Below, one piece after another: positions 1 to 64,000 of a DNA stretch of 64,000 nucleotides. Origin of the DNA: Micromonospora sp. NBC_00389. Its GTDB lineage: Bacteria > Actinomycetota > Actinomycetes > Mycobacteriales > Micromonosporaceae. Position 1 is the stretch's first letter. Every line of letters begins with the position of its first letter. Location: assembly GCF_036059255.1 (NCBI RefSeq), contig NZ_CP107947.1:2542001-2606000 (forward strand), given 5' to 3'. Made by a program: the position numbers and the translations under genes. Under the pieces are notes generated by a model. That model worked only from the letters and a program-made list of their open reading frames with translations. It was not told the origin of the DNA and made no database searches.

Positions 1-770
1 ACCGGGGCCTTGCCGCCCAGCTCCAGGTGGGTCCGCTTCAGGTCGGGGGCCGCCGCGCCGGCGACCTCCATGCCCGCGCGGGTCGAGCCGGTGATCGAGA
101 CCAGCTGCGGGGTCGGGTGCGAGACGAGGGTACGACCGGTGTCCCGGTCGCCGCAGACCACGTTGAACACGCCCGGCGGGAAGAACTCAGCGGCGATCTC
201 CGCGAGCAGCAGCGTCGACACCGGTGTGGTGTCCGACGGCTTGAGCACCACCGTGTTGCCGGCGGCGAGCGCCGGGGCGATCTTCCAGACGGCCATCATG
301 AGCGGGTAGTTCCACGGGGTGACCTGGGCGCAGACGCCGATCGGCTCGCGCCGCACGTACGAGGTGTGCCCTGCCAGGTACTCCCCGGCGGACCGCCCCT
401 CCAGCAGCCGGGCGGCGCCGGCGAAGAAGCGGAACTGGTCCACCGCCGGCGGCAGCTCCTCCTCGGCGGTGAGCTGGCGCGGCTTGCCGGTGTTGCGGAC
501 CTCGGCGTCGACCAACTCGGCTGCGCGGGCCTCCACCGCGTCGGCGAGCTTGAGCATGGCCCTCTGCCGCTCGGCCGGGGTGACCTCCCGCCAGCTCTCG
601 AACGCGGTGGCGGCGGCGGTCATGGCCGCGTCCACGTCGGCGGCGCCGGAGACCGGGGCCTGGGCGAACACCTCACCGGTGCAGGGGTCGATCAGGTCGG
701 CGTAGCCACCGTCGGCCGGTTCGACGTAGGAGCCGTTGACGAAGTTGCGCAGCTGCTGCTGGTCACTCAT
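1..770 (-). CDS. Aldehyde dehydrogenase, N-terminal 256 residues (probable gamma-aminobutyraldehyde dehydrogenase)
   Basis: This is an NAD(P)-dependent aldehyde dehydrogenase running off the left edge, so only residues 1-256 are present and the catalytic Cys lies outside. It starts at ATG 770 as MSDQQQLRNFVNGSYVEPAD. The family landmarks seen are the substrate-pocket stretch VTPWNYPLMMAVWKIAPALA, the cofactor lysine in NTVVLKPSDTTP, the Rossmann-loop motif SITGSTRAG and the general-base glutamate in HLELGGKAPV. The overall pattern fits the betaine/aminobutyraldehyde dehydrogenase branch, which oxidises 4-aminobutanal to GABA in putrescine breakdown. It is divergent from another aldehyde dehydrogenase across a 143-bp gap that contains an inverted repeat. 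The enzyme class is secure; the exact substrate is inferred. Confidence 0.85.
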   Translation of the reverse strand, partial: MSDQQQLRNFVNGSYVEPADGGYADLIDPCTGEVFAQAPVSGAADVDAAMTAAATAFESWREVTPAERQRAMLKLADAVEARAAELVDAEVRNTGKPRQLTAEEELPPAVDQFRFFAGAARLLEGRSAGEYLAGHTSYVRREPIGVCAQVTPWNYPLMMAVWKIAPALAAGNTVVLKPSDTTPVSTLLLAEIAAEFFPPGVFNVVCGDRDTGRTLVSHPTPQLVSITGSTRAGMEVAGAAAPDLKRTHLELGGKAP

Positions 771-825
771 GACTGGATCTCTCCGAGGGGGCCGGGGGTG
801 CGCTTCTGCGGCGGTTATCGCAATC

Positions 826-861
826 TGTCTGCCATCTTGGCTACTGAATTCGCGGCAGACA
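826..861. promoter_or_regulatory. Inverted repeat in divergent promoter region (candidate operator)
   Basis: TGTCTGCC at 826-833 is repeated exactly in inverted orientation as GGCAGACA at 854-861, with 20 bp between the arms. It sits midway between the starts of the two divergent aldehyde dehydrogenase genes, where a shared repressor or activator would bind. No regulator gene is in the window next to it, so the binding protein is unknown. Confidence 0.4.
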
Positions 862-900
862 AGGGCTCCGGCGACTGTTTCCGTCGGGTGCTTCCTCGTC

Positions 901-906
901 TACGCT
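901..906 (+). promoter_or_regulatory. -10 element TACGCT (leaderless start)
   Basis: TACGCT lies 7 nt before the GTG at 914 and no Shine-Dalgarno is present, so transcription would begin at or next to the start codon. This supports the GTG 914 start. Confidence 0.5.
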
Positions 907-913
907 GCTCGGC

Positions 914-2353
914 GTGGAGTCCGCAGCCTTCTTCGTCGCCTCCCGCCCCGCCCACGGCGAGGGGGAGCTGACCGTCCACCACCCGTACGACGGTCGCCTG
1001 GTGGGGCGTACCACGCTGGCCACCGCCGACCAGGTCGAGGCCGCCGTCGCCGCGGCGGCCGGAGTGGCCGCGCAGGCCGCGGCCCTGCCCGCGCACGCCC
1101 GCGCGGCGGCCCTGGACCACGTGTCCCGGCGGCTCGCCGAACGCGCCGAGGAGGTCGCGGCGCTGATCACCGCCGAGAACGGCAAGCCGGTGAAATGGGC
1201 CCGAGCCGAGGTCGGACGGGCGGTGTCCACCTTCCGGTGGGCCGCAGAGGAGGCCCGACGCTTCTCCGGGGAACTGCAACGACTCGACACCGACCCGGCC
1301 GCCAGCGGGCGGATCGCGCTGGTCCGGCGGGTGCCGAAGGGGCCGGTGCTGGGCATCGCGCCGTTCAACTTCCCGCTCAACCTGGTCGCGCACAAGGTGG
1401 CACCGGCCATCGCGGTCGGCGCGCCGATCATCGTCAAGCCGGCCCCGGCGACCCCGCTGTCCGCGCTGCTGCTGGGCGAGTTGCTGGCCGAGACCGAGCT
1501 GCCCGCCGGGATGTTCTCGGTCCTGCCGCTGCCGAACTCCCGTGCCGCCGAACTGGTCACCGACCCCCGGCTGCCGGTGGTGTCGTTCACCGGATCCGGG
1601 CCGGTCGGCGCGGCCATCCGTCGCCAGGTGCCGGAGAAGCACGTGACGCTGGAGCTGGGCGGCAACGCGGCGGCGGTGATCTGCGCGGACTGGACGTCGG
1701 ACGAGGACCTGGCCTTCGCCGCGCAGCGCATCGCCACGTTCGCCAACTACCAGGCCGGCCAGTCGTGCATCGCCGTCCAGCGGGTGTACGTGCACCACGC
1801 GCTCTTCGCCGACTTCCTGCCCCGGCTGGTGGCGGCGGTGCGTGCACTGCGCACCGGTGACCCCTCCTCGGAGCTGACGGACGTGGGGCCGATGGTGTCC
1901 GAGGACGCGGCCCGCCGGGTCGAGACGTGGGTGGCCGAGGCGGTCGCGGCCGGCGCCACCGTCGAGGTGGGCGGGGCCCGTGACGGCGCCACCTACCCGC
2001 CGACCGTGCTGACCGGCGTGCCGGCGGACGCCAAGGTCGTCGCCGAGGAGGTGTTCGGGCCGGTGCTGGTGGTCGCCCCGGTCACCGACGACCAGGCCGC
2101 GTTCACCGCGGTCAACGATTCGGCGTACGGGTTGCAGGCGGGCGTGTTCACCCGGCGGCTGGACGTGGCCTTCGCCGCCGCGCGGTCCCTGGAGGTGGGC
2201 GGGCTGATCGTCGGCGACGTGCCGTCGTACCGGGCCGACCAGATGCCGTACGGCGGGGTCAAGGGCAGCGGCGTCGGCCGGGAAGGACTGCGCAGCGCGA
2301 TGGACGACTACACCGAGCCGCGGGTCATGGTGCTGACTGGATTGGCGCTCTAG
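914..2353 (+). CDS. Aldehyde dehydrogenase family protein
   Basis: This is a full-length 479-residue NAD(P)-dependent aldehyde dehydrogenase starting at GTG 914. The oxyanion-region motif GIAPFNFPLNLVAHKVAPAI, the cofactor-binding KPAPATP, the loop SFTGSGPVGAAI, the general base in LELGGNAAAV and the catalytic cysteine in NYQAGQSCIAVQRVYV are all present and in order. The late motif EEVFGPVLVV is also intact. The substrate is not evident; the GQSCIA active site and the phosphate-tolerant layout resemble the broad-specificity or glyceraldehyde-3-phosphate/lactaldehyde subfamilies. It is transcribed away from the partial aldehyde dehydrogenase at the window edge and has its own apparent leaderless promoter. 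An open frame continues in phase past its TAG stop. Confidence 0.9.
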   Translation: MESAAFFVASRPAHGEGELTVHHPYDGRLVGRTTLATADQVEAAVAAAAGVAAQAAALPAHARAAALDHVSRRLAERAEEVAALITAENGKPVKWARAEVGRAVSTFRWAAEEARRFSGELQRLDTDPAASGRIALVRRVPKGPVLGIAPFNFPLNLVAHKVAPAIAVGAPIIVKPAPATPLSALLLGELLAETELPAGMFSVLPLPNSRAAELVTDPRLPVVSFTGSGPVGAAIRRQVPEKHVTLELGGNAAAVICADWTSDEDLAFAAQRIATFANYQAGQSCIAVQRVYVHHALFADFLPRLVAAVRALRTGDPSSELTDVGPMVSEDAARRVETWVAEAVAAGATVEVGGARDGATYPPTVLTGVPADAKVVAEEVFGPVLVVAPVTDDQAAFTAVNDSAYGLQAGVFTRRLDVAFAAARSLEVGGLIVGDVPSYRADQMPYGGVKGSGVGREGLRSAMDDYTEPRVMVLTGLAL

Positions 2354-2374
2354 CCGTTCGATCCGGGCCTGGTC

Positions 2375-2554
2375 GTGCGCTTCGTCAACGACTACCGAAA
2401 CCTTGATCGGTACGAAACCGTCGATCGTGCTACGGCCGAGACCGTGGCTGAGATTGTCACGAGTGGTGCCAGCTTGCCCGACGAAGAAGCCATCCGTTCG
2501 ATGTTCACGGCCGGCGGCGGCGACAGTCGGCAACCGTCGCCCTCCGTCCAGTGA
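2375..2554 (+). other. Short open frame, possible small protein or gene remnant
   Basis: A 59-codon frame from GTG 2375 encodes a plausible protein-like sequence (RFVNDYRNLDRYETVDRATA ...). It is in the same phase as the preceding aldehyde dehydrogenase, and the frame is open from the TAG at 2351. Codon use is less GC3-biased than in neighbouring genes. It has no recognisable RBS, and I do not recognise the family. It could be a residue of a longer decayed gene. The remainder of 2354-2695 holds nothing else I can identify. Confidence 0.25.
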
Positions 2555-2683
2555 CGCACCGCTCATGATGGCGGGTCGATGGACCGCCGGCGACCCGGGC
2601 GGATCGGCTTGGCCACCGCACTCCGCGAGCGGGAAGGCGCGTCAGAGCCATTGCGCCGGGGGCAGATCATCGTAAGGCCCGAA

Positions 2684-2689
2684 TAGCAT
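2684..2689 (+). promoter_or_regulatory. -10 element TAGCAT (leaderless start)
   Basis: TAGCAT is 6 nt before ATG 2696 and there is no Shine-Dalgarno, which indicates a leaderless transcript and supports that start. Confidence 0.5.
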
Positions 2690-2695
2690 CGGGGC

Positions 2696-3004
2696 ATGGC
2701 GAGCTCCGAGACGGACAGCAGCAGGTCCAAGGCGTGGGCGTGGCCGGTCGGGATCCTGGTCGGCCTGGCGATCGGCATCCCCGTGTTCGGTTCGTCGGGT
2801 GGAGTCGCCTTCGGCGTCGCCATCGGCGTTGCCTTCGCGATCGCCTTTGGCGCGACCAGTAAGCGCACCGAAGCTCCCGCCGCCCACGGCGACCCAGATG
2901 GCGATACCAGCTCCACCGGCACTGGCCCGGCGGGTCCCTCCACCCGGGACAATCCAGACGGCAGCACCACCGGGGGCGACGCCGACGGCCCGGATCGAGG
3001 GTGA
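2696..3004 (+). CDS. Small membrane protein of unknown function
   Basis: This is a 102-residue protein. Residues 1-12 are polar. Two closely spaced hydrophobic glycine-rich segments follow (about 14-31 and 37-54), forming a probable transmembrane hairpin. The tail of about 45 residues is hydrophilic and rich in Gly, Asp, Pro, Ser and Thr, with low-complexity character. I do not recognise the family. It ends within a 77-bp palindromic repeat that separates it from the endonuclease V gene. The start is supported by the -10 element 6 nt upstream. Confidence 0.6.
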   Translation: MASSETDSSRSKAWAWPVGILVGLAIGIPVFGSSGGVAFGVAIGVAFAIAFGATSKRTEAPAAHGDPDGDTSSTGTGPAGPSTRDNPDGSTTGGDADGPDRG

Positions 3005-3078
3005 TCGACTCCATGTCGGGGACATCGGGGCATTCCGGGCCGTCGGATAGCCCGATGTCGCCGATATCGAGTGGATCA
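3002..3078. repeat. Palindromic intergenic repeat, copy 1
   Basis: The left arm begins TGATCGACTCCATGTCGG and the right arm, read on the other strand, begins TGATCCACTCGATATCGG, so the whole 77 bp can fold as one imperfect hairpin. A second copy with the same arms lies at 27355-27430. The inner piece GACATCGGGGCATTCCGG of this left arm matches the right arm of copy 2 with one mismatch (GACATTGGGGCATTCCGG). This is the pattern of a dispersed REP/MITE-like element. Confidence 0.75.
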
Positions 3079-3783
3079 TGGCCGCCGCCACCACCGCCGG
3101 CACCGCTGGTGGCGGTGCCGGGCAGTGTGGGGGAGGCGGTGGCTGTGCAGGAGGAGTTGCGGCCGCTGGTGGACCTGGTCGGGCCGGGGCCGACCGCGCC
3201 AGCGACGGTGGCTGGCCTGGACGTCGCGTACGCGCAGAGCGGTGATCTCCTCGCGGCGGCCGTGACCGTGCTGGACGCCCGGACGCTGGCCGTGGTGGAC
3301 TCCGCGGTCAGCGTGGGCCGGCCCGCGTTCGGCTACGTTCCGGGGCTGTTCGCCTTCCGTGAGCTGCCCGCGTTGCTCGCCGCACTGGACCGGCTGAGCA
3401 CCCGCCCGGACCTGCTGGTCTGTGATGGGCACGGGCTGGCCCATCCGCGCCGATTCGGGCTTGCCTGTCACCTCGGCGTGGTCACCGGGCTGCCTGCCAT
3501 CGGGGTGGGGAAGACGCCCCTGGTCGGTCAGTGGGATCCACCGCCCGCCGAGCGGGGTGCCTGGTCGCCGCTGCGCGACGGCGACGAGGTCGTCGGCCGG
3601 GTCCTGCGGACCCAGGACGGGGTGAAGCCGGTCTTCGTGAGCGTCGGGCACCGGATGAGCCTGGACAACGCCGCCGCGCAGGTGCTCGCACTGACCCCGC
3701 GTTACCGACTGCCGGAGACCACCCGTACCGCCGACCGGCTCTGCCGGGACGCCCTCGCTCGCGCGCTAGCTGGGCATCCCTAG
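3055..3783 (+). CDS. nfi: Endonuclease V (deoxyinosine 3' endonuclease)
   Basis: Endonuclease V cuts DNA (or RNA) one bond 3' of deoxyinosine and starts repair of deaminated adenine. The core is unmistakable: AGLDVAYAQSGDLLAAAVTV with the first metal-binding Asp, FAFRELPALLAAL, the second metal site in DLLVCDGHGLAHPRRFGLA, THLGV-like CHLGVVTGLPAIGVGKTPLV, and VGHRMSLDNAA. The start is uncertain. The frame is open to GTG 3001, but the palindromic repeat covers 3002-3078; ATG 3055 and GTG 3109 are the next in-frame candidates and neither has a good RBS. The proline run encoded just after 3081 is unusual for the family, so GTG 3109 may be the true start. Confidence 0.88.
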   Translation: MSPISSGSWPPPPPPAPLVAVPGSVGEAVAVQEELRPLVDLVGPGPTAPATVAGLDVAYAQSGDLLAAAVTVLDARTLAVVDSAVSVGRPAFGYVPGLFAFRELPALLAALDRLSTRPDLLVCDGHGLAHPRRFGLACHLGVVTGLPAIGVGKTPLVGQWDPPPAERGAWSPLRDGDEVVGRVLRTQDGVKPVFVSVGHRMSLDNAAAQVLALTPRYRLPETTRTADRLCRDALARALAGHP

Positions 3784-3935
3784 CCAGCAGTCCGGCAGAG
3801 CCCGCAGCAGGTCGGCGGGCCGAGCCCTCAAACCGTAACGCCGCACACATACGGCCCGCTCAATGACCAGGGGTGGGGGTGGGCCGGTAGTAGCCTGACC
3901 GCGGACCCCACCCGGGGAGGAACGGTGAGGTGATC

Positions 3936-4988
3936 ATGACGGTACGTCGGCGCGTGGCGCGGCTCGGGACGGTCTGCGGTCTGGTGGGCGGCCTGGTGAT
4001 GCTCGGTGCGTCGCCGGCGCTGGCCGACGACGACTCGGTCCGGGTGGGTTCGGCCAGCAGCTTCGCCGCCGGCGGCTCCGCGCAGGGGGTGAACGTCGCG
4101 GTGCGCAAGCGCTCCGACGGGTGCGTCCTGCTGCGTACCGCCCTGGGTCTGCGCCTTGAGGGTCTCCAGCCGGACCAGGTGACGGTGCAGGTCAACGCGG
4201 GCGGGACCTGGTTCCCGGTGGCCGTTTCCGGCGGTGACGGCAACGTGGTGACCGGGCAGACCTCGCCGGCGAAGCCGACCCTGTGCAAGGGCAAGGGCAT
4301 CACCGTGCGTTACCGGGTGGCGTTCGCCGCCGGTGCTCCGGCTGGTCGGCTCGTGGTGACCGGCGCGGCCGCCAGCACGGCAGGGCAGGAGCTGGGTCGG
4401 GGTTCCGACTCGGCGAAGGTGACCGGCGGCCGGGCCGCCGCGTCGCCGACCCCGTCGAAGAAGCCGTCGCCCACCCCGAGCGTGGCCACGACCGAGGCCG
4501 CGCCGGTCGACGCGGTGAATCCGGCCGCGCTGGACGGTGCGCCCGACACCACGGCTACCGCGGCCGAATCGTCCGGGGGCGGCTCGCCGGTGATGTTCTT
4601 CGGCATCGCGATGGTGGCGGTTGGGCTGCTGCTCATCGGGCTGCTGTTCCGTCGCTCGCGGCAGGATCGGACGCCGACCGACGGGGCGCTGGGGCCGCTG
4701 CCGGGCAACCCCGGTGGCACCACCTACCGCTCCGGCGGCGGGTCGCCGACCGCGCCCGGTCACCCCGGCCCGGTGTACGGCCAGCCGCAGCCGGCGGACG
4801 GCTACGGCACGGTGCCCTCCCCCCGGCCCGCCGCCGGTGGGGTCTACGGGGCACGGCCGGCCGATCCCGCGCCGACGCCGGACGCGACGCAGCCGATGCC
4901 GGGCAATCCTCCGGCCCGCCCGCTGCCCGGCGACCCGCCCGCCGACGGCGGCGATCACACCGTGTTCATGCCCCGGCTCCCCGGCTGA
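3936..4988 (+). CDS. Secreted, membrane-anchored protein of unknown function
   Basis: The 350-residue product has an N-terminal Sec signal (RRR, hydrophobic core, cleavage near ASPALA-DDD). An extracellular region of about 130 residues with two cysteines follows, then a Pro/Ser/Thr/Lys linker (PTPSKKPSPTP). A single transmembrane segment (SPVMFFGIAMVAVGLLLIGL, around residue 215-235) is followed by RRSRQD. The roughly 110-residue proline/glycine-rich tail would be cytoplasmic. GGGGAGG at 3914-3920 and GTGAGG at 3925-3930 provide RBSs; GTG 3930 is an alternative start two codons upstream. I do not recognise the extracellular domain. It lies directly before the phosphomannomutase gene. Confidence 0.75.
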   Translation: MTVRRRVARLGTVCGLVGGLVMLGASPALADDDSVRVGSASSFAAGGSAQGVNVAVRKRSDGCVLLRTALGLRLEGLQPDQVTVQVNAGGTWFPVAVSGGDGNVVTGQTSPAKPTLCKGKGITVRYRVAFAAGAPAGRLVVTGAAASTAGQELGRGSDSAKVTGGRAAASPTPSKKPSPTPSVATTEAAPVDAVNPAALDGAPDTTATAAESSGGGSPVMFFGIAMVAVGLLLIGLLFRRSRQDRTPTDGALGPLPGNPGGTTYRSGGGSPTAPGHPGPVYGQPQPADGYGTVPSPRPAAGGVYGARPADPAPTPDATQPMPGNPPARPLPGDPPADGGDHTVFMPRLPG

Positions 4989-5057
4989 GCGGGGACCGGC
5001 GTCGACCCTCCGATACGCTCAGGTTCGGTGGAACCTGCGGCCCGAGGAGCGGAACTA

Positions 5058-6443
5058 GTGTCGGATCTGTCCCAGATCGTGAAGGCGTACGACGTCCGAG
5101 GGACGGTGCCGGACCAGTGGGACGAGCGGGTCGCGGAGGCACTCGGAGCAGCATTCACCCAACTGCTCAACACCACTGAGGAGCCGGGCGACGCGGTCGT
5201 CGTCGGGTACGACATGCGGGCCAGTTCGCCCGGGTTGGCCGCCGCCTTCGCCGCTGGCGTCCGGGCCGAGGGACGCTCGGTGATCGAGATCGGGCTCGCC
5301 TCCACCGACCTGCTCTACTTCGCCTCCGGTTCGCTCGACCTGCCCGGTGCGATGTTCACCGCCAGTCACAACCCGGCGCAGTACAACGGCATCAAGATGT
5401 GCCGCTCCGGTGCGCGCCCGATCGGCCAGGACAGCGGGCTGGCAGAGATCCGTGAGCGGGCTCAGGCGCTGCTCGACTCGGGCGAGTCCCGGCCGGCCGG
5501 CGAGCCGACCCGGCCCGCCGAGCGGCGGGACCTGCTCCCCGACTACGCCGCGTACCTGCGCAAGCTGGTCGACCTCTCCGGCAGCCGGCCGCTGAAGGTG
5601 GTGGTCGACGCCGGCAACGGGATGGGCGGCTTCACCGTCCCCACCGTGCTGGGCGACGCCGCCCTGTCGGCCCTGCCGCTGGAGATCGTCCCGCTCTACT
5701 TCGAACTCGACGGCACCTTCCCCAACCACGAGGCCAACCCACTGGACCCGGCGAACCTGGTCGACCTCCAGCGCGCCGTGGTCGAGCACGGGGCCGACAT
5801 CGGGCTGGCCTTCGACGGCGACGCCGACCGGTGCTTCGTGGTGGACGAGCGCGGTGAGCCGGTCTCGCCGTCGGCGATCACCGCCCTGGTCGCCGCGCGC
5901 GAGCTGGCCAAGCACCCGGGTTCCACGGTGATCCACGGTCTGATCACCTCCAGTGCGGTGCCGGAGATCATCCGTGAGCACGGTGGGGAGCCGGTGGTCG
6001 CCCGCGTCGGGCACTCCTTCATCAAGGCGGAGATGGCCCGGACCAACGCTGTCTTCGGCGGTGAACACTCCGCGCACTACTACTTCCGGGACTTCTGGTT
6101 CGCCGACACCGGGATGCTCGCCGCGATGCACACCCTGGCCGCGCTCGGTGAGCAGTCACTGCCGCTGTCCGTGCTGGCCGGCGAGTACGAGCGCTACATC
6201 GCCTCCGGTGAGATCAACTCGACGGTGCTCGACCAGGCGGCGGCGGTGGCCGAGGTGCGGGCCGCGTACCCCGATGCGGTGCCCGACGAGATGGACGGGC
6301 TCACGCTGCGTTTCCCCGATGGCGCCTGGTTCAACCTGCGCGCCTCCAACACGGAGCCGTTGCTGCGGCTCAACGTCGAGGCGCCCACCCGCGAGCGGAT
6401 GGTCTCGCTGCGGGACGAGGTGCTCGGCCGCGTTCGCCGATAA
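5058..6443 (+). CDS. manB: Phosphomannomutase/phosphoglucomutase
   Basis: This enzyme interconverts mannose-6-P and mannose-1-P (and often the glucose phosphates), feeding GDP-mannose, lipomannan and glycan synthesis. All four active-site loops of the alpha-D-phosphohexomutase family are present: the phosphoserine loop TASHNP (Ser about 103), the Mg loop DGDADR (about 253-258), the sugar-selecting loop GEHSAHYYF (about 335) and the phosphate-binding SNTEPLLRL (about 430). At 461 residues it has the usual length. GTG 5058 is chosen because GAGGAG lies 8 nt upstream; the frame is open to 5028. It leads a tight block with the Trm112-like, SIS-domain, transporter and manA genes, an arrangement shared with mycobacteria. 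Confidence 0.93.
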   Translation: MSDLSQIVKAYDVRGTVPDQWDERVAEALGAAFTQLLNTTEEPGDAVVVGYDMRASSPGLAAAFAAGVRAEGRSVIEIGLASTDLLYFASGSLDLPGAMFTASHNPAQYNGIKMCRSGARPIGQDSGLAEIRERAQALLDSGESRPAGEPTRPAERRDLLPDYAAYLRKLVDLSGSRPLKVVVDAGNGMGGFTVPTVLGDAALSALPLEIVPLYFELDGTFPNHEANPLDPANLVDLQRAVVEHGADIGLAFDGDADRCFVVDERGEPVSPSAITALVAARELAKHPGSTVIHGLITSSAVPEIIREHGGEPVVARVGHSFIKAEMARTNAVFGGEHSAHYYFRDFWFADTGMLAAMHTLAALGEQSLPLSVLAGEYERYIASGEINSTVLDQAAAVAEVRAAYPDAVPDEMDGLTLRFPDGAWFNLRASNTEPLLRLNVEAPTRERMVSLRDEVLGRVRR

Positions 6444-6504
6444 GATCGCCTGCGCCGGTCGGCACCGCCGCCGGTGAAGCCGCACACGTGGAAGGAGCCG
6501 TGCC

Positions 6505-6690
6505 ATGGCCCTGGATCCGCAGTTGCTCGAGATTCTCGCCTGTCCGGACACGCACCACGCCCCGCTCGCCTACGACGCCGAGGCGCAGACGCTGACCTGC
6601 ACGCAGTGCGCCCGGATCTTCGAGGTCCGCGACGACGTGCCGGTGCTGCTGCTCGACGAGGCGCGCGGCGGCCCCGGGCAGCCCTCATGA
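6505..6690 (+). CDS. Trm112 family protein
   Basis: This is a 61-residue single-domain Trm112/YcaR-like protein. The family forms a small zinc-knuckle scaffold that activates methyltransferases and related partners. The diagnostic LLEILACPDTHHAPLAY opening and the second knuckle CTQCARIFEV are present, as is the ending VPVLLLDEAR. The first knuckle has only one cysteine (CPDTHH instead of CPxC), so zinc may be bound by Cys plus His or not at all. It overlaps the following SIS-domain gene by ATGA, which suggests translational coupling, and it sits within the mannose-phosphate block. Confidence 0.88.
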   Translation: MALDPQLLEILACPDTHHAPLAYDAEAQTLTCTQCARIFEVRDDVPVLLLDEARGGPGQPS

Positions 6691-7883
6691 TCGACGGTAC
6701 GGCCGGGGTCAGCGGACGTCGTGACGCCGACGAGGCCCTGCTCGACAACCCGGATGCCCTGGCCGAGCAGGACCCGGGCGGCATGCTCCGGCACACCGCC
6801 TCGGCCGGCGCGCAGGTCCGCGAGACGGCCGCACTGGCCGCCGAGGCGAACCTCGCGGTGCTCGCCGACGACGGGCGGCCCCGGGCCGTGGTGATCGCCG
6901 GCATCGGCACCGCGGGGCGGACCGGGGACATACTCGCCACGGTCGCCGGGCCGCGCTGCCCGGTCCCGGTCATCGCGCACCGCAGCGCCGGCGTACCCGG
7001 TTGGGTGGGTGCGGCCGACGTGGTGATCGCCGTGAGCGCGTCCGGTCGCAGCCCGGAGGCGCTGGGCGCCGCCGAGGCGGCGCACCGGCGGGGCGCCCGG
7101 CTGGTCGCGGTGGGTGCCCCCGACTCGCAGTTGCAGTCGGTCGCCGAGCGGGCCCGGGCGCCGTTCATCCCGGTGCCCCGGCGCGCACCGGCGCGGGCCA
7201 GCCTCTGGGCGCTCACCGTGCCGGTCCTGCTCGCCGCCCGTTCCCTCGGGCTGGTGAAGGTCAACGAGGCGGACCTGGCGGAGACCGCGGCCCGGCTCGA
7301 CGCGGACGCCGACCGCTGCCGGTCCGCCGCGGAGTCCTTCGTCAACCCGGCGAAGTCACTGGCCCTGGGCCTGGCCGGCTCGATCCCGATCGTCTGGGGC
7401 TCGTCCCCGCTGGCCACCGTGGCGGCCCGCCGGTTCGGCGACACCCTGTCGGCCAACGCCCGCTACCCGGTGGTCACCGGGGCGCTCGGCGAGGCCGGTC
7501 GGGGCCGGGTCGGCCTGCTGGACGGCGTCTTCGGTGGCCTGGCCGAGGGGGAGCGTGACATCTTCGCCGACCCGGCGGAGGACGACGGCGAGGGGACCCG
7601 ACTGCGGCTCGTGCTGCTGCGCGATGGCGGGCTCAACGCCGAGGACGACACGGACGAGCCGCTGGCGGTCGAGGAGCGCCGCGCGGACGCGGTGCAGACC
7701 CTCGCCGAGCGTCGCGGGGTGCGGTGCGACGTGGTGACCGCCGAGGGTGGCTCCGCGCTGGAGCGGCTGGCCTCGCTGATCGCCGTCCCGGACTTCGCCT
7801 CGATCTACCTTGCCCTGGCCCACGGACTGGACCCGATGGCGGTACCAGCCATCACCGAAATGAAGGAGCTGTCGAACCAGTGA
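6687..7883 (+). CDS. SIS-domain protein, bifunctional phosphoglucose/phosphomannose isomerase-like
   Basis: This 398-residue protein consists of an N-terminal SIS fold (AVVIAGIGTAGRTGDILATV, then VVIAVSASGRSPEAL, which binds the sugar phosphate) and a C-terminal half typical of archaeal and actinobacterial phosphoglucose/phosphomannose isomerases (VWGSSPLATVAARRFGDTLS; YLALAHGLDPMAVPAITEMK). The expected reaction is fructose-6-P to mannose-6-P or glucose-6-P. The start ATG 6687 overlaps the Trm112 stop. A classical manA lies 1.1 kb downstream, so this may instead act as a regulator or a second isomerase. The family assignment is good; the substrate is inferred from neighbours. Confidence 0.85.
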   Translation: MIDGTAGVSGRRDADEALLDNPDALAEQDPGGMLRHTASAGAQVRETAALAAEANLAVLADDGRPRAVVIAGIGTAGRTGDILATVAGPRCPVPVIAHRSAGVPGWVGAADVVIAVSASGRSPEALGAAEAAHRRGARLVAVGAPDSQLQSVAERARAPFIPVPRRAPARASLWALTVPVLLAARSLGLVKVNEADLAETAARLDADADRCRSAAESFVNPAKSLALGLAGSIPIVWGSSPLATVAARRFGDTLSANARYPVVTGALGEAGRGRVGLLDGVFGGLAEGERDIFADPAEDDGEGTRLRLVLLRDGGLNAEDDTDEPLAVEERRADAVQTLAERRGVRCDVVTAEGGSALERLASLIAVPDFASIYLALAHGLDPMAVPAITEMKELSNQ

Positions 7884-7950
7884 ACGAATGTAGGGGGCGG
7901 CGCGGCACGCGCGCACCGGGCAGCGCAGTGCGGCAGAGCGGGGCGCTGGC

Positions 7951-8958
7951 ATGAGCGCCAACGGCGGAACCAAAGCGATCGTCGCCGCCCTGCTGGCCAA
8001 CGTCGGCATCGCCGTCACCAAGTTCGTCGCGTTCCTGCTGACCAGTTCGTCGTCGATGCTGGCCGAGGCGATCCACTCGGTCGCCGACTCCGGCAACCAG
8101 GCCCTGTTGCTGCTCGGCGGCAAGCGGGCGAAGCGGGCGGCCACCCCGGAGCATCCGTTCGGGTACGGCCGGGAGCGCTACGTCTACGCGTTCATCGTGT
8201 CGATCGTGCTGTTCAGCGTCGGTGGCCTGTTCGCCCTGTACGAGGCGTACCACAAGTGGGAGCACAAGGGGGGAATCGAGTCCTGGCACTGGGTGCCGGT
8301 CGTCGTGCTGGTGGCGGCGATCATCATGGAGTCGTTCTCCTTCCGAACCGCCATCAAGGAGTCCAACCTCGTCCGGGGCAACCAGTCCTGGGTGCACTTC
8401 ATCCGCCGGGCCAAGGCGCCTGAGCTGCCGGTGGTGCTGCTGGAGGACCTCGGCGCGCTGGTCGGTCTGGTCTTCGCGCTGTTCGGCGTCACCATGACGC
8501 TGATCACCGGCAACGGCGAGTGGGACGCCGCCGGTACCGCGATGATCGGCATCCTGCTGGTGACGATCGCCGTCGTGCTGGCCATCGAGACCAAGAGCTT
8601 GTTGCTCGGTGAAGGCGCCGAGCAGCAGGACGTGGCCGCCATCGAGCGGGCGATCACCGAGGGCCCCGAGGTGGAGCGGATCATCCACATGAAGACGCTC
8701 TACCTGGGGCCGGAAGAGCTGATGGTGGCCGCGAAGATCGGGGTGCAGGCCTGCGAGAACGCCCACGATCTGGCCCGGGGCATCAACGCCGTGGAACTGC
8801 GGATCCGTGCCGCCGTTCCGACCGCCCGGGTGATCTACCTGGAGCCGGACATCTACAGCGCTGCCGCCGCTGAGGCCGGCACCGGTGCGGCCGCCGACAC
8901 CGCCGTGACGCAACCCGGGGATGGATCGGGCGAGGCGGCCGGGCGGCCCGGGGGCTGA
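7951..8958 (+). CDS. Cation diffusion facilitator family transporter
   Basis: This 335-residue inner-membrane protein has about five to six transmembrane segments and a soluble C-terminal domain of the CDF type. It exports divalent metals (Zn, Mn, Fe or Co) in exchange for protons. The first metal site is HSVAD (His42/Asp46) in MLAEAIHSVADSGNQ. The second helix pair carries LLEDLGAL instead of the usual HxxxD, as in the SLC30A9-like branch, so metal specificity is unclear. The C-terminal domain has VVGPEVERIIHM-like TEGPEVERIIHMKTLYLGP. It is 67 bp after the SIS gene and 3 bp before manA, so probably cotranscribed. The last 30 residues are Ala/Gly-rich. Confidence 0.88.
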   Translation: MSANGGTKAIVAALLANVGIAVTKFVAFLLTSSSSMLAEAIHSVADSGNQALLLLGGKRAKRAATPEHPFGYGRERYVYAFIVSIVLFSVGGLFALYEAYHKWEHKGGIESWHWVPVVVLVAAIIMESFSFRTAIKESNLVRGNQSWVHFIRRAKAPELPVVLLEDLGALVGLVFALFGVTMTLITGNGEWDAAGTAMIGILLVTIAVVLAIETKSLLLGEGAEQQDVAAIERAITEGPEVERIIHMKTLYLGPEELMVAAKIGVQACENAHDLARGINAVELRIRAAVPTARVIYLEPDIYSAAAAEAGTGAAADTAVTQPGDGSGEAAGRPGG

Positions 8959-8961
8959 CAG

Positions 8962-10125
8962 GTGGAGCTGCTGTACGGACCGATTCGGGACTACGCCTGG
9001 GGGTCCCGCTCGGCGATCGCCATGTTGCAGGGGCGACCGGTGCCCAGCGCCGGCCCGGAGGCGGAGCTGTGGCTGGGCGCCCACCCGGGCGCCCCGGCCA
9101 GCGTTGAGCGGGCCGGTCTGCGGGTCAGCCTCTGCGACCTGGTGCGCGACGAGCCGGGGCAGTGGCTCGGCCAGCGGGTCTCGGATCGGTTCGGCAGCAG
9201 GCTGCCGTTCCTGCTCAAGGTGCTCGCCGCCGACGCCCCGCTGAGCCTGCAGGCCCATCCGGACGCCGAGCAGGCTCGGGCGGGCTTCGCGGCGGATGCG
9301 GGGCGCCCGCTGGAGGAGCGCAACTACTCCGACCCGCACCACAAGCCGGAGCTGCTGGTGGCGCTGACGCCGTTCGAGGCGCTGTGCGGTTTCCGGGACC
9401 CGGCGGAGTCGGCCGAGGCGCTCGCCGCGTTCGGCGTACCGGCGTTGGCGCCGGTGGTCGCCGCGTTGCGAACCGGGCTGGCGGGGCTGCGGGCGGCGGT
9501 GCAGACGCTGCTCGCCTGGCCGGCGGCGGAGCGCGGCGAGTTGCTGGGCTCCGTGGTGGTGGCCTCGACCGACGGCCCGGACGCGGAACTGGCCCGCCGG
9601 CTGGCTCTTGCCTACCCGGGGGACCCGGGCGTGCTGGTCGCGCTGCTGCTGCACCACGTGCGGCTGGTGCCCGGGGAGGCGATCTGGATGCCCGCCGGCA
9701 ACCTGCACGCCTACCTGAGCGGCTGCGGAGTGGAGATCATGGCGGCCAGCGACAACGTGCTGCGCGGCGGGCTGACCCCGAAGCGGGTGGACGTCGACGA
9801 GTTGCTGCGGGTGCTGCGCTTCGAGGTGCTCGACGATCCGGTACGGACCGCGCAGCCGGTCGCCCCGGGTGTGGACTGGTGGCCGGTGCCGGTGGACGAC
9901 TTCGCGCTGCACCGGGTGCGGGTCGGGGCGGCGGTGCCCGCGGTCACGCTGTCGCTGCCCGGTCCCCGGGTGGTGCTCTGCGGTGTCGGCCCGATCACCG
10001 TGGACGACGGGGCTGGCGCGCTGACGCTGGGGTCCGGTCAGGCGGCGATCGGCACCGCGGCCGGTGAGCAGTTGCGGGTCAGCGGCAGCGGTGAGGCGTA
10101 CGTGGCCACCGCCGGACTGCGTTGA
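8962..10125 (+). CDS. manA: Mannose-6-phosphate isomerase, class I
   Basis: This zinc enzyme isomerises fructose-6-P and mannose-6-P, supplying mannose for GDP-mannose. The N-terminal signature YAWGSRSAIAMLQG, the zinc ligands in LQAHPDAEQA (Gln, His) and HHKPELLVALTPFEALCGF (Glu), and NLHAYLSGCGVEIMAASDNV (His) plus LRGGLTPKRVDV are all in place. The length is 387 residues. It starts with GTG 8962, only 3 nt after the transporter stop, so it is the last gene of the mannose block. Confidence 0.95.
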   Translation: MELLYGPIRDYAWGSRSAIAMLQGRPVPSAGPEAELWLGAHPGAPASVERAGLRVSLCDLVRDEPGQWLGQRVSDRFGSRLPFLLKVLAADAPLSLQAHPDAEQARAGFAADAGRPLEERNYSDPHHKPELLVALTPFEALCGFRDPAESAEALAAFGVPALAPVVAALRTGLAGLRAAVQTLLAWPAAERGELLGSVVVASTDGPDAELARRLALAYPGDPGVLVALLLHHVRLVPGEAIWMPAGNLHAYLSGCGVEIMAASDNVLRGGLTPKRVDVDELLRVLRFEVLDDPVRTAQPVAPGVDWWPVPVDDFALHRVRVGAAVPAVTLSLPGPRVVLCGVGPITVDDGAGALTLGSGQAAIGTAAGEQLRVSGSGEAYVATAGLR

Positions 10126-10401
10126 CGCTGACTCACCGCGACGACACAAGTCCGACTTTCCCGGAATAGCTTGACGCTGTGCTGCTCAGGTGTGACTCTA
10201 TGAGTACGCAGCGTTATCGCGACGACGGTCCGACAACGTGCGGGGAACCAAACCGGGGGGATGCGCGGGGCGGGCGGGAGTGGGCGGAATTTCTGTCCAT
10301 CACCGACCGCCCCGTGCGCTGTCCGCGGACCGTCCCTGGCGCCCGTCGCCGACGCGCGTAAGGTGGAGGGTCGGCGCAGACATCGTTCGACAGGAGCTTT
10401 C
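10126..10401 (+). promoter_or_regulatory. Intergenic leader upstream of ahcY
   Basis: These 276 bp contain no convincing gene. A TTGACG at 10171-10176 could be a -35. Near the gene, CGCCGAC and GTCGGCG form a 7-bp stem at about 10348-10376, just before the RBS AGGAG at 10392-10396. The GTAAGG within that loop could be a -10. I see no complete known riboswitch. Confidence 0.3.
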
Positions 10402-11901
<1,500 letters not shown>

Positions 11902-11914
11902 TCGACACTTTCGT

Positions 11915-11944
11915 ACCGGGTCGGCTGTCCGCAGCCGGCCCGGT
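11915..11944 (+). terminator. Terminator hairpin after ahcY
   Basis: ACCGGGTCGGCTG and CAGCCGGCCCGGT form a 13-bp stem with one T-G wobble and a 4-nt loop, 13 nt after the ahcY stop. It can also serve the convergent small gene. Confidence 0.65.
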
Positions 11945-11973
11945 TCGTCGTTCCCGGCCGGTTCGGACCCTGG

Positions 11974-12132
11974 TCAGTCCGGGTGGGAACGACGGCGGGC
12001 GGGGCGGAACCACGTCCACAGACACCAGGCCAGCCATCCGAGCGACACGACGGTGGCCAGCGCCCGCATGCGCAGCGCGCTGAGCAGCAGCACCACGGCC
12101 AGCACCGTCAGCCACGGCAGGAATCCCTTCAC
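11974..12132 (-). CDS. Small membrane protein, 52 residues
   Basis: The frame runs from GTG 12132 to TGA 11974, and AAGGA lies 8 nt upstream of the start. The product begins MKGFLPWLTVLAVVLLLSAL and has two hydrophobic stretches (about residues 4-20 and 26-41, the latter ALATVVSLGWLAWCLW). It ends in a basic tail WFRPARRRSHPD. It would be a small inner-membrane hairpin with positive-inside topology. It converges on ahcY and is divergent from efeU. I do not recognise a named family. Confidence 0.55.
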   Translation of the reverse strand: MKGFLPWLTVLAVVLLLSALRMRALATVVSLGWLAWCLWTWFRPARRRSHPD

Positions 12133-12222
12133 GGCGGGATCCTTTCACAGCCCTGACGACACCGGCTGATCGTCGCTCGGCCGAGGCTAGGTCGCGACCC
12201 AGGTGAGCTTGTCGAGAACGGC

Positions 12223-12264
12223 TTGACGAGGCCTCTGATCAGGAGGAAGGTATGGCTGCCCTAA
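12223..12264 (+). promoter_or_regulatory. efeUOB promoter with probable IdeR/DmdR iron box
   Basis: A -35 TTGACG is at 12223-12228 and a -10-like AGGTAT at 12248-12253. The 19 bp at 12246-12264, read on the minus strand as TTAGGGCAGCCATACCTTC, match the IdeR/DmdR consensus TTAGGTTAGSCTAACCTAA at 13 of 19 positions. The box overlaps the -10, so an iron-loaded DtxR-family repressor would block transcription when iron is plentiful. Confidence 0.6.
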
Positions 12265-12300
12265 GTTAGCTGAGAAGTGCCTGAGGATCTCGGAGTCCCG

Positions 12301-13266
12301 ATGTTCGCCACCTATCTGATCGGCCTGCGGGAAGGCCTGGAAGCGACCCTGGTGGTCAGCATCCTCGTGGCCTTCCTGGTGAAGTCGCAGCGGCGGGACC
12401 GGTTGCCGCAGGTCTGGGCAGGGGTCGGCCTGGCCGTTGCGCTCTCGGTGCTCTTCGGCTGGCTGATCGAGTACACCTCGACCTCCCTGCTGGCCCGCTC
12501 CGAGGACCGCGAGTTGTTCGAGGCGGTCACCTCTGTTGCCGCCGTCGTCTTCGTCACCTGGATGATCTTCTGGATGCGTCGGGCCGCCCGGAGTATCGCC
12601 GGCGAGCTGCGGGGCAAACTCACCGAGGCGCTGGCCGTCGGCTCTCTGGCGGTCGCCGGAATGGCCTTCCTCGCGGTGATCCGCGAGGGCCTGGAGACCG
12701 CGCTGATCTTCTACTCCGCCGCCCAGGGCGCGGCCGGCGACAGCGGGCCGCTGCTCGCGCTGATCGGCGGCATCGCCACCGCCGTGGTGATCGGCGGGCT
12801 GCTGTACGCCAGTGCCCTGCGGATCAACCTCAGCAAGTTCTTCACCTGGACCGGCGCGCTGCTGATCCTGGTCGCCGCCGGCATCCTCAAGTACGGCGTG
12901 CACGACTTCCAGGAGGCCGGCGTCCTGCCCGGCCTGAACGACCTGGCCTTCGACATCACCACCGTGCTCGACCCGAGCACCTGGTACGCCGCGCTGCTCG
13001 CCGGCATGTTCAACGTGACCCCCGCGCCCACCGTGCTGGAGACGATCGCCTGGGTCGGGTACGCCGTGCCGGTCCTCCTGCTCTTCCTGCGCCCGACCCG
13101 CCGCAAGTCGGCACCCGTCGCGGCACCGGCCGGGCCCGCGAGCGAGGCGGCCCCGACGACCGGCGCGAGCGACACCGCGAACACCCCCACCCCCACCACC
13201 GCTACCGGCACCGAGCGCGGGGCCGACCCCGAGGCCGACGCGGCGACCACGCCGCAGCGTGCCTGA
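12301..13266 (+). CDS. efeU: Iron permease EfeU (FTR1 family)
   Basis: This 321-residue multi-spanning inner-membrane permease imports iron handled by EfeO and EfeB. Both signature iron-binding REGLE motifs are present, at residues 10-14 (LIGLREGLEATLVVSILVAF) and about 128-132 (AVIREGLETALIFYSAA). The C-terminal 45 residues are a low-complexity Ala/Pro/Thr tail. ATG 12301 is chosen because GGAG precedes it at 5 nt and because FTR1 proteins start right at this motif; a GTG lies in frame at 12277. It is the first gene of efeU-efeO-efeB. Confidence 0.93.
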   Translation: MFATYLIGLREGLEATLVVSILVAFLVKSQRRDRLPQVWAGVGLAVALSVLFGWLIEYTSTSLLARSEDRELFEAVTSVAAVVFVTWMIFWMRRAARSIAGELRGKLTEALAVGSLAVAGMAFLAVIREGLETALIFYSAAQGAAGDSGPLLALIGGIATAVVIGGLLYASALRINLSKFFTWTGALLILVAAGILKYGVHDFQEAGVLPGLNDLAFDITTVLDPSTWYAALLAGMFNVTPAPTVLETIAWVGYAVPVLLLFLRPTRRKSAPVAAPAGPASEAAPTTGASDTANTPTPTTATGTERGADPEADAATTPQRA

Positions 13267-13289
13267 CCCCACGAGGAGAGAAAGCTCAG

Positions 13290-14423
13290 ATGCGTACCGC
13301 CCGATTTTTCGCGTTGGCCGCCGCCGGCGTGCTGGCGACGACCGGTGTTGCCGCCTGCTCCGACTCGGAGAAGGGTGACTCGGCCACGGCCGGCGGCCCG
13401 ATCGTGGTCAAGGCCAGCGACACCGCCTGCGATGTCGGCACCACCGACCTCGGCGCCGGCACCGCCACCTTCAAGATCACTAATTCCGGTGCGAAGGTGA
13501 CCGAGTTCTACGTGTACGCCTCCGGCGACCGGGTGATGGGCGAGGTCGAGAACATCGCCCCCGGGCTGAGCCGCGAGCTGCATGTGGAGCTGCCGGCCGG
13601 CACGTACGAGACGGCCTGCAAGCCGGGGATGAGCGGCAAGGGCATCCGGGGCGCGCTCAAGGTCAGCGGGTCGGCGCAGCCGCTGACCGCCGACGCCGCG
13701 CTGGCGGGCGCCACGGACAACTACCAGCGGTACGTCAAGAGCCAGACCGGCGCGCTGCTGGAGAAGACCGAGGAGTTCGTGGCCGCGGTCAAGGCCGGCG
13801 ACGTGGCGAAGGCCAAGACGCTGTTCCCGGTGGCCCGCACCTACTGGGAGCGGATCGAGCCGGTGGCCGAGATCTTCGGCGACCTCGACCCCAAGATCGA
13901 CGGCCGCGAGGAGGTCATCGAGGAGGGGATGGAGTTCACCGGCTTCCACCGGATCGAGAAGGACCTCTGGCAGTCCGGCGACATCAGCAAGGACGGCCCG
14001 ATCGCCGACCGGCTGCTGGCCGACGTCAAGGAGATCGTGGCCAAGGCCAACGCCGAGAAGCTCTCTCCGCTGCAGCTCGCCAATGGCGCCAAGGAACTGC
14101 TCGACGAGGTGGCCAGCGGCAAGATCACCGGCGAGGAGGACCGCTACTCGCACACCGACCTGTGGGACTTCGCCGCCAACCTGGAAGGTTCCAAGGCCGC
14201 CGTGTCCGCCCTGCGGCCGGCGCTGGAGCAGCGCTCGCCGGAGCTGGTCACGCAGCTCGACACCGAGTTCACCAACGTCGAGGCGCTGCTCGGCAAGCAC
14301 CGCGACGGCGACGGCTGGAAGCTGCACACCGCGCTGAGCAAGGCCGAGCTCAAGGAGCTTTCCGACGGCATCAACGCGCTCGCCGAGCCGATCAGCAAGG
14401 TCGCTGCGGTCGTCGCCCGGTGA
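13290..14423 (+). CDS. efeO: Iron uptake lipoprotein EfeO (cupredoxin plus M75 imelysin-like domain)
   Basis: EfeO is the extracytoplasmic metal-binding component of the EfeUOB system. The 377-residue product has a lipoprotein signal with lipobox VAAC (Cys about 23). An N-terminal cupredoxin-like domain follows (ITNSGAKVTEFYVYASGDRV ... LPAGTYETACKPGMSGKGI). The C-terminal M75/EfeO domain has the metal motif HxxE in GFHRIEKDLW (about residue 220) and the HTDLWDFAANLEGS segment. The spacing from efeU is 23 bp with GAGGAG upstream of the ATG. Confidence 0.93.
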   Translation: MRTARFFALAAAGVLATTGVAACSDSEKGDSATAGGPIVVKASDTACDVGTTDLGAGTATFKITNSGAKVTEFYVYASGDRVMGEVENIAPGLSRELHVELPAGTYETACKPGMSGKGIRGALKVSGSAQPLTADAALAGATDNYQRYVKSQTGALLEKTEEFVAAVKAGDVAKAKTLFPVARTYWERIEPVAEIFGDLDPKIDGREEVIEEGMEFTGFHRIEKDLWQSGDISKDGPIADRLLADVKEIVAKANAEKLSPLQLANGAKELLDEVASGKITGEEDRYSHTDLWDFAANLEGSKAAVSALRPALEQRSPELVTQLDTEFTNVEALLGKHRDGDGWKLHTALSKAELKELSDGINALAEPISKVAAVVAR

Positions 14424-14448
14424 CCGGACGTCAGGGGGAGTCGAGTCG

Positions 14449-15726
14449 ATGAGCGGAAGCAGGTTGAGCCGGCGGCGGGCGATCACGCTCGCCGGTGTCG
14501 GAGTGGCCGGAGTCGCCGGGGTGGCGGCGGGCGCGGGCGCGCTGATCAGCGACTCTCGTGACCCGGCCGCGGCCAGCGACCACCCGGCGGGGGCAGTGCC
14601 GTTCCATGGCGAACACCAGGCCGGCATCGTCACCCCGGCTCAGGACCGGCTGCATTTCGTCGCCTTCGACGTGATCACCAAGGACCGGGCCCGGCTGGTC
14701 GAGCTGCTCCAGGAGTGGACGGCTGCCGCCGTGCGGATGACCGCCGGGCGCGACGCCGGGGTGCTCGGCGCGGTCGGCGGGATGCCGGAGGCCCCGCCGG
14801 ACGACACCGGCGAGGCGCTCGGCCTGCCCCCGTCGCAGCTCACCCTGACGATCGGCTTCGGGCCGACGCTGTTCCGCGACGCCGATGGCCGGGACCGGTT
14901 CGGCATCGCCGACCGGCGCCCGGCCGCCCTGGCCGAGCTGCCGAAGTTCCCCGGCGACGCGTTGCAGCCGCAACTCTCCGGCGGCGACCTCTGCGTGCAG
15001 GCGTGCGCCAACGATCCGCAGGTGGCGGTGCACGCGATCCGCAACCTGGCCCGGCTCGGTATGGGTGTGGTCAGTGTCCGCTGGTCGCAGCTCGGCTTCG
15101 GTCGTACCTCGTCGACCTCCCGCGACCAGGCCACGGCGCGCAACCTGTTCGGCTTCAAGGACGGCACGGCCAACCTCAAGGCCGAGGACACCGACCTGCT
15201 GCGCGAGCAGTTGTGGGTGCAGCCGGGCGACGGGCCGGACTGGATGGCCGGCGGCTCGTACCTGGTCACTCGCAAGATCCGGATGCTCGTGGAGACCTGG
15301 GACCGGACCTCGCTGGCCGAGCAGGAGGAGATCGTCGGTCGGACCAAGGGCAGCGGTGCCCCGCTGGGCAGGACCGACGAGTTCGACGAGCCGGATTTCG
15401 CCGCCCGTGGTGACGACGGGCAGCCGGTGATCGCCGAGCACGCCCACGTCACGCTGGCGCACCCCAGCCGCAACGCCGGCGCGCACCTGCTGCGCCGGGG
15501 CTACAACTTCGTCGACGGCTCGGACGGCCTCGGTCGGCTCGACGCGGGCCTCTTCTTCATCGCCTACCAGCGGGATCCACGCCGGCAGTTCGTGCCGATC
15601 CAGACCCAGTTGGCCCGGCACGACGTGATGAACGAATACCTTCGGCACGTCTCCAGCGGCCTGTTCGCCTGCCCGCCCGGAGTGCGCGACGGCGGGGACC
15701 ACTGGGGGCGGGCACTCTTCGGCTGA
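14449..15726 (+). CDS. efeB: Iron uptake deferrochelatase/peroxidase EfeB (Dyp-type, Tat-exported)
   Basis: This 425-residue heme peroxidase of the Dyp family is the third component of EfeUOB. The N-terminus has a twin-arginine signal SRRRAITLAGVGVAGVAGV. The distal GXXDG motif is in FGFKDGTANLKAEDTD, and the proximal heme His is in the stretch AEHAHVTLAHPSRNAGAHLL, followed by RRGYNFVDG. The ending FIAYQRDPRRQFVPIQTQLA is typical of the family. It is the last gene of the operon, 25 bp after efeO. Confidence 0.93.
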   Translation: MSGSRLSRRRAITLAGVGVAGVAGVAAGAGALISDSRDPAAASDHPAGAVPFHGEHQAGIVTPAQDRLHFVAFDVITKDRARLVELLQEWTAAAVRMTAGRDAGVLGAVGGMPEAPPDDTGEALGLPPSQLTLTIGFGPTLFRDADGRDRFGIADRRPAALAELPKFPGDALQPQLSGGDLCVQACANDPQVAVHAIRNLARLGMGVVSVRWSQLGFGRTSSTSRDQATARNLFGFKDGTANLKAEDTDLLREQLWVQPGDGPDWMAGGSYLVTRKIRMLVETWDRTSLAEQEEIVGRTKGSGAPLGRTDEFDEPDFAARGDDGQPVIAEHAHVTLAHPSRNAGAHLLRRGYNFVDGSDGLGRLDAGLFFIAYQRDPRRQFVPIQTQLARHDVMNEYLRHVSSGLFACPPGVRDGGDHWGRALFG

Positions 15727-15763
15727 CCTCCGCCGTGATCGTGACAGTGCAACCGGCCGGAGG
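15727..15763 (+). terminator. Possible terminator after efeB
   Basis: CCTCCGCCG immediately after the stop can pair with CGGCCGGAGG at 15754-15763 with one bulge. The loop is long, so this is tentative. Confidence 0.3.
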
Positions 15764-15933
15764 TAGCGGTGGCGCCGGGCGGCGCCGAAGGGGGATCATG
15801 GTGATGGCTCGGCTCCGGAACTTTCCGCGCGCCGCGCCCCCGCACCACGTGGCGCCGCCGCCGCAGGTCGGGATGCCACACTTGCCGGCGGCGCTATCCG
15901 TGCCGGGTGACGCCGGTCCCACCGAACTGAATG

Positions 15934-15952
15934 GGGATGCAATATTAATCCC
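15934..15952 (+). promoter_or_regulatory. mtrA promoter, leaderless, AT-rich inverted repeat
   Basis: An unusually AT-rich patch just before mtrA contains AATATT (15941-15946) 6 nt before the ATG, with no Shine-Dalgarno. The patch is bounded by GGGAT and ATCCC (15934-15938 and 15948-15952). It can serve as a -10 for a leaderless mRNA, and the inverted repeat may be a regulator site. Confidence 0.45.
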
Positions 15953-16642
15953 ATGAGAGCCCGGGTACTGGTGGTCGACGACGACCCCGCACTCGCCGAG
16001 ATGCTCGGCATCGTGCTGCGTAGCGAGGGCTTCCTGCCCTCGTTCGTGGCCGACGGCGAGCGGGCGTTGGCGGCATTTCGCGACAGTCGTCCGGATATCG
16101 TGCTGCTCGACCTGATGCTGCCCGGAATGAGCGGTATAGACGTGGCCCGCTCGATCCGGGCCGAGTCCGGCGTGCCGATCGTCATGCTGACCGCCAAAAG
16201 CGACACCGTCGATGTGGTGCTCGGCCTGGAGTCCGGGGCCGACGACTACGTGGTCAAGCCGTTCAAGCCCAAGGAGCTGGTGGCCCGGATGCGGGCCCGG
16301 CTGCGCCGGGGCGACGATGTGGCGCCGGAGATGCTGACCATCGGGCCGCCCAGCAACCAGATCACCATCGACGTGCCCGCGCACACGGTCAGCCGCAACG
16401 ACGAGGAGGTGAAGCTGACTCCGCTGGAGTTCGACCTGCTGGTCGCGCTCGCCCGCAAGCCGCGTCAGGTCTTCACCCGCGAGGTGCTGCTGGAGCAGGT
16501 CTGGGGCTACCGGCACGCTGCCGACACCCGGCTGGTCAACGTGCACGTGCAGCGGCTGCGCGCCAAGATCGAGCCGGACCCGGAACGGCCGGAAATCATC
16601 CTCACCGTGCGGGGCGTGGGCTATAAGGCGGGGACCGGATAA
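15953..16642 (+). CDS. mtrA: Response regulator MtrA (OmpR family)
   Basis: MtrA is the DNA-binding partner of MtrB and controls cell-wall, division and replication genes in actinobacteria. The 229-residue protein has a receiver domain with the acidic pair in VVDDDP, phospho-acceptor Asp53 in DIVLLDLMLPG, Thr in VMLTAKSD and Lys in VVKPFKPKEL. A winged-helix domain follows (VKLTPLEFDLLVALARKPRQ; VNVHVQRLRAKIEPDP). The layout mtrA-mtrB-lpqB is diagnostic. ATG 15953 is 6 nt after a -10-like hexamer. Confidence 0.96.
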   Translation: MRARVLVVDDDPALAEMLGIVLRSEGFLPSFVADGERALAAFRDSRPDIVLLDLMLPGMSGIDVARSIRAESGVPIVMLTAKSDTVDVVLGLESGADDYVVKPFKPKELVARMRARLRRGDDVAPEMLTIGPPSNQITIDVPAHTVSRNDEEVKLTPLEFDLLVALARKPRQVFTREVLLEQVWGYRHAADTRLVNVHVQRLRAKIEPDPERPEIILTVRGVGYKAGTG

Positions 16643-16654
16643 CCTGGTCACACT

Positions 16655-18412
16655 GTGTCGACCTCCCCGCCCCCGCACCCCCCGACCACGGTTCCCCGCC
16701 GGCCCGGCGCCGGCTGGGAGCTGTGGCGTGCCCTGAGCGGGCGGGCCGCCCGGATGGTGGCCCGGGTGCACCAGACCTGGCGCCGCTCGCTCCAGGTCCG
16801 GGTGGTGACCATCACGCTGGTCGCCTCCAGCCTGCTGGTCGGCGGTTTCGCGTACCTGATCGCTGACAAGATCACCACGATCCTGCTCGACAACGCCCGC
16901 ACCGATGTCCGGATTCGGGTGAACAGCGGTGCCGGCTACGCGGTCAAGCAGGTCTCCCTCTACGGCCAGCCACAGGAGGCGCAGCTCCAGGAGACCATCG
17001 AGGACACGGTCAACTACCTGGCCGGCGGCGACCCCCAGCAGACCGGTGGTGTGGTGGTGGCGATCACCGCCGACGGCTACCCCAACATCATCCAGACCCG
17101 CACGGCGCCCGCGGTGAACGTCCAGCCACTGATCAGCCCGGAGCTGCGGGCCGCGGTCGCCGGCGGCAAGGTGGCCAGCCAGATCCGCACCGGACGGCTC
17201 ACCGGGGAGCCGACCAAATATCTGGTGTACGGCTCGCCGGTGCCCACCCGATTCGGCCAGATCGAGCTGTACTACCTCGTGCCGTTGACCCGGCAGGACA
17301 CCACCGCCGCCGACGCCCGAGCCACCGTGGTGGCCACCGGGGGTGCCCTGGTGATCCTGCTCGGGCTGCTCGCGGCCCTGGTCACCCGCCTGGTGGTAAA
17401 CCCGGTCCGGGTCGCCGCGCGGACCGCCCAGCGGCTGTCCGCCGGCCTGCTCGACCAGCGGATGGTGGTCAACGGCGAGGACGACCTCGCTCTGCTCGCC
17501 GCCTCGTTCAACCAGATGGCTACCAACCTGCAACGGCAGATCCTGCGCCTGGAGGAGATGTCCCGCCTGCAGCGCCGGTTCACCTCCGACGTCTCGCACG
17601 AGCTGCGTACCCCGTTGACCACGGTCCGGATGGCCGCCGACCTGATCTTCGCCGAGCGCGACGAGTTCGACCCGGCGGTGGCCCGCAGCGCCGAGCTGCT
17701 CCAGGCCGAGCTGGACCGTTTCGAGGAGCTGCTCACCGACCTGTTGGAGATCAGCCGGTTCGATGCGGGCTTCGCCATGCTGGACGCCGAGCCGACCGAC
17801 CTGGTGCCGGTGGTGCACCGGGTGGTCGACCGGTTGGCCGGCCTGGCCGAGCGGGTGGGCGTACCGATCGAGCTTGATCTCCCGGGCACGCCGGTGATCG
17901 CCGAGGTCGACCCGCGCCGGGTCGAGCGCGTGTTGCGCAACCTGGTCGGCAACGCCGTCGAGCACGGTGAGGGCCGGCCGGTGCTGATCACCCTCGGCAT
18001 CGACGAGACCGCCGTGGCGATCACCGTGCGGGACCACGGGGTGGGGCTCAAGGTGGGCGAGGAGAAGTTGGTCTTCAACCGGTTCTGGCGGGCGGACCCG
18101 TCCCGGGCCCGGCAGACCGGGGGCACCGGGCTGGGCCTGTCGATCAGCCTGGAGGACGCCCGGCTGCACGGCGGCTGGCTGGAGGCGTGGGGTGCGCCCG
18201 GGCAGGGCGCCCAGTTCCGGCTCACCCTGCCGGCCCGCGCCGGTGACCGGCTGACCACCTCACCGCTGCGGCTGGTGCCCGCCGACGCCGCGCTGCCGTT
18301 CGGTGGCCCCCGGGACGGTGGGCCGCTGGCCATCGGGCCGGGCACCGGCGGGGCACTGGCGATCAACCCGGCACCGGCCGGGGACGGGCAGCGGGCGGAG
18401 GTGCGCTCGTGA
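16655..18412 (+). CDS. mtrB: Sensor histidine kinase MtrB
   Basis: This 585-residue membrane kinase pairs with MtrA. The order is transmembrane helix around 50-70, an extracytoplasmic sensor region, a second helix around 225-245, HAMP (NPVRVAARTAQRLSAG), HisKA with the phospho-accepting His (about 315) in SDVSHELRTPLTT, and HATPase motifs NLVGNAVEHG, DHGVGL and GGTGLGLSIS. The 40-residue C-terminal tail is Pro/Gly/Ala-rich. It starts at GTG 16655, 12 nt after mtrA, and its last bases overlap lpqB (GTGA). Confidence 0.95.
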   Translation: MSTSPPPHPPTTVPRRPGAGWELWRALSGRAARMVARVHQTWRRSLQVRVVTITLVASSLLVGGFAYLIADKITTILLDNARTDVRIRVNSGAGYAVKQVSLYGQPQEAQLQETIEDTVNYLAGGDPQQTGGVVVAITADGYPNIIQTRTAPAVNVQPLISPELRAAVAGGKVASQIRTGRLTGEPTKYLVYGSPVPTRFGQIELYYLVPLTRQDTTAADARATVVATGGALVILLGLLAALVTRLVVNPVRVAARTAQRLSAGLLDQRMVVNGEDDLALLAASFNQMATNLQRQILRLEEMSRLQRRFTSDVSHELRTPLTTVRMAADLIFAERDEFDPAVARSAELLQAELDRFEELLTDLLEISRFDAGFAMLDAEPTDLVPVVHRVVDRLAGLAERVGVPIELDLPGTPVIAEVDPRRVERVLRNLVGNAVEHGEGRPVLITLGIDETAVAITVRDHGVGLKVGEEKLVFNRFWRADPSRARQTGGTGLGLSISLEDARLHGGWLEAWGAPGQGAQFRLTLPARAGDRLTTSPLRLVPADAALPFGGPRDGGPLAIGPGTGGALAINPAPAGDGQRAEVRS

Positions 18413-20220
18413 GGCGTCAGGGTCTGCTCGGGGCACTGGGCGTGGTGTTGCTGCTGGGTGCCGGATGCGGCATCCCGGAGGCGTCCGACGTGCGGGTGGA
18501 CGGCAAGGGTGGCACCGCGGCGGAGGCCGCCTCGGTCAACGGCCGGGGCAGTGAACCGCCGTCGCGGACGGCCAGCGGCAGTGCCAACGATGCGTTCGTG
18601 CGCAACTTCCTGTCCGCCGCCGCCGGCGAGTCGGACCGGGCCTACGAGCGGGTCAAGCAGTTCGTTGCCCCGGAGCACCGGTCCCGGTTGCAGGAGAAGA
18701 AGGGCAGTGAGGTCGCGCTGACCGTGGTCCGCCTGCGGGAGACGGTCTTCACCCTCAACAGCGACTCGACCACCACCGTGAAGATCACGGTGCAGCAGAT
18801 CGGCGTGCTGGGGACCAACGGCACCCTGGCTCCGCCGGTGGCGACCGAGACGGAGTACGAGTTCGGGCTGCGCAGCGGGGCACTCGGCGGAGCCGGCAAC
18901 GACGAGCGCGCCGGCCTGTACGTCCTCAACCCACCGAACGTGCTGCTGCTGAGCGACGTGGCCCTCCAGCAGTACTACCAGGACGAGTCGATCTACTTCT
19001 GGAACTCCGACCGCAGTCGGCTGGTGCCCGACCAGCGTTACCTGCCGCTGGCCGTGCCGGACGAGCGCCGGGTCAACGAGGTGGTGAAGTGGCTGGTCGG
19101 CGGCCCATCCGAGTGGCTGCGTCCCGGTGTCGTCGGGCTACCCGACCGCACCGAGTTGATCAACAATGCCACCGGTGCGAACGGCCGGTGGGAGGTCAAC
19201 CTGGACATGTCCGGTGACGACAAGACCCGGATCGACCAGCTGATCACGCAGCTCGCCTGGTCGCTGGGCGACCTGCCGGGCGAGCTGGAGTTGAAGATCC
19301 GCAACAACTCGCAGCCCGTACAGGATCTGAACGAGCGCCGAATGTCCCGTGGGCTCTACCCGATCACGGAGAGCCCGCAGCGGTTCGGCGTGTACGAGGG
19401 CGCCATCCGCCCGCTCGACTTCGTCGGTGAGCCCAGCGGCGCCGTGCCGTTGGCGGCCGAGGTCAACCGCAACATCGTCTCCGCCAGCCTGGCCCGGGAC
19501 GACAGCAGGATCCTCGCCGCGATGGTGGTGACCAGCGGCAAGAGCCGGCACCGGCTCGCCGTGGGCACCGGCCGCGATCCGGTCAGCGTGCTCAACCGGA
19601 GCGGGCCCGAGTACGCCTCGATCAGCCGCCCGGTCTGGCTGCGCACCATCGACTCCCGCCCGGCTCGGGGCCTGGTGGTGGCCGACGGCCGGCTCTACCG
19701 CTTCGACGAGGCCGCCCGGATGTACCCGGTACCGCTCAACCTGCCCTCCACCGAGGTCACCGCGGTGGCCGCCGCGCTGGACGGCCAGCGGGTCGCGTTG
19801 ATCGCCGGCGGCCGGCTCTACGTCGCGGCGGTCAACCTGGACGGCGGGGGAGTCTCCATCGGCCCGCCCCGGTCATTGGTCACCTCGCTGACCGGCCTCA
19901 CCGCGGTGGACTGGGGCAGCGAGGACCGGCTGATGGTGGCCGGGTCCGCCGGCCAGCCGGCGATCTACGAGATCAGCGTCGACGGCGCCCTGGAGACGCC
20001 GCTACGGACCGACGTGGGTGCCAAGGTCAGCCACTTGGCGGCGTACCCGACCAACCGCAGTGTGCCGCTGCCCAGCGGGGCGTACATGTACGAGGCGAAC
20101 GGGGTGGCCTACCGCAGCAGCCCGTTCGAACGGATCGAGGCCCAACGGGTGCGGGACATCGCCCCGCCGCCCGCCGGGGTCCGCGCGAGCAACCCGTCGG
20201 CCCCGTTCTTCCTCTACTGA
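18409..20220 (+). CDS. lpqB: Lipoprotein LpqB
   Basis: LpqB is the lipoprotein that binds MtrB and modulates MtrAB signalling in actinobacteria. The 603 residues begin with a lipoprotein signal ending LLGAGC. An N-terminal NTF2/GerMN region (VVKWLVGGPSEWLRPGVVGL) is followed by a C-terminal beta-propeller-like half (ILAAMVVTSGKSRHRLAVGT; ARGLVVADGRLYRF). The GTG start overlaps the mtrB stop, indicating translational coupling. Confidence 0.93.
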   Translation: MRRQGLLGALGVVLLLGAGCGIPEASDVRVDGKGGTAAEAASVNGRGSEPPSRTASGSANDAFVRNFLSAAAGESDRAYERVKQFVAPEHRSRLQEKKGSEVALTVVRLRETVFTLNSDSTTTVKITVQQIGVLGTNGTLAPPVATETEYEFGLRSGALGGAGNDERAGLYVLNPPNVLLLSDVALQQYYQDESIYFWNSDRSRLVPDQRYLPLAVPDERRVNEVVKWLVGGPSEWLRPGVVGLPDRTELINNATGANGRWEVNLDMSGDDKTRIDQLITQLAWSLGDLPGELELKIRNNSQPVQDLNERRMSRGLYPITESPQRFGVYEGAIRPLDFVGEPSGAVPLAAEVNRNIVSASLARDDSRILAAMVVTSGKSRHRLAVGTGRDPVSVLNRSGPEYASISRPVWLRTIDSRPARGLVVADGRLYRFDEAARMYPVPLNLPSTEVTAVAAALDGQRVALIAGGRLYVAAVNLDGGGVSIGPPRSLVTSLTGLTAVDWGSEDRLMVAGSAGQPAIYEISVDGALETPLRTDVGAKVSHLAAYPTNRSVPLPSGAYMYEANGVAYRSSPFERIEAQRVRDIAPPPAGVRASNPSAPFFLY

Positions 20221-20224
20221 CGTC

Positions 20225-20920
20225 GTGCGCGGGCTCTGGGCGGATCTCGCCGACCTGGTGGTGCCCGCCGACTGCGCGGGCTGTCGGGAGCGCCGTCCCG
20301 GCCTGCGGCATGGCGTCTGTCCGGCCTGTGTGACGGCGCTGGGCGCACTCCGCCCCCGGCCCGTCCTTCCCACCCCCGTCCCGCCCGGCCTGCCGCCCTG
20401 CGTCGCCCTCGGCCCGTACGCCGGCCCGCTGCGCGAGGCCCTGCTGGCATACAAGGAGCGCGGCCGGCACGGGCTGGCCCGCCCACTCGGCGCTCTGCTC
20501 GCCGAGGTTGTCGCGGCGGCGGTCGGCCGGGCCTGTCCGGTGGCGCTGGTGCCGGTGCCGGACACCGCGGCAGCGGCCCGGGCCCGCTACGGCGACCACC
20601 TCGATCGGCTGGCCCGGCACTGTGCGGCCCGGCTGAGCCGGGGCGGCTGGCCGGTCCGGGTGGACCGGCCGCTGCGCGCGCTGCCCCGACCCGACTCGGT
20701 GAACCTGGACAGCGCCGGCCGGGCGGCGGCGGCCGAGGCGGCGTTCCGGCCCCGTTCCGGTGCGCCCAGCGGGGGCGGCGCACCCGTGGTGGTGCTGCTG
20801 GACGACATCGTCACCACCGGGGTCACCCTGGCCGCCGCGTCCCGGGTGCTGGCCGGGACCGGGCGGGCACCGAGTGTCGCCGTGGTGCTCGCGGCGACCG
20901 AGAAACGACTCCGTTCGTAA
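20225..20920 (+). CDS. ComF family protein (phosphoribosyltransferase-like)
   Basis: The 231-residue protein has an N-terminal zinc-ribbon-like four-cysteine region (CAGCRERRPGLRHGVCPAC) followed by a type I phosphoribosyltransferase domain with the PRPP-binding signature VVLLDDIVTTGVTL. The family includes ComFC/GntX, linked to DNA uptake or nucleotide salvage; the reaction is unproven. It begins at GTG 20225, 4 nt after lpqB, so it is the distal gene of the mtrA operon, as in mycobacteria. Confidence 0.85.
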   Translation: MRGLWADLADLVVPADCAGCRERRPGLRHGVCPACVTALGALRPRPVLPTPVPPGLPPCVALGPYAGPLREALLAYKERGRHGLARPLGALLAEVVAAAVGRACPVALVPVPDTAAAARARYGDHLDRLARHCAARLSRGGWPVRVDRPLRALPRPDSVNLDSAGRAAAAEAAFRPRSGAPSGGGAPVVVLLDDIVTTGVTLAAASRVLAGTGRAPSVAVVLAATEKRLRS

Positions 20921-20928
20921 CCGACCGT

Positions 20929-20953
20929 GTTTCCGTTTCACCCGTTGGTGTAT
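20929..20953 (+). promoter_or_regulatory. Possible stress sigma (SigB/SigH-type) promoter upstream of hpf
   Basis: GTTT at 20929-20932 and GGTGTAT at 20947-20953 are 14 bp apart, close to the Streptomyces SigB pattern GTTT-N14-17-GGGTAT. They lie about 210 bp before hpf. The rest of 20921-21165 has an RBS GGGAGG just before the hpf GTG and no other gene. Confidence 0.3.
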
Positions 20954-21165
20954 GAGCTGCGAAAAATACTGGGCGGTCTCGGCAACTTGGGGTGACGACC
21001 GGGCGAACAAGAGTTAGCGTTTCGCTGTCGGGGGTAGGAGGTCATTCCACCCGCCTCCGGCGGTGAGAGGAGGCGTAGCCGTACTGACCGGTCGACGCCA
21101 GCGGGGCTCCCCAGGGCGCGCGACCGGGTTACCGGATCGAAGACCGTCCGAACAAGGGAGGTCAC

Positions 21166-21801
21166 GTGGACATCGTGGTCAAGGGCCGTAACGTCGAAGT
21201 GCCGGACCATTACCGGGTGCACGTAGCCGAGAAACTCGCAAAGGTCGAACGCTACGACCACAAACTTATTCGTGTCGATGTCGAGCTGTTCCACGAGCGC
21301 AATCCGCGCCAGGCCGACCACTGCCAGCGGGTGGAGATCACCTGCATTTCCCGGGGCCCGGTGATCCGGGCCGAGGCCTGCACGGATGACTTCTACAGCG
21401 CGCTCGACGCGGCCATCGCGAAGCTCGACACGCGGCTGCGCCGCGCGGCCGATCGTCGCCGCGTACACCGTGGTCGGCACGCGCCGATCTCCGTCGCCGC
21501 CGCCACCGCCGACCTGCCGGTCGCGGACCTGGTGGCTGCCCCGCTGAGCGCGAACGGTGACGGTGCCCGCTCCGGCACGGCCGTCGCCGAGCGGGTGGAG
21601 GAGGAGTACGACCAGCAGCCGTGGCACATCGCCCGGGAAAAGGTGCACCCGGCGGAACCGATGACCATCGACGACGCCCTGTTCGAGATGGAACTGGTCG
21701 GCCACGACTTCTACCTGTTCCAGGACAAGGAGTCCGGCCGCCCGAGCGTCGTCTACCGCCGCCACGCCTACGACTACGGCATCATCTCCCTCGCCACCTG
21801 A
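21166..21801 (+). CDS. hpf: Ribosome hibernation-promoting factor, long form
   Basis: This 211-residue long HPF dimerises 70S ribosomes into inactive 100S particles in stationary phase or stress. The N-terminal S30AE domain (MDIVVKGRNVEVPDHYRVHV; SALDAAIAKLDTRLRRAADR) is joined by a variable linker to the C-terminal dimerisation domain (EEYDQQPWHIAREKVHPAEP; LFEMELVGHDFYLFQDKESG; VVYRRHAYDYGIISL). GTG 21166 has GGGAGG at 4-nt spacing. It lies between comF and secA, its usual place in actinobacteria, although two extra genes separate it from secA here. Confidence 0.95.
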   Translation: MDIVVKGRNVEVPDHYRVHVAEKLAKVERYDHKLIRVDVELFHERNPRQADHCQRVEITCISRGPVIRAEACTDDFYSALDAAIAKLDTRLRRAADRRRVHRGRHAPISVAAATADLPVADLVAAPLSANGDGARSGTAVAERVEEEYDQQPWHIAREKVHPAEPMTIDDALFEMELVGHDFYLFQDKESGRPSVVYRRHAYDYGIISLAT

Positions 21802-21819
21802 CCGGGCCCGACCCGCGTC

Positions 21820-21872
21820 GATCATGGAGTTGTGGTGGGGCGGCCCCGACCGCCCACCACAACTCCATGATC
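21820..21872. terminator. Perfect 20-bp inverted repeat between convergent genes
   Basis: GATCATGGAGTTGTGGTGGG (21820-21839) and its exact complement (21853-21872) flank 13 nt that can extend the stem (CGG/CCG). It starts 19 nt after the hpf stop and ends 3 nt before the stop of the opposite gene, so it is placed as a bidirectional terminator. Its long AT-containing arms also resemble a dispersed palindromic repeat. Confidence 0.75.
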
Positions 21873-21874
21873 TG

Positions 21875-22987
21875 TCAGCGGAGGTCGGCGGGTAGCAGGG
21901 CGAAGGTCAGGTCGTCGAGGCGGGCGCCGGCCAGGCCGGGGAGCCGGGCGCGCTGCAGGGCCTCGCGGTGGAAGCCGACCCGCTCCAGCACACGGTGCGA
22001 GGCGGTGTTCTCCGGCACGGTGCCGGCGGTCAGCCGGGCGATGCCGGCCGCCCCGAACGCCCAGCCGGCCAGCAGCCGGACCGCCCGGGTGGCGTACCCC
22101 CGGCCCCGCCAGTCGGGCAGCAACGCGTAGCCGATCGACCCCTCGCCGCTGGACACGTCGGTGTACGACAACCCGCAACTGCCTGCCGGCTCGCCGCTGG
22201 CCACGTCGGTGATCAGCAGCCGGGCGATGTCGCCGGTCAGCCACCCGCTCTCGGCGAGCCGGCAGCGCCGCTCGATGGCGGACCGCTCCGGCGGCACGGG
22301 CGGCGCCTGGTTCGCCACCACCTCGGGCCGGCTGTGCAGCCGGTACATCAGCTCCGCGTCGTCCGGGGCGAGCCGGCGCAGGGCCACCACCTGATCGGTG
22401 AGCACCCCGCCCGGCAGGTCGGGCAGCAGCCGGGCGGCCGGGCCGGGCGGGTCGTCGGCGAGGCGTACCCAGGCCAGCAGGTCGTGCCGGACGCCGTCGC
22501 GGCGCGCGCCGGCCGAGCGGCGTACCCCCTCGTGGTGGAAGCCGGCAGCCAGCGCGACACGCTGGCTCGGCCCGTTCTCCGGGTCGGTGAGCAGCTCCAG
22601 CCGGACCGTCCCGGTGTCGAACGCGTGCTCGCTCAGCGCGCGGGTGGCCGCGGCGGCCACCCCCCGCCCGCGCGCCGCCGGCCGCACCCAGTAGCCGACC
22701 TCGGCCTGACCTCGCGCGGGCACCGGGTTGCTCAGCCCGACCCCGCCGAGCAGCCGGTCGGTGGCCGGGTCGGCGACGGCGTACACCGCGCCGCCCCCGG
22801 TCCAGACCGCCGGTGCGCCAGCGTCGATCCACCAGCGGGCGTCGGCCTCCGTGTACGGGGCCGGCATGCCCGGAATGAACCGCTGGGTGAGCGGGTCCGC
22901 GCAGGCGGCGACGACGTCGGCGGTGTCGGCGGCCCGGAACGGGCGCAGCCGTACCCCGTGCGCCTCGACGACCTGCTGCAGGGTCAC
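21875..22987 (-). CDS. Tandem GNAT acetyltransferase domains (RimJ/RimL-like)
   Basis: This is a 370-residue protein with two complete GNAT folds. The first (about 10-170) has VRLRPFRAADTADVVAACAD, the acetyl-CoA loop VRPAARGRGVAAAATRAL and NGPSQRVALAAGFHHEGVRR. The second (about 190-365) has VALRRLAPDDAELMYRLHSR, LPDWRGRGYATRAVRLLAGW and NTASHRVLERVGFHREALQR. RimJ/RimL-type enzymes transfer acetyl groups to protein N-termini or small amines; the substrate is unknown. GTG 22987 overlaps the stop of the upstream gene (GTGA). The two genes together carry four GNAT domains. Confidence 0.85.
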   Translation of the reverse strand: MTLQQVVEAHGVRLRPFRAADTADVVAACADPLTQRFIPGMPAPYTEADARWWIDAGAPAVWTGGGAVYAVADPATDRLLGGVGLSNPVPARGQAEVGYWVRPAARGRGVAAAATRALSEHAFDTGTVRLELLTDPENGPSQRVALAAGFHHEGVRRSAGARRDGVRHDLLAWVRLADDPPGPAARLLPDLPGGVLTDQVVALRRLAPDDAELMYRLHSRPEVVANQAPPVPPERSAIERRCRLAESGWLTGDIARLLITDVASGEPAGSCGLSYTDVSSGEGSIGYALLPDWRGRGYATRAVRLLAGWAFGAAGIARLTAGTVPENTASHRVLERVGFHREALQRARLPGLAGARLDDLTFALLPADLR

Positions 22988-24135
22988 GTCAGGTCCTTGG
23001 GGAGCAGCGCGGCCATCCAGACGTCGACCCGCTCGCCCCGGTGCTGCAGGCCGCCCCGGGCCGTCCCCTCGAACGCGAAGCCCGCCTTCTCGGCCACCCG
23101 GCGGGAGGCGGTGTTTCCCACGTGCGCCTTCCACTCGATCCGGGCCAGGCCCAGCGTGGTGAAGCCCCAGGCGCTCAGGGCGGCCAGCGCTGCCGGCATG
23201 TAGCCGCGGCCACGGGCCGCCGGGGCGGTCATGAAGCCCACGTCGGCGAGCAGCGGATCGGCGGGGGAGAGCCGCAGGTCGATCGAACCGGCGTACCGGT
23301 CATCCGGGTCGGCGATGACGAAGCAGGCTGCCTCCCCCCGCGCCCAGGCTTCCCGGCCGAAGTTCTCGTACCACTGCGCGTCGGAGCGCTCGTACGGGTC
23401 CGGCACGGTGGTCCAGCGGATGGTCTCCGGGTCCCGGCAGGTCTCCACCACGGCGTCCAGGTCCTGCTCCTCCATCGGACGCAGCCGCAGCTCGCCGGCC
23501 TCGGCGGTGGCGAACAGGGTGGGTTGCGGGCGGCCGAAGACGGCGGCCCGCAGGGCGGCCAGGGTGCCCGGACCGGCCGGCTCGGTCGACCCCGGCTCGG
23601 GCACCTCGCCGGGCAGCAGAGACCCGATCCAGCCGTCCGCGCTGCTCTTGAGCGCCGGGTCGGCCAGCCGCAGCCGGCCGTCGATCCGGAACCCGGCCCG
23701 GAGCGCGACCAGCCGGGAGGCGTGATTGCCCACCTCGGCCTGCCAGATCAGCCGGCGCAGCCCGAGCGTGTCGAAGGACCAGCGGGCCACCGCGCGGGCG
23801 GCCCGGACGGTCACCCCTCGGCCGCGCGCCCACGGGGCCGTCCAGTAGCCGATCTCGCCGGTGCCGGCATCGCTGATCGAGATCAGCCCGCAGGAACCCA
23901 ACAGCTCGCCGGTGGTCGGGTCGCAGACCGCGAACGGTGCCCCGGTGCCCTCCGCCCAGGCCCGCCCGCTCAATTCGGTGACGAAACCGTGCGCGTGTTC
24001 GGGTAGGTATGGGCGCGGTACGGTGGTCCAGCGCTGGATGTCGGGGTCCTGGCACGCGCGGTGCACCGCGTCGGCGTCGGCGTCCCGCCAGGGCCGCAAC
24101 AGCAGGCCGTCCTCGATGATCTCCACAGGCTCCAC
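22984..24135 (-). CDS. Tandem GNAT acetyltransferase domains (RimJ/RimL-like)
   Basis: This 383-residue protein has two GNAT domains. The first contains LLLRPWRDADADAVHRACQD, the CoA loop TAPWARGRGVTVRAARAVAR and NHASRLVALRAGFRIDGRLR. The second contains LRLRPMEEQDLDAVVETCRD, TAPAARGRGYMPAALAALSA and NTASRRVAEKAGFAFEGTAR. The related repeats PDIQRWTTVPRPY and PETIRWTTVPDPY show internal duplication. GTG 24135 (MEPVEIIEDGLLLRPW) is chosen since upstream residues look noncoding; CACGAT 6 nt upstream may be its -10. It is divergent from secA. Confidence 0.85.
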   Translation of the reverse strand: MEPVEIIEDGLLLRPWRDADADAVHRACQDPDIQRWTTVPRPYLPEHAHGFVTELSGRAWAEGTGAPFAVCDPTTGELLGSCGLISISDAGTGEIGYWTAPWARGRGVTVRAARAVARWSFDTLGLRRLIWQAEVGNHASRLVALRAGFRIDGRLRLADPALKSSADGWIGSLLPGEVPEPGSTEPAGPGTLAALRAAVFGRPQPTLFATAEAGELRLRPMEEQDLDAVVETCRDPETIRWTTVPDPYERSDAQWYENFGREAWARGEAACFVIADPDDRYAGSIDLRLSPADPLLADVGFMTAPAARGRGYMPAALAALSAWGFTTLGLARIEWKAHVGNTASRRVAEKAGFAFEGTARGGLQHRGERVDVWMAALLPKDLT

Positions 24136-24303
24136 CCGTGCATCGTGCCGGACCGTTCGCCGACGGCGTAACCGGATAACCTTCGGTACGCACCCGGTGC
24201 GCGAGTTATGTCGGGTTTGGCGGGGTGGACCGCCGCCACCAGTGACCATCGCGCCGATGGAGCGCCTACGATGGTTCGAGACTGTCTAGGGGAGCGTTGA
24301 TCC

Positions 24304-27225
<2,922 letters not shown>

Positions 27226-27239
27226 CCGACAGCAGCGCG

Positions 27240-27270
27240 ACGGGCCCCGGCCGATCTGGCCGGGGCCCGT
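27240..27270 (+). terminator. secA terminator
   Basis: A perfect 13-bp GC-rich stem (ACGGGCCCCGGCC with its complement) and a 5-nt loop GATCT start 14 nt after the secA stop. Confidence 0.8.
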
Positions 27271-27354
27271 CCGTGTCTCCAGCACCGACGCCGGGAACCC
27301 GCGCAGACCGCCCGGGCCGCCGACCGGCGCAGGGTGGGGTCGCCTGGGTCGGAG

Positions 27355-27430
27355 TGATCGACTCCATGTCGGCGATGTCGCGGTGTCTTGGCGCCGGAAT
27401 GCCCCAATGTCGGCGACATGGAGTCGATCA
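27355..27430. repeat. Palindromic intergenic repeat, copy 2
   Basis: The 76-bp element has near-perfect arms: TGATCGACTCCATGTCG at both ends in inverted orientation, then GCGAYRT, and GGCGCC at the centre. It shares its arms with copy 1 at 3002-3078. The neighbouring stretch 27431-27613 has no recognisable gene. Confidence 0.8.
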
Positions 27431-27614
27431 ACACCTCAACCGGCCGCCAGGCCCCTTCCCCGGCCCTGGTCGGGGACGAGGTCCGGCTGCTCGCCGCCCC
27501 GGTGCAGGCCGGCTGGCTGGCGGCGCTGGAAGGGCGGCCCTGGTCGGGCGACCCCGGTGGGCGGCCCCTGCGGGCGGCCCTGGTCGGGCGGTCCCGGCGG
27601 GGCGGTGGTCGCGC

Positions 27615-28169
27615 TCAGAGGATGTGCAGGGCGGTGCAGAGCCAGCGGCCTCGTCGGTGCTCTAGGCGGAGCGCCATCGCCCAGGTCCGACCACCGCCGC
27701 CGGTGACCACGGCGGCTGCCTCCACCGCCGACTCGCGGGGCTCGCAGAGGCGCAGCCGGAGCAGTCGGACCACCGGCCGCGCGGCGCGGCGGCGGGGTGA
27801 ACCGGCTCGCCCGGACGCCCGGGCCAGCTCGGTCAGCAGCTCACCGGCCCGGCCCGGGTCGAGCAGGGGCCGCACCTGCGCCGGTGACCGGTAGCCGTTG
27901 ACCACCTCCAGGCAGGTGCCGACGAAACGGTGCGCGGCACGGGCCGCCTCGGGTGCGGTCGCCGGTGGCAGCGGTGCGCCCGGGTGGGTGGTGGGCCGGG
28001 TGGGCACCCGTCGGAGGGCGGCGCGACGGTCCGGCGGCCGAACCGGGTCCGGCCGGGTCGAGGCGAACAGGTCGAGGGCGAGTTGGCCGTGGGTCGGCGC
28101 CGGCCAGTACGCCCCGTCGGCCTCGTCCGCGTACGGCGGGTCGATGGGCGGGACGGGGCGCAGCCGCAC
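27615..28169 (-). CDS. Rv3235-like (DUF6459) family protein
   Basis: This 184-residue actinobacterial protein has an N-terminal Pro/Arg-rich region (residues 1-70) and a conserved C-terminal half: HRFVGTCLEVVNGYRSPAQV, then RPLLDPGRAGEL, and the ending RLEHRRGRWLCTALHIL. The family lies next to secA in mycobacteria as well; its function is unknown. It starts at GTG 28169. A paired direct repeat (28227-28243) sits 58 bp upstream of its start. Confidence 0.75.
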   Translation of the reverse strand: MRLRPVPPIDPPYADEADGAYWPAPTHGQLALDLFASTRPDPVRPPDRRAALRRVPTRPTTHPGAPLPPATAPEAARAAHRFVGTCLEVVNGYRSPAQVRPLLDPGRAGELLTELARASGRAGSPRRRAARPVVRLLRLRLCEPRESAVEAAAVVTGGGGRTWAMALRLEHRRGRWLCTALHIL

Positions 28170-28226
28170 GGGTGGTCGGGACGGACCGGGTCGCGGCTAG
28201 CTCATCGTTACCCCCTTTGATCTTGC

Positions 28227-28243
28227 GTTTGCCTTCGTTTGCC
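28227..28243 (-). promoter_or_regulatory. Paired direct repeat, copy B (candidate BldC-like site)
   Basis: Read on the minus strand this is GGCAAACGAAGGCAAAC, two GGCAAAC heptamers one helical turn (10 bp) apart. It lies upstream of the DUF6459 gene. The same arrangement with one base change is at 28557-28573, upstream of the small HTH gene. Confidence 0.55.
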
Positions 28244-28306
28244 TCCGACAGGCTCGATTCTGAGTGATGGAACGGCTGCGGTCAATGGCCCAGTGGAGGC
28301 AGGAGG

Positions 28307-28534
28307 CTACTCCGGGTCGCGCTCGACGAGCGGGTTGTCCTGGACCCAGTCAGCGGTCTCGGTGTACTTGCGCTCGATGTACTCCTCCAGCCGGGCACGC
28401 TCGACCCGCCACTGGCCTCGTCCACCGATCTTGATCGCCGGCAATTCCCCGCTGCGCACCATGTGGTAGACCTGCGAGTCCGACACGTTCAGCTCGGCGG
28501 CGACGTCGGAGAGCAGCAGGAACCTCGGCTCCAC
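28307..28534 (-). CDS. Small helix-turn-helix DNA-binding protein (BldC/excisionase-like)
   Basis: This 75-residue MerR-type winged-helix protein comprises the HTH (LLLSDVAAELNVSDSQVYHM), the wing (RSGELPAIKIGGRGQWRVER) and the helix ARLEEYIERKY, followed by a short acidic tail. This is the AlpA/Xis/BldC fold, in which members without a dimerisation domain bind head-to-tail on direct repeats. GTG 28534 has GGGAG at 5-nt spacing. Paired GGCAAAC repeats lie just upstream of this gene and upstream of the next gene, suggesting self-regulation and control of the DUF6459 gene. No phage genes are nearby, so a chromosomal regulator is more likely than an excisionase. Confidence 0.85.
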   Translation of the reverse strand: MEPRFLLLSDVAAELNVSDSQVYHMVRSGELPAIKIGGRGQWRVERARLEEYIERKYTETADWVQDNPLVERDPE

Positions 28535-28556
28535 AGAAACTCCCGGGGTTGATGTC

Positions 28557-28573
28557 GTTTGCCTTAGTTTGCC
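28557..28573 (-). promoter_or_regulatory. Paired direct repeat, copy A (candidate BldC-like site)
   Basis: On the minus strand GGCAAACTAAGGCAAAC lies 22 bp before the HTH gene start, matching copy B at 16 of 17 positions and in the same orientation relative to its gene. Confidence 0.55.
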
Positions 28574-28748
28574 ATTGACAGCCTCGGCGGCCCAGCACGC
28601 GGGGCCCGGCGGCGGACCGACCATGGCGAGACACACCGGCGGGGAACTTCCACCGGCCGGAGGCGAGGTGTATGACGGTCACGGCGTGCGGCATGATCTG
28701 CGCCCGTGCCGGCTGCCGCCGGTGGAGGACTGAGCGGGGAGACGACCG

Positions 28749-29258
28749 GTGACCGACGAGCTTGTCCGGGTGTATGTGCCGGCGACCGTACCGATGCTGG
28801 CCCGGCTGCGGGAACAGGGGCTGACCGCCGACAGCGGGCACGCGGTGACCCCGGCGCTGCGCGAGTGGTACGCGGAGGGCGATGAGGAGGAGTTGGAGTA
28901 CGTGGCGTTCACCCGCGCCGCCCAGGACGCGCTGCACCTGCTCCGGGCCGATTCGGCCGCGCCCCGCCGTCGGGTCGTCGTCTCGGTCGACCTGCCTCCG
29001 GCCGCGGTCGGACGGGGCGATGGTGAGCTGGGTTCCAGCACGGTGACGTTGGCCGACGCCGTGCCGGTGGGCGCCGTCGCGGCGATCCACGTGGACGGCG
29101 CCGACGCTGTCGAGGAGGTCGCTGCCGCGGCCGACGTGGTGGCTGAGGCCGCCGCTGGCGACCCCGACGCCCAGTTCACGGTCGACGGCGCCGAGGACCA
29201 CGAGTTGGAGTGGTACGACGTGACCGAGCTGGACTTGCTGCTGCGCGCTGCCGGCTGA
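28749..29258 (+). CDS. DUF6912 family protein (Rv3231c-like)
   Basis: This 169-residue acidic soluble protein conserved in actinobacteria begins [20 protein letters not shown] and contains [20 protein letters not shown] and [15 protein letters not shown]. It ends in [19 protein letters not shown], which I recall from the DUF6912 group. The function is unknown. GTG 28749 follows GGGGAG at about 6 nt. The coding strand is opposite to the flanking HTH and membrane genes. Confidence 0.75.
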
Positions 29259-29278
29259 GCCGGCAGCACGCAGCGCGG

Positions 29279-30358
29279 TCAGCGGGCTGGGTCCGCCTCG
29301 GTCTGGTCCGCGTCGACAAGGTCCGCGTCGGCTGGATCCGAGTCGAACGGGTCGGCCCGGTCCGGGGCCTTCGCCGCGACGGGTTCGTCGTCGTCGGAGT
29401 GGGCTGGGCTGAGCGTGCGGCCGAACGCGATGAGCGCGGTCAACGCCCCCACGAAGAGCACCCAGATGCCGTTGTCCACCCGCGAGGTGCCCAGCGAGGT
29501 CTGCGCCACCGCGTCCGCCTCGCTCAGCGCGCTGGCCAGGTCGAGCAGTGATCGGCCACCGATCCGGATGATCACCTCGGCGAGCAGCAGGAGCAGCCCC
29601 GGCCCAGCGCCGGCGAGCAGGTAGGCCGGCCAGCGCAGCGTCGGCGTCTCGGGATCGCGGCGGACGGCCCGTCGGCGCGCCCAGGTGAGGTAGCCGAAGG
29701 CGAGGAGCCCGGCCAGCAGCCCGGCGAGGAGCGACTCGGTGCGCGACACCCACTTCGCCGCGTCGACCAGCGACTCCTGGCTGTCGCCCGCGCCGAAGAG
29801 GTCGAACAGTGGGTCCCGGGCGGGGCTGAACGCGACCACGAAGACCAGCGTGCCCAGCGCGGCGGTGACCACCGCACCGACCGCCGGGGCCGTCCGCGCA
29901 CCGGCGATCGCGCCACCGATGATCGCCGCGGCCGCGGTGGTGCCGGCGATCACGTTGGTGGTCGACGTGTCGAAGTAGGTGAGGTTGATCGTCAGCGCCG
30001 CGGCCAGCCCGACCAGCATTCCCGCCCCGATCGCCCCGACGAAGCGCAGGGTGACCCAGTCGCCGTACCGGCGGGACAGCAGGTTGCCGCAGGCCAGGGC
30101 GACGGCCGCCCCGGCCACCAGCGCGGCTGAGATCACGCCGGGCAGGGCGAACGCGGAGAGGCTGATCGCGGTGACCCCCGCCGCCGACGAGATGATCGCC
30201 TCCCTGGTCGACCAGAGCATGGCGGCCAACCAGCCCAGCGCCAGCAGCGCGAGCACCGCGGCACCAGGCGCGGGCACCGGCCGGCCGTTGGGGGTGGCCG
30301 TGTCGACCGCCGGCTCGTCCGACTCCGCGGCCGGGACGCGGCCGGGCTGCTTGGTCAT
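29279..30358 (-). CDS. Integral membrane protein of unknown function
   Basis: This 359-residue protein has about eight predicted transmembrane segments, among them VLALLALGWLAAMLW, VGAIGAGMLVGLAAAL, GAVVTAALGTLVFVVAF, LLAGAGPGLLLLLAEVII and IWVLFVGALTALIAFG. The N-terminal 30 residues are polar and the final 35 are strongly acidic (DSDPADADLVDADQTEADP). ATG 30358 has GGGGAG at 4-nt spacing. I do not recognise the family. It converges on the DUF6912 gene with 20 bp between them. Confidence 0.7.
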   Translation of the reverse strand: MTKQPGRVPAAESDEPAVDTATPNGRPVPAPGAAVLALLALGWLAAMLWSTREAIISSAAGVTAISLSAFALPGVISAALVAGAAVALACGNLLSRRYGDWVTLRFVGAIGAGMLVGLAAALTINLTYFDTSTTNVIAGTTAAAAIIGGAIAGARTAPAVGAVVTAALGTLVFVVAFSPARDPLFDLFGAGDSQESLVDAAKWVSRTESLLAGLLAGLLAFGYLTWARRRAVRRDPETPTLRWPAYLLAGAGPGLLLLLAEVIIRIGGRSLLDLASALSEADAVAQTSLGTSRVDNGIWVLFVGALTALIAFGRTLSPAHSDDDEPVAAKAPDRADPFDSDPADADLVDADQTEADPAR

Positions 30359-30697
30359 CGTCTCCCCTTCGAGGCGGCAGGTCACCGACCATTCAGGGTA
30401 CGCGGGTCCGCTGGGCGCCCCCGCCGCCCGGGACTGGCCGTGACCGGTACGGCCCGGCCCGGCTCCCCCGGGACGGGTGCCCGGTGTCCGCCCGCGACGC
30501 ATCGGTAAGGGGAGGAGGGGTGGGGCGGTCCTTGACGGGAGGGTGGTGGTGCAGGTGAGGCGGGCACCCGCGCATGGAACAATCGCGGGAGGTCCCGCCG
30601 CTGCTCGGCCCTTCCGCGCGGCGTCCGGTGTCCGGCCGTCCGGTCGGTGCCCGCGGGTCCGGTTTCGCCACTGCTGTCGAGATCGCCAGGAGCCTTG
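30359..30697. other. Intergenic region between divergent membrane-protein gene and pruA
   Basis: These 339 bp hold both promoters. TTGACG at 30532-30537 is a possible -35 for pruA, but I find no well-spaced -10. AGGAG at 30688-30692 is the pruA RBS. No gene is evident. Confidence 0.3.
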
Positions 30698-32326
30698 ATG
30701 GACGCCGTGTTCTCCGTACCCGAGCCGCGCAACGAGCCGGTTCGCAACTACGAGCCGGGCAGCCCCGACCGGGAGCGGCTCCAGCGGCGGCTGACCGAGC
30801 TCGCCGCCGAGCGCATCGACCTGCCGATGACCATCGGCGGCGAGCAGCGGATGGCCGCCGGTGATTCGATCAACGTGGTGCAGCCGCACCAGCACGCGCA
30901 CGTGCTGGGCGTGACCGCGCACGCCACCCACGACGACGCCCGTGCCGCGATCAAGGCGGCCAAGGATGCCGCTCCGATGTGGCGGGCGCTGCCGTTCGAG
31001 GAGCGCGCTGCGATCTTCCTGCGCGCCGCCGAACTGCTCGCCGGTCCATGGCGGGACACCCTCAACGGCGCCACCATGCTCGGCCAGTCGAAGACCGCGA
31101 TCCAGGCGGAGATCGACGCGGCCTGCGAGTTCATCGACTTCCTCCGGTTCAACGTGCACTTCGCCCGGCGCCTGCTGGAGGAGCAGCCGAGCTCCTCGCC
31201 CGGCGTCTGGAACCGCTTCGACCACCGCCCGCTGGAGGGCTTCGTCTACGCGGTGACCCCGTTCAACTTCACCGCCATTGCCGGCAACCTGCCCTCGGCG
31301 CCGGCCCTGCTGGGCAACACGGTGATCTGGAAGCCGGGCCCGACGCAGCAGTTCGCCGCGCACTTCACCATGCGGCTGTTCGAGGCCGCCGGCCTGCCGC
31401 CCGGCGTGATCAACATGGTGACCGGCCGGGGCGAGGAGGTCTCCGACGTCGTGCTCGCTGACCCGGACCTGGCCGGCATCCACTTCACCGGCTCGACCAA
31501 GGTCTTCCAGCAGCTCTGGCGGACCGTCGGCGACAACATCGCCCGCTACCGGGGCTACCCGCGGCTGGTCGGCGAGACCGGTGGCAAGGACTTCGTGGTC
31601 GCGCACACCAGCGCCGACGTGGACGCCCTGCACACCGCGCTGATCCGTGGCGCCTACGAGTACCAGGGCCAGAAGTGCTCGGCGGCCTCCCGGGCGTACG
31701 TGCCGCGCTCGCTCTGGGAGGGTGGGCTGCGGGACCGGCTGGCCGCCACCACCGACTCGCTGACCTACGGCGACGTGACCGACTTCAGCAACTTCGGCGG
31801 CGCGGTGATCGACGACAAGGCGTTCGCCCGGCACACCGCCGCGCTGGAGCTGATCGCCGGCGACGACACCTGCCGGGTGCTGGCCGGCGGCACCGCCGAC
31901 GACTCGGTCGGGTACTTCGTCCGGCCGACGCTCTTCGAGTGCAGCGACGCCGCCCACGAGACCTTCACCACCGAGTACTTCGGGCCGATCCTGGGCGTGC
32001 ACGTGTTCGACGACGCCCGCTTCGACGAGGTGGTCGCGCAGGCCGAGTCGATCGCGCCCTACGCGCTGACCGGGTCGGTGTTCGCCACCGACCGCCGGGT
32101 GATCGACGCGGTCGGCGAGCGGATGCGGTACGCGGCCGGCAACTTCTACATCAACGACAAGCCGACCGGCGCGGTGGTCGGGCAGCAGCCCTTCGGCGGC
32201 GCCCGGGCCAGCGGCACCAACGACAAGGCGGGTTCCTGGCTCAACCTGGTCCGCTGGGTGTCGCCGCGGACGATCAAGGAGACCTTCGTGCCGCCGACCG
32301 ACCACACGTACCCGCACATGGGCTGA
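30698..32326 (+). CDS. pruA: L-glutamate gamma-semialdehyde dehydrogenase (1-pyrroline-5-carboxylate dehydrogenase)
   Basis: This enzyme oxidises glutamate semialdehyde to glutamate with NAD, the second step of proline use. The 542 residues match the monofunctional PruA form. The sequence VTPFNFTAIAGNLPSAPALL, the NAD loop HFTGSTKVFQQLW, the general base in LVGETGGKDFVVAH (about Glu293), the catalytic cysteine in GQKCSAASRAYVP (about Cys327) and FGPILGVHVFDD are present. The ending GARASGTNDKAGSWLNLVRW followed by PRTIKE is diagnostic. ATG 30698 has AGGAG at 5 nt. No proline dehydrogenase is adjacent. Confidence 0.94.
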   Translation: MDAVFSVPEPRNEPVRNYEPGSPDRERLQRRLTELAAERIDLPMTIGGEQRMAAGDSINVVQPHQHAHVLGVTAHATHDDARAAIKAAKDAAPMWRALPFEERAAIFLRAAELLAGPWRDTLNGATMLGQSKTAIQAEIDAACEFIDFLRFNVHFARRLLEEQPSSSPGVWNRFDHRPLEGFVYAVTPFNFTAIAGNLPSAPALLGNTVIWKPGPTQQFAAHFTMRLFEAAGLPPGVINMVTGRGEEVSDVVLADPDLAGIHFTGSTKVFQQLWRTVGDNIARYRGYPRLVGETGGKDFVVAHTSADVDALHTALIRGAYEYQGQKCSAASRAYVPRSLWEGGLRDRLAATTDSLTYGDVTDFSNFGGAVIDDKAFARHTAALELIAGDDTCRVLAGGTADDSVGYFVRPTLFECSDAAHETFTTEYFGPILGVHVFDDARFDEVVAQAESIAPYALTGSVFATDRRVIDAVGERMRYAAGNFYINDKPTGAVVGQQPFGGARASGTNDKAGSWLNLVRWVSPRTIKETFVPPTDHTYPHMG

Positions 32327-32422
32327 CCGGCGCCGACCGCCGGCGGCGCGCGTGCGCTGCCGGCGGTAGCCCGGCCGGGTTCACCCCATCGCCGTACCCA
32401 TCGATGGTCCTCAACGGACAGT

Positions 32423-32435
32423 CTGTCGCCGACAG
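32423..32435. promoter_or_regulatory. Palindrome upstream of PadR gene (candidate operator)
   Basis: CTGTCG-C-CGACAG is a perfect 13-nt palindrome about 70 bp before the PadR gene, with a half site CTGTCGGG at 32451-32458. It could be an autoregulatory operator. Confidence 0.35.
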
Positions 32436-32506
32436 TGCACATAGGAAGTCCTGTCGGGTGGCAAACCGTCAAATCCTGGACGCCGCGAGCGTAAAGTGGC
32501 AGCGTA

Positions 32507-33028
32507 GTGGGCATGGCGGATTCCGGAGTCAACCCTACGGCGGCGGCCCTTCTCGGCCTGCTCCATGAGGGCCCGATGACAGGCGGTCAGTTGATGGCCG
32601 CCGCTGAGCGCCGGCTGGCGCCGTACTGGTCGATGACCCGCAGCCAGGTCTACCGCGAATTGCCGGTGCTGGCCGAGCGGGGGTTCGTGCGGCTCGGCAA
32701 GCCGGGGCCGCGGATGAGCCAGCCGTACTCGCTCACCGCCGCCGGGAAACGGACATTTTCCCGCTGGCTGACGGAGAACCCGGGGCGGGACACCATCCGC
32801 AACCCGATAGCGCTCCGGATGGCGTTCGGCGAGCTGCACTCCGCCAGCCAGCTGAAGGGGCTGTACGCCTCCGCCAACGAGTACCACACCGAGGCCCTGG
32901 CGCAGGTCCGGGAACAGGTGAAAAACGCCAAACGGGACGGGGAGACGTACGACGCCAGCGCGCTGGAGTTCGCCGTCGCCTACCACCGGGCGGCCCTGTC
33001 GTGGCTGAAGTCCGCCCCCGTCGGGTGA
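32507..33028 (+). CDS. PadR family transcriptional regulator
   Basis: This is a 173-residue winged-helix regulator. The DNA-binding domain shows AALLGLLHEGPMTGGQLMAA, MTRSQVYRELPVLAERGFVR and the wing KPGPRMSQPYSLTAAGKRTF, followed by a C-terminal helical dimerisation region (Vir-like). PadR proteins usually repress efflux or stress genes in response to small aromatic or cationic ligands. GTG 32507 lies 9 nt after TAAAGT, a possible -10; ATG 32513 is an alternative. No target transporter is adjacent. Confidence 0.9.
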   Translation: MGMADSGVNPTAAALLGLLHEGPMTGGQLMAAAERRLAPYWSMTRSQVYRELPVLAERGFVRLGKPGPRMSQPYSLTAAGKRTFSRWLTENPGRDTIRNPIALRMAFGELHSASQLKGLYASANEYHTEALAQVREQVKNAKRDGETYDASALEFAVAYHRAALSWLKSAPVG

Positions 33029-33078
33029 CCTCCGGCGGGTTCGCCCATAGGGAACGAGCTGCTTCGCTCGCGGCACAG

Positions 33079-33084
33079 TACGCT
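33079..33084 (+). promoter_or_regulatory. -10 element TACGCT of prfB (near-leaderless)
   Basis: TACGCT lies 8 nt before GTG 33093 and no RBS is visible, which favours GTG 33093 over the in-frame TTG at 33084. Confidence 0.45.
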
Positions 33085-33092
33085 TGTCTGTC

Positions 33093-34214
33093 GTGACCGC
33101 TGCCGATTACGCCGAACAGCTCAAGGAACTCGACGCGACCCTGCGAAACATCGAGGCCGTCCTCAACCTTGACCGTCTGCACGAGGACAAGGCCCGGCTT
33201 GAGCAGGAGGCGTCCGCCCCCGATCTGTGGGACGACCAGGCCAAGGCTCAGCAGGTGACCTCGCAGCTGTCGTACGTCAACGGCGAGATCAGCAAGCTGG
33301 GCAGCCTGCGTTCGCAGCTCGACGACGCCCAGGTGCTGCTGGAGCTGGCCGAGGCCGAATCCGACCCGGGTGTGCTCACCGAGGTCGAAGCGGAGATCAC
33401 CGGGCTGACCAAGGCCATCCAGGAGATGGAGGTCCGTACCCTGCTCTCCGGCGAGTACGACTCCCGGGAGGCGCTGGTCGCCATCCGGGCCGGTGCCGGT
33501 GGCGTGGACGCGGCGGACTTCGCCGAGATGCTCCTGCGGATGTACCTGCGCTGGGCGGAGCGGCACGGCTACCCGACCGAGGTCTACGAGACCTCGTACG
33601 CCGAGGAGGCGGGCCTGAAGTCGGCCACCTTCGCGGTCAAGGTGCCCTACGCGTACGGCACGCTCAGTGTCGAGTCGGGCACCCACCGGTTGGTCCGGAT
33701 CAGCCCGTTCGACAACCAGGGCCGCCGGCAGACCAGCTTCGCCGGCGTCGAGGTGTTGCCGGTCACCGAGCAGACCGACCACATCGACATCCCCGAGAAC
33801 GAGATGCGGGTCGACGTCTACCGCTCTTCCGGGCCGGGCGGGCAGAGCGTCAACACCACCGACTCGGCGGTGCGGCTCACCCACATTCCGACCGGCATCG
33901 TGGTGACCTGCCAGAACGAGAAGTCCCAGCTGCAGAACAAGGCCTCCGCGATGCGGGTTCTCCAGGCCCGGCTGTTGGAGCGTAAGCGCCAGGAGGAGCA
34001 GGCCAAGCTGGAGGGGCTCAAGGAGAACGCCGCCGGCTCGTGGGGGGACCAGATGCGGTCCTACGTCCTGCACCCTTATCAGATGGTGAAGGATCTCCGA
34101 ACCGAGCAGGAGACCGGCAATCCGAGCTCGGTCTTCGACGGCGAGTTGGACAGTTTCATCGAAGCCGGCATCCGCTGGCGCAAGCAGCGCCAACTCGCCG
34201 GCGACGGTGCGTGA
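33093..34214 (+). CDS. prfB: Peptide chain release factor 2
   Basis: RF2 reads UGA and UAA stop codons and triggers peptide release. The 373-residue protein contains the codon-recognition motif SPF ([15 protein letters not shown]) and the universal GGQ motif ([20 protein letters not shown]). The N-terminal coiled-coil domain is complete and in one frame. The programmed +1 frameshift UGA of many bacterial prfB genes is absent, as is usual in actinobacteria. It lies just before ftsE-ftsX-smpB-ssrA. Confidence 0.96.
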
Positions 34215-34295
34215 CGACACGCAGGCGGAGCGCGTCGTCGATCTCCTGGTAGAGCCCTAATCGAGGACGCGCGGCGTATCTACGGGGCGTGGGGC

Positions 34296-34323
34296 TTGGC
34301 ACTGTCGTTACACCGCGTAGACT
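34296..34323 (+). promoter_or_regulatory. ftsE promoter (leaderless)
   Basis: TTGGCA at 34296-34301 and TAGACT at 34318-34323 are separated by 16 bp; the GTG start of ftsE follows 8 nt later without an RBS. Confidence 0.55.
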
Positions 34324-34331
34324 CACCACCC

Positions 34332-35012
34332 GTGATTCAGCTTGAGCAAGTGACGAAGACGTACCCGAAGGCGTCCCGGCCTTCGCTCGACAACGTGTCC
34401 GTCTCGATCGAGAAGGGCGAGTTCGTCTTCTTCATCGGTCCATCCGGCTCCGGCAAGTCCACAATCATCAAGATGCTGCTGCACGAGGTCGCCCCCAACA
34501 AGGGGCGGGTCATCGTCAACAGCAAGGACGTCACCTCGATGCGCTCCTGGAAGCGACCCCACTTCCGGCGCTCGATTGGTTGCGTTTTCCAGGACTTCCG
34601 GCTGCTTCCGAACCGCACCGCGTACGAGAACGTGGCGTTCGCCCTTGAGGTGATCGGCAAGACCAAGGCGGTTGCCCGCCGGGTCGTGCCCGAGGTGCTG
34701 GAGCTGGTCGGGCTCGGCGGCAAGGAGCACCGCTACCCGCACGAGCTCTCGGGTGGTGAGCAGCAGCGCGTCGCCGTCGCCCGGGCGTTCGTGAACCGTC
34801 CGCTGATCCTGCTGGCGGACGAGCCGACCGGAAACCTGGACCCGGACACCTCGATCGAGATCATGCGTCTGCTGGACCGGATCAACCGCACCGGCACGAC
34901 CGTCGTGATGGTCACCCACGACTCCAACATCGTGAACCAGATGCGCCGCCGCGTCGTCGAGATCGAGAGCGGTCGCATCGTGCGTGACCAGGCCCGCGGC
35001 GTCTACGGGTGA
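34332..35012 (+). CDS. ftsE: Cell division ATP-binding protein FtsE
   Basis: This is the ATPase half of the FtsEX complex, which couples division to activation of peptidoglycan hydrolases outside the cell. It is a 226-residue ABC protein with Walker [10 protein letters not shown] (36-44), Q-loop [12 protein letters not shown], signature [15 protein letters not shown], Walker [14 protein letters not shown] and H-loop VTHD. It is followed 67 bp later by ftsX. GTG 34332 is preceded by a -10 at the leaderless distance. Confidence 0.96.
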
Positions 35013-35079
35013 GCCGGCGCTCCACCCCTGCGCAGCCTGACGACGAACACCTGATGCCGGAGACCCGGAGGAAACCCCG

Positions 35080-35955
35080 ATGCGCGTGAAATACGTCCTG
35101 TCCGAGGTATTGGTCGGACTGTGGCGCAACGTGACCATGTCCATCGCGATGATCATCACGATGGCGGTCTCGCTGACCATGCTCGGCGCCAGCGGTCTCA
35201 TGTACCGCCAGGTCGACGACATGAAGGACCTCTACTACAAGAACATCGAGGTTTCGATCTTCTTGAGCCAGGAGGTGACCGAGCAGCAGCGCACCGACCT
35301 GAACGCCAAGCTGGACGGCGACCCCCTGGTGAAGGAGGTCCTCTATGTCAACAAGGACGAGGCGTACAAGCGCTTCAAGGAGATGTACCAGGACGCGCCG
35401 GACCTGGTGAACGCGGTCAAGCCGGACCAACTGCCTGAGTCGTTCCGGCTGAAGCTGAACAACCCGGAGCAGTACAAGAACATCTACGACCAGTACAAGG
35501 AAACCGAGGGCGTCGACGAGATCGTCGACCAGAGCCGACTACTGGACAAGATCTTCAACATCCTCACCTCGATCCAGAACATCGCGCTGGCCGCCGCCAT
35601 CGTGATGGCCGTCGCCGCCCTGCTGCTGGTCGCGAACACCATCCAGGTGGCCGCCTACAGCAAGCGGCGTGAGGTGGCGGTCATGAAACTTGTCGGCGCT
35701 TCCAACTGGTTCATCCAGGCGCCGTTCGTGTTGGAGGCGGTGGTGGCTGGCCTGATTGGCTCGCTGCTCGGCCTGGTTGCCCTCGTCGCGGCGAAGTATC
35801 TGCTCTTCGACGGGTCACTCAGCGCGTTGCAGGGCCTGCTCTCGCCGATCAGCTGGGGTGACATCATGTTCATCTTCCCGCTGATGGCCGGCGTCGGTGG
35901 CCTGGTCAGCGCCGGCACCGCCTGGATCACCCTCCGCTTCTACCTGCGGGTCTAG
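35080..35955 (+). CDS. ftsX: Cell division protein FtsX
   Basis: This is the permease-like half of FtsEX, 291 residues. Helix 1 is around 20-42 (TMSIAMIITMAVSLTMLGAS). An extracellular loop of about 120 residues follows (residues 45-165), which in relatives binds cell-wall hydrolases such as RipC. Three further helices are near 170-195, 222-247 and 262-285. The conserved YSKRREVAVMKLVGASNWFI lies in the cytoplasmic loop. ATG 35080 has CGGAGG a few nt upstream. Confidence 0.96.
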   Translation: MRVKYVLSEVLVGLWRNVTMSIAMIITMAVSLTMLGASGLMYRQVDDMKDLYYKNIEVSIFLSQEVTEQQRTDLNAKLDGDPLVKEVLYVNKDEAYKRFKEMYQDAPDLVNAVKPDQLPESFRLKLNNPEQYKNIYDQYKETEGVDEIVDQSRLLDKIFNILTSIQNIALAAAIVMAVAALLLVANTIQVAAYSKRREVAVMKLVGASNWFIQAPFVLEAVVAGLIGSLLGLVALVAAKYLLFDGSLSALQGLLSPISWGDIMFIFPLMAGVGGLVSAGTAWITLRFYLRV

Positions 35956-35985
35956 GCGCCGTACGGGTCGTCCCGTCATCGCCCG

Positions 35986-36028
35986 AGGGCCCTCCCGCTG
36001 CCGGAAATAAACGGCGCGGGAGGGTCCT
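35986..36028 (+). terminator. ftsX terminator
   Basis: AGGGCCCTCCCGC pairs with GCGGGAGGGTCCT over 13 bp (one G-T wobble), and inner GCCG/CGGC bases tighten the loop. It begins 31 nt after the ftsX stop. Confidence 0.75.
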
Positions 36029-36106
36029 TGTCATTCAGGTAGCATGATCGGTTGTCCGGCCGGGGTGATCCCGGCCATGGACTTTCCGGGAGAGGGGGTG
36101 GCACCG

Positions 36107-36586
36107 ATGCCACGGGAAAAGGGGCGCAAGGTCGTCGCCTCCAACAAGAAGGCGCGTCACGACTACTCGATCCTCGACACGTACGAGGCGGGTATGGCGC
36201 TCACCGGCACCGAGGTCAAGTCGCTGCGGGCCGGGCGCGCGTCGCTGGTGGACGCGTTCGCCCAGGAGCGCAACGGCGAGCTGTACCTGCACTCGATGCA
36301 CATCCCGGAGTACACCCAGGGCACCTGGACCAACCACGAGCCCCGGCGTACGCGCAAGCTGCTGCTCAACCGGGGCGAGATCGACCGGCTGCTCGGCAAG
36401 ACCCGTGAGGGCGGTCTGACCATCGTCCCGTTGCAGGTCTACTTCTCCGACGGCTGGGCCAAGGTGGAGATCGCCCTGGCCAAGGGCAAGAAGTCGTACG
36501 ACAAGCGTCAGGACCTCGCCAAGCGGGACGCGGACCGGGAGATCGCCCGGGTCTCCGGTCGGCGCGGCAAGGGCATGGACGACTGA
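36107..36586 (+). CDS. smpB: SsrA-binding protein SmpB
   Basis: SmpB binds tmRNA and delivers it to stalled ribosomes in trans-translation. The 159 residues contain the family pattern [40 protein letters not shown], the [16 protein letters not shown] segment and [20 protein letters not shown], plus the basic tail [22 protein letters not shown] 36107 fits the usual family length and has GAGAGGGGG upstream. The tmRNA gene follows about 100 bp downstream. Confidence 0.95.
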
Positions 36587-36600
36587 ATAACCCTGTTTGT

Positions 36601-36622
36601 CCGGGTCGGCGCGCCGGCCCGG
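36601..36622 (+). terminator. smpB terminator hairpin
   Basis: CCGGGTCGGC and GCCGGCCCGG form a 10-bp stem with one wobble, 15 nt after smpB. TAGTCT at 36654-36659 downstream is a possible -10 for ssrA. Confidence 0.5.
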
Positions 36623-36690
36623 GGCTCGGGATGAAACCCGTTGCGGCAGGCGTTAGTCTTGTCAGTGCCGCCACATCGGCGGCCTGTCGA

Positions 36691-37066
36691 GGGGGTGACT
36701 GGTTTCGACTTCGTACGCAGCGACAGGGGAAGCGAGCCGAGGAAGCCGACGTCGTCTCGAGAATCGGTCGTCGGAAACTTATAAGCGCCAAGAACAATCG
36801 CGCTGACTTCGCTCTCGCCGCCTGAGGCGAGTAGCTAAGTCTGTCGGCCTGGGAACGCCTTCGTCCCAGTAGCCGGCATCAGCTAGAAGGCTGGCCAATC
36901 GGACCCGGTCGCGGGGTCCGTGCGGCGAGATTAATCAGCGACTGGGCCCGTCACACCAACTTGCTCGCGTGAGCGGTGGGGCCGAGTAGAGGCACAGCGA
37001 GCTGCGCTCGGAGAAGCCCTGACAAACCGGCGAAGGACCCGGGTTCGATTCCCGGCACCTCCACCA
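36691..37066 (+). ncRNA. ssrA: Transfer-messenger RNA (tmRNA)
   Basis: The 5' end GGGGGTGACTGGTTTCGAC and 3' end GACCCGGGTTCGATTCCCGG then CACCTCCACCA are the two halves of the tRNA-like domain; GGGGGTG pairs with CACCTCC and CCA is encoded. The tag-reading frame is GCC 36787 to the stop TGA 36823-36825, giving the peptide AKNNRADFALAA. The gene follows smpB, as expected. The exact 3' base may be off by one. Confidence 0.96.
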
Positions 37067-37075
37067 CCTCGAAGC

Positions 37076-37107
37076 GATGCGCCCCGGCCCCCCGGCCGGG
37101 GCGCATC
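37076..37107 (+). terminator. tmRNA terminator
   Basis: A perfect 14-bp stem GATGCGCCCCGGCC with its complement and a CCCC loop lies 10 nt after the tmRNA 3' end. Confidence 0.8.
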
Positions 37108-37175
37108 GTCGTATCCGGGCCCACTCGGCTCCGGCACTCCCGGGAGCCATGACGCCGGCCGCGGCGTGGCTCGCC

Positions 37176-37181
37176 TACGCT
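37176..37181 (+). promoter_or_regulatory. -10 element TACGCT (leaderless start)
   Basis: TACGCT lies 7 nt before GTG 37189; no RBS is present, which supports that start. Confidence 0.45.
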
Positions 37182-37188
37182 GCCGGCT

Positions 37189-37869
37189 GTGACGAACGAG
37201 GAGCTGCGCCTGTCGGTCGGCGCGTCACCCGCTCAGCGCACCGTCTCGGTGGTGGTCGGCGTCTTCGTTGCCGCCGTCGGCGCGGCGTTCGTGGTGCTGC
37301 CCCTGGTCGCCGACGGGCTGCTGCGCCGGCTGACCGGCCCGGGCGACGGGCTCGCCACCTACGAGGAGGCTCGCGACCTGCCCCCGGGGTTGCTGCCGCC
37401 CGGGCTGCAGGATTCCGGCAGTGGCGGGGACCAGACCGGCCCCGGCCCGCTCGTCGGGCTGTGCGGCCTGCCGTTCGCCCTGCTCGGTGTCTACCTGGTG
37501 CTGCGGGTGCTCCGCACGGCCGCCTGGCTGGATGGCAGCCGGGTCCGGGTGCGCGGGGCGTTCGCCAGCCGGACCGTCGACCTCGCCACCGCCCGGATCG
37601 ACGCCGCGACCCTGCCGTACCGCGAGGCGGGGGACGACGTGCGGGCGCGCGGGCACCGGGCGCCGGCCGTCGTCGCCACCGACGGCGAGAGCGGGCGGCG
37701 GGTCACCATCCCACTGCGCGGCATGGGGCTGGACACCCTGCCCCCGTCCGAGTTGCGGGCGCTGGCGGACGCGATCAGCACCGGGCGTCCCGTGGACGGG
37801 CGCGACGGCGACGCGCACGCCGTCGCCAGCCACCTGCGCCGCCTGGCGGAGCACCCGTCGGCGGGCTGA
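37189..37869 (+). CDS. Membrane protein with PH-like domain character, unknown function
   Basis: The 226-residue protein has a transmembrane segment near residues 19-42 (VVVGVFVAAVGAAFVVLPLV) and a second near 95-112 (LVGLCGLPFALLGVYLVL). A soluble C-terminal domain begins AAWLDGSRVRVRGAFASRTV and has beta-rich character. The layout of two helices followed by a strand-rich WLDG domain is common in actinobacterial hypothetical membrane proteins. I do not know its role. It lies after tmRNA on the same strand. Confidence 0.65.
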   Translation: MTNEELRLSVGASPAQRTVSVVVGVFVAAVGAAFVVLPLVADGLLRRLTGPGDGLATYEEARDLPPGLLPPGLQDSGSGGDQTGPGPLVGLCGLPFALLGVYLVLRVLRTAAWLDGSRVRVRGAFASRTVDLATARIDAATLPYREAGDDVRARGHRAPAVVATDGESGRRVTIPLRGMGLDTLPPSELRALADAISTGRPVDGRDGDAHAVASHLRRLAEHPSAG

Positions 37870-38022
37870 CCGGCTGCATCGCCTCGCGAAAAGGTATGCC
37901 TGTGGTGTCTGTGGGACTGCTGCTGCGGATGGGGCAGATGAGGCGTCCGAGGGCTCTGGACAGGGCGGACGAGCGGGTTCACCATCGCGGTATGCGGTAG
38001 CAACGGAGCGCGGGAGGTGCCC

Positions 38023-38526
38023 ATGGCCACCGGTCCGGTCCAGCAGCCGTCACGTGCCGCCGCGTATCCGCATTCGGCCGGTCTCCCCGCCGGTCCGCAC
38101 CCCACCGGGCTGCCCGGTGACCCGCGCCCGGCCGGGCTCGCTGGTGACCTGCACGCGCTCGCCCGGGCCGTCGCCGTCGCGGCGACCGAGCCCCGTTGGC
38201 GCGAGCGCGTGCTGGTCCGGTTGCGCCCGGTCGGGCAGGGCTTCGCCGAGCACGTCCGGGTCACCGAGGGTCCCACCGGCCTCTACTGGGAACTGCTCGC
38301 CCACTCACCCCGGCTGGACCACGGGGTCCGGCTGCTGACCCGGGAGCACGCCGAGATCGTCGCCGCGATCCTGTCCGTGCAGCGGGCCGCCGAGCAGCCC
38401 CAGACCTGCCCCGACGAGGTGCGCGGCCGGGCTGGGCACCTCGTGCGGACGCTGGCCCGGCATCGACGGCGCGGCGCCGACCTGCTCTGGCAGGCGTACC
38501 AGATGGATCTGGGCGGCGAGACCTGA
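38023..38526 (+). CDS. Hypothetical protein, soluble
   Basis: This 167-residue product has a Pro/Gly/Ala-rich N-terminal 45 residues (RPAGLAGDLHALARAVAVAA follows). A folded-looking region is rich in Arg, His and Glu, with GFAEHVRVTEGPTGLYWELL and LVRTLARHRRRGADLLWQAY. No membrane segments are seen. ATG 38023 has GGGAGG at 5-nt spacing. The family is not recognised. Confidence 0.6.
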   Translation: MATGPVQQPSRAAAYPHSAGLPAGPHPTGLPGDPRPAGLAGDLHALARAVAVAATEPRWRERVLVRLRPVGQGFAEHVRVTEGPTGLYWELLAHSPRLDHGVRLLTREHAEIVAAILSVQRAAEQPQTCPDEVRGRAGHLVRTLARHRRRGADLLWQAYQMDLGGET

Positions 38527-38579
38527 GCCGGCTGCCGGTGGTCGGGGAACCGGAGCGTCGGCGGGTGCGTCGTACCAGC

Positions 38580-39524
38580 ATGCGTCGATCGATCCTGCTG
38601 CTCACTCTGCCCCTGCTGGTGCTCGCGGCGGGCTGCGCTCCGACCGACACCGACGCGCCCACCGCCCCGGAACACCGTTCGGAGGCGTTCGAGCAGCGAG
38701 CTACCGAGGTCGCCGAGGCGTGGCGGCCCGGTGCCGACTGGCGCACCGGGTACGTCCCGTTGCAGGGACCGACCATCCTCAACGGCGACCCGGGCTTCAC
38801 GCCGGACACCGAGGCCGCCTTCCGGGCCGGCTGGTACCGCGCGCAGGTCCCGATCCCGCCCACCCGGGTCGGCGGGGAGATCCGCTTCCCGGACGGACGG
38901 CTGACCCTGCCGTTGGTCAGCGCGGCCGAGGCGTACCGGCAGCTCGACCAGGGCGATCCGCTGCCCTGTCCGGGACGGCCGAAGCGGCCCGGACTACCGA
39001 CCCCCGGCCCCACCGTCGAACCCGGACCGGACGGCTGGGTCAGCAGTGGCCCAGAGACCGCCTGCCTTCCGCTGACCGTCACCGGGGTCACGCTCGGCAC
39101 CGTGCCGGTACGCACCAGCCGGGGCGAGGCGCAGGTCCCGGCCTGGCTGTTCACCATCAAGGAGCTGGCCACCCCGGTGGCCCGGCTCGCCGTCGCGCCG
39201 ACGGCGGTCACCCCGGTCCCCGAGCCCACCGCGCCGGCACGGCCACTGCCGGACGGGTTGGTGGCAGCCCAGGACCTGACGGCGGTCGACGGTGCGCGGC
39301 TGACTGTCCGGCTCGGTGTCGGCGCCTGCGACACCGGGATCACCCCGCTGGTACAGGAACGGCCGGACGTGGTGGTGGTCGGCGGCGGGGTCACCCGGTC
39401 CACCGGCGAGTGCATTGACCTGCTCAAGCTGGAGCCGGTCACCGTCACCCTGGCCGCGCCGCTGGGTGCCCGGCCGGTGCTGGACGTCTCCACCGGCGCG
39501 CCGCTGTCGATCGCCCCCCGCTGA
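38580..39524 (+). CDS. Secreted lipoprotein of unknown function
   Basis: This 314-residue protein has a clear lipoprotein signal: MRRSILLLTLPLLVLAAGC with the lipobox Cys at about 19. The mature region has few cysteines, contains repeated Pro-rich linkers (PTPGPTVEPGPDG; PVPEPTAPARPLP) and ends with a beta-rich portion. The function is unknown. An in-frame GTG lies 5 codons upstream at 38565. It converges on the decarboxylase-like gene. Confidence 0.75.
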   Translation: MRRSILLLTLPLLVLAAGCAPTDTDAPTAPEHRSEAFEQRATEVAEAWRPGADWRTGYVPLQGPTILNGDPGFTPDTEAAFRAGWYRAQVPIPPTRVGGEIRFPDGRLTLPLVSAAEAYRQLDQGDPLPCPGRPKRPGLPTPGPTVEPGPDGWVSSGPETACLPLTVTGVTLGTVPVRTSRGEAQVPAWLFTIKELATPVARLAVAPTAVTPVPEPTAPARPLPDGLVAAQDLTAVDGARLTVRLGVGACDTGITPLVQERPDVVVVGGGVTRSTGECIDLLKLEPVTVTLAAPLGARPVLDVSTGAPLSIAPR

Positions 39525-39574
39525 CCGCGCACGACCGTCCCGGACGGGCCGCTGGTGCTGGTGGCGGTGTGCGG

Positions 39575-41170
39575 TCAGAGGATGCTGGGCACCTCGGTGG
39601 CGATCGGTACCGGCAGCACGGTGGGACGGTTGGCGCGCAGCCCGGCGGCGAGCGCCACGCCGAGCTGGTCGGGGGTCTCCACCACCTCGGTGGCGCAGCC
39701 GTAGCCGGCCGCGATCGCGGTGATGTCCAGCCCCGGCAGGTCCAGGCCGGGCACCCCGGGCGTCTCCTTCAACTCGGCGAACGCCTTGAGGATCGCGTAC
39801 TGCTGGTTGATCGGGACGATCACCACCACCGGCAGCGACAGCCGGGCGGCCGTCCACAGCGCCTGCACCGAGTAGTGGAACGAGCCGTCACCGACCACCG
39901 CCACCACCGGCCGGCCGCGTCCGGTGTCCCGCTCGGCCAGGGCCACGCCGATCGCGGCCGGCAGACCGTAGCCGAGGCCGCCGCTGGCCATCGTGAAGTA
40001 CGACGCCGGGCGGTTGATGCGTACCCGGCGGCGCAGTGCGGACAGATTGGACGGTGACTCCTGGATCAGCACCCCGTCCGCCGGCCAGTGCGCGGCCAGC
40101 GCGGCGAACAGGGCGTCGGCACTCAGCGGCGCGGTGACCTCCGGCGGCGCCATCGAGTCCCGGGGTGCCGGTGGTGTCCGGTCGGCCGGCGGCACCATGT
40201 CGACCAGCGCCGCCAGGGTGAGCCCGGGATCGCCGAGCAGGCTGTCCCCGACCGGAGCGCGGGCGGCCTCGTCCGGGTCGTCCGTGACGTGCAGCAGGCG
40301 GGTGCCGGCGGGTAGATGGTCGCCCGGCACGTACGGGTAGTAGCGGAACACCGGGGCACCGATCACCAGCACGGTGTCGTGCCCGCTCAGCGCCTCGGCC
40401 AGCGGCCCGATCGCGAACGGCAACACCCCACGGAAGTGCGGGTGGTCCTCCGGGAACACGCTCCGCTCCGGGGCGGGGGCGGACCAGACCGGTGCCGCCA
40501 GCCGCTCGGCCAACGCCACGGCGGCCGCCCAACTTCCGGCCCGGTCCACCCCCGGCCCGAACACCAGCGCCGGGTTGTGGCTGCCGGCCAGCACCCGGAC
40601 GAACTCGTCCAACCGCTGCGGGTCAGGTGCGAACCGGGTGGCCACCGAGCGCGGCGCGGGCGGCGGGTCGGCCGGCTGGGCCCAGTCGTCCATCGGCAGG
40701 GAGAGGAAGACCGGCCCGGCCGGGGGCTGCACCGCGGTCGCGTACGCCCGCATCAGCGCCGCGGGGATGTCCTGCGCGCGGACCGGCTCGTAGCCCCACT
40801 TGACGTACGGCTGGGGAAGCTCGGCGGCTCGGCGGCTGGTCAGCCGGGGTTCGAGCAGCAGCATCTCCCGGGTCTGCTGGCCGGCGGTGACGATCAGCGG
40901 GGTCTTGTTGTGCCAGGCGGTGACGAGGTTGCCCATGCCGTTGCCGGTGCCCGAGGCGGTGTGCAGGTTGACGTGCGCGGGCGCGCCGGTGGCCTGGGCG
41001 TACCCGTCGGCCATCGCGACCGCCGTCGCCTCGTGCAGCGCGTGAACGTAGTGGAAGTCGGCCGGGAAGTCCCGCAGGAACGGCTCCTCGGTGGAGCCGG
41101 GGTTGCCGAAGACGGTGGTCATGCCGAGGGCGCGGAGCACGTCGTACGTCGCGTCCCGGACCGTTGCCAT
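39575..41170 (-). CDS. mdlC: Benzoylformate decarboxylase-like ThDP-dependent enzyme
   Basis: This 531-residue thiamine-diphosphate enzyme aligns closely to Pseudomonas putida benzoylformate decarboxylase as I remember it. Ser26 (NPGSTEEPFL), Glu47 (HALHEATAVAMADGYA) and His70 (NLHTASGTGNGMGNL) coincide exactly. The ThDP/Mg motif is VVGDGSFHYSVQALWTAARL. His281 of the Pseudomonas enzyme, which helps protonate the intermediate, aligns with Tyr278 here (PVFRYYPYVPG), so the preferred 2-keto acid may differ. ATG 41170 (MATVRDATYDVL) is chosen over GTG 41176 because AGG sits at 7 nt. No mandelate-pathway genes are nearby. Confidence 0.85.
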   Translation of the reverse strand: MATVRDATYDVLRALGMTTVFGNPGSTEEPFLRDFPADFHYVHALHEATAVAMADGYAQATGAPAHVNLHTASGTGNGMGNLVTAWHNKTPLIVTAGQQTREMLLLEPRLTSRRAAELPQPYVKWGYEPVRAQDIPAALMRAYATAVQPPAGPVFLSLPMDDWAQPADPPPAPRSVATRFAPDPQRLDEFVRVLAGSHNPALVFGPGVDRAGSWAAAVALAERLAAPVWSAPAPERSVFPEDHPHFRGVLPFAIGPLAEALSGHDTVLVIGAPVFRYYPYVPGDHLPAGTRLLHVTDDPDEAARAPVGDSLLGDPGLTLAALVDMVPPADRTPPAPRDSMAPPEVTAPLSADALFAALAAHWPADGVLIQESPSNLSALRRRVRINRPASYFTMASGGLGYGLPAAIGVALAERDTGRGRPVVAVVGDGSFHYSVQALWTAARLSLPVVVIVPINQQYAILKAFAELKETPGVPGLDLPGLDITAIAAGYGCATEVVETPDQLGVALAAGLRANRPTVLPVPIATEVPSIL

Positions 41171-41314
41171 CGCCACCTGCTTCCGTGTCGCGCGCAGGGA
41201 CGACCGCGGTCGCCCTCCCGATCAGCCGAATCTATCGGGATGTCACGGACGTTTCGGGCGTTTCCCAGGCGTCGGTGACGCGACCCACCGCGGCGGGCTG
41301 CGCCCGGCACCGGT

Positions 41315-42115
41315 TCAGGGCAGCGGGAACGGCAGGGTGATGCCGTCCAGTGCTCGGCCGCAGGCGCAGTCCCGCGCGGCGGGTAGCGCGGCCAGCGCGT
41401 CCAGCAGCACGCCCCGCAGCCGGTCGGTGTTCGCCGCGAAGACCTGGAACACCTCCTCCTGGGTGACCGACTCGCCGGCCTGCAACCCGGCGTCCAGGTC
41501 GGTGATCAACGCGATCGACGAGTAGCAGAGGGCCAGCTCCCGGGCGAGCACCGCCTCCGGGTGGCTGGTCATGTTGACCACCATGCCGCCGATCGAGGTG
41601 AACCAGCGGGACTCGGCCCGGGTGGAGAACCGTGGACCCTCCACGACCACCACCGTCCCGCCGTCCACGGCGGTGACGTCCCGGCCGGCGGCGGCGGTGA
41701 GCAGCGCCCGCCGGCCGCTCGGGCAGTACGGGTCGGCGAACGGCACGTGCACCGCGCCCTGGTCGTAGTAGGTCTGCGCCCGCCCGCTGGTCCGGTCGAT
41801 CAACTGGTCGGGCACCACGAACGTGCCGGGGCCCAGCTCCGGGCGGAGCCCACCGACCGCACACGGGGCGAGCACCTGGCGTACGCCGAGGGAGCGCAGC
41901 GCCCAGAGGTTGGCCCGGTAGGGGATCAGGTGCGGCGGGTACCGGTGGTCGCGGCCGTGTCGAGGCAGGAACGCGACCCGCCGCCCGGCCACCTCGGCGA
42001 TGGTCACCGCGTCCGACGGCGGGCCGTACGGAGTGTCCAGCTCATGGGTGGTGCCGTCGAGGAGGGCGTACAGGCCCGATCCGCCGATCACCGCGAGGTC
42101 CGCCTTCGGTGCCAT
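41315..42115 (-). CDS. mtnP: S-methyl-5'-thioadenosine phosphorylase
   Basis: This enzyme phosphorolyses MTA, the by-product of polyamine or quorum-signal synthesis, to adenine and methylthioribose-1-P. The 266 residues show the PNP/MTAP fold: LAVIGGSGLYALLDG, FLPRHGRDHRYPPHLIPYRA, VLAPCAVGGLRPELGPGTFV, VVVVEGPRFSTRAESRWFTS and NMTSHPEAVLARELALCYSS followed by ITDLDAG. The SHPE in place of the usual MPE near the base-binding loop leaves methylthioinosine or other purine nucleosides possible. ATG 42115 has GGAGG at 5 nt. Confidence 0.85.
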   Translation of the reverse strand: MAPKADLAVIGGSGLYALLDGTTHELDTPYGPPSDAVTIAEVAGRRVAFLPRHGRDHRYPPHLIPYRANLWALRSLGVRQVLAPCAVGGLRPELGPGTFVVPDQLIDRTSGRAQTYYDQGAVHVPFADPYCPSGRRALLTAAAGRDVTAVDGGTVVVVEGPRFSTRAESRWFTSIGGMVVNMTSHPEAVLARELALCYSSIALITDLDAGLQAGESVTQEEVFQVFAANTDRLRGVLLDALAALPAARDCACGRALDGITLPFPLP

Positions 42116-42323
42116 CGACCCTCCGTCTTAACTGTCCGATCACCCGCCGGTCAGACCTTAGCCAGCACCCGGAGTGCAGGCTATGGTGCCAGGCATGGCG
42201 TTGACGACGCGGCTGATCCCTGCGCACCGTGCGGGTCCGGTGAGTGACGGATCCCCGGCGCGGGTTCACGGTTGACGGGTGTGTGGGATGCAGGGAGAGG
42301 GCCAGGCGATCGGCGGACGGGCG

Positions 42324-42878
42324 ATGGAGTCGATGACCGGGCGGCTGCTGGTCGCGACTCCGGCGCTCAAGGACCCGAACTTCGACCGCACGGTGGTGCT
42401 GCTGGTCGCCCACGAGCCGGGCGGCGCGCTCGGCGTGGTGCTGAACCGGGCCACCGAGGTGCCGGTCGTCGAGGTGCTCGGCGACTGGAGCGACCTGGCC
42501 CGCCACCCAGCGGTGCTCTTCGAGGGCGGCCCGGTGCAGCCCGACTCGGCCATCTGCCTGGCCCGGATGCGGCAACCGCTGCGGCGGGTCAAGGGCTTCC
42601 ACCAGGTCTCCGGGGCGGTCGGAACGATCGACCTCTCGATCGACCCGGAGCGGCTGCGGGAGAGCATCGGTGGCATCCGGGTCTTCGCCGGCTACTCCGG
42701 CTGGGGGACCGGGCAGCTGGAGCAGGAGATCGCCGACGGTTCCTGGTTCCTGCTGGACGCGCTGCCCGGTGACGCCTTCGTCGACCGGCCGGACGACCTG
42801 TGGCCGATGGTGCTGCGCCGGCAGGGCGGGATGATGTCCGCCGTCGCCCACTTCCCACCGGACGTGGCGCTCAACTGA
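42324..42878 (+). CDS. YqgE/AlgH family protein (UPF0301)
   Basis: The 184-residue protein begins MESMTGRLLVATPALKDPNF and contains RTVVLLVAHEPGGALGVVLN, LFEGGPVQPDSAICLAR, RVFAGYSGWGTGQLEQEIAD and GSWFLLDALPGD, all signatures of the AlgH fold. The molecular function is unsettled; in Pseudomonas AlgH is linked to alginate regulation. ATG 42324 is chosen as the family start. It is divergent from mtnP and followed by tRNA-Ala. Confidence 0.88.
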   Translation: MESMTGRLLVATPALKDPNFDRTVVLLVAHEPGGALGVVLNRATEVPVVEVLGDWSDLARHPAVLFEGGPVQPDSAICLARMRQPLRRVKGFHQVSGAVGTIDLSIDPERLRESIGGIRVFAGYSGWGTGQLEQEIADGSWFLLDALPGDAFVDRPDDLWPMVLRRQGGMMSAVAHFPPDVALN

Positions 42879-42906
42879 CCCGTTCGGGGGCGAACCGGCG
42901 GCTGGC

Positions 42907-42925
42907 GTCCCCGCCGCGCGGGGAC
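42907..42925 (+). terminator. Short hairpin after the YqgE/AlgH gene
   Basis: GTCCCCG and CGGGGAC form a 7-bp stem with a 5-nt loop, 28 nt after the stop. Confidence 0.4.
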
Positions 42926-42932
42926 CCGCGAG

Positions 42933-42961
42933 ATGACCATGCCGGGCGGGATGTGTATAGT
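42933..42961 (+). promoter_or_regulatory. tRNA-Ala promoter
   Basis: ATGACC at 42933-42938 and TATAGT at 42956-42961 are 17 bp apart and lie about 30 bp before the mature tRNA 5' end, a good vegetative promoter. Confidence 0.65.
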
Positions 42962-42992
42962 TTCCCAGTGCCCGGGCGACCGGGAACAGCAA

Positions 42993-43065
42993 GGGGCCGT
43001 GGCGCAGCTGGTAGCGCACCACACTGGCAGTGTGGGGGTCAGGGGTTCGAGTCCCCTCGGCTCCA
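42993..43065 (+). tRNA. tRNA-Ala (anticodon GGC)
   Basis: The 73-nt cloverleaf is complete: acceptor GGGGCCG/CGGCTCC, D arm GCGC-AGCTGGTA-GCGC, anticodon arm CCACA-CTGGCAG-TGTGG with anticodon GGC, and T arm AGGGG-TTCGAGT-CCCCT. CCA is not encoded. Its 3' 42 nt are part of the left attachment repeat of the element that follows. Confidence 0.95.
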
Positions 43066-43071
43066 CCCTTG
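43024..43071 (+). repeat. Left attachment repeat (attL) within tRNA-Ala
   Basis: The 48 bp starting CTGGCAGTGTGGGGGTCAGG and ending CCACCCTTG are identical to 48028-48075. They run from the anticodon loop through the 3' end of the tRNA and 6 nt beyond. Confidence 0.85.
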
Positions 43072-43086
43072 AAGCAGGCGACACAG

Positions 43087-43125
43087 ACGCCCTGGTCAAC
43101 ACCGAGACGGTGAAGGCCAGGGCGT
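43087..43125 (+). terminator. Present terminator of tRNA-Ala (element-borne)
   Basis: ACGCCCTGG and CCAGGGCGT form a 9-bp stem, with CACCG/CGGTG pairing inside. It lies inside the element, so it must have arrived with it or formed on integration. Confidence 0.65.
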
Positions 43126-43172
43126 TCGTCGTTCCACCCTCTACCCGGTCGACATGCCAGATCCATGCCAGA

Positions 43173-43301
43173 TCATGTGTCGGCGCGTCCTCTCGCTTCC
43201 TGAATGAGCGCATCCAGGGCAGCGGCGATTGCATGGTCTCGGTCACGCGTCGCGTGTTGGTAGATCATCGCCGCCCGAGTGCTGGAGTGCTTAGTTCCGC
43301 T
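43173..43301 (-). pseudogene. Tyrosine recombinase/integrase, C-terminal remnant
   Basis: The last 42 codons survive: SGTKHSSTRAAMIYQHATRD, then RDHAIAAALDALIQEARGRADT and TGA. HSSTRAAxIYQHAT is the classic integrase C-terminal signature, containing the last part of box II and the nucleophilic tyrosine (IYQH). A stop codon at 43302-43304 and loss of all upstream catalytic residues show that the gene is truncated. Confidence 0.85.
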
Positions 43302-43362
43302 TCAACGTCTGACACGGCTGACGGTGCTCCGGGCGTGGCACCCGCCCTGACGGCGGCCCACG

Positions 43363-43898
43363 TTACGGGTCCGGTAGCTCGTTCGGGTCTGCGATGAGCG
43401 CATCTAGCTGTTCGACACGTCGTCGGAGCACTCTGGCTGCGACCGGTGGCAAGGCACGCATGGCGAGGTCCAGGACCCGACGATGATCGAGGGGGTCTGG
43501 ACAGCATGAGGGCTGGCCACAACCTCGCATCTCTGACCTCTGCTGCCGAGATGCGCGAACGTACAGCTTCCAGCCCTGTAGGGCCTCGGCGACCGCGCCA
43601 GGGTGTAGGCGTGACCGCTCGAACTGGGCAATGTCGGACTGACCTCGGCGAGGAATGCCAGGAACGACTGCGATCCGTTCTCCGGGCCGTGGTTGCCGAC
43701 GTAGGCCTGCCCGGATCTGCCCTGATGATCTACGAGGCACGGCTCTTTCGGGTTGTCGACATGAACTCATGAACCCACGGACCTCGGTCGTAGCGGGCCG
43801 GCTCGGCTCGGGGCAGGTCGACGAGGACCAGGGCCAGGCCGTCACCAGGCCGTCGGAGGTCGATCGTGAGTGACCAACGATGACCACTGGTGAGGACA
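43363..43898 (-). pseudogene. Frameshifted remnant of an unidentified gene
   Basis: Protein-like segments occur in succession in different minus-strand frames: HRWSLTIDLRRPGDGLALVL, then DLPRAEPARYDRGPWVHEFM, then ERAVPRR and FLAFLAEVSPTLPSS in other frames. It closes with FERSRLHPGAVAEALQGWKL, QQRSEMRGCG and VLDLAMRALPPVAARVLRRR up to a stop at 43363. At least three frame changes are needed to read one product of about 175 residues. I do not recognise the family; the ending LRRRVEQLDAL is typical of actinobacterial hypothetical proteins. Confidence 0.6.
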
Positions 43899-44137
43899 TC
43901 TGTCCAGGTAGCAGGACGTGTTCGGCCTGATCACCAGCCCGGCCGGGTCCGCCTTACCTGTAGTTGGTGAACTGATGACCCTGCCTCGGAGATTACCGAT
44001 GGCGGGATCGTCGACCGCTGGACCGCTCCCAGGTCTGATGCAGCGCCGGTCGGCCGAAGGCCCTGAAGATGTCTCCAGCACCCCGTACGAGCAAACTTCA
44101 CCCGGTCCGGGTGAGGTCGAACCGCAGGTCAAGGGCG

Positions 44138-44143
44138 TAGCGT
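44138..44143 (+). promoter_or_regulatory. -10 element TAGCGT (leaderless start)
   Basis: TAGCGT is 7 nt before ATG 44151 with no RBS, favouring this start. Confidence 0.45.
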
Positions 44144-44150
44144 CCGGGTC

Positions 44151-46313
44151 ATGGTGCTGGAGCGTCCTACCCCGGCCAATCCAATGCCGACCAAGCCGCA
44201 GGACCCGGCACGCCCTGGCGCGCAGGCGCGGGCCCTGCCCCCGGAGCTGGGCTCGAACGCGATCGCCGTGGTCAGCGGTGCCACCTTCATGTACTCGGAT
44301 CCGGCCGGCGACGTCCCGCCCGGCACGATCGGCGGCCTGGTACACCGGGACACCCGCCTGCTCAACCACTGGGTGCTCACCATCGACGGCCAACGCCTGC
44401 TCGTGCTGCGCTCCAGCGTGGTCGACCACTACTCGGCGCAGTTCTTCCTGACCAACCCCGCGCTGCCCCAGCTGCCGGCGAACACCATCGCTGTCCGTCG
44501 GCTGCGCTACCTGAGCGACGGGTTGCACGAGCGGATCGAAGTCGCCTCCTTCGCCACCGAGCGGGTCCGGTTCGAGTTGCGCCTCGAGGTGGGCAACGAC
44601 TTCGCCGACATCCTCGAGATCAAGACCAACGTCCGCGACCGGTCGGAGCGGATCCAGCGGCGGCACGCGCGAGACGGCTCGCAGCTGGTGTTCAGCTACG
44701 AGCAGGACGGCTTCACCGCGGACACCCGGGTCCGGTCGACCCGCCCGCCGCAGCGGCTGGAGGGCGACCACCTGGTCTGGGAGATCGACCTCGGACCGCG
44801 CGAGCAGTGGCAGGTCGACCTCAAGGTGCCGGTGCCGCCCGGCATTGGCATTGGGGTGACCGAGCCGGTCCGGGGCGATATCGCCGACGTCTTCCACCAC
44901 CGGGTGGAGGATCCGGCCGCCCGGTGGCTCGCCCGCGCCGCCGAGCTGACCAGCGACCACCTGGTGCTGGAGCGGGCGACCGCGCAGACCCGCTCGGACA
45001 TGTCCGCGCTGCGGCTGGAGATGGAGGTGGGGGAGGAACGGATCAGCCTGCCGGCCGCCGGCATGCCCTGGTTCCTCACCATCTTCGGCCGGGACACCCT
45101 GATCACCTCGTACCAGGCGCTCACCTTCGGGCCCCGGATGGCCAAGGGAACCCTGCTGGCGCTGGCACATCACCAGGGCCGGCAGTGCGAGGACTTCACC
45201 GACGAGGAGCCCGGCAAGATCCTGCACGAGGTCCGCTTCGGTGAGCTCACCCAGCAGGGACTCATGCCGTACAACCCCAACTACGGCACCGCCGACGCCA
45301 CCCAACTCTGGCTGATCCTGCTGTCCGAGTACTGGCGCTGGACCCGCGACGACGACCTGGTCCGGTCGCTCCGGGACAACGCACTGGCGGCGGTGAACTG
45401 GATCGACCGGTACGGCGACCGGGACGGCGACGGCTACGTCGAGTACGCCACCCGCTCCCCGGAAGGGCTGGGCAACCAGTGCTGGCGAGACTCCTGGGAC
45501 GGGGTGCGCTTTGCCGACGGACGGATGCCGGTGCTACCGATCGCCACCTGCGAGATCCAGGGCTACACCTACGACGCGAAGCTACGCCTGGCGGAACTCG
45601 CCGACGGGCCGCTGGCGGACCCGGCCTTGGCGGACCGGCTGCGCGCCGAGGCGTACCGGCTGCGCGAGAGGTTCAACCGGGACTTCTGGATCGAGGGGCG
45701 GGGCGGCTACTACGCCGTCGGCCTCGACGGCGACAAGAACAAGATCGACTCCATGACGTCCAACCTGGGGCACCTGCTGTGGAGCGGCATCGTCCCGCAG
45801 GAACGCGCCGCCGCGCTCGCCCGGCAACTGCTCTCCGAGGACATGTTCAGCGGCTGGGGGATCCGGACGCTGTCCCGGGCCGACGCGCCATACAACGCGC
45901 TCGGATACCACCTCGGCACGGTCTGGCCGCATGACAGCTCGATCAGCGCGCTGGGCCTGGCCCGATACGGCTTCCGCGACGAGGCTAACCGAGTGGCCCT
46001 CGCCCTGCTCGACGCCGCCGCCGAGTTCGGCGACCGACTGCCGGAGGCGATCGCCGGCTACCCGCGCGAGCGGACCCTCGACGCCATCCCGTACCCGACC
46101 GCCTGCAGCCCCCAGGCCTGGGCGTCCGGCGCCCCACTGAACCTGATCCGCACCATGCTGGGGCTCCACCCGGTCGACGGCCAGCTCGTCGTCGACCCGG
46201 CGGTGCCGCACGAGGTCGGCCGGATTCACATTCGCGGCATCAGCGCGTTCGGCCACCGCTGGGACGTCGAGGCCGTCGGCTCGGAGGGGTACGTGCGGCT
46301 CGCCGCCGATTGA
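44151..46313 (+). CDS. Glycogen debranching N-terminal domain / amylo-alpha-1,6-glucosidase-like protein
   Basis: This 720-residue protein has an N-terminal GDE_N_bis beta domain (GGLVHRDTRLLNHWVLTIDG; LEVGNDFADILEIKTNVRDR) and a C-terminal (alpha/alpha)6 barrel (PAAGMPWFLTIFGRDTLITS; QGLMPYNPNYGTADATQLWL; ALGYHLGTVWPHDSSISALG). The likely acid residues are in FGRDTLI and the NYGTADATQLW segment. Family members act on alpha-glucans or trehalose-like sugars, but the substrate is unproven. Codon use is host-like. It lies inside the tRNA-Ala element and is followed by a truncated oxidoreductase. Confidence 0.88.
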   Translation: MVLERPTPANPMPTKPQDPARPGAQARALPPELGSNAIAVVSGATFMYSDPAGDVPPGTIGGLVHRDTRLLNHWVLTIDGQRLLVLRSSVVDHYSAQFFLTNPALPQLPANTIAVRRLRYLSDGLHERIEVASFATERVRFELRLEVGNDFADILEIKTNVRDRSERIQRRHARDGSQLVFSYEQDGFTADTRVRSTRPPQRLEGDHLVWEIDLGPREQWQVDLKVPVPPGIGIGVTEPVRGDIADVFHHRVEDPAARWLARAAELTSDHLVLERATAQTRSDMSALRLEMEVGEERISLPAAGMPWFLTIFGRDTLITSYQALTFGPRMAKGTLLALAHHQGRQCEDFTDEEPGKILHEVRFGELTQQGLMPYNPNYGTADATQLWLILLSEYWRWTRDDDLVRSLRDNALAAVNWIDRYGDRDGDGYVEYATRSPEGLGNQCWRDSWDGVRFADGRMPVLPIATCEIQGYTYDAKLRLAELADGPLADPALADRLRAEAYRLRERFNRDFWIEGRGGYYAVGLDGDKNKIDSMTSNLGHLLWSGIVPQERAAALARQLLSEDMFSGWGIRTLSRADAPYNALGYHLGTVWPHDSSISALGLARYGFRDEANRVALALLDAAAEFGDRLPEAIAGYPRERTLDAIPYPTACSPQAWASGAPLNLIRTMLGLHPVDGQLVVDPAVPHEVGRIHIRGISAFGHRWDVEAVGSEGYVRLAAD

Positions 46314-46364
46314 GCGCCCCGACCCGCACGTTTGTCTCGGGTGTCGGCGGGAATGGCACCGGAC

Positions 46365-46433
46365 ATGACGAAACCTCGTGTGGTGATCGTGGGGGCCGGG
46401 TTCGCCGGTTACCACGGCGGGAGTCAGCAGTGA
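46365..46433 (+). pseudogene. N-terminal stub of an NAD(P)/FAD-dependent oxidoreductase
   Basis: ATG 46365 opens with MTKPRVVIVGAGFAGYH, a textbook dinucleotide-binding beta-alpha turn (GxGxxG). After 17 codons the match ends, and the frame closes five codons later at TGA. The rest of the gene, normally about 400 codons (NDH-2-like), is missing. This marks a deletion or insertion junction near position 46415. Confidence 0.75.
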
Positions 46434-46859
46434 GTCAGCAAATTGGCTGGCTACGCGACGACAACGGGCGGAAGAAGCGAGACAGCCGCCGTGCATGAGA
46501 GCACGAGACGACGCTGATTGACACCCGCTGACTACCACGACCAGGCTCCCCCGACGGGGGTCGGCGCCGCGCACAGCAGAGAAGTACAGCAACGAAGCCG
46601 GCCGTACCGCACCCCTGCCGACCGGTACAGCCCGCCTGACCTCGGACGCAACCGCACCAGAAGCCGCTGCCAGCAGTTCGGGACGAAGCGGTCCGTGCCC
46701 GATCCGCGCCCGACGTGTGGTCAACAACGGTCAGCAAGGGCACCTCGGCCATCCGTCCGGCCACTACAAGTAGTCACCCCACCCGATCAGGCGCCCGGGG
46801 ACGAGAGCGAAGAGTGTTGACCAATGCACCTTCCAAACTGAAGGTCGTATCGTCTGCGC
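46434..46859. other. Noncoding or decayed DNA within the element
   Basis: I find no gene here. The base composition is less GC-biased at third positions in every frame than in neighbouring genes. It ends with the promoter of the next small gene. Confidence 0.4.
46848..46853 (+). promoter_or_regulatory. -10 element TATCGT (leaderless start)
   Basis: TATCGT lies 6 nt before ATG 46860; TTGACC at 46817-46822 is too far (25 bp) for a standard -35. Confidence 0.4.
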
Positions 46860-47252
46860 ATGAGCGAGGACGCCTTCGTCTTCCCGGCCATGCCAAAGGT
46901 CGATGTCGTTCGGCTCCTGGGCGTCCTTGCCGAGACTCAGCCGGGCGAATGGGTTGCACCGGGGCCAGTCTTCGTCTGGCTGGCGGAGGAGGACCGCGAC
47001 TTGTACGTCGACTGGGAGCCCCAGATGGTGGCGACACTGGAGCGGGCTGTCGGACAGCGGCCCACCTGGGCGGTCCAGATCAACTACCGAGCTTCGTGCC
47101 GGGACGAGATGATGACGCTGACTCGGGCGTTGATGCGGTCGGGCGGTGTGGCGGTAGACGACTTCGTGGACCACGTCTGGACAGTCGAAGAGATCGCGGC
47201 CGATGCCCTCGTCCGGAGTGGCAGGTTCGGCGAACCGCCGGTACGGCGGTGA
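46860..47252 (+). CDS. Hypothetical protein within tRNA-Ala element
   Basis: This 130-residue acidic soluble protein begins MSEDAFVFPAMPKVDVVRLL and contains WLAEEDRDLYVDWEPQMVAT and DDFVDHVWTVEEIAADALVR. There is no signal peptide or membrane segment. I do not recognise the family. GC and codon bias are below host level, which suggests recent acquisition with the element. Being small, acidic and in a mobile setting, it could be an immunity or accessory protein, but nothing proves that. Confidence 0.6.
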   Translation: MSEDAFVFPAMPKVDVVRLLGVLAETQPGEWVAPGPVFVWLAEEDRDLYVDWEPQMVATLERAVGQRPTWAVQINYRASCRDEMMTLTRALMRSGGVAVDDFVDHVWTVEEIAADALVRSGRFGEPPVRR

Positions 47253-47451
47253 TCACCAGGTGGTAGGTAGCAGCGGCCGCGTGCTGGCGGGCCGCACAAA
47301 GAGGCGGGTGACCAACTCGGTGACGATCGGGACAGACGCCAGCGGACGAGCGGGGACCGTGATGGACGGTTCCAGCAGTTCAATCCCCATGAAGCGCCAG
47401 GCCAGAGCGCCGTGTTGGTTGCCTGGGGGTCACGGGGTCGATGACGGTCGG

Positions 47452-47457
47452 TAGGCT
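47452..47457 (+). promoter_or_regulatory. -10 element TAGGCT (leaderless start)
   Basis: TAGGCT lies 6 nt before GTG 47464, with no RBS. Confidence 0.45.
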
Positions 47458-47463
47458 GATCGA

Positions 47464-47883
47464 GTGCACGGGGCATCACCGGACGAGCTTCTAGAGCTGG
47501 ACATCGTGGACCGGCTCGGCATGACTACGAACTCAACCGTCGCCATCTATAACGCTGTCCCAGCGCGGGTCGTCCTCACGAGGGCCAGCCTTGTCTTGGA
47601 GGCGGAGGGCGAGGACTTGCTCGTCTGCCTTATTGGCATACGGCGACAGTTGGAAGCCGAGGGACTCAATCTCTGCTGCAAAGGAGCGCGGCCGGACGTC
47701 TGGCCGTCCGGCCAGCTCAGGCAGTTCACCAACGGTCGTTTCGGATACGTCCTGGCTCCGCCTTCTATGGGTGACAGGCCCGAAGAGGTCGACATGTTCG
47801 CTGCGGCCGGCGCCAAGGAGATCGGCACCGTCGAGGAGCAGCGTGAGGCGGTCTCCCGGTTCCATGGCTTGCGCAAGCCGTAG
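47464..47883 (+). CDS. Hypothetical protein within tRNA-Ala element
   Basis: This is a 139-residue soluble protein. Recognisable stretches are TTNSTVAIYNAVPARVVLTR, EGEDLLVCLIGIRRQLEAEG, LRQFTNGRFGYVLAPPSMGD and EEVDMFAAAGAKEIGTVEEQ. There are three cysteines and no signal or membrane segment. The family is unknown to me. Its codon use is clearly less GC3-biased than in flanking chromosomal genes. It is the last gene before the right attachment repeat. The 211 bp before it hold no other gene. Confidence 0.6.
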   Translation: MHGASPDELLELDIVDRLGMTTNSTVAIYNAVPARVVLTRASLVLEAEGEDLLVCLIGIRRQLEAEGLNLCCKGARPDVWPSGQLRQFTNGRFGYVLAPPSMGDRPEEVDMFAAAGAKEIGTVEEQREAVSRFHGLRKP

Positions 47884-48027
47884 ACGACGAGCCGCAGAGG
47901 TTCCGGTGTGCCAAATCCGTGCCAGGTCAACCGGTGACGCTGGGGGGCTGACGGGGACTGGCGGAGTGATCTGAGGCTCTGCCGCAGGTCAGCGCTCCGC
48001 CAGGTCAGGAGAGTTCGAGAGATCCCC

Positions 48028-48075
48028 CTGGCAGTGTGGGGGTCAGGGGTTCGAGTCCCCTCGGCTCCACCCTTG
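48028..48075 (+). repeat. Right attachment repeat (attR)
   Basis: This is an exact 48-bp copy of 43024-43071, that is, the 3' part of tRNA-Ala(GGC) without its 5' half. Confidence 0.85.
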
Positions 48076-48082
48076 GTTGTGC

Positions 48083-48124
48083 AAGCCAATCGGCACCAGT
48101 CAATTGACTGGTGCCGATTGGCTT
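48083..48124 (+). terminator. Probable original tRNA-Ala terminator, displaced
   Basis: A perfect 42-nt palindrome (21-bp arms starting AAGCCAATCGGCACC) ending in TTTT lies 8 nt beyond attR. Before integration it would have followed tRNA-Ala directly. Confidence 0.75.
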
Positions 48125-48178
48125 TTCGTCGACATGTGGTTCGTACCACCACGTGCCGAGCTGCGATTCGAGTCCGTT

Positions 48179-49300
48179 TCAGAATCCGATGGCTTCGCGG
48201 AGCAGCAGGACGGTGCCGCGCCCGGGATGGGGTTCTGCGTTGAGGACGAGCAGGCGGTTGATGGCGCTGGGCTGCCCGTATGCCACCTGGGCGCGGGCGC
48301 TCTCCAGCGGGAGGGCGTGGTCTTCGAGGCGGCGCAGCGCGGTGTCCAGGTCGGGCACCACCTTCTGCGCCCCGACGATCCAGATCGCGCGGGCGGCGCC
48401 GCCGGCGTAGGCGGGTAGTTGGCTTCCGCTGGCCGAGGCGACCACGAGGGAACCGGTTGCGGTGAGCGCGGCGACGCTTCCCACCACGACGTCGGGGCTG
48501 GCGAGCAGCCGCCGGATGTCGTCGGCACCGGTGACGCGGTCCATGGCCAGTACATGCGGCTTGACGGCCTGATACCGCCCGCTGGTGTTGATGGCCTCGT
48601 CGATGCCAGACAGGCGGAGGGTCTCGCTGGCCGCGGTGAAGACGCTGGCGCCCTCGGGTATCAGATCCTCGATGCGCGCACGGGCGGCGGCGGCGTCGTC
48701 GAGGATCTCGACGGTGAAACCATGTGCTGTCAGCGCAGTCGCAGCCCGTTCCAGGAGCTGCGCGGGTGCCGGGTCAGCGAACATCGTTGCCGGAATCGGG
48801 GTGGTCATGGTGCCTCCTGGGCTGGACGCGGTGACAGTGGCTTCGGGTGCCGAGCCCGCCAGTGGAGTGGTGTCGAGGTACCTGACCTCGTAGACCCGCT
48901 CGGTGAACCTCCAGCCGTTCGGGGTGCGCTGGCATCGGTCGTGGTAGATGGCGTAGTTCAGTCCCTGGCGACCGTCGAGGGTGCGCGCGAGCTCCTGGAT
49001 GTAGGCGCGGCCCGTCGCGGTGTCGCCGTCGAGTTGGATCGTGCCCGAGTGCGTGGTCTGCACGAAGACGTCCCACTGGGCCTGCAGCCGCTCGCCTCCG
49101 GCGCGGATCTCCTCCCGGCCGACCAGTTCGGCGGGGATGTTGGGCATCCGCAGCGCGCCGTCCGGCGTGAACAGCGACGCGAGGCGGGTGCGGTCGCGCA
49201 TCATCGCCGCGTCGGTAAACTCGCCGCGCAGCGCCTCGATCTCGACGCGATCCGCGATGGCCTGAAAGTCACTCTTCGGCTCCTCTTGCCTCCCTGTCAC
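48179..49300 (-). CDS. NTF2/SnoaL-like domain fused to LUD (LutC/YkgG) domain
   Basis: This is a 373-residue open frame. Residues about 8-145 form a SnoaL-like cone fold (IADRVEIEALRGEFTDAAMM; SLFTPDGALRMPNIPAELVG; HSGTIQLDGDTATGRAYIQE). Residues about 165-373 form a LUD domain as in lactate-utilisation LutC (RIEDLIPEGASVFTAASETL; DVVVGSVAALTATGSLVVAS; GARAIWIVGAQKVV-like AARAIWIVGAQKVVPDLDTA). An internal ATG at 48808, preceded by a perfect AGGAGG, begins a 209-residue protein equal to a stand-alone LUD protein. The locus may therefore make a fusion, a separate LUD protein, or both. No lutA/lutB genes are near. It is divergent from a SigJ-type sigma gene. Confidence 0.8.
   Translation of the reverse strand: MTGRQEEPKSDFQAIADRVEIEALRGEFTDAAMMRDRTRLASLFTPDGALRMPNIPAELVGREEIRAGGERLQAQWDVFVQTTHSGTIQLDGDTATGRAYIQELARTLDGRQGLNYAIYHDRCQRTPNGWRFTERVYEVRYLDTTPLAGSAPEATVTASSPGGTMTTPIPATMFADPAPAQLLERAATALTAHGFTVEILDDAAAARARIEDLIPEGASVFTAASETLRLSGIDEAINTSGRYQAVKPHVLAMDRVTGADDIRRLLASPDVVVGSVAALTATGSLVVASASGSQLPAYAGGAARAIWIVGAQKVVPDLDTALRRLEDHALPLESARAQVAYGQPSAINRLLVLNAEPHPGRGTVLLLREAIGF
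48813..48818 (-). promoter_or_regulatory. Internal Shine-Dalgarno AGGAGG
   Basis: AGGAGG on the minus strand sits 4 nt before an in-frame ATG at 48808, inside the fusion gene and exactly at the domain boundary. It is among the strongest RBSs in the window, indicating separate initiation of the LUD part. Confidence 0.7.
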
Positions 49301-49457
49301 ATCGAGCCCGGCGTACGACGCCCGCTGGATGGTGAGTTCGTCTCAGCAGTACGACAATGCAGCCCCGCGAAATGTGAGGCGACGCCAACCTCACAATTCG
49401 GTGCGCTGTCTTGTCGAACTGGTGAGAGCCGCTGCGACCGAGGGAGTCGGCGACACC

Positions 49458-50438
49458 ATGGCCACCCGATCCGAACCAGGGCACGCCCGACCCGATCCGG
49501 GCCTGAGCGCGATCATGAGCGAGCGGCGCCAACTGATCAACCTCGCGTACCGGCTCCTCGGCTCCCTGGCCGACGCCGAGGATGTCGTCCAGGAAACCTA
49601 CGCGCGCTGGTATGCCATGCCGCAACAGCAGCAGGAAGCCGTCGAAACCCCCGGCGCCTGGCTGACGACGGTCGCCAGTCGCATCTGCCTCAACCTGTTG
49701 GGTTCGGCACGGGCCCGGCGAGAGACCTACGTGGGCGAATGGATCCCGGAGCCGCTGCCCGAACGTACGGAGTGGAACAGCGGGCGGTCGGACGGCAGCG
49801 CCGTCGACCCGGCCGACCGGGTCACCCTCGACGAGTCGGTCAACATGGCCTTCCTCGTCGTGCTCGAATCGATGACCCCGGCCGAGCGCGTCGCGTTCAT
49901 CCTGCACGATGTCTTCCGCTACTCCTTCGCCGAGGTGGGCGAGATCGTCGGCCGTACCCCGGCGGCATGCCGGCAGTTGGCTTCCTCAGCCCGCCATCGT
50001 GTTCGCGCGACGCAGGCTCCCGCAACCCCGACAGCCCACCAGACCGGCATCGTCAGGGATTTCAAGCGGGCATGGGAGGCCAAGGACATCCATGCCCTCA
50101 TCGGCCTCCTCGACCCCCACGCCACGGCGACTGGCGACGGTGGCGGCCTCGCCAGCGCCGCGCCCTGCCCGATCGAAGGTGGCGAGCAGATCGCGCGCTA
50201 CCTCGTGGGCCTCGCCGGCAGGGCAACCAACGTGACGATCCTGGAGCGTACGGTCAACGGCCAGCCCGGTCTGGTGGCCCTGCAGGACGGCATCACCGTG
50301 GCGGTGTACGCGTTCGACTTCGTCGGTGACCGGATCACGCGCCTCTGGGCCGTACTGAACCCCGAGAAGCTCCGGCCCTGGCACGACGGTTCCCACCCTG
50401 GCCATGATCACGTTGGTGGTCCCACAAAGATCAGTTAG
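49458..50438 (+). CDS. sigJ: RNA polymerase sigma factor SigJ-type (ECF41-like) with NTF2 domain
   Basis: This 326-residue extracytoplasmic-function sigma factor has sigma2 (MSERRQLINLAYRLLGSLAD; AEDVVQETYARWY; GAWLTTVASRICLNLLGSAR), sigma4 (LESMTPAERVAFILHDVFRY; SFAEVGEIVGRTPAACRQLA) and a C-terminal SnoaL/NTF2-like domain of about 110 residues that controls activity in this group. No anti-sigma gene is adjacent, as expected for ECF41. ATG 49458 is chosen; the frame is open to 49329 but the extra residues look noncoding. The divergent gene also carries an NTF2-like domain. Confidence 0.88.
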   Translation: MATRSEPGHARPDPGLSAIMSERRQLINLAYRLLGSLADAEDVVQETYARWYAMPQQQQEAVETPGAWLTTVASRICLNLLGSARARRETYVGEWIPEPLPERTEWNSGRSDGSAVDPADRVTLDESVNMAFLVVLESMTPAERVAFILHDVFRYSFAEVGEIVGRTPAACRQLASSARHRVRATQAPATPTAHQTGIVRDFKRAWEAKDIHALIGLLDPHATATGDGGGLASAAPCPIEGGEQIARYLVGLAGRATNVTILERTVNGQPGLVALQDGITVAVYAFDFVGDRITRLWAVLNPEKLRPWHDGSHPGHDHVGGPTKIS

Positions 50439-50517
50439 CCGTCGCCGCGAATCCCGGCCACCCCGACGTCGAACCTTTGCCGCCCCGCGTCCGTACCACT
50501 GCGCGGGAGGTCAAGCC

Positions 50518-51438
50518 ATGACCGTGCGTCGAGTGCTCGCCGCCGTGCTGGTCGCCGCGGCGACCGTGCCGGTCAGCGCCGCGCCGGCCGGGGCGCACGG
50601 CGCGCCGACCGACCCGATCAGCCGCGCGGCGGCCTGCGGACCCGAGGGCCGGTACGCGGCCACCAGCGCCTGCCGAGCCGCCGTCGAGGCGGGTGCGGCG
50701 GTCCGTGAGTGGGACAACGTCCGGGTCGCCGCGATCAACGGCCGGGACCGGGAGCGGATCCCGGACGGGGAGCTGTGCAGCGGCGGGCTCTCCGCGTACC
50801 GGGGGCTGGACCTGCCCCGGACCGACTGGCCGGCCACCGAGCTGGCCGCCGGTGCCCGGTTCACGTTCCGGTACCGGACCACCATTGAGCACCGGGGCAC
50901 GTTCCGGCTCTACGTCACCCGGCCCGACTACGACCCCCGGGCATCGCTGACCTGGGCGGATCTGGAAGCCCGCCCGTTTCTGACGCTGACCGACCCGCCG
51001 GTGCGGGGCGGGGCGTACCAGCTGCCGGGCCGGCTGCCGGCGGGTCGCGACGGCCGGCACCTGATCTACACGATCTGGCAGAACTCCAACACCCCGGACA
51101 CCTACTACTCCTGCTCCGACGTGGTGTTCCGCTCGGCGCGCGCCGGCACGGCGACGGGCACGCCGAAGCCGGCCGCCGCGACGAAGAGCGCACCGCGTAC
51201 CGCCGCGAGCCGGCCGGCCGCCACCGACCCGGCGGTGGTGGCGGCGGCCGACCCGGGCGTGCCCGTGGCGGCGGTGACCGACCTCGGCGACCGGTGGCCG
51301 GTGCTGGCCGGCGCTGCCATCGTGCTGGTCCTGGCGCTGCTGATCGGCGCGAGCCGGCGGCGGCGGAGCGGCGGCCCGCCGGTCGGCCGGCAGTGCGAGG
51401 TGCGCAACCACCGGGCCGGGCGGCGCCGGATCTGGTGA
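50518..51438 (+). CDS. AA10 lytic polysaccharide monooxygenase, membrane-anchored
   Basis: AA10 LPMOs are copper enzymes that oxidatively cut chitin or cellulose. The signal peptide ends PAGA, exposing His27 as the first mature residue (HGAPTDPISRAAACGPEGRY), one arm of the copper-binding histidine brace. The second His is in YRTTIEHRGTFRLYVTRPDY. The domain closes with LIYTIWQNSNTPDTYYSCSD. An Ala/Thr/Pro linker follows, then a transmembrane helix (WPVLAGAAIVLVLALLIGA) and a basic tail RRRR. The C-terminal anchor is unusual, since most LPMOs are released. ATG 50518 has GGGAGG at 7 nt. Confidence 0.9.
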   Translation: MTVRRVLAAVLVAAATVPVSAAPAGAHGAPTDPISRAAACGPEGRYAATSACRAAVEAGAAVREWDNVRVAAINGRDRERIPDGELCSGGLSAYRGLDLPRTDWPATELAAGARFTFRYRTTIEHRGTFRLYVTRPDYDPRASLTWADLEARPFLTLTDPPVRGGAYQLPGRLPAGRDGRHLIYTIWQNSNTPDTYYSCSDVVFRSARAGTATGTPKPAAATKSAPRTAASRPAATDPAVVAAADPGVPVAAVTDLGDRWPVLAGAAIVLVLALLIGASRRRRSGGPPVGRQCEVRNHRAGRRRIW

Positions 51439-51462
51439 CCCGGCCAGCCGGCGCGGCGGCGC

Positions 51463-52452
51463 TCAGCCCAGGTGCCGGTCGATCTCAGCCAGCTCCTCGG
51501 CGGTGAAGTCGAGGTTGTCCAGCGCGGCGATGTTCGTCTCCAACTGCTCGACGCTGCTCGCCCCGATGATCAGGCTGGTCATCCGCGGGTCGCGCAGCGC
51601 CCAGGCCAGCGCGAGCTGGGCCAGTGACTGGCCACGGCCCTCGGCGACCGCGCCGAGCCCTCGGATGGTGGTCATCTTCTCCTCGCTGAGGTCGCTCTCG
51701 TTGAGGAAGACGCTGGTGCGCACCCGCGAGTCGGCGGGGATGCCGGCCAGGTAGCGGTCGGTCAGCAGGCCCTGGGCCAGCGGGCTGTATGCGATGCAGC
51801 CGGCGCCGACCTCCTCCAGCGTGTCGAGCAGGCCGTCGGCCTCGGTCCACCGGTTGAGCATCGAGTACGACGGCTGGTTGATCAGCAGCGGCGTGCCCAG
51901 CTCGCGCAGGATCGCGGCGGCGCGAGCGGTCTGCTCGGAGTTGTAGTTCGAGATGCCCACGTACTGCGCCTTGCCGGAGCGGACGATGGCGTCCAGCGCG
52001 CCCATCGTCTCCTCCAGCGGGGTGTCCGGGTCGAACCGGTGCGAGTAGAAGATGTCGACGTAGTCCAGCCCCATCCGGCTCAGCGACTGGTCCAGGGAGG
52101 AGATCAGGTTCTTGCGCGAGCCCCACTCGCCGTACGGGCCGGGCCACATGAGGTAGCCGGCCTTGCTGGAGATGACCAGCTCGTCCCGGTACGGCTTCAG
52201 GTCGGTGGCGAGCATCCGGCCGAAGTTCTCCTCCGCCGCTCCGGGCGGCGGGCCGTAGTTGTTGGCCAGGTCGAAGTGGGTGACACCCAGGTCGAAGGCG
52301 CGCCGGACGATGTCGCGCTGCCGTTCGAACGGGCGGTCCGGGCCGAAGTTGTGCCACAGGCCGAGGGAGACGGCGGGCAGCCGCAGGCCACTGCGTCCGC
52401 TGCGCCGGTAGGTCATGGTGTCGTAGCGGTCATCCGCGGCGAGGTAAGTCAC
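51463..52452 (-). CDS. Aldo/keto reductase (L-glyceraldehyde 3-phosphate reductase-like)
   Basis: This 329-residue NADPH-dependent oxidoreductase is of the YghZ/KCNAB type. The catalytic tetrad is visible: Asp/Tyr in THFDLANNYGPPPGAAEENF, Lys in LVISSKAGYLMWPGP and His in YVDIFYSHRFDPDTPLEETM. The cofactor motifs are YVGISNYNSEQT and YSPLAQGLLTDRYL. The LWHNFGPDRPFERQRDIVRR start and GPYGEWGSRKNLISSL insertion are typical of the glyceraldehyde-3-phosphate/methylglyoxal reductase group. GTG 52452 follows a TAGGCT -10 at 8 nt. It is divergent from another aldo/keto reductase. Confidence 0.9.
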   Translation of the reverse strand: MTYLAADDRYDTMTYRRSGRSGLRLPAVSLGLWHNFGPDRPFERQRDIVRRAFDLGVTHFDLANNYGPPPGAAEENFGRMLATDLKPYRDELVISSKAGYLMWPGPYGEWGSRKNLISSLDQSLSRMGLDYVDIFYSHRFDPDTPLEETMGALDAIVRSGKAQYVGISNYNSEQTARAAAILRELGTPLLINQPSYSMLNRWTEADGLLDTLEEVGAGCIAYSPLAQGLLTDRYLAGIPADSRVRTSVFLNESDLSEEKMTTIRGLGAVAEGRGQSLAQLALAWALRDPRMTSLIIGASSVEQLETNIAALDNLDFTAEELAEIDRHLG

Positions 52453-52460
52453 GATCAATG

Positions 52461-52466
52461 AGCCTA
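52461..52466 (-). promoter_or_regulatory. -10 element TAGGCT (leaderless start, minus strand)
   Basis: TAGGCT lies 8 nt before GTG 52452 on the minus strand; no RBS is present. Confidence 0.45.
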
Positions 52467-52514
52467 GCCCTGGCAGGTTGCGCGGGATCAGGCGTGTGAA
52501 CCAGGACATCGGGG

Positions 52515-52520
52515 TAGCTT
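52515..52520 (+). promoter_or_regulatory. -10 element TAGCTT (leaderless start)
   Basis: TAGCTT lies 7 nt before ATG 52528; no RBS is present. The two divergent aldo/keto reductase genes thus have mirrored leaderless promoters within 75 bp. Confidence 0.45.
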
Positions 52521-52527
52521 CGACGCC

Positions 52528-53508
52528 ATGCGTTTCATCGCGCTCGACACTCCCAAACCGCTGTCCAAGATCGGGCTGGGCACCTGGCAGTTCGGGTCCC
52601 GCGAGTGGGGCTACGGCCCGGCCTTCGAAGCGCAGGCGACGCAGATCGTCCGGCGGGCCGTCGAGTTGGGCGTGACCGTCTTCGACAGCGCGGAGATCTA
52701 CGGCTTCGGGCGCAGCGAGCGGATTCTCGGCGCGGCGCTCGGCGATGACCGGCCCAAGGTGGTGGTCGCCACCAAGATCTTCCCGGTGCTGCCGGTGGCT
52801 GCCGTCGTACAGCAGCGGGCCGTCGCCTCGGCGGCCCGGCTCGGCGTCACCGCCCTCGACCTCTACCAGGTGCACCAGCCGCACCCGCTGGTCGCCGACC
52901 ACAGCACCATGCGCGGGATGCGGGCGTTGCAGGACGTCGGGCTGGTCAACGAGGTCGGCGTGAGCAACTACGGGCTGCGCCGCTGGCAGGTCGCCGAGGC
53001 GGCGCTCGGCCGGCGGGTGCTCAGCAACCAGGTCCGCTACAGCATGTTGGACCGGGCGCCCGAGCAGGATCTGCTGCCGTACGCGCGGCAGGCCGGCCGG
53101 GTCGTCATCGCGTACAGCCCGCTGGCCCAGGGCTTCCTCTCCGGCCGGTACGACGTGAAGGATCCGCCGAGCGGCGCGGTCCGGCGGGCCAACCCGTACT
53201 TCCTGCCGGAGAATCTGGAGCGGGGCGCCACCCTGATCGGCACGCTGCGCCAGGTCGCCGACGCGCACGACGCCACCCCGAGCCAGATCGCTCTGGCCTA
53301 TCTGCTGCGCCACCCGAACGTGCTGGCCATCCCCGGCGCGTCCGGGGTGGAGCAGATGGAACGCAACGCGGCCGCCGCCGACATCGATCTCGCCGACGAC
53401 GAGTACGCGGCGCTGGCCGAGGCCGCCAAACGGTTCCGCCCGGTCACCGGCCTCGCCGCGATGCCTCGAATGCTGCGCGCCCGGTTCGCCAGCCCGACGG
53501 AGAAGTGA
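52528..53508 (+). CDS. Aldo/keto reductase
   Basis: This is a 326-residue NADPH-dependent reductase. The tetrad appears as TVFDSAEIYGFGRSERILGA, VVVATKIFPVLP and LDLYQVHQPHPLVADHSTM; cofactor motifs are VNEVGVSNYGLRRWQ, VIAYSPLAQGFLSGRYD and NVLAIPGASGVEQMERNAAA. The substrate is unknown. Its TGA stop overlaps the GTG of the hemerythrin gene, so the two are translationally coupled. Confidence 0.9.
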   Translation: MRFIALDTPKPLSKIGLGTWQFGSREWGYGPAFEAQATQIVRRAVELGVTVFDSAEIYGFGRSERILGAALGDDRPKVVVATKIFPVLPVAAVVQQRAVASAARLGVTALDLYQVHQPHPLVADHSTMRGMRALQDVGLVNEVGVSNYGLRRWQVAEAALGRRVLSNQVRYSMLDRAPEQDLLPYARQAGRVVIAYSPLAQGFLSGRYDVKDPPSGAVRRANPYFLPENLERGATLIGTLRQVADAHDATPSQIALAYLLRHPNVLAIPGASGVEQMERNAAAADIDLADDEYAALAEAAKRFRPVTGLAAMPRMLRARFASPTEK

Positions 53509-54011
53509 GCACAGTGGACGACATCACCGCACTGATCCTGGACGACCATGCCGCCTTCCGGCGCGGCTTCGCCCGCTTGGACGACGCCCGCGACGAGCAG
53601 GAGTTGCTGGCCATCTGGGATGCCCTCGCCCTGCACCTGGACATCCACGCCGAGGCGGAGGAGGCGATCCTCTACCCGCACCTGGTCAAGCACGGCGACG
53701 ATGGCGAGGACGAGACCGCTGACGCGATCGGTGACCACAACAAGATCCGGGACGCCATCGCCGAGTCCAAGCTGCACCCGGTCGGCTCGGAACGCTGGTG
53801 GGCGGCCGTGGGCACGGCCCGCCGGGAGAACAGCGAGCACCTGGCCGAGGAGGAGGATGGGGCGCTGCCCGACTTCCGCCGGCACGCCGGCACCGAGTTG
53901 CGTGCCGAGCTGGGCCAGCGGTGGCTGACCTTCTACGGCGAGCACAAGAACGGGCGCAACCTGCCGTTCCGCGACAAGGACCCGCAGTCGTACGTGGCCG
54001 ACCACCGCTGA
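53505..54011 (+). CDS. Hemerythrin domain-containing protein
   Basis: This 168-residue protein has a four-helix diiron hemerythrin (HHE) fold. Candidate iron ligands are His15 (DDHAAFRR), His44/His48/Glu52 (LHLDIHAEAEEAILYPHL), His59, His78 (GDHNKIRDAIAES) and the SEHLAEEEDGALPDFRRHAG helix. Such proteins bind O2, NO or iron, or act in redox sensing. GTG 53505 overlaps the upstream aldo/keto reductase stop (GTGA); GTG 53514 is an alternative. A NarL-type two-component pair follows after 64 bp. Confidence 0.88.
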   Translation: MSTVDDITALILDDHAAFRRGFARLDDARDEQELLAIWDALALHLDIHAEAEEAILYPHLVKHGDDGEDETADAIGDHNKIRDAIAESKLHPVGSERWWAAVGTARRENSEHLAEEEDGALPDFRRHAGTELRAELGQRWLTFYGEHKNGRNLPFRDKDPQSYVADHR

Positions 54012-54075
54012 GCCCGGCTCGATCTCCCCGGCACGGGGGAGTCGCAAAGGGCGGCCACGGCAGCAGAATGACGGG

Positions 54076-55320
54076 GTGACCCCCCGAGCGATGCTGGCCC
54101 CGCTGGTCGCCGGCAGCACCTGGCGGCGTGGCGTGTTCCTGCTGCTGGGCGGGGTGCTGGCGCTCCCGTACGGGCTGCTCGCGGTGACCTTCGCGCAGTT
54201 GCTCGCCGGCTCGGAGATCCCCCGCCCGCTGGTGTTCGCCCTGCTGGTGATCGCGGTGGTGATCGCCGTGGTGCCGCTGTTGCTGGATGGCAGCCGGGCA
54301 CTGGAGGTCGCGGCCGTGCGGGCGCTGCTGGGCGTCGACCTGCCCGACCCCGTGCCGGGGCACCGCAGCGACCGGGAAACCCGGCTGCGCAGCGCGCTCT
54401 GGATCGGCACCCACCTCACCATCGGCGCCGCGGTGATGGTCGCGTTGATCACCGCCGTGCCGATGGCGTTGGCCTTCATCGCCCAGCAGTTCGGCATCGG
54501 CGCCGAGCTGATGAGCCGGGAACGGTTCGGGCCGCTGGACGGGCGGGACACCGGCTGGCTGATGCTGACCGGAGTGGCCGTGCTGGTCGGCCTCGGCTAC
54601 GCCGTCGCCGGGCTCGGCGCGCTCGCCGGGTCGATGGCGCCGGTGCTGCTCGGCCCGGCCCCGGCGGAGCGGATCGCCGCCCTGGAAGCGCAGGCCACCC
54701 GGCTCGCCGAACGCAACCGGCTGGCCCGGGAGCTGCACGACTCGGTCGGCCATGCGCTGACCGTGGCCACCCTCCAGGCCGGGGCTGCCCGCGAGATGCT
54801 CGACACCGACCCGGAGTTCGTCCGGCGGGCGCTGAGCGCCATCGAGGACGCCGGGCGGACCGCGATGGACGAACTCGACCACGTGCTCGGGCTGCTCCGG
54901 GAGACCAGTGGCGACCGGCCCTCGGTGGCGCCGCAGCGTACCCTCGCCGACCTGGAGCGGCTGTTTACCGACGCCCGCACGACCGGGCTGGCGGTGCACG
55001 CGCAGCGCAGCGGCGACCCGGCGCGGGTGCCCGCGGTGGTCTCCCGGGAGGGCTACCGGATCGTCCAGGAAGGGCTGACGAACGCCGCCCGATACGGGCA
55101 GGGGCCGGTGACGCTGCGGCTGAACCTGCACCCGGACGCGCTGGACCTGGAGCTGGTGAACGCGGTGGGCCGGCCCGATCGCGCCGACCCGGGCCGCGGC
55201 GGCCGGGGCCTGGACGGCATGCGCGAGCGGGTGCTGCTGCTCGGCGGCCAGCTCACTGTCGGGCCGGACGGCGACCGGTGGCGGATCCAGGCCCGCCTTC
55301 CGTACGAGGGGACGCGATGA
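54076..55320 (+). CDS. Two-component sensor histidine kinase (NarL-type)
   Basis: This 414-residue membrane kinase has four hydrophobic segments in residues 15-200 forming a membrane sensor without a large outer domain. A HisKA_3 domain follows with phospho-acceptor His221 in RNRLARELHDSVGHALTVAT, then an HATPase domain (YRIVQEGLTNAARYGQG; GRGGRGLDGMRERVLLLGGQ). GTG 54076 lies 6 nt after CAGAAT, a weak -10. It overlaps the response regulator gene by ATGA. Confidence 0.9.
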   Translation: MTPRAMLAPLVAGSTWRRGVFLLLGGVLALPYGLLAVTFAQLLAGSEIPRPLVFALLVIAVVIAVVPLLLDGSRALEVAAVRALLGVDLPDPVPGHRSDRETRLRSALWIGTHLTIGAAVMVALITAVPMALAFIAQQFGIGAELMSRERFGPLDGRDTGWLMLTGVAVLVGLGYAVAGLGALAGSMAPVLLGPAPAERIAALEAQATRLAERNRLARELHDSVGHALTVATLQAGAAREMLDTDPEFVRRALSAIEDAGRTAMDELDHVLGLLRETSGDRPSVAPQRTLADLERLFTDARTTGLAVHAQRSGDPARVPAVVSREGYRIVQEGLTNAARYGQGPVTLRLNLHPDALDLELVNAVGRPDRADPGRGGRGLDGMRERVLLLGGQLTVGPDGDRWRIQARLPYEGTR

Positions 55321-55967
55321 CCACCGGCGTGCTGATCGTCGACGACGACGAGCTGATCCGCATCGGGCTGCGGGCCATCATCGACGCCCAGCCCGACTTG
55401 CGGGTGCTCGCCGAAGCCGCGGACGGCGCCGAGGTGCCGCCGCTGGTCGCCCGACACCGGCCGGCCGTGGTGCTGATGGACGTGCGGATGCCCGGCATCG
55501 ACGGGATCCAGGCCACCCGGCACCTGCTGGCCACCTCCGCCGACCCGCCCCGGGTGCTGGTGGTCACCACCTTCGCCAACGACGAGTACGTCTACGAGGC
55601 GTTGCGCGCCGGAGCGGCCGGCTTCCTGCTCAAACGGGCTCGACCGGCCGAGGTGGTGGAGGCCGTCCGGGTGGTCGCGGCGGGGGAATCGCTGCTCTTC
55701 CCGGCCGCGATCCGTCGACTGGTCGGGGCGTACGGGCCGGCCGGGGGAGACCGGCTGGCCACCGCCCGGCTCACCGAGCGGGAGGCCGAGGTGCTGCGGC
55801 TGATGACCAGCGGCCGGTCCAACCCGGAGATCGCCGCGCACCTCGTGGTCGGGGTGGAGACGGTCAAGACGCACGTCGGCAACGTGCTGGCCAAACTGGG
55901 CGTACGCGACCGCACCCAGGCGGTGATCGCCGCCTACGAGTCGGGCTTCGTCACCCCGTCCGGCTGA
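55317..55967 (+). CDS. Response regulator, LuxR/NarL family
   Basis: The 216-residue protein comprises a receiver domain (GVLIVDDDELIRIGLRAIID; phospho-acceptor Asp55 in VVLMDVRMPGIDG; TTFANDEYVY; Lys in GFLLKRARP) and a GerE-type HTH (LTEREAEVLRLMTSGRSNPE; VETVKTHVGNVLAKLGVRDR). It is the partner of the kinase encoded just upstream (ATGA overlap). A probable target is the membrane protein gene downstream. Confidence 0.93.
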   Translation: MTTGVLIVDDDELIRIGLRAIIDAQPDLRVLAEAADGAEVPPLVARHRPAVVLMDVRMPGIDGIQATRHLLATSADPPRVLVVTTFANDEYVYEALRAGAAGFLLKRARPAEVVEAVRVVAAGESLLFPAAIRRLVGAYGPAGGDRLATARLTEREAEVLRLMTSGRSNPEIAAHLVVGVETVKTHVGNVLAKLGVRDRTQAVIAAYESGFVTPSG

Positions 55968-56043
55968 CGCGTCCCACCTGAGGGGGAGCGGGTTCACCGC
56001 CGCCCGGGAGGGTTCCGGCCGGCCACCGGCCGACGCTGGGAGC

Positions 56044-57120
56044 ATGACGACGATCACTGCTCCCAGACCCCGTTTCGACTCCCGCTGGCCCGACCGGCTG
56101 GCCCCTCTGGCCGCCGGCTGGCTCGGCCTGTGGGGCGTCCTCGCCCTGCTCGGCACGCTCACCGGCGCCGGCTACCCGTTCGGCGCGAACGACCCGCACG
56201 GCGGCGACGCCAACCTGCTGCGCCTGGTGCCGGTGGAGCTGGCCACCCCGCTCTTCGCCGGCCTGCTGCTGACCACCGCGGTGGCGGCACTGGCCATGAG
56301 TCGTCCGGCGGTCCGCCCGTCCGGCCCGCTGCGGGTGCTGCTGGCCGGCTACGGCTGGACGGTGGCGTTCGTGCTCGCCGTGGTCGTCCCGGACGCCCGG
56401 GTGCTGGTCATCCTCGGCTATCTGCCGATGCTGATCGTCGGGGCGCCGTTCGGCTGGCCGCCGGTCGACTATGCCGAGATCTTCACCTGGGCGCTGTTCG
56501 CCCGGTTCGCCGCGCTCGTCGGCGGTCTGCTGCTGGCCGGGGCGGTGCTCGCCTGGCAGCGCCGCACCGCCGGAGCCTGCGTCGGCTGCGGCCGCGGGGA
56601 CACCGGCCAGGGCTGGACCACCCCGGCCGCCGCCGCGCGCTGGGGTCGGTGGGCCGCCGGCATCGCCGCGGCCATCCCGCTGGCGTACGCGCTGACCCGG
56701 TTCGCCTGGGCGGCCGGCATCCCGCTGGGCATCTCCCGGGAGTTCCTGACCGAGATGCGCGAGACCGGGATGGTGTGGGCCGGGTTCGGGCTGGGCGCGT
56801 TCGCCACCGTCGGCGCGATCCTCACCCTCGGCCTGGTGCAGCGCTGGGGCGAGCGGTTCCCGCGCTGGATGCTCGGACTGGCCGGCCGTCGGGTGCCGGT
56901 GAAGCTGGCCGTGGTGCCGGCCACCCTGGTCGCCGTCGCGGTGACCGCGGCCACCCTGGGACTGCTGAGCAACCCGGAGTTCTGGCAGCTCACCCACGGG
57001 TTCAGCCTGGCGGGGGCGCCGATGCTGCTCTGGCCGTTCTGGGGGGTGGCGCTCGGCGCGGCCACCTACGCGTACCACCTGCGCCGCCGCGGTGCCTGCC
57101 GGCGCTGCGGCCGGAGCTGA
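56044..57120 (+). CDS. Polytopic membrane protein with two cysteine pairs
   Basis: This is a 358-residue protein with about eight to nine transmembrane helices. Two knuckle-like Cys pairs, CVGCGRG in a loop near residue 180 and CRRCGRS at the C-terminus, could together bind a metal. Such proteins are common next to NarL-type kinase/regulator pairs in actinobacteria. The function is unknown. It lies 76 bp after the response regulator. Confidence 0.75.
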   Translation: MTTITAPRPRFDSRWPDRLAPLAAGWLGLWGVLALLGTLTGAGYPFGANDPHGGDANLLRLVPVELATPLFAGLLLTTAVAALAMSRPAVRPSGPLRVLLAGYGWTVAFVLAVVVPDARVLVILGYLPMLIVGAPFGWPPVDYAEIFTWALFARFAALVGGLLLAGAVLAWQRRTAGACVGCGRGDTGQGWTTPAAAARWGRWAAGIAAAIPLAYALTRFAWAAGIPLGISREFLTEMRETGMVWAGFGLGAFATVGAILTLGLVQRWGERFPRWMLGLAGRRVPVKLAVVPATLVAVAVTAATLGLLSNPEFWQLTHGFSLAGAPMLLWPFWGVALGAATYAYHLRRRGACRRCGRS

Positions 57121-57130
57121 AGGTGGGAGT

Positions 57131-57161
57131 GGGGGTGCCCCCCGATGCACGGGGCACCCCC
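57131..57161 (+). terminator. Terminator after membrane protein gene
   Basis: GGGGGTGCCCC and GGGGCACCCCC form a perfect 11-bp stem with a 9-nt loop, 10 nt after the stop. Confidence 0.7.
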
Positions 57162-57173
57162 GCGAGTGTGAGC

Positions 57174-57179
57174 TAGCGT
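57174..57179 (+). promoter_or_regulatory. -10 element TAGCGT (leaderless start)
   Basis: TAGCGT is 7 nt before GTG 57187, which decides that start over the GTG at 57178 that overlaps the hexamer. Confidence 0.5.
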
Positions 57180-57186
57180 GGGTCGG

Positions 57187-58638
57187 GTGACTGCGCCCTC
57201 CCCGGTAATTCCGGTTCCACCGGCCGACCTGCCCGGCACGCTCGGCGCGCTACGGGCGGCCGGTCACCAGTACCGCACCGTCAAGCAGGAACTCCGCGAC
57301 AACCTCCTCGCCCGGATGCGCAACGGCGAGACCCGCTTTCCCGGCATCGTCGGCTACGACGACAGCGTGCTGCCCGAGGTCGAGCGGGCGCTGCTCGCCG
57401 GGCACGACATGGTGCTGCTCGGCGAGCGCGGCCAGGGCAAGACCCGCCTGATCCGCGCGCTCGGCGGGCTGCTCGACGAGTGGACGCCGGTCATCCCCGG
57501 CTCGGTGCTCAACGAGCACCCGATGCACCCGCTCACCCCGGCCTCCCGCGCCCAGGTCGCCGAGGCCGGCGACGACCAGCCGGTCGCCTGGCTGCACCGC
57601 TCGATGCGCTACGGCGAGAAGTTGGCCACCCCGGACACCAGCGTCGGCGACCTGATCGGTGACGTCGACCCGATCCGGATCGCCCAGGGGCGCACCCTCG
57701 GCGACCCGGAGACCATTCACTTCGGGCTGGTGCCCCGCACCAACCGGGGCATCTTCGCCGTCAACGAGCTGCCCGACCTGGCCGAGCGGATCCAGGTGGC
57801 GCTGCTCAACGTGCTGGAGGAGCGGGACATCCAGGTCCGCGGCTACCAGCTACGGCTGCCGCTGGACCTGCTCCTGGTGGCCAGCGCCAACCCGGAGGAC
57901 TACACCAACCGGGGTCGGATCATCACCCCGCTCAAGGACCGGTTCGGCGCGGAGATCCGTACCCACTACCCGCTCGACCTGGAGCTGGAGCTGGACCTGA
58001 TCCGGCAGGAGGCCGACCTGGTCGCCGAGGTGCCGGAGCACGTGCTGGAGGTCCTGGCCCGGTTCGCCCGCGCGGTGCGCGAGTCGCCGTCGGTGGACCC
58101 GCGCTCCGGCGTCTCCGCCCGGTTCGCCATCGCCGCCGCCGAGACGGTCGCCGGTGCCGCGCTGCGCCGCGCCGGCCTGCTCGCCGCCGGTGGCACCCCC
58201 GGGGGACGGCCGGAGGCCGCCGTGGCCCGGGTCGGCGACGCGGTGTCGGTGACCAGCACGTTGCGCGGCAAGGTGGAGTTCGAGAGCGGCGAGGAGGGTC
58301 GGGAGATCGAGATCCTCGCCCACCTGCTGCGGACCGCGACCGCCGAGACGTTCCGGGCACACCTGGCCGGGCTGGACCTGTCCGGCTTCACCGGACTGGT
58401 CGAGGACGGCGCGGCCATCGAGACCGGCGAGCTGGTCGGTGCCGCCGAGCTGCTGCGCCAGGTGGGCACCGTGCCCGGGCTGGCCAAGGTGCTGGACCGG
58501 CTGGGCCTGGGCGACGCTCCCACCCCCGAGGAGGCCGCCGCCGGCGTCGAGTTCGTGCTGGAAGGGCTGCACCTGACCCGCCGGCTCGGCAAGGACGTGA
58601 CCGACTCCGGTCGCACCGTCTACGGCGGCCGGGGCTGA
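57187..58638 (+). CDS. MoxR/magnesium chelatase-like AAA+ ATPase
   Basis: This is a 483-residue AAA+ protein. It has Walker A GERGQGKTRLI, a Walker B region GIFAVNELPDLAERIQ, the sensor-1 stretch LLLVASANPEDYTNRGRIIT, the arginine/lid region LKDRFGAEIRTHYPLDLELE and a helical lid with SVDPRSGVSARFAIAAAETV. MoxR-type ATPases act with a von Willebrand A protein as chaperone or metal-insertion complexes, and such a gene follows after 2 nt. The client is unknown. Confidence 0.88.
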   Translation: MTAPSPVIPVPPADLPGTLGALRAAGHQYRTVKQELRDNLLARMRNGETRFPGIVGYDDSVLPEVERALLAGHDMVLLGERGQGKTRLIRALGGLLDEWTPVIPGSVLNEHPMHPLTPASRAQVAEAGDDQPVAWLHRSMRYGEKLATPDTSVGDLIGDVDPIRIAQGRTLGDPETIHFGLVPRTNRGIFAVNELPDLAERIQVALLNVLEERDIQVRGYQLRLPLDLLLVASANPEDYTNRGRIITPLKDRFGAEIRTHYPLDLELELDLIRQEADLVAEVPEHVLEVLARFARAVRESPSVDPRSGVSARFAIAAAETVAGAALRRAGLLAAGGTPGGRPEAAVARVGDAVSVTSTLRGKVEFESGEEGREIEILAHLLRTATAETFRAHLAGLDLSGFTGLVEDGAAIETGELVGAAELLRQVGTVPGLAKVLDRLGLGDAPTPEEAAAGVEFVLEGLHLTRRLGKDVTDSGRTVYGGRG

Positions 58639-58640
58639 CC

Positions 58641-60593
58641 GTGGCCGGCAACCGGTTCCGGTACGGGCAGTGGCGCGGCGGGCCCGACCCGCTCGCGCCC
58701 CCGTACGACGTGCAAGAGGCGGTGGACGCGGTCGGCGCCGAGGTGCTGGCCGGCGGCAGCCTGCGCGAGGCGCTGCGCGACCTGCTGCGCCGTGGCCCGC
58801 AGGGGCGTGGCGGGCTGGACGACCTGGCCGCCCGAGCCCGGCGGCTGCGCCGGGAGGCGCTGCGGCGGGGCGATCTGGACGGCGCGGTGACCCGGGCACA
58901 GGCACTCCTCGACCAGGCCCTCGCCGCCGAGCGGGACGAGCTGCGGGGGCGCGACGACGACGCGGCGCGGTTCGCCGAGTCCGTGCTGGACAACCTGCCC
59001 CGCTCCACGGCGCGTGCCGTGGAGGAGCTGGCCGGTTACCAGTGGGCCAGCGAGGACGCCCGCCGGTCGTACCAGCAGATCCTCGACCAGCTCCGCGACG
59101 ACGTGCTCGGCCAGCGTTTCGCCGGGCTGCGGGACGCGGTGCGCGCGTCCGCCGACCCGGCCACCCAGCAGCGGCTCGCCGAGATGATGCGGGACCTGAA
59201 CGACCTGCTGGCCCGGCACGGCCGCGCGGAGGACACCACCGACGCGTTCGCCGAGTTCATGCGCCGGCACGGCGACTTCTTCCCGGAACGGCCGGAGACC
59301 GTCGACGAGCTGATCGACGTGCTGGCCCGCCGTTCGGCGGCCGGCGAGCGGCTGATGAACTCGCTCTCCGATCGGCAGCGCGCCGAGCTGTCCGGGCTGA
59401 TGCAGCAGTCGCTCGGCGACCGGCTGGCCGGGGAGTTGTCCGCGCTGGACGCGAACCTGCGGGCGCTGCGGCCGGATCTGCGGTGGGGGCGCGGCGAGCG
59501 GGTCCGGGGCGAGCAGCCGCTGGGCTACGCCGACGCGGCCGGCGCGTTGAGTGAGATCGGCGAGCTGGACGACCTGCTGGACCAGCTCGACCAGGAACAC
59601 CCCGGGGCCACCCTCGACGACGTGGACGTCGACGCCGTGGCCCGGACGCTGGGCCGGGACGCCGCCGACGAGGTCCGCCGGCTGCGCGAGTTGGAGCGGG
59701 AGCTACGCCGGCAGGGCTGGGTGAGCCGCGACGCGGACGGGCTCACGCTCAGCCCGAAGGCGCTGCGCCGACTCGGCGGGACCGCGCTGCGACGGGTCTT
59801 CTCCGAGCTGACCGCCGGGCCACGCGGCCAGCACGACCTGCGTTCGGCGGGCGCCGCCGGCGAGGTCAGCGGTGCGTCCCGACCCTGGCAGTACGGGGAC
59901 GAGCAGCCGTTGGACGTGGTTCGCACGCTGACCCGGGCGGTCAGCCGGGGCGGGCCGAGTGTGCCGGTGCAGCTCGCGGTGGACGACTTCGAGGTGGTGG
60001 AGACCGAGAAGCGGGCCTCCGCGGCGGTGGTGCTCTGCGTCGACCTCTCGTACTCGATGATCTCCCAGGGTCGTTGGGGGCCGATGAAACAGACGGCGCT
60101 GGCGCTGGCGCACCTGATGGAGACCCGGTTCCCGCAGGACGCTCTGCAGATCGTGGGTTTCGGCCGGGAGGCGATGACGCTCAGCCAGCAGGAGTTGGCC
60201 GCCGTGGAGCCGGACGGGGAACAGGGCACGAACCTCCAGCACGCGCTGCGGCTGGCCGGCCGGCACCTGCGGCGGCACCCCGACGCCGAGCCGGTGGTGC
60301 TGGTGGTCACCGACGGGGAGCCGACCGCCCACCTGGACCCGGACGACGGGGAGGCGCTGTTCCACTGGCCGCCGCTGCCGGAGACGATCGAGGCGACCGT
60401 CCGAGAGGTGGACCGGCTCAGCCGCTACGGCGCCACGCTCAACCTGTTCATGCTCGGCGACGATCCCGGTCTGCGCCGGTTCGTCGACGCGGTGGCCCGG
60501 CGCAGCCGCGGTCGGATGTTCACCCCGGACACCGACGATCTGGGCGAATACGTGGTGAGCGACTACCTCCGCTCCCGCCAATCCCGCCGCTAA
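58641..60593 (+). CDS. VWA domain-containing protein
   Basis: This 650-residue cytoplasmic protein has an N-terminal helical region of about 400 residues, acidic and Arg-rich, with no membrane segment. The C-terminal VWA domain has an intact MIDAS: DLSYSM (about 470), the later Thr in EQGTNLQHALRLAG and Asp in VLVVTDGEPTAH. It also carries YGATLNLFMLGDDPGLRRFV. It is the partner of the AAA+ ATPase just upstream; together they form a MoxR-VWA pair. Confidence 0.88.
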   Translation: MAGNRFRYGQWRGGPDPLAPPYDVQEAVDAVGAEVLAGGSLREALRDLLRRGPQGRGGLDDLAARARRLRREALRRGDLDGAVTRAQALLDQALAAERDELRGRDDDAARFAESVLDNLPRSTARAVEELAGYQWASEDARRSYQQILDQLRDDVLGQRFAGLRDAVRASADPATQQRLAEMMRDLNDLLARHGRAEDTTDAFAEFMRRHGDFFPERPETVDELIDVLARRSAAGERLMNSLSDRQRAELSGLMQQSLGDRLAGELSALDANLRALRPDLRWGRGERVRGEQPLGYADAAGALSEIGELDDLLDQLDQEHPGATLDDVDVDAVARTLGRDAADEVRRLRELERELRRQGWVSRDADGLTLSPKALRRLGGTALRRVFSELTAGPRGQHDLRSAGAAGEVSGASRPWQYGDEQPLDVVRTLTRAVSRGGPSVPVQLAVDDFEVVETEKRASAAVVLCVDLSYSMISQGRWGPMKQTALALAHLMETRFPQDALQIVGFGREAMTLSQQELAAVEPDGEQGTNLQHALRLAGRHLRRHPDAEPVVLVVTDGEPTAHLDPDDGEALFHWPPLPETIEATVREVDRLSRYGATLNLFMLGDDPGLRRFVDAVARRSRGRMFTPDTDDLGEYVVSDYLRSRQSRR

Positions 60594-60621
60594 CCCCCGC
60601 GGGGCGCGGTTGACTGGGGGT

Positions 60622-61086
60622 GTGGAGAGCGGGGGGCTGCGGCGGGCGTATGACGCGGTGTTCGCGGAGATCGACGCGGCGGGGTTCGGTCCGCCGCCGG
60701 AGGGTCAGCTCAGCGCCGAGCAGATCGTCGCGCACCTGGTCGCCAACGACGAGCTGATGATCCAGGCCACCGAGGCGTTGCTGGCCGGTTCGACGTTCGC
60801 CTACTACGACCTGGATGACATGCACCGCCCGCAGCTCGACGCGCTGGTCGCCGAGCATGGTGGCCTGCGCGGCCTGACCGCGCTGCTGCACGGCACCAGC
60901 GACCGGCTGTGCGCGTTGGTGGACCGACTGGGCCTGGCGGCGGAGACGTCGGTCGAGACCCACCTGCGCGAGGGCTTCGACCTGATCGTCGAGGAGCCGC
61001 TGCCCTGGTCCCGCACCCTCGACCTGCACACCCGGGTCCATCTCCCCAAACACCAGGCCCAGCTCCACATGCTGCGCAGCCCTTGA
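60622..61086 (+). CDS. DinB-like / maleylpyruvate isomerase-like domain protein
   Basis: This is a 154-residue protein with four-helix-bundle character. IVAHLVANDELMIQ, then TRVHLPKHQAQLHML, give His residues spaced like the metal site of the DinB superfamily. Such proteins often use mycothiol or another thiol cofactor. GTG 60622 is chosen; a TTG at 60610 is also in frame. It follows the VWA gene by 28 bp and may belong to that operon. The fold assignment is tentative. Confidence 0.6.
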   Translation: MESGGLRRAYDAVFAEIDAAGFGPPPEGQLSAEQIVAHLVANDELMIQATEALLAGSTFAYYDLDDMHRPQLDALVAEHGGLRGLTALLHGTSDRLCALVDRLGLAAETSVETHLREGFDLIVEEPLPWSRTLDLHTRVHLPKHQAQLHMLRSP

Positions 61087-61151
61087 GACGTGTCGTGCCT
61101 GCGCAGCCGTTCGGGCGTGGCGTGGGTTGGGCAACCCGGTCTGCTGAGCGT

Positions 61152-61187
61152 GGTACCTGTGAGTCATCAAAATGACTCACAGGTATC
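61152..61187. terminator. Inverted repeat between convergent genes
   Basis: TACCTGTGAGTCAT and ATGACTCACAGGTA form a perfect 14-bp stem, extended by G-T and G-C pairs to 16 bp, with the loop CAAA. It is AT-rich compared with its surroundings and lies between two converging genes, so it probably terminates both. Confidence 0.65.
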
Positions 61188-61230
61188 AGGCTTGTCGCAG
61201 TGACGGGCTCGGCCCGCCGCGCGGGGCGGA

Positions 61231-62220
61231 TCAGGTGTCGATCAACTCCGGGCGTGGGTGGAACGTGCGGCGGTAGGTGGAGGGGGCTACGCCGACGCGC
61301 TGATGTAGTCGCTGGCGCAGGGCGGCGGTGGTGCCGAAGCCGCAGTGGTGGGCGATCTGGTCGACGGTGAGGTCGGTGGTCTCCAGCAGCAGCCGGGCGT
61401 GGTCGGTGCGCTGTTGGAGCAGCCACTGTGCCGGGCTCAGCCCGGTCTCCGAGCGGAAGCGCCGGGTGAAGGTGCGCACGCTCATCCGGGCCTGCTCGGC
61501 CAGGTCGCGCAGGGCGATCGACTCGTGCAGCCGCTGCCGGGCCCACTCCCGCGCGCCGGCGGTGCTGGTGTCGGTGGCCTTCGGCACCGGCTGCTCGATG
61601 TACTGCGCCTGGCCGCCGTCCCGCCAGGGCGGCATCACACAGCGGCGGGCCGCCCGGTTGGCCACCTCGCTGCCGTGGTCGAGGCGGATGACGTGCAGGC
61701 AGAGGTCGATGCCGGCGGCCACTCCGGCCGAGGTGAGCACCCGGTCGTCGCCGATGAAGAGCACGCCCGGGTCGAGGTCGACCCGGTCGTGCAGCCGGCG
61801 GAACCGCTCCGCGTACGCCCAGTGGGTGGTGGCTCGACGTCCGTCGAGCAGCCCGGCGGCGGCCAGCACGAACGCCCCGGTGCAGATCGACATCACCCGG
61901 GCACCCCGTCGGTACGCCGACCGCAGCGCCTCGGCCACCTCCGGTTCGAGGGTGCCCGAGGTCAGCGCGCTGCCGCCGTGGATGCCCGGGACGATCACCG
62001 TGTCGGCGGTGTCGAGCAGTTCCAGCCCGTGGTCCGGGAGCACCTGGAAGCCGGCGGTGCTGCGGACCGCCCCGCCATCCGGGGTGCAGATCCGCACGTC
62101 GTAGAAGGGCGTCTCGTCGGCGCTCCGGGCGGTGCTGAAGACCTGGGACGGGGTGCCGAGGTCGAGGCCGACCACCTGGTCCAGGGCGAGTACGGCGATC
62201 CGGTGCGGGCGTGCGGTCAT
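61231..62220 (-). CDS. GlxA family transcriptional regulator (DJ-1/PfpI plus AraC HTH)
   Basis: This is a 329-residue regulator. The N-terminal DJ-1/PfpI-like domain shows IAVLALDQVVGLDLGTPSQV, TVIVPGIHGGSALTSG, the nucleophile-elbow-like VMSICTGAFVLAAAGLLDGR and ATTHWAYAERF. The C-terminal AraC domain shows IALRDLAEQARMSVRTFTRR and TDLTVDQIAHHCGFGTTAAL. ATG 62220 has a near-consensus AATAAT 6 nt upstream. It is divergent from an MFS transporter that it may control. Confidence 0.92.
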   Translation of the reverse strand: MTARPHRIAVLALDQVVGLDLGTPSQVFSTARSADETPFYDVRICTPDGGAVRSTAGFQVLPDHGLELLDTADTVIVPGIHGGSALTSGTLEPEVAEALRSAYRRGARVMSICTGAFVLAAAGLLDGRRATTHWAYAERFRRLHDRVDLDPGVLFIGDDRVLTSAGVAAGIDLCLHVIRLDHGSEVANRAARRCVMPPWRDGGQAQYIEQPVPKATDTSTAGAREWARQRLHESIALRDLAEQARMSVRTFTRRFRSETGLSPAQWLLQQRTDHARLLLETTDLTVDQIAHHCGFGTTAALRQRLHQRVGVAPSTYRRTFHPRPELIDT

Positions 62221-62226
62221 GGCCCG

Positions 62227-62232
62227 ATTATT
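62227..62232 (-). promoter_or_regulatory. -10 element AATAAT (leaderless start, minus strand)
   Basis: AATAAT on the minus strand lies 6 nt before ATG 62220, with no RBS. Confidence 0.5.
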
Positions 62233-62290
62233 GCGCATGATGGCTTTCCGGCCACTCGTCGGTGCTAACGGCGCCGCCCAGACTGGTCGC

Positions 62291-63595
62291 GTGTCCAAGA
62301 ACCGCCGCCTGCATCCCGCCTGGCTGGTCGCCGCCGTCGCCTTCGTGGCGCTGGTCGGCGCGGCCGGGTTCCGCGCCACCCCCTCGGTGCTGCTGCACCC
62401 CCTGCATGAGGAGTTCGGCTGGCCACTGGCCACCATCTCTGCGGCCGTCTCGGTCAACCTGCTGCTCTACGGGCTCACCGCGCCGTTCGCCGCCGCGCTG
62501 ATGGACCGGTTCGGCATCCGCCGGGTGGTCTCGGTGGCGTTGCTGCTGGTCGCCGCCGGCAGTGGGCTGACGGTCTTCATGACCGCCAGCTGGCAGCTGC
62601 TGCTCTGCTGGGGCGTGCTGGTCGGGCTGGGCACCGGCTCGATGGCGCTGGCCTTCGTGGCCACCGTCACCGGGCGTTGGTTCGTCCGCCGGCGGGGCCT
62701 GGTCACCGGGGTGCTGACCGCCGGTGGGGCGGCCGGGCAACTGGTCTTCCTGCCGCTGATCGCGGTGCTGGTGCGCGACCACGGCTGGCGCACGGCGGCG
62801 CTCGTCGTGGCCGGAGCCGCGCTGGCGGTCGTACCCCTGGTGGTGTGGCTGCTGCGCGAGCACCCGGCGGATCTCGACCTGCCCGCCTACGGCGCGACAG
62901 AGGTCGTCGCGGCGCCACCGGCGACCGGCGGTGCGGCGAGCCGGGCGCTGGGTGCGCTGGCTGCCGCGGCCCGGACCCGGCCGTTCTGGCTGCTGGCCGG
63001 GGGGTTCGCGATTTGCGGCGCGACCACCAACGGCCTCGTCGGTACGCACTTCGTGCCGGCCGCGCATGACCACGGCATGACCGAGACCACCGCCGCCGGG
63101 CTGCTCGCCCTGGTCGGGCTCTTCGACATCGTCGGCACGATCGCCTCCGGTTGGCTGACCGACCGGGTGGACAGCCGCCTGCTGCTCGGCGCCTACTACG
63201 CACTGCGCGGGGCGTCCCTGCTGGTGCTGCCGAGCCTGTTCGCCGGCACCGCCAAGCCGAGCATGCTGGTGTTCATCATCTTCTACGGCCTGGACTGGGT
63301 GGCCACCGTGCCGCCCACCGTGGCGCTGTGCCGGGAGTACTTCGGCAGCGCCGGCGCTGTGGTGTTCGGCTGGGTGTTCGCCGCCCACCAGTTCGGCGCG
63401 GCGTTCGCGGCGACCGGCGCGGGGCTGGTCCGGGACCGGCTCGGCGACTACGCGATGGCCTGGTACGTGGCCGGCGCCCTGTCGATCGGCGCGGCCGGTC
63501 TGTCGCTGCTGCTGCGCAGGCGGCCGGGCCGGCCGGTGCCGGAGGCCGTGCTGGTCGCCGCCACCGCGCCCCGGGCGTGGAGCTTCCGGGGCTGA
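62291..63595 (+). CDS. MFS transporter
   Basis: This is a 434-residue, 12-helix major facilitator (oxalate/formate antiporter-like or monocarboxylate-type group). The first helix ends FRATPSVLLHPLHEEFGWPL, and the loop motif ALMDRFGIRRVVSVA after helix 2 fits the conserved MFS loop. The second half opens with TRPFWLLAGGFAICGATTNG and has GWLTDRVDSRLLLGAYYALR. The substrate is unknown. GTG 62291 lies 6 nt after CAGACT, a possible -10. It is divergent from the GlxA-type regulator. Confidence 0.88.
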   Translation: MSKNRRLHPAWLVAAVAFVALVGAAGFRATPSVLLHPLHEEFGWPLATISAAVSVNLLLYGLTAPFAAALMDRFGIRRVVSVALLLVAAGSGLTVFMTASWQLLLCWGVLVGLGTGSMALAFVATVTGRWFVRRRGLVTGVLTAGGAAGQLVFLPLIAVLVRDHGWRTAALVVAGAALAVVPLVVWLLREHPADLDLPAYGATEVVAAPPATGGAASRALGALAAAARTRPFWLLAGGFAICGATTNGLVGTHFVPAAHDHGMTETTAAGLLALVGLFDIVGTIASGWLTDRVDSRLLLGAYYALRGASLLVLPSLFAGTAKPSMLVFIIFYGLDWVATVPPTVALCREYFGSAGAVVFGWVFAAHQFGAAFAATGAGLVRDRLGDYAMAWYVAGALSIGAAGLSLLLRRRPGRPVPEAVLVAATAPRAWSFRG

Positions 63596-63605
63596 GGCCG
63601 GGCGG

Positions 63606-64000
63606 TCAGCCGAGGGTCCACTGCTGGGCGGGCCGACCGTCGCAGGACCGCTGCCGGACCTCGTCCCCGGCCTCGGCGCCGTCGTCGTCGGCCTGCCCGC
63701 ACTTGCCGCTGTGCACCGCGACCAGCAGCACCGGGCCGGTGCCGGTGGCGGTCAGCCGCCACTGCTGGTTGACCTGGCCGTGGCAGGGGAACTGCTGCAT
63801 CCGGGCGCCGTCGTCCGCACTGCCGCCCTCGACGTCGAGGCACTGCCCGTAGGCGGCGTTCGTCAGCGTCACCACGTCCGCGCCGGCCGGGTTGACCACC
63901 CACTGCTGCTCCGGGCCGCCCGTGCACGCGGCCAACTCGGCTTCGGCCTTCTCGCCGTCGCCGTCCAGCCCGAGGCAGAGCCCGGAGGCGGACCGCAGCA
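63606..64000 (-). CDS. Ricin-type beta-trefoil lectin domain protein, C-terminal part
   Basis: The gene enters from the right edge; 131 codons are visible to the TGA at 63606. Three beta-trefoil repeats with QxW motifs are seen (PEQQWVV, VNQQWRL, PAQQWTLG), each with paired cysteines such as SGLCLGLDGDG and CLDVEGGS. This carbohydrate-binding module is usually attached to a secreted hydrolase whose catalytic part would lie beyond the window. Confidence 0.85.
   Translation of the reverse strand, partial: LRSASGLCLGLDGDGEKAEAELAACTGGPEQQWVVNPAGADVVTLTNAAYGQCLDVEGGSADDGARMQQFPCHGQVNQQWRLTATGTGPVLLVAVHSGKCGQADDDGAEAGDEVRQRSCDGRPAQQWTLG

Follow-up and report, generated by a model that had tools for sequence, protein, structure and literature searches.

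A probable CIME-like remnant of an AICE at the tRNA-Ala(GGC) gene of a Micromonospora genome

The window, a 64-kb stretch of Micromonospora DNA, carries next to its tRNA-Ala(GGC) gene a segment that is very probably what is left of an AICE (actinomycete integrative and conjugative element): the element inserted at this tRNA, lost its integrase and core genes, and now has the form of a CIME-like (cis-mobilizable element-like) remnant. A sequence-only reading of the same DNA had described a tRNA-Ala integrative element in decay, its integrase destroyed, and this description holds, with an exact 48-bp att pair and a 38-codon integrase stub left in place. The remnant is of an ordinary kind and is unusually well documented. 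Its features are as follows (G numbers denote genomes, L numbers loci).

42993..43067, plus strand: tRNA-Ala(GGC), called by ARAGORN, target of the integration, with a 3′ part putatively of element origin
43024..43071, plus strand: attL-type, tRNA-proximal identity block, 48 bp, exact repeat
43087..43125, no strand: hairpin just inside attL (inverted repeat I21)
43155..43176, plus strand: left direct-repeat pair of the TGCCAGATC type, predicted from alignment to be integrase arm-type sites
43173..43289, minus strand: integrase stub, final 38 codons and stop (protein alignment)
43290..43978, no strand: discrete ~689-bp unit adjoining the stub, 97.8% identical to G175 with both boundaries shared
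44097..46416, plus strand: host-type fragment, putatively captured (sequence match), holding a debranching-enzyme gene with the spacer 3′ of it and 52 bp from an ndh-like oxidoreductase gene
44151..46313, plus strand: uninterrupted 720-aa glycogen-debranching-like enzyme (Pfam GDE_N_bis, GDE_C)
46365..46416, plus strand: first 52 bp of a gene, then broken off; 52/52 to the start of the genome's own ORF L064:4405-5706
46417..46693, no strand: dispersed sequence; its two pieces occur in this order in G175 and, with weak matches, towards the right of the G068 AICE
46860..47252, plus strand: 130-aa ORF with DNA relatives in G162, G132 and G171
47306..47440, no strand: dispersed genus repeat, 90% identical to the genome's own copy at G000:C1:4149764
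47464..47883, plus strand: 139-aa ORF, 75% DNA identity to G010
47905..48027, plus strand: element right end (sequence match to G068 and G079)
47907-47927, within the right end: right arm-type pair, predicted integrase arm sites
48028..48075, plus strand: attR-type displaced tRNA 3′ fragment, 48 bp, exact repeat
48083..48124, no strand: perfect palindrome with 21-bp arms, right of attR (inverted-repeat match)

The att repeats and the ends of the element

The two att copies are identical at 48 of 48 bases and lie 5004 bp apart (start to start), which bears out the earlier claim of an exact repeat of the tRNA-Ala(GGC) 3′ part 5.0 kb downstream; four further bases complete the repeat. The identity block on the left starts at the identical base in G068, G079, G170 and G016. 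Of the 31 bases preceding the distal copy, 22 do not match the 5′ half of the tRNA, so this copy is a displaced 3′ fragment and not a tandem tRNA. This and the ARAGORN result, a single tRNA-Ala(GGC) in the window with a tmRNA as the sole additional call, rule out the tandem tRNA array that the sequence-only reading had named as a threat to its interpretation. A scan of the 64-kb window tolerating 14 mismatches found no third att copy. That the repeat arose by chance, or as an artefact of a tRNA array, is extremely improbable: the full identity is accompanied by element-type sequence inside both copies, there is no second tRNA, and the reversed 44-mer of the att sequence has zero matches in 160 genomes.

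Just inside the tRNA copy lies the C-terminus of an integrase, as had been claimed. Its 38 codons occupy 43176-43289 on the minus strand and are followed by TGA at 43175-43173; an integrase HMM finds in the att-bounded segment only a 42-residue frame, and the figure of 38 codons is that of the alignment. A 20.2-kb relative occupies the same tRNA in G068, and the left end is 92% identical in DNA to its integrase-bearing end. In the protein alignment the first 29 residues of the stub are identical to those of five full-length integrases, and H341 and Y350 (G016 numbering) are retained. The left direct-repeat pair overlaps the stop codon of the stub, and both of its units are found in seven of nine aligned left ends. 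The paired repeats at both ends of the element resemble integrase arm sites, a role predicted from their sequence. The terminator scan made no call at the attL-inner hairpin; related left ends, aligned by eye, have comparable inverted repeats at this position.

The stub is broken off at 43289 by the ~689-bp unit, which is probably IS-derived. The left end of the unit is similar to DNA that the genome itself carries upstream of an IS701-family transposase gene, and its right ~165 bp are a dispersed genus repeat. Both ends of the unit occur in one place only in G032, on the strength of a 24-bp match (E 0.004).

Taken without att, the right end matches G068 (74% over 120 bp, E 3.5e-19) and G079 (69% over 125 bp, E 7e-12), with no match to G170 at E<=1e-3. 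With att included in the comparison, identities are 81% to G068, 77% to G079, 70% to G170, 69% to G031 and 68% to G100, the last two genomes having been compared in this form only. By their sequence, the two ends of the element belong to one AICE family. A composite of at least two tandem insertions, with the internal att lost and the left and right ends contributed by different elements, is an unlikely origin. Tandem att copies do exist in G068 and G085, and G016 and G032 join a type-A left end to a type-B right end; in the window, however, both ends are of type A and G068 is the best match for each.

The terminator scan made no call at the palindrome right of attR. It had been expected that an empty site would show tRNA-Ala followed directly by this palindrome, and the expectation was borne out in part: a similar hairpin lies directly 3′ of tRNA-Ala in G001, G003, G005, G012 and G036, whereas in the nearest relatives, G004, G028 and G029, different sequences follow the tRNA. 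These relatives also lack the DNA of 48076-50466, beyond attR; the flank on that side has therefore changed too, which counts against the account favoured here. The earlier reading would have been undermined if close relatives shared the 5 kb and no empty site existed; the element is absent from its site in G004, G028 and G029, in a comparison set of one genome per species that includes no same-species empty site.

A broken interior around one uninterrupted gene

The host-type fragment is 73% identical to a locus at 6.03 Mb in the same genome, the match continuing through 46416, and the debranching-like enzyme shows 87% protein identity to G033 C12. All ORFs of at least 50 aa in the segment were listed, the three main interior ones were scanned with Pfam and smaller frames were judged by eye; the debranching enzyme alone matched, and the 130-aa and 139-aa ORFs gave no match in Pfam or NCBIfam. 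The GC content is 0.64-0.66 at 43000-44000 and 46500-48000 against 0.68-0.72 in the blocks of 44000-46500, which hold the debranching gene, in agreement with the earlier description of host-like and low-GC genes side by side. In the flanks the GC content is 0.70-0.75 to the left of the element and 0.68-0.69 beyond attR.

The gene truncated at 46416 encodes, by eye, an NAD(P)/FAD-type oxidoreductase. Its 52-bp start was considered as a second attachment site, because it is duplicated exactly and stops at an abrupt junction next to GAGTCAGCA direct repeats. As a recurrent att it was rejected: with up to three mismatches the 52-mer is present in 148 of 160 genomes and is doubled in this genome alone, and in several relatives it stands in place 3′ of a debranching gene. 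A tRNA beside the dispersed sequence at 46412-46700 was likewise sought (14 loci scanned overall) and none was found at the three carrier loci checked, L170, L171 and L117.

Decay and mobility at a shared insertion site

The suggested search for full-length relatives was successful, as elements at the same tRNA do carry a full-length integrase. The G068 element encodes an integrase, an excisionase-family protein, RepSA (Pfam) and an FtsK-domain protein; its NCBIfam matches to RepSA and TraB are below cut-off. In the favoured account, an AICE of this tRNA-Ala(GGC)-specific integrase family would have inserted at tRNA-Ala. To judge from the anatomy, its attP would have recombined with the tRNA 3′ part, rebuilding the tRNA at attL and leaving the old 3′ part at attR. 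The ~689-bp unit may then have arrived in the integrase gene at 43289/43290, where its junction is observed, and an adjacent deletion or replacement would have taken ~340 integrase codons along with xis, rep and the transfer genes. The host-type debranching gene and the broken oxidoreductase start, observed as one fragment, would have been captured into the interior. Such a remnant would be unable to excise by itself. It retains both att cores and both predicted arm-site pairs, so that its excision, singly or together with a tandem neighbour, could be brought about by the cognate integrase and excisionase of an incoming AICE.

The tRNA-Ala(GGC) site is an insertion hotspot in Micromonospora: in 20 of 160 genomes the 44-mer occurs at least twice on the same strand of a single contig. 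The displaced att copies in 18 occupied genomes, selected at <=2 mismatches to the 44-mer and thus with a bias towards exact copies, are exact over 44 bases in 18 of 21 cases and carry one mismatch in the other three. Exact copies being usual at this tRNA, the earlier argument that they suggest a fairly recent arrival is rejected. No full-length integrase was detected in 14 of the 19 att-bounded segments at tRNA-Ala; the H-x-L-R ... G-H ... Y motif is present only in G016, G068 (both segments), G079 and G170. A hidden integrase in one type-D island end was rejected after six-frame analysis of 1.5 kb of the distal end of G066, which found no recombinase and one weak, below-cut-off transposase-associated match.

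These counts bear on a rather different reading, in which the element is still moving, excised and transferred in trans (an option that the sequence-only reading had named) or in cis by the integrases of passing AICEs, and integrase loss is a normal state and not decay. In its favour are the att cores and arm-type pairs that both ends retain, the prevalence of segments with no detected full-length integrase, the exactness of most displaced copies and the recurrence of end families around different middles (e.g. G018 vs G066/G106). We nevertheless consider it improbable. No cognate integrase was found in the genome itself, and the 52-bp gene fragment, the integrase stub and the dispersed repeats make up the broken interior expected under decay. 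The selection of genomes favours exact att copies, and a single assembly cannot reveal an excised form. Moreover, the arm-type pair was found at the left end of six and the right end of four of the 19 segments, so that the majority of the remaining segments would depend on different integrases. Still more doubtful is the extension to the genus, according to which tRNA-Ala(GGC) serves islands as a common dock: most residents would lack an integrase of their own but retain att cores and type-specific ends, and would persist and spread via the integrases of visiting AICEs, the window element being one borrower.

Classification and significance

Returning to the AICE remnant, its best label is CIME-like, a new individual of a kind already known. 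In the excerpt of PMC7563491, CIMEs are att-flanked, cargo-bearing elements derived from ICEs by deletion and devoid of recombination genes, the classical ones 1.2-13 kb long. The window element agrees in its flanking att sites, lost recombination gene, derivation, cargo and size: the exact 48-bp pair is retained, the integrase is reduced to its stub, no conjugation or mobilisation module was found (listed ORFs, Pfam on three), and both ends share homology with the AICE-type element in G068. Unlike the CIMEs of that excerpt, it is actinobacterial, AICE-derived, at tRNA-Ala(GGC), keeps a 38-codon stub and stands alone, not in tandem. Tandem att copies, which bear on CIME accretion-mobilisation, were seen in relatives only.

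The pSAM2-like AICEs, as outlined in the parts of PMC3218068 and PMC3364876 available, have int, xis, RepSA and TraB. The element resembles them in its left and right ends, integrase family and insertion at a tRNA 3′ end, and differs in that its integrase is a stub and no xis, rep or tra was found in the segment (ORFs of at least 50 aa, Pfam on three ORFs, integrase HMM). Its regenerated tRNA and same-orientation displaced 3′ fragment are those of the tRNA-anchored islands of Islander, for which an integrase gene inside is required according to the excerpt of PMC4383910; the integrase HMM found no such gene remaining here.

An abundance of CIMEs is reported for streptococci in the same excerpt of PMC7563491. 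Among the matches listed, by their titles and the starts of their abstracts, there is no report of such abundance in Micromonospora, which is weak evidence, as most matches of the large searches lie outside those listed.

The locus offers a close dissection of AICE decay at a tRNA, in which the enzymes are lost while the att cores, the predicted arm sites and one uninterrupted cargo gene stay. In the sample read from the genus-wide hotspot, att-bounded segments with a detected integrase are the minority, and such a site in harmless soil bacteria lends itself to the study of mobilisation in trans and in cis.

The att-bounded segment and its empty counterparts

The window (G000:C1:2542001-2606000, within a single-contig genome of 7.87 Mb) carries a single tRNA-Ala(GGC) at 42993–43067 (ARAGORN), and the exact 48-bp repeat of its 3' part claimed in the sequence-only reading is borne out: 43024–43071 (attL) is identical to 48028–48075 (attR). 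The identity takes in the tRNA from its position 32 onward, within the anticodon region, and ends four bases beyond the gene. Of the 31 bases ahead of the distal copy, 22 are mismatched to the tRNA 5' half. A scan of the window reported no att copy beyond these two. A tmRNA gene is found at 36691–37066, 5.9 kb ahead of the tRNA-Ala; at two other genome loci (L187 and L192) tmRNA is close to tRNA-Ala too.

The conserved right flank (window 50449–50468 onward) starts 7.4 kb past the tRNA in the window and about 0.6, 0.8 and 1.2 kb past it in three other genomes of the genus (G029, G028 and G004, respectively). Because of these short distances, both the 5-kb element and a further 2.4 kb (48076–50466) are absent from all three, which carry YciI-like and L36-like genes (read by eye) in that place. 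The 2.4-kb stretch is a second non-conserved block, to the right of attR, and encodes an ECF-type sigma factor as well as a SnoaL/LUD-domain protein. A palindrome had been expected directly after the tRNA at an empty site; a similar hairpin stands there in G001, G003, G005, G012 and G036, but the nearest relatives lack it. G003 and G018 have such a hairpin on the right side of their distal att as well.

tRNA-Ala as an insertion hotspot in the genus

The tRNA-Ala 44-mer (at most two mismatches) is present in 158 of 160 genus genomes; by our count from the table, the copy number is one in 132 genomes, at least two in 26 and zero in two. In 20 of the 26 multi-copy genomes at least two copies share one strand of one contig, and 18 of these 20 (without G178 and G180) yielded a sample of 19 segments, in which G068 is entered twice and the three intervals of G085 are merged. 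The full tRNA 5' half precedes the proximal copy, and not the distal ones, in 18 of 18 genomes; of the 21 distal copies, 18 match exactly and three carry a single mismatch. Since exact copies are usual at tRNA-Ala in the genomes read, they carry no information on recency and do not support the fairly recent arrival once deduced from them.

An integrase HMM built from 30 related integrases detected a full-length cognate integrase in 4/19 segments (G016, G068a, G079 and G170), another integrase-like frame in the G085 segment, and fragments only in G000, G171, G068b and G086; the other ten segments gave no hit at E≤1. Fourteen of the 19 are thus without a detected full-length integrase, a count in which a recombinase distant from the HMM family could have escaped detection. 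By our own reading of the end comparison, the segment ends form at least four families, one of which (G018 vs G066/G106) combines common ends with differing middles. The att-bounded islands of these three genomes (L047, L184 and L181) have right ends 97–98% identical over 0.8–1.3 kb and left ends 86% identical; the differing middle of the G018 island has a methyltransferase-like gene (by eye), and no tyrosine integrase was detected in the three islands. Four tRNA-Ala att copies within 113 kb of G085 (G085:C1:1599222-1712640, L173-L178) delimit three tandem intervals. Spacings between copies of 156 kb in G178 (G178:C2:787040-943194), and of 14 and 164 kb in G180 (G180:C4:4034449-4211736), may mark very large islands.

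Element ends and the fate of the integrase

The left end (43060–43289) is 92% identical in DNA to G068, a relative with a 20.2-kb element at the same tRNA. This element encodes an excisionase-family protein, RepSA and an FtsK-domain protein, and is on these grounds an AICE (actinomycete integrative and conjugative element); RepSA was called by Pfam, while its NCBIfam match and the TraB match of the FtsK-domain protein stayed below cut-off. The element of G079 encodes a Prim-Pol protein. Left-end matches break off at 43289 for G068, G016, G079, G170 and G031, at 43290 for G171 and G100, and at 43286 for G013; a shorter match to G032 ends at 43194. The right end with att included (47905–48075) matches right ends in G068 at 81%, G079 at 77%, G170 at 70%, G031 at 69% and G100 at 68%, values inflated because att itself is shared. 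In an att-free comparison that left out G031 and G100, the 160 bases inside attR still align with G068 at 74% over 120 bp (E 3.5e-19) and with G079 at 69% over 125 bp (E 7e-12), and give no match to G170 at E≤1e-3.

Pairs of TGCCAGATC-like direct repeats at 43155–43176 and 47907–47927 are probably integrase arm-type sites. Both units are kept in 7/9 left ends aligned (G171 lacks one, G027 both) and, except for G171, in 7/8 right ends, an alignment that took in G111, which may lie elsewhere than at tRNA-Ala. Under a strict motif, 6/19 segments have the left pair and 4/19 the right one.

The G016 integrase and four others 81–91% identical to it are all full length; those of G016, G068, G079 and G170 directly adjoin the tRNA, and that of G031 is located at a contig end. 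The destroyed integrase with its C-terminus just inside the tRNA copy, as first read, was confirmed: only residues 341–378 are left, the first 29 identical in all five full-length proteins, with Y350, which we take to be the catalytic tyrosine of the family. In the own genome nothing matches the G016 integrase at E≤1e-60. The G068 integrase has eight matches there at E≤1e-5: the stub, one fragment (48%) interrupted by two stops, and six at 24–33% identity. An integrase scan of named genomes, in which Micromonospora andamanensis NBRC 109075 was among the carriers, gave 12 loci, seven of them tRNA-scanned. Micromonospora sp. 15K316, Plantactinospora alkalitolerans and Actinoplanes cyaneus have the integrase next to tRNA-Ala(GGC); in three Amycolatopsis the relatives, at 46–47%, adjoin tRNA-Gly, and one locus has no tRNA.

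Next to the stub, 43290–43978 has a counterpart of 97.8% identity in G175 (C1:1948165-1948854) that shares both its boundaries but not its flanks. The first 64 bp of the window unit are 78% like the stretch preceding a transposase gene of the IS701 family in the own genome. Some part of it is matched in 75/160 genomes (E≤1e-5), nearly all in the right ~165 bp, which recur across the genus. In G032 (L127) both unit ends lie ~1.55 kb apart, the left one as a 24-bp match (E 0.004). We infer an internally deleted, IS-type unit. The integrase HMM found no further integrase sequence in the segment, so the unit would have inserted in the integrase gene first, and a deletion or replacement must then have removed the rest of it.

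The interior and the nature of the element

An uninterrupted frame (44151–46313) encodes a 720-aa debranching-like enzyme 87% identical to a G033 gene; among the matches listed, from 121 genomes, other full-length ones reach at most 70% and one partial match 73%. Glycogen-debranching-like genes are numerous genus-wide (1–10 matches per genome in the 121), and among the matches listed G033 has the sole close relative of the window gene. The gene is followed by its spacer and then by 52 bp of an NAD(P)/FAD-type oxidoreductase gene (type read by eye). This fragment (46365–46416) is 52/52 identical to G000:C1:6027654-6027705, the start of an intact own ORF at 6.03 Mb that likewise stands behind a debranching gene. 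The 52-mer (≤3 mismatches) occurs in 148/160 genomes, in two copies only in the own genome and singly in the others. G175 has pieces of 46417–46693 in unchanged order (76% and 66%), as does, with weak matches (62–63%, E 0.001–0.003), the right part of the G068 AICE. Some part of 46417–48027 is matched in 85/160 genomes, mostly as short scattered pieces among the matches listed. Two small interior ORFs have no match in Pfam or NCBIfam.

The element shows an att pair, enzyme loss and ICE origin, features of a cis-mobilizable element (CIME) as defined in PMC7563491, where a count of 215 CIMEs at tRNA-Lys is cited for 303 genomes of Streptococcus agalactiae. PMC3218068 and PMC3364876 describe AICEs and the tRNA sites they use, as well as AICE tandem arrays and remnants. 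Judged from its sequence, the element is most probably a CIME-like AICE remnant, for which movement by accretion-mobilisation would be a prediction; going by these descriptions, it represents a known kind of element in a new place.
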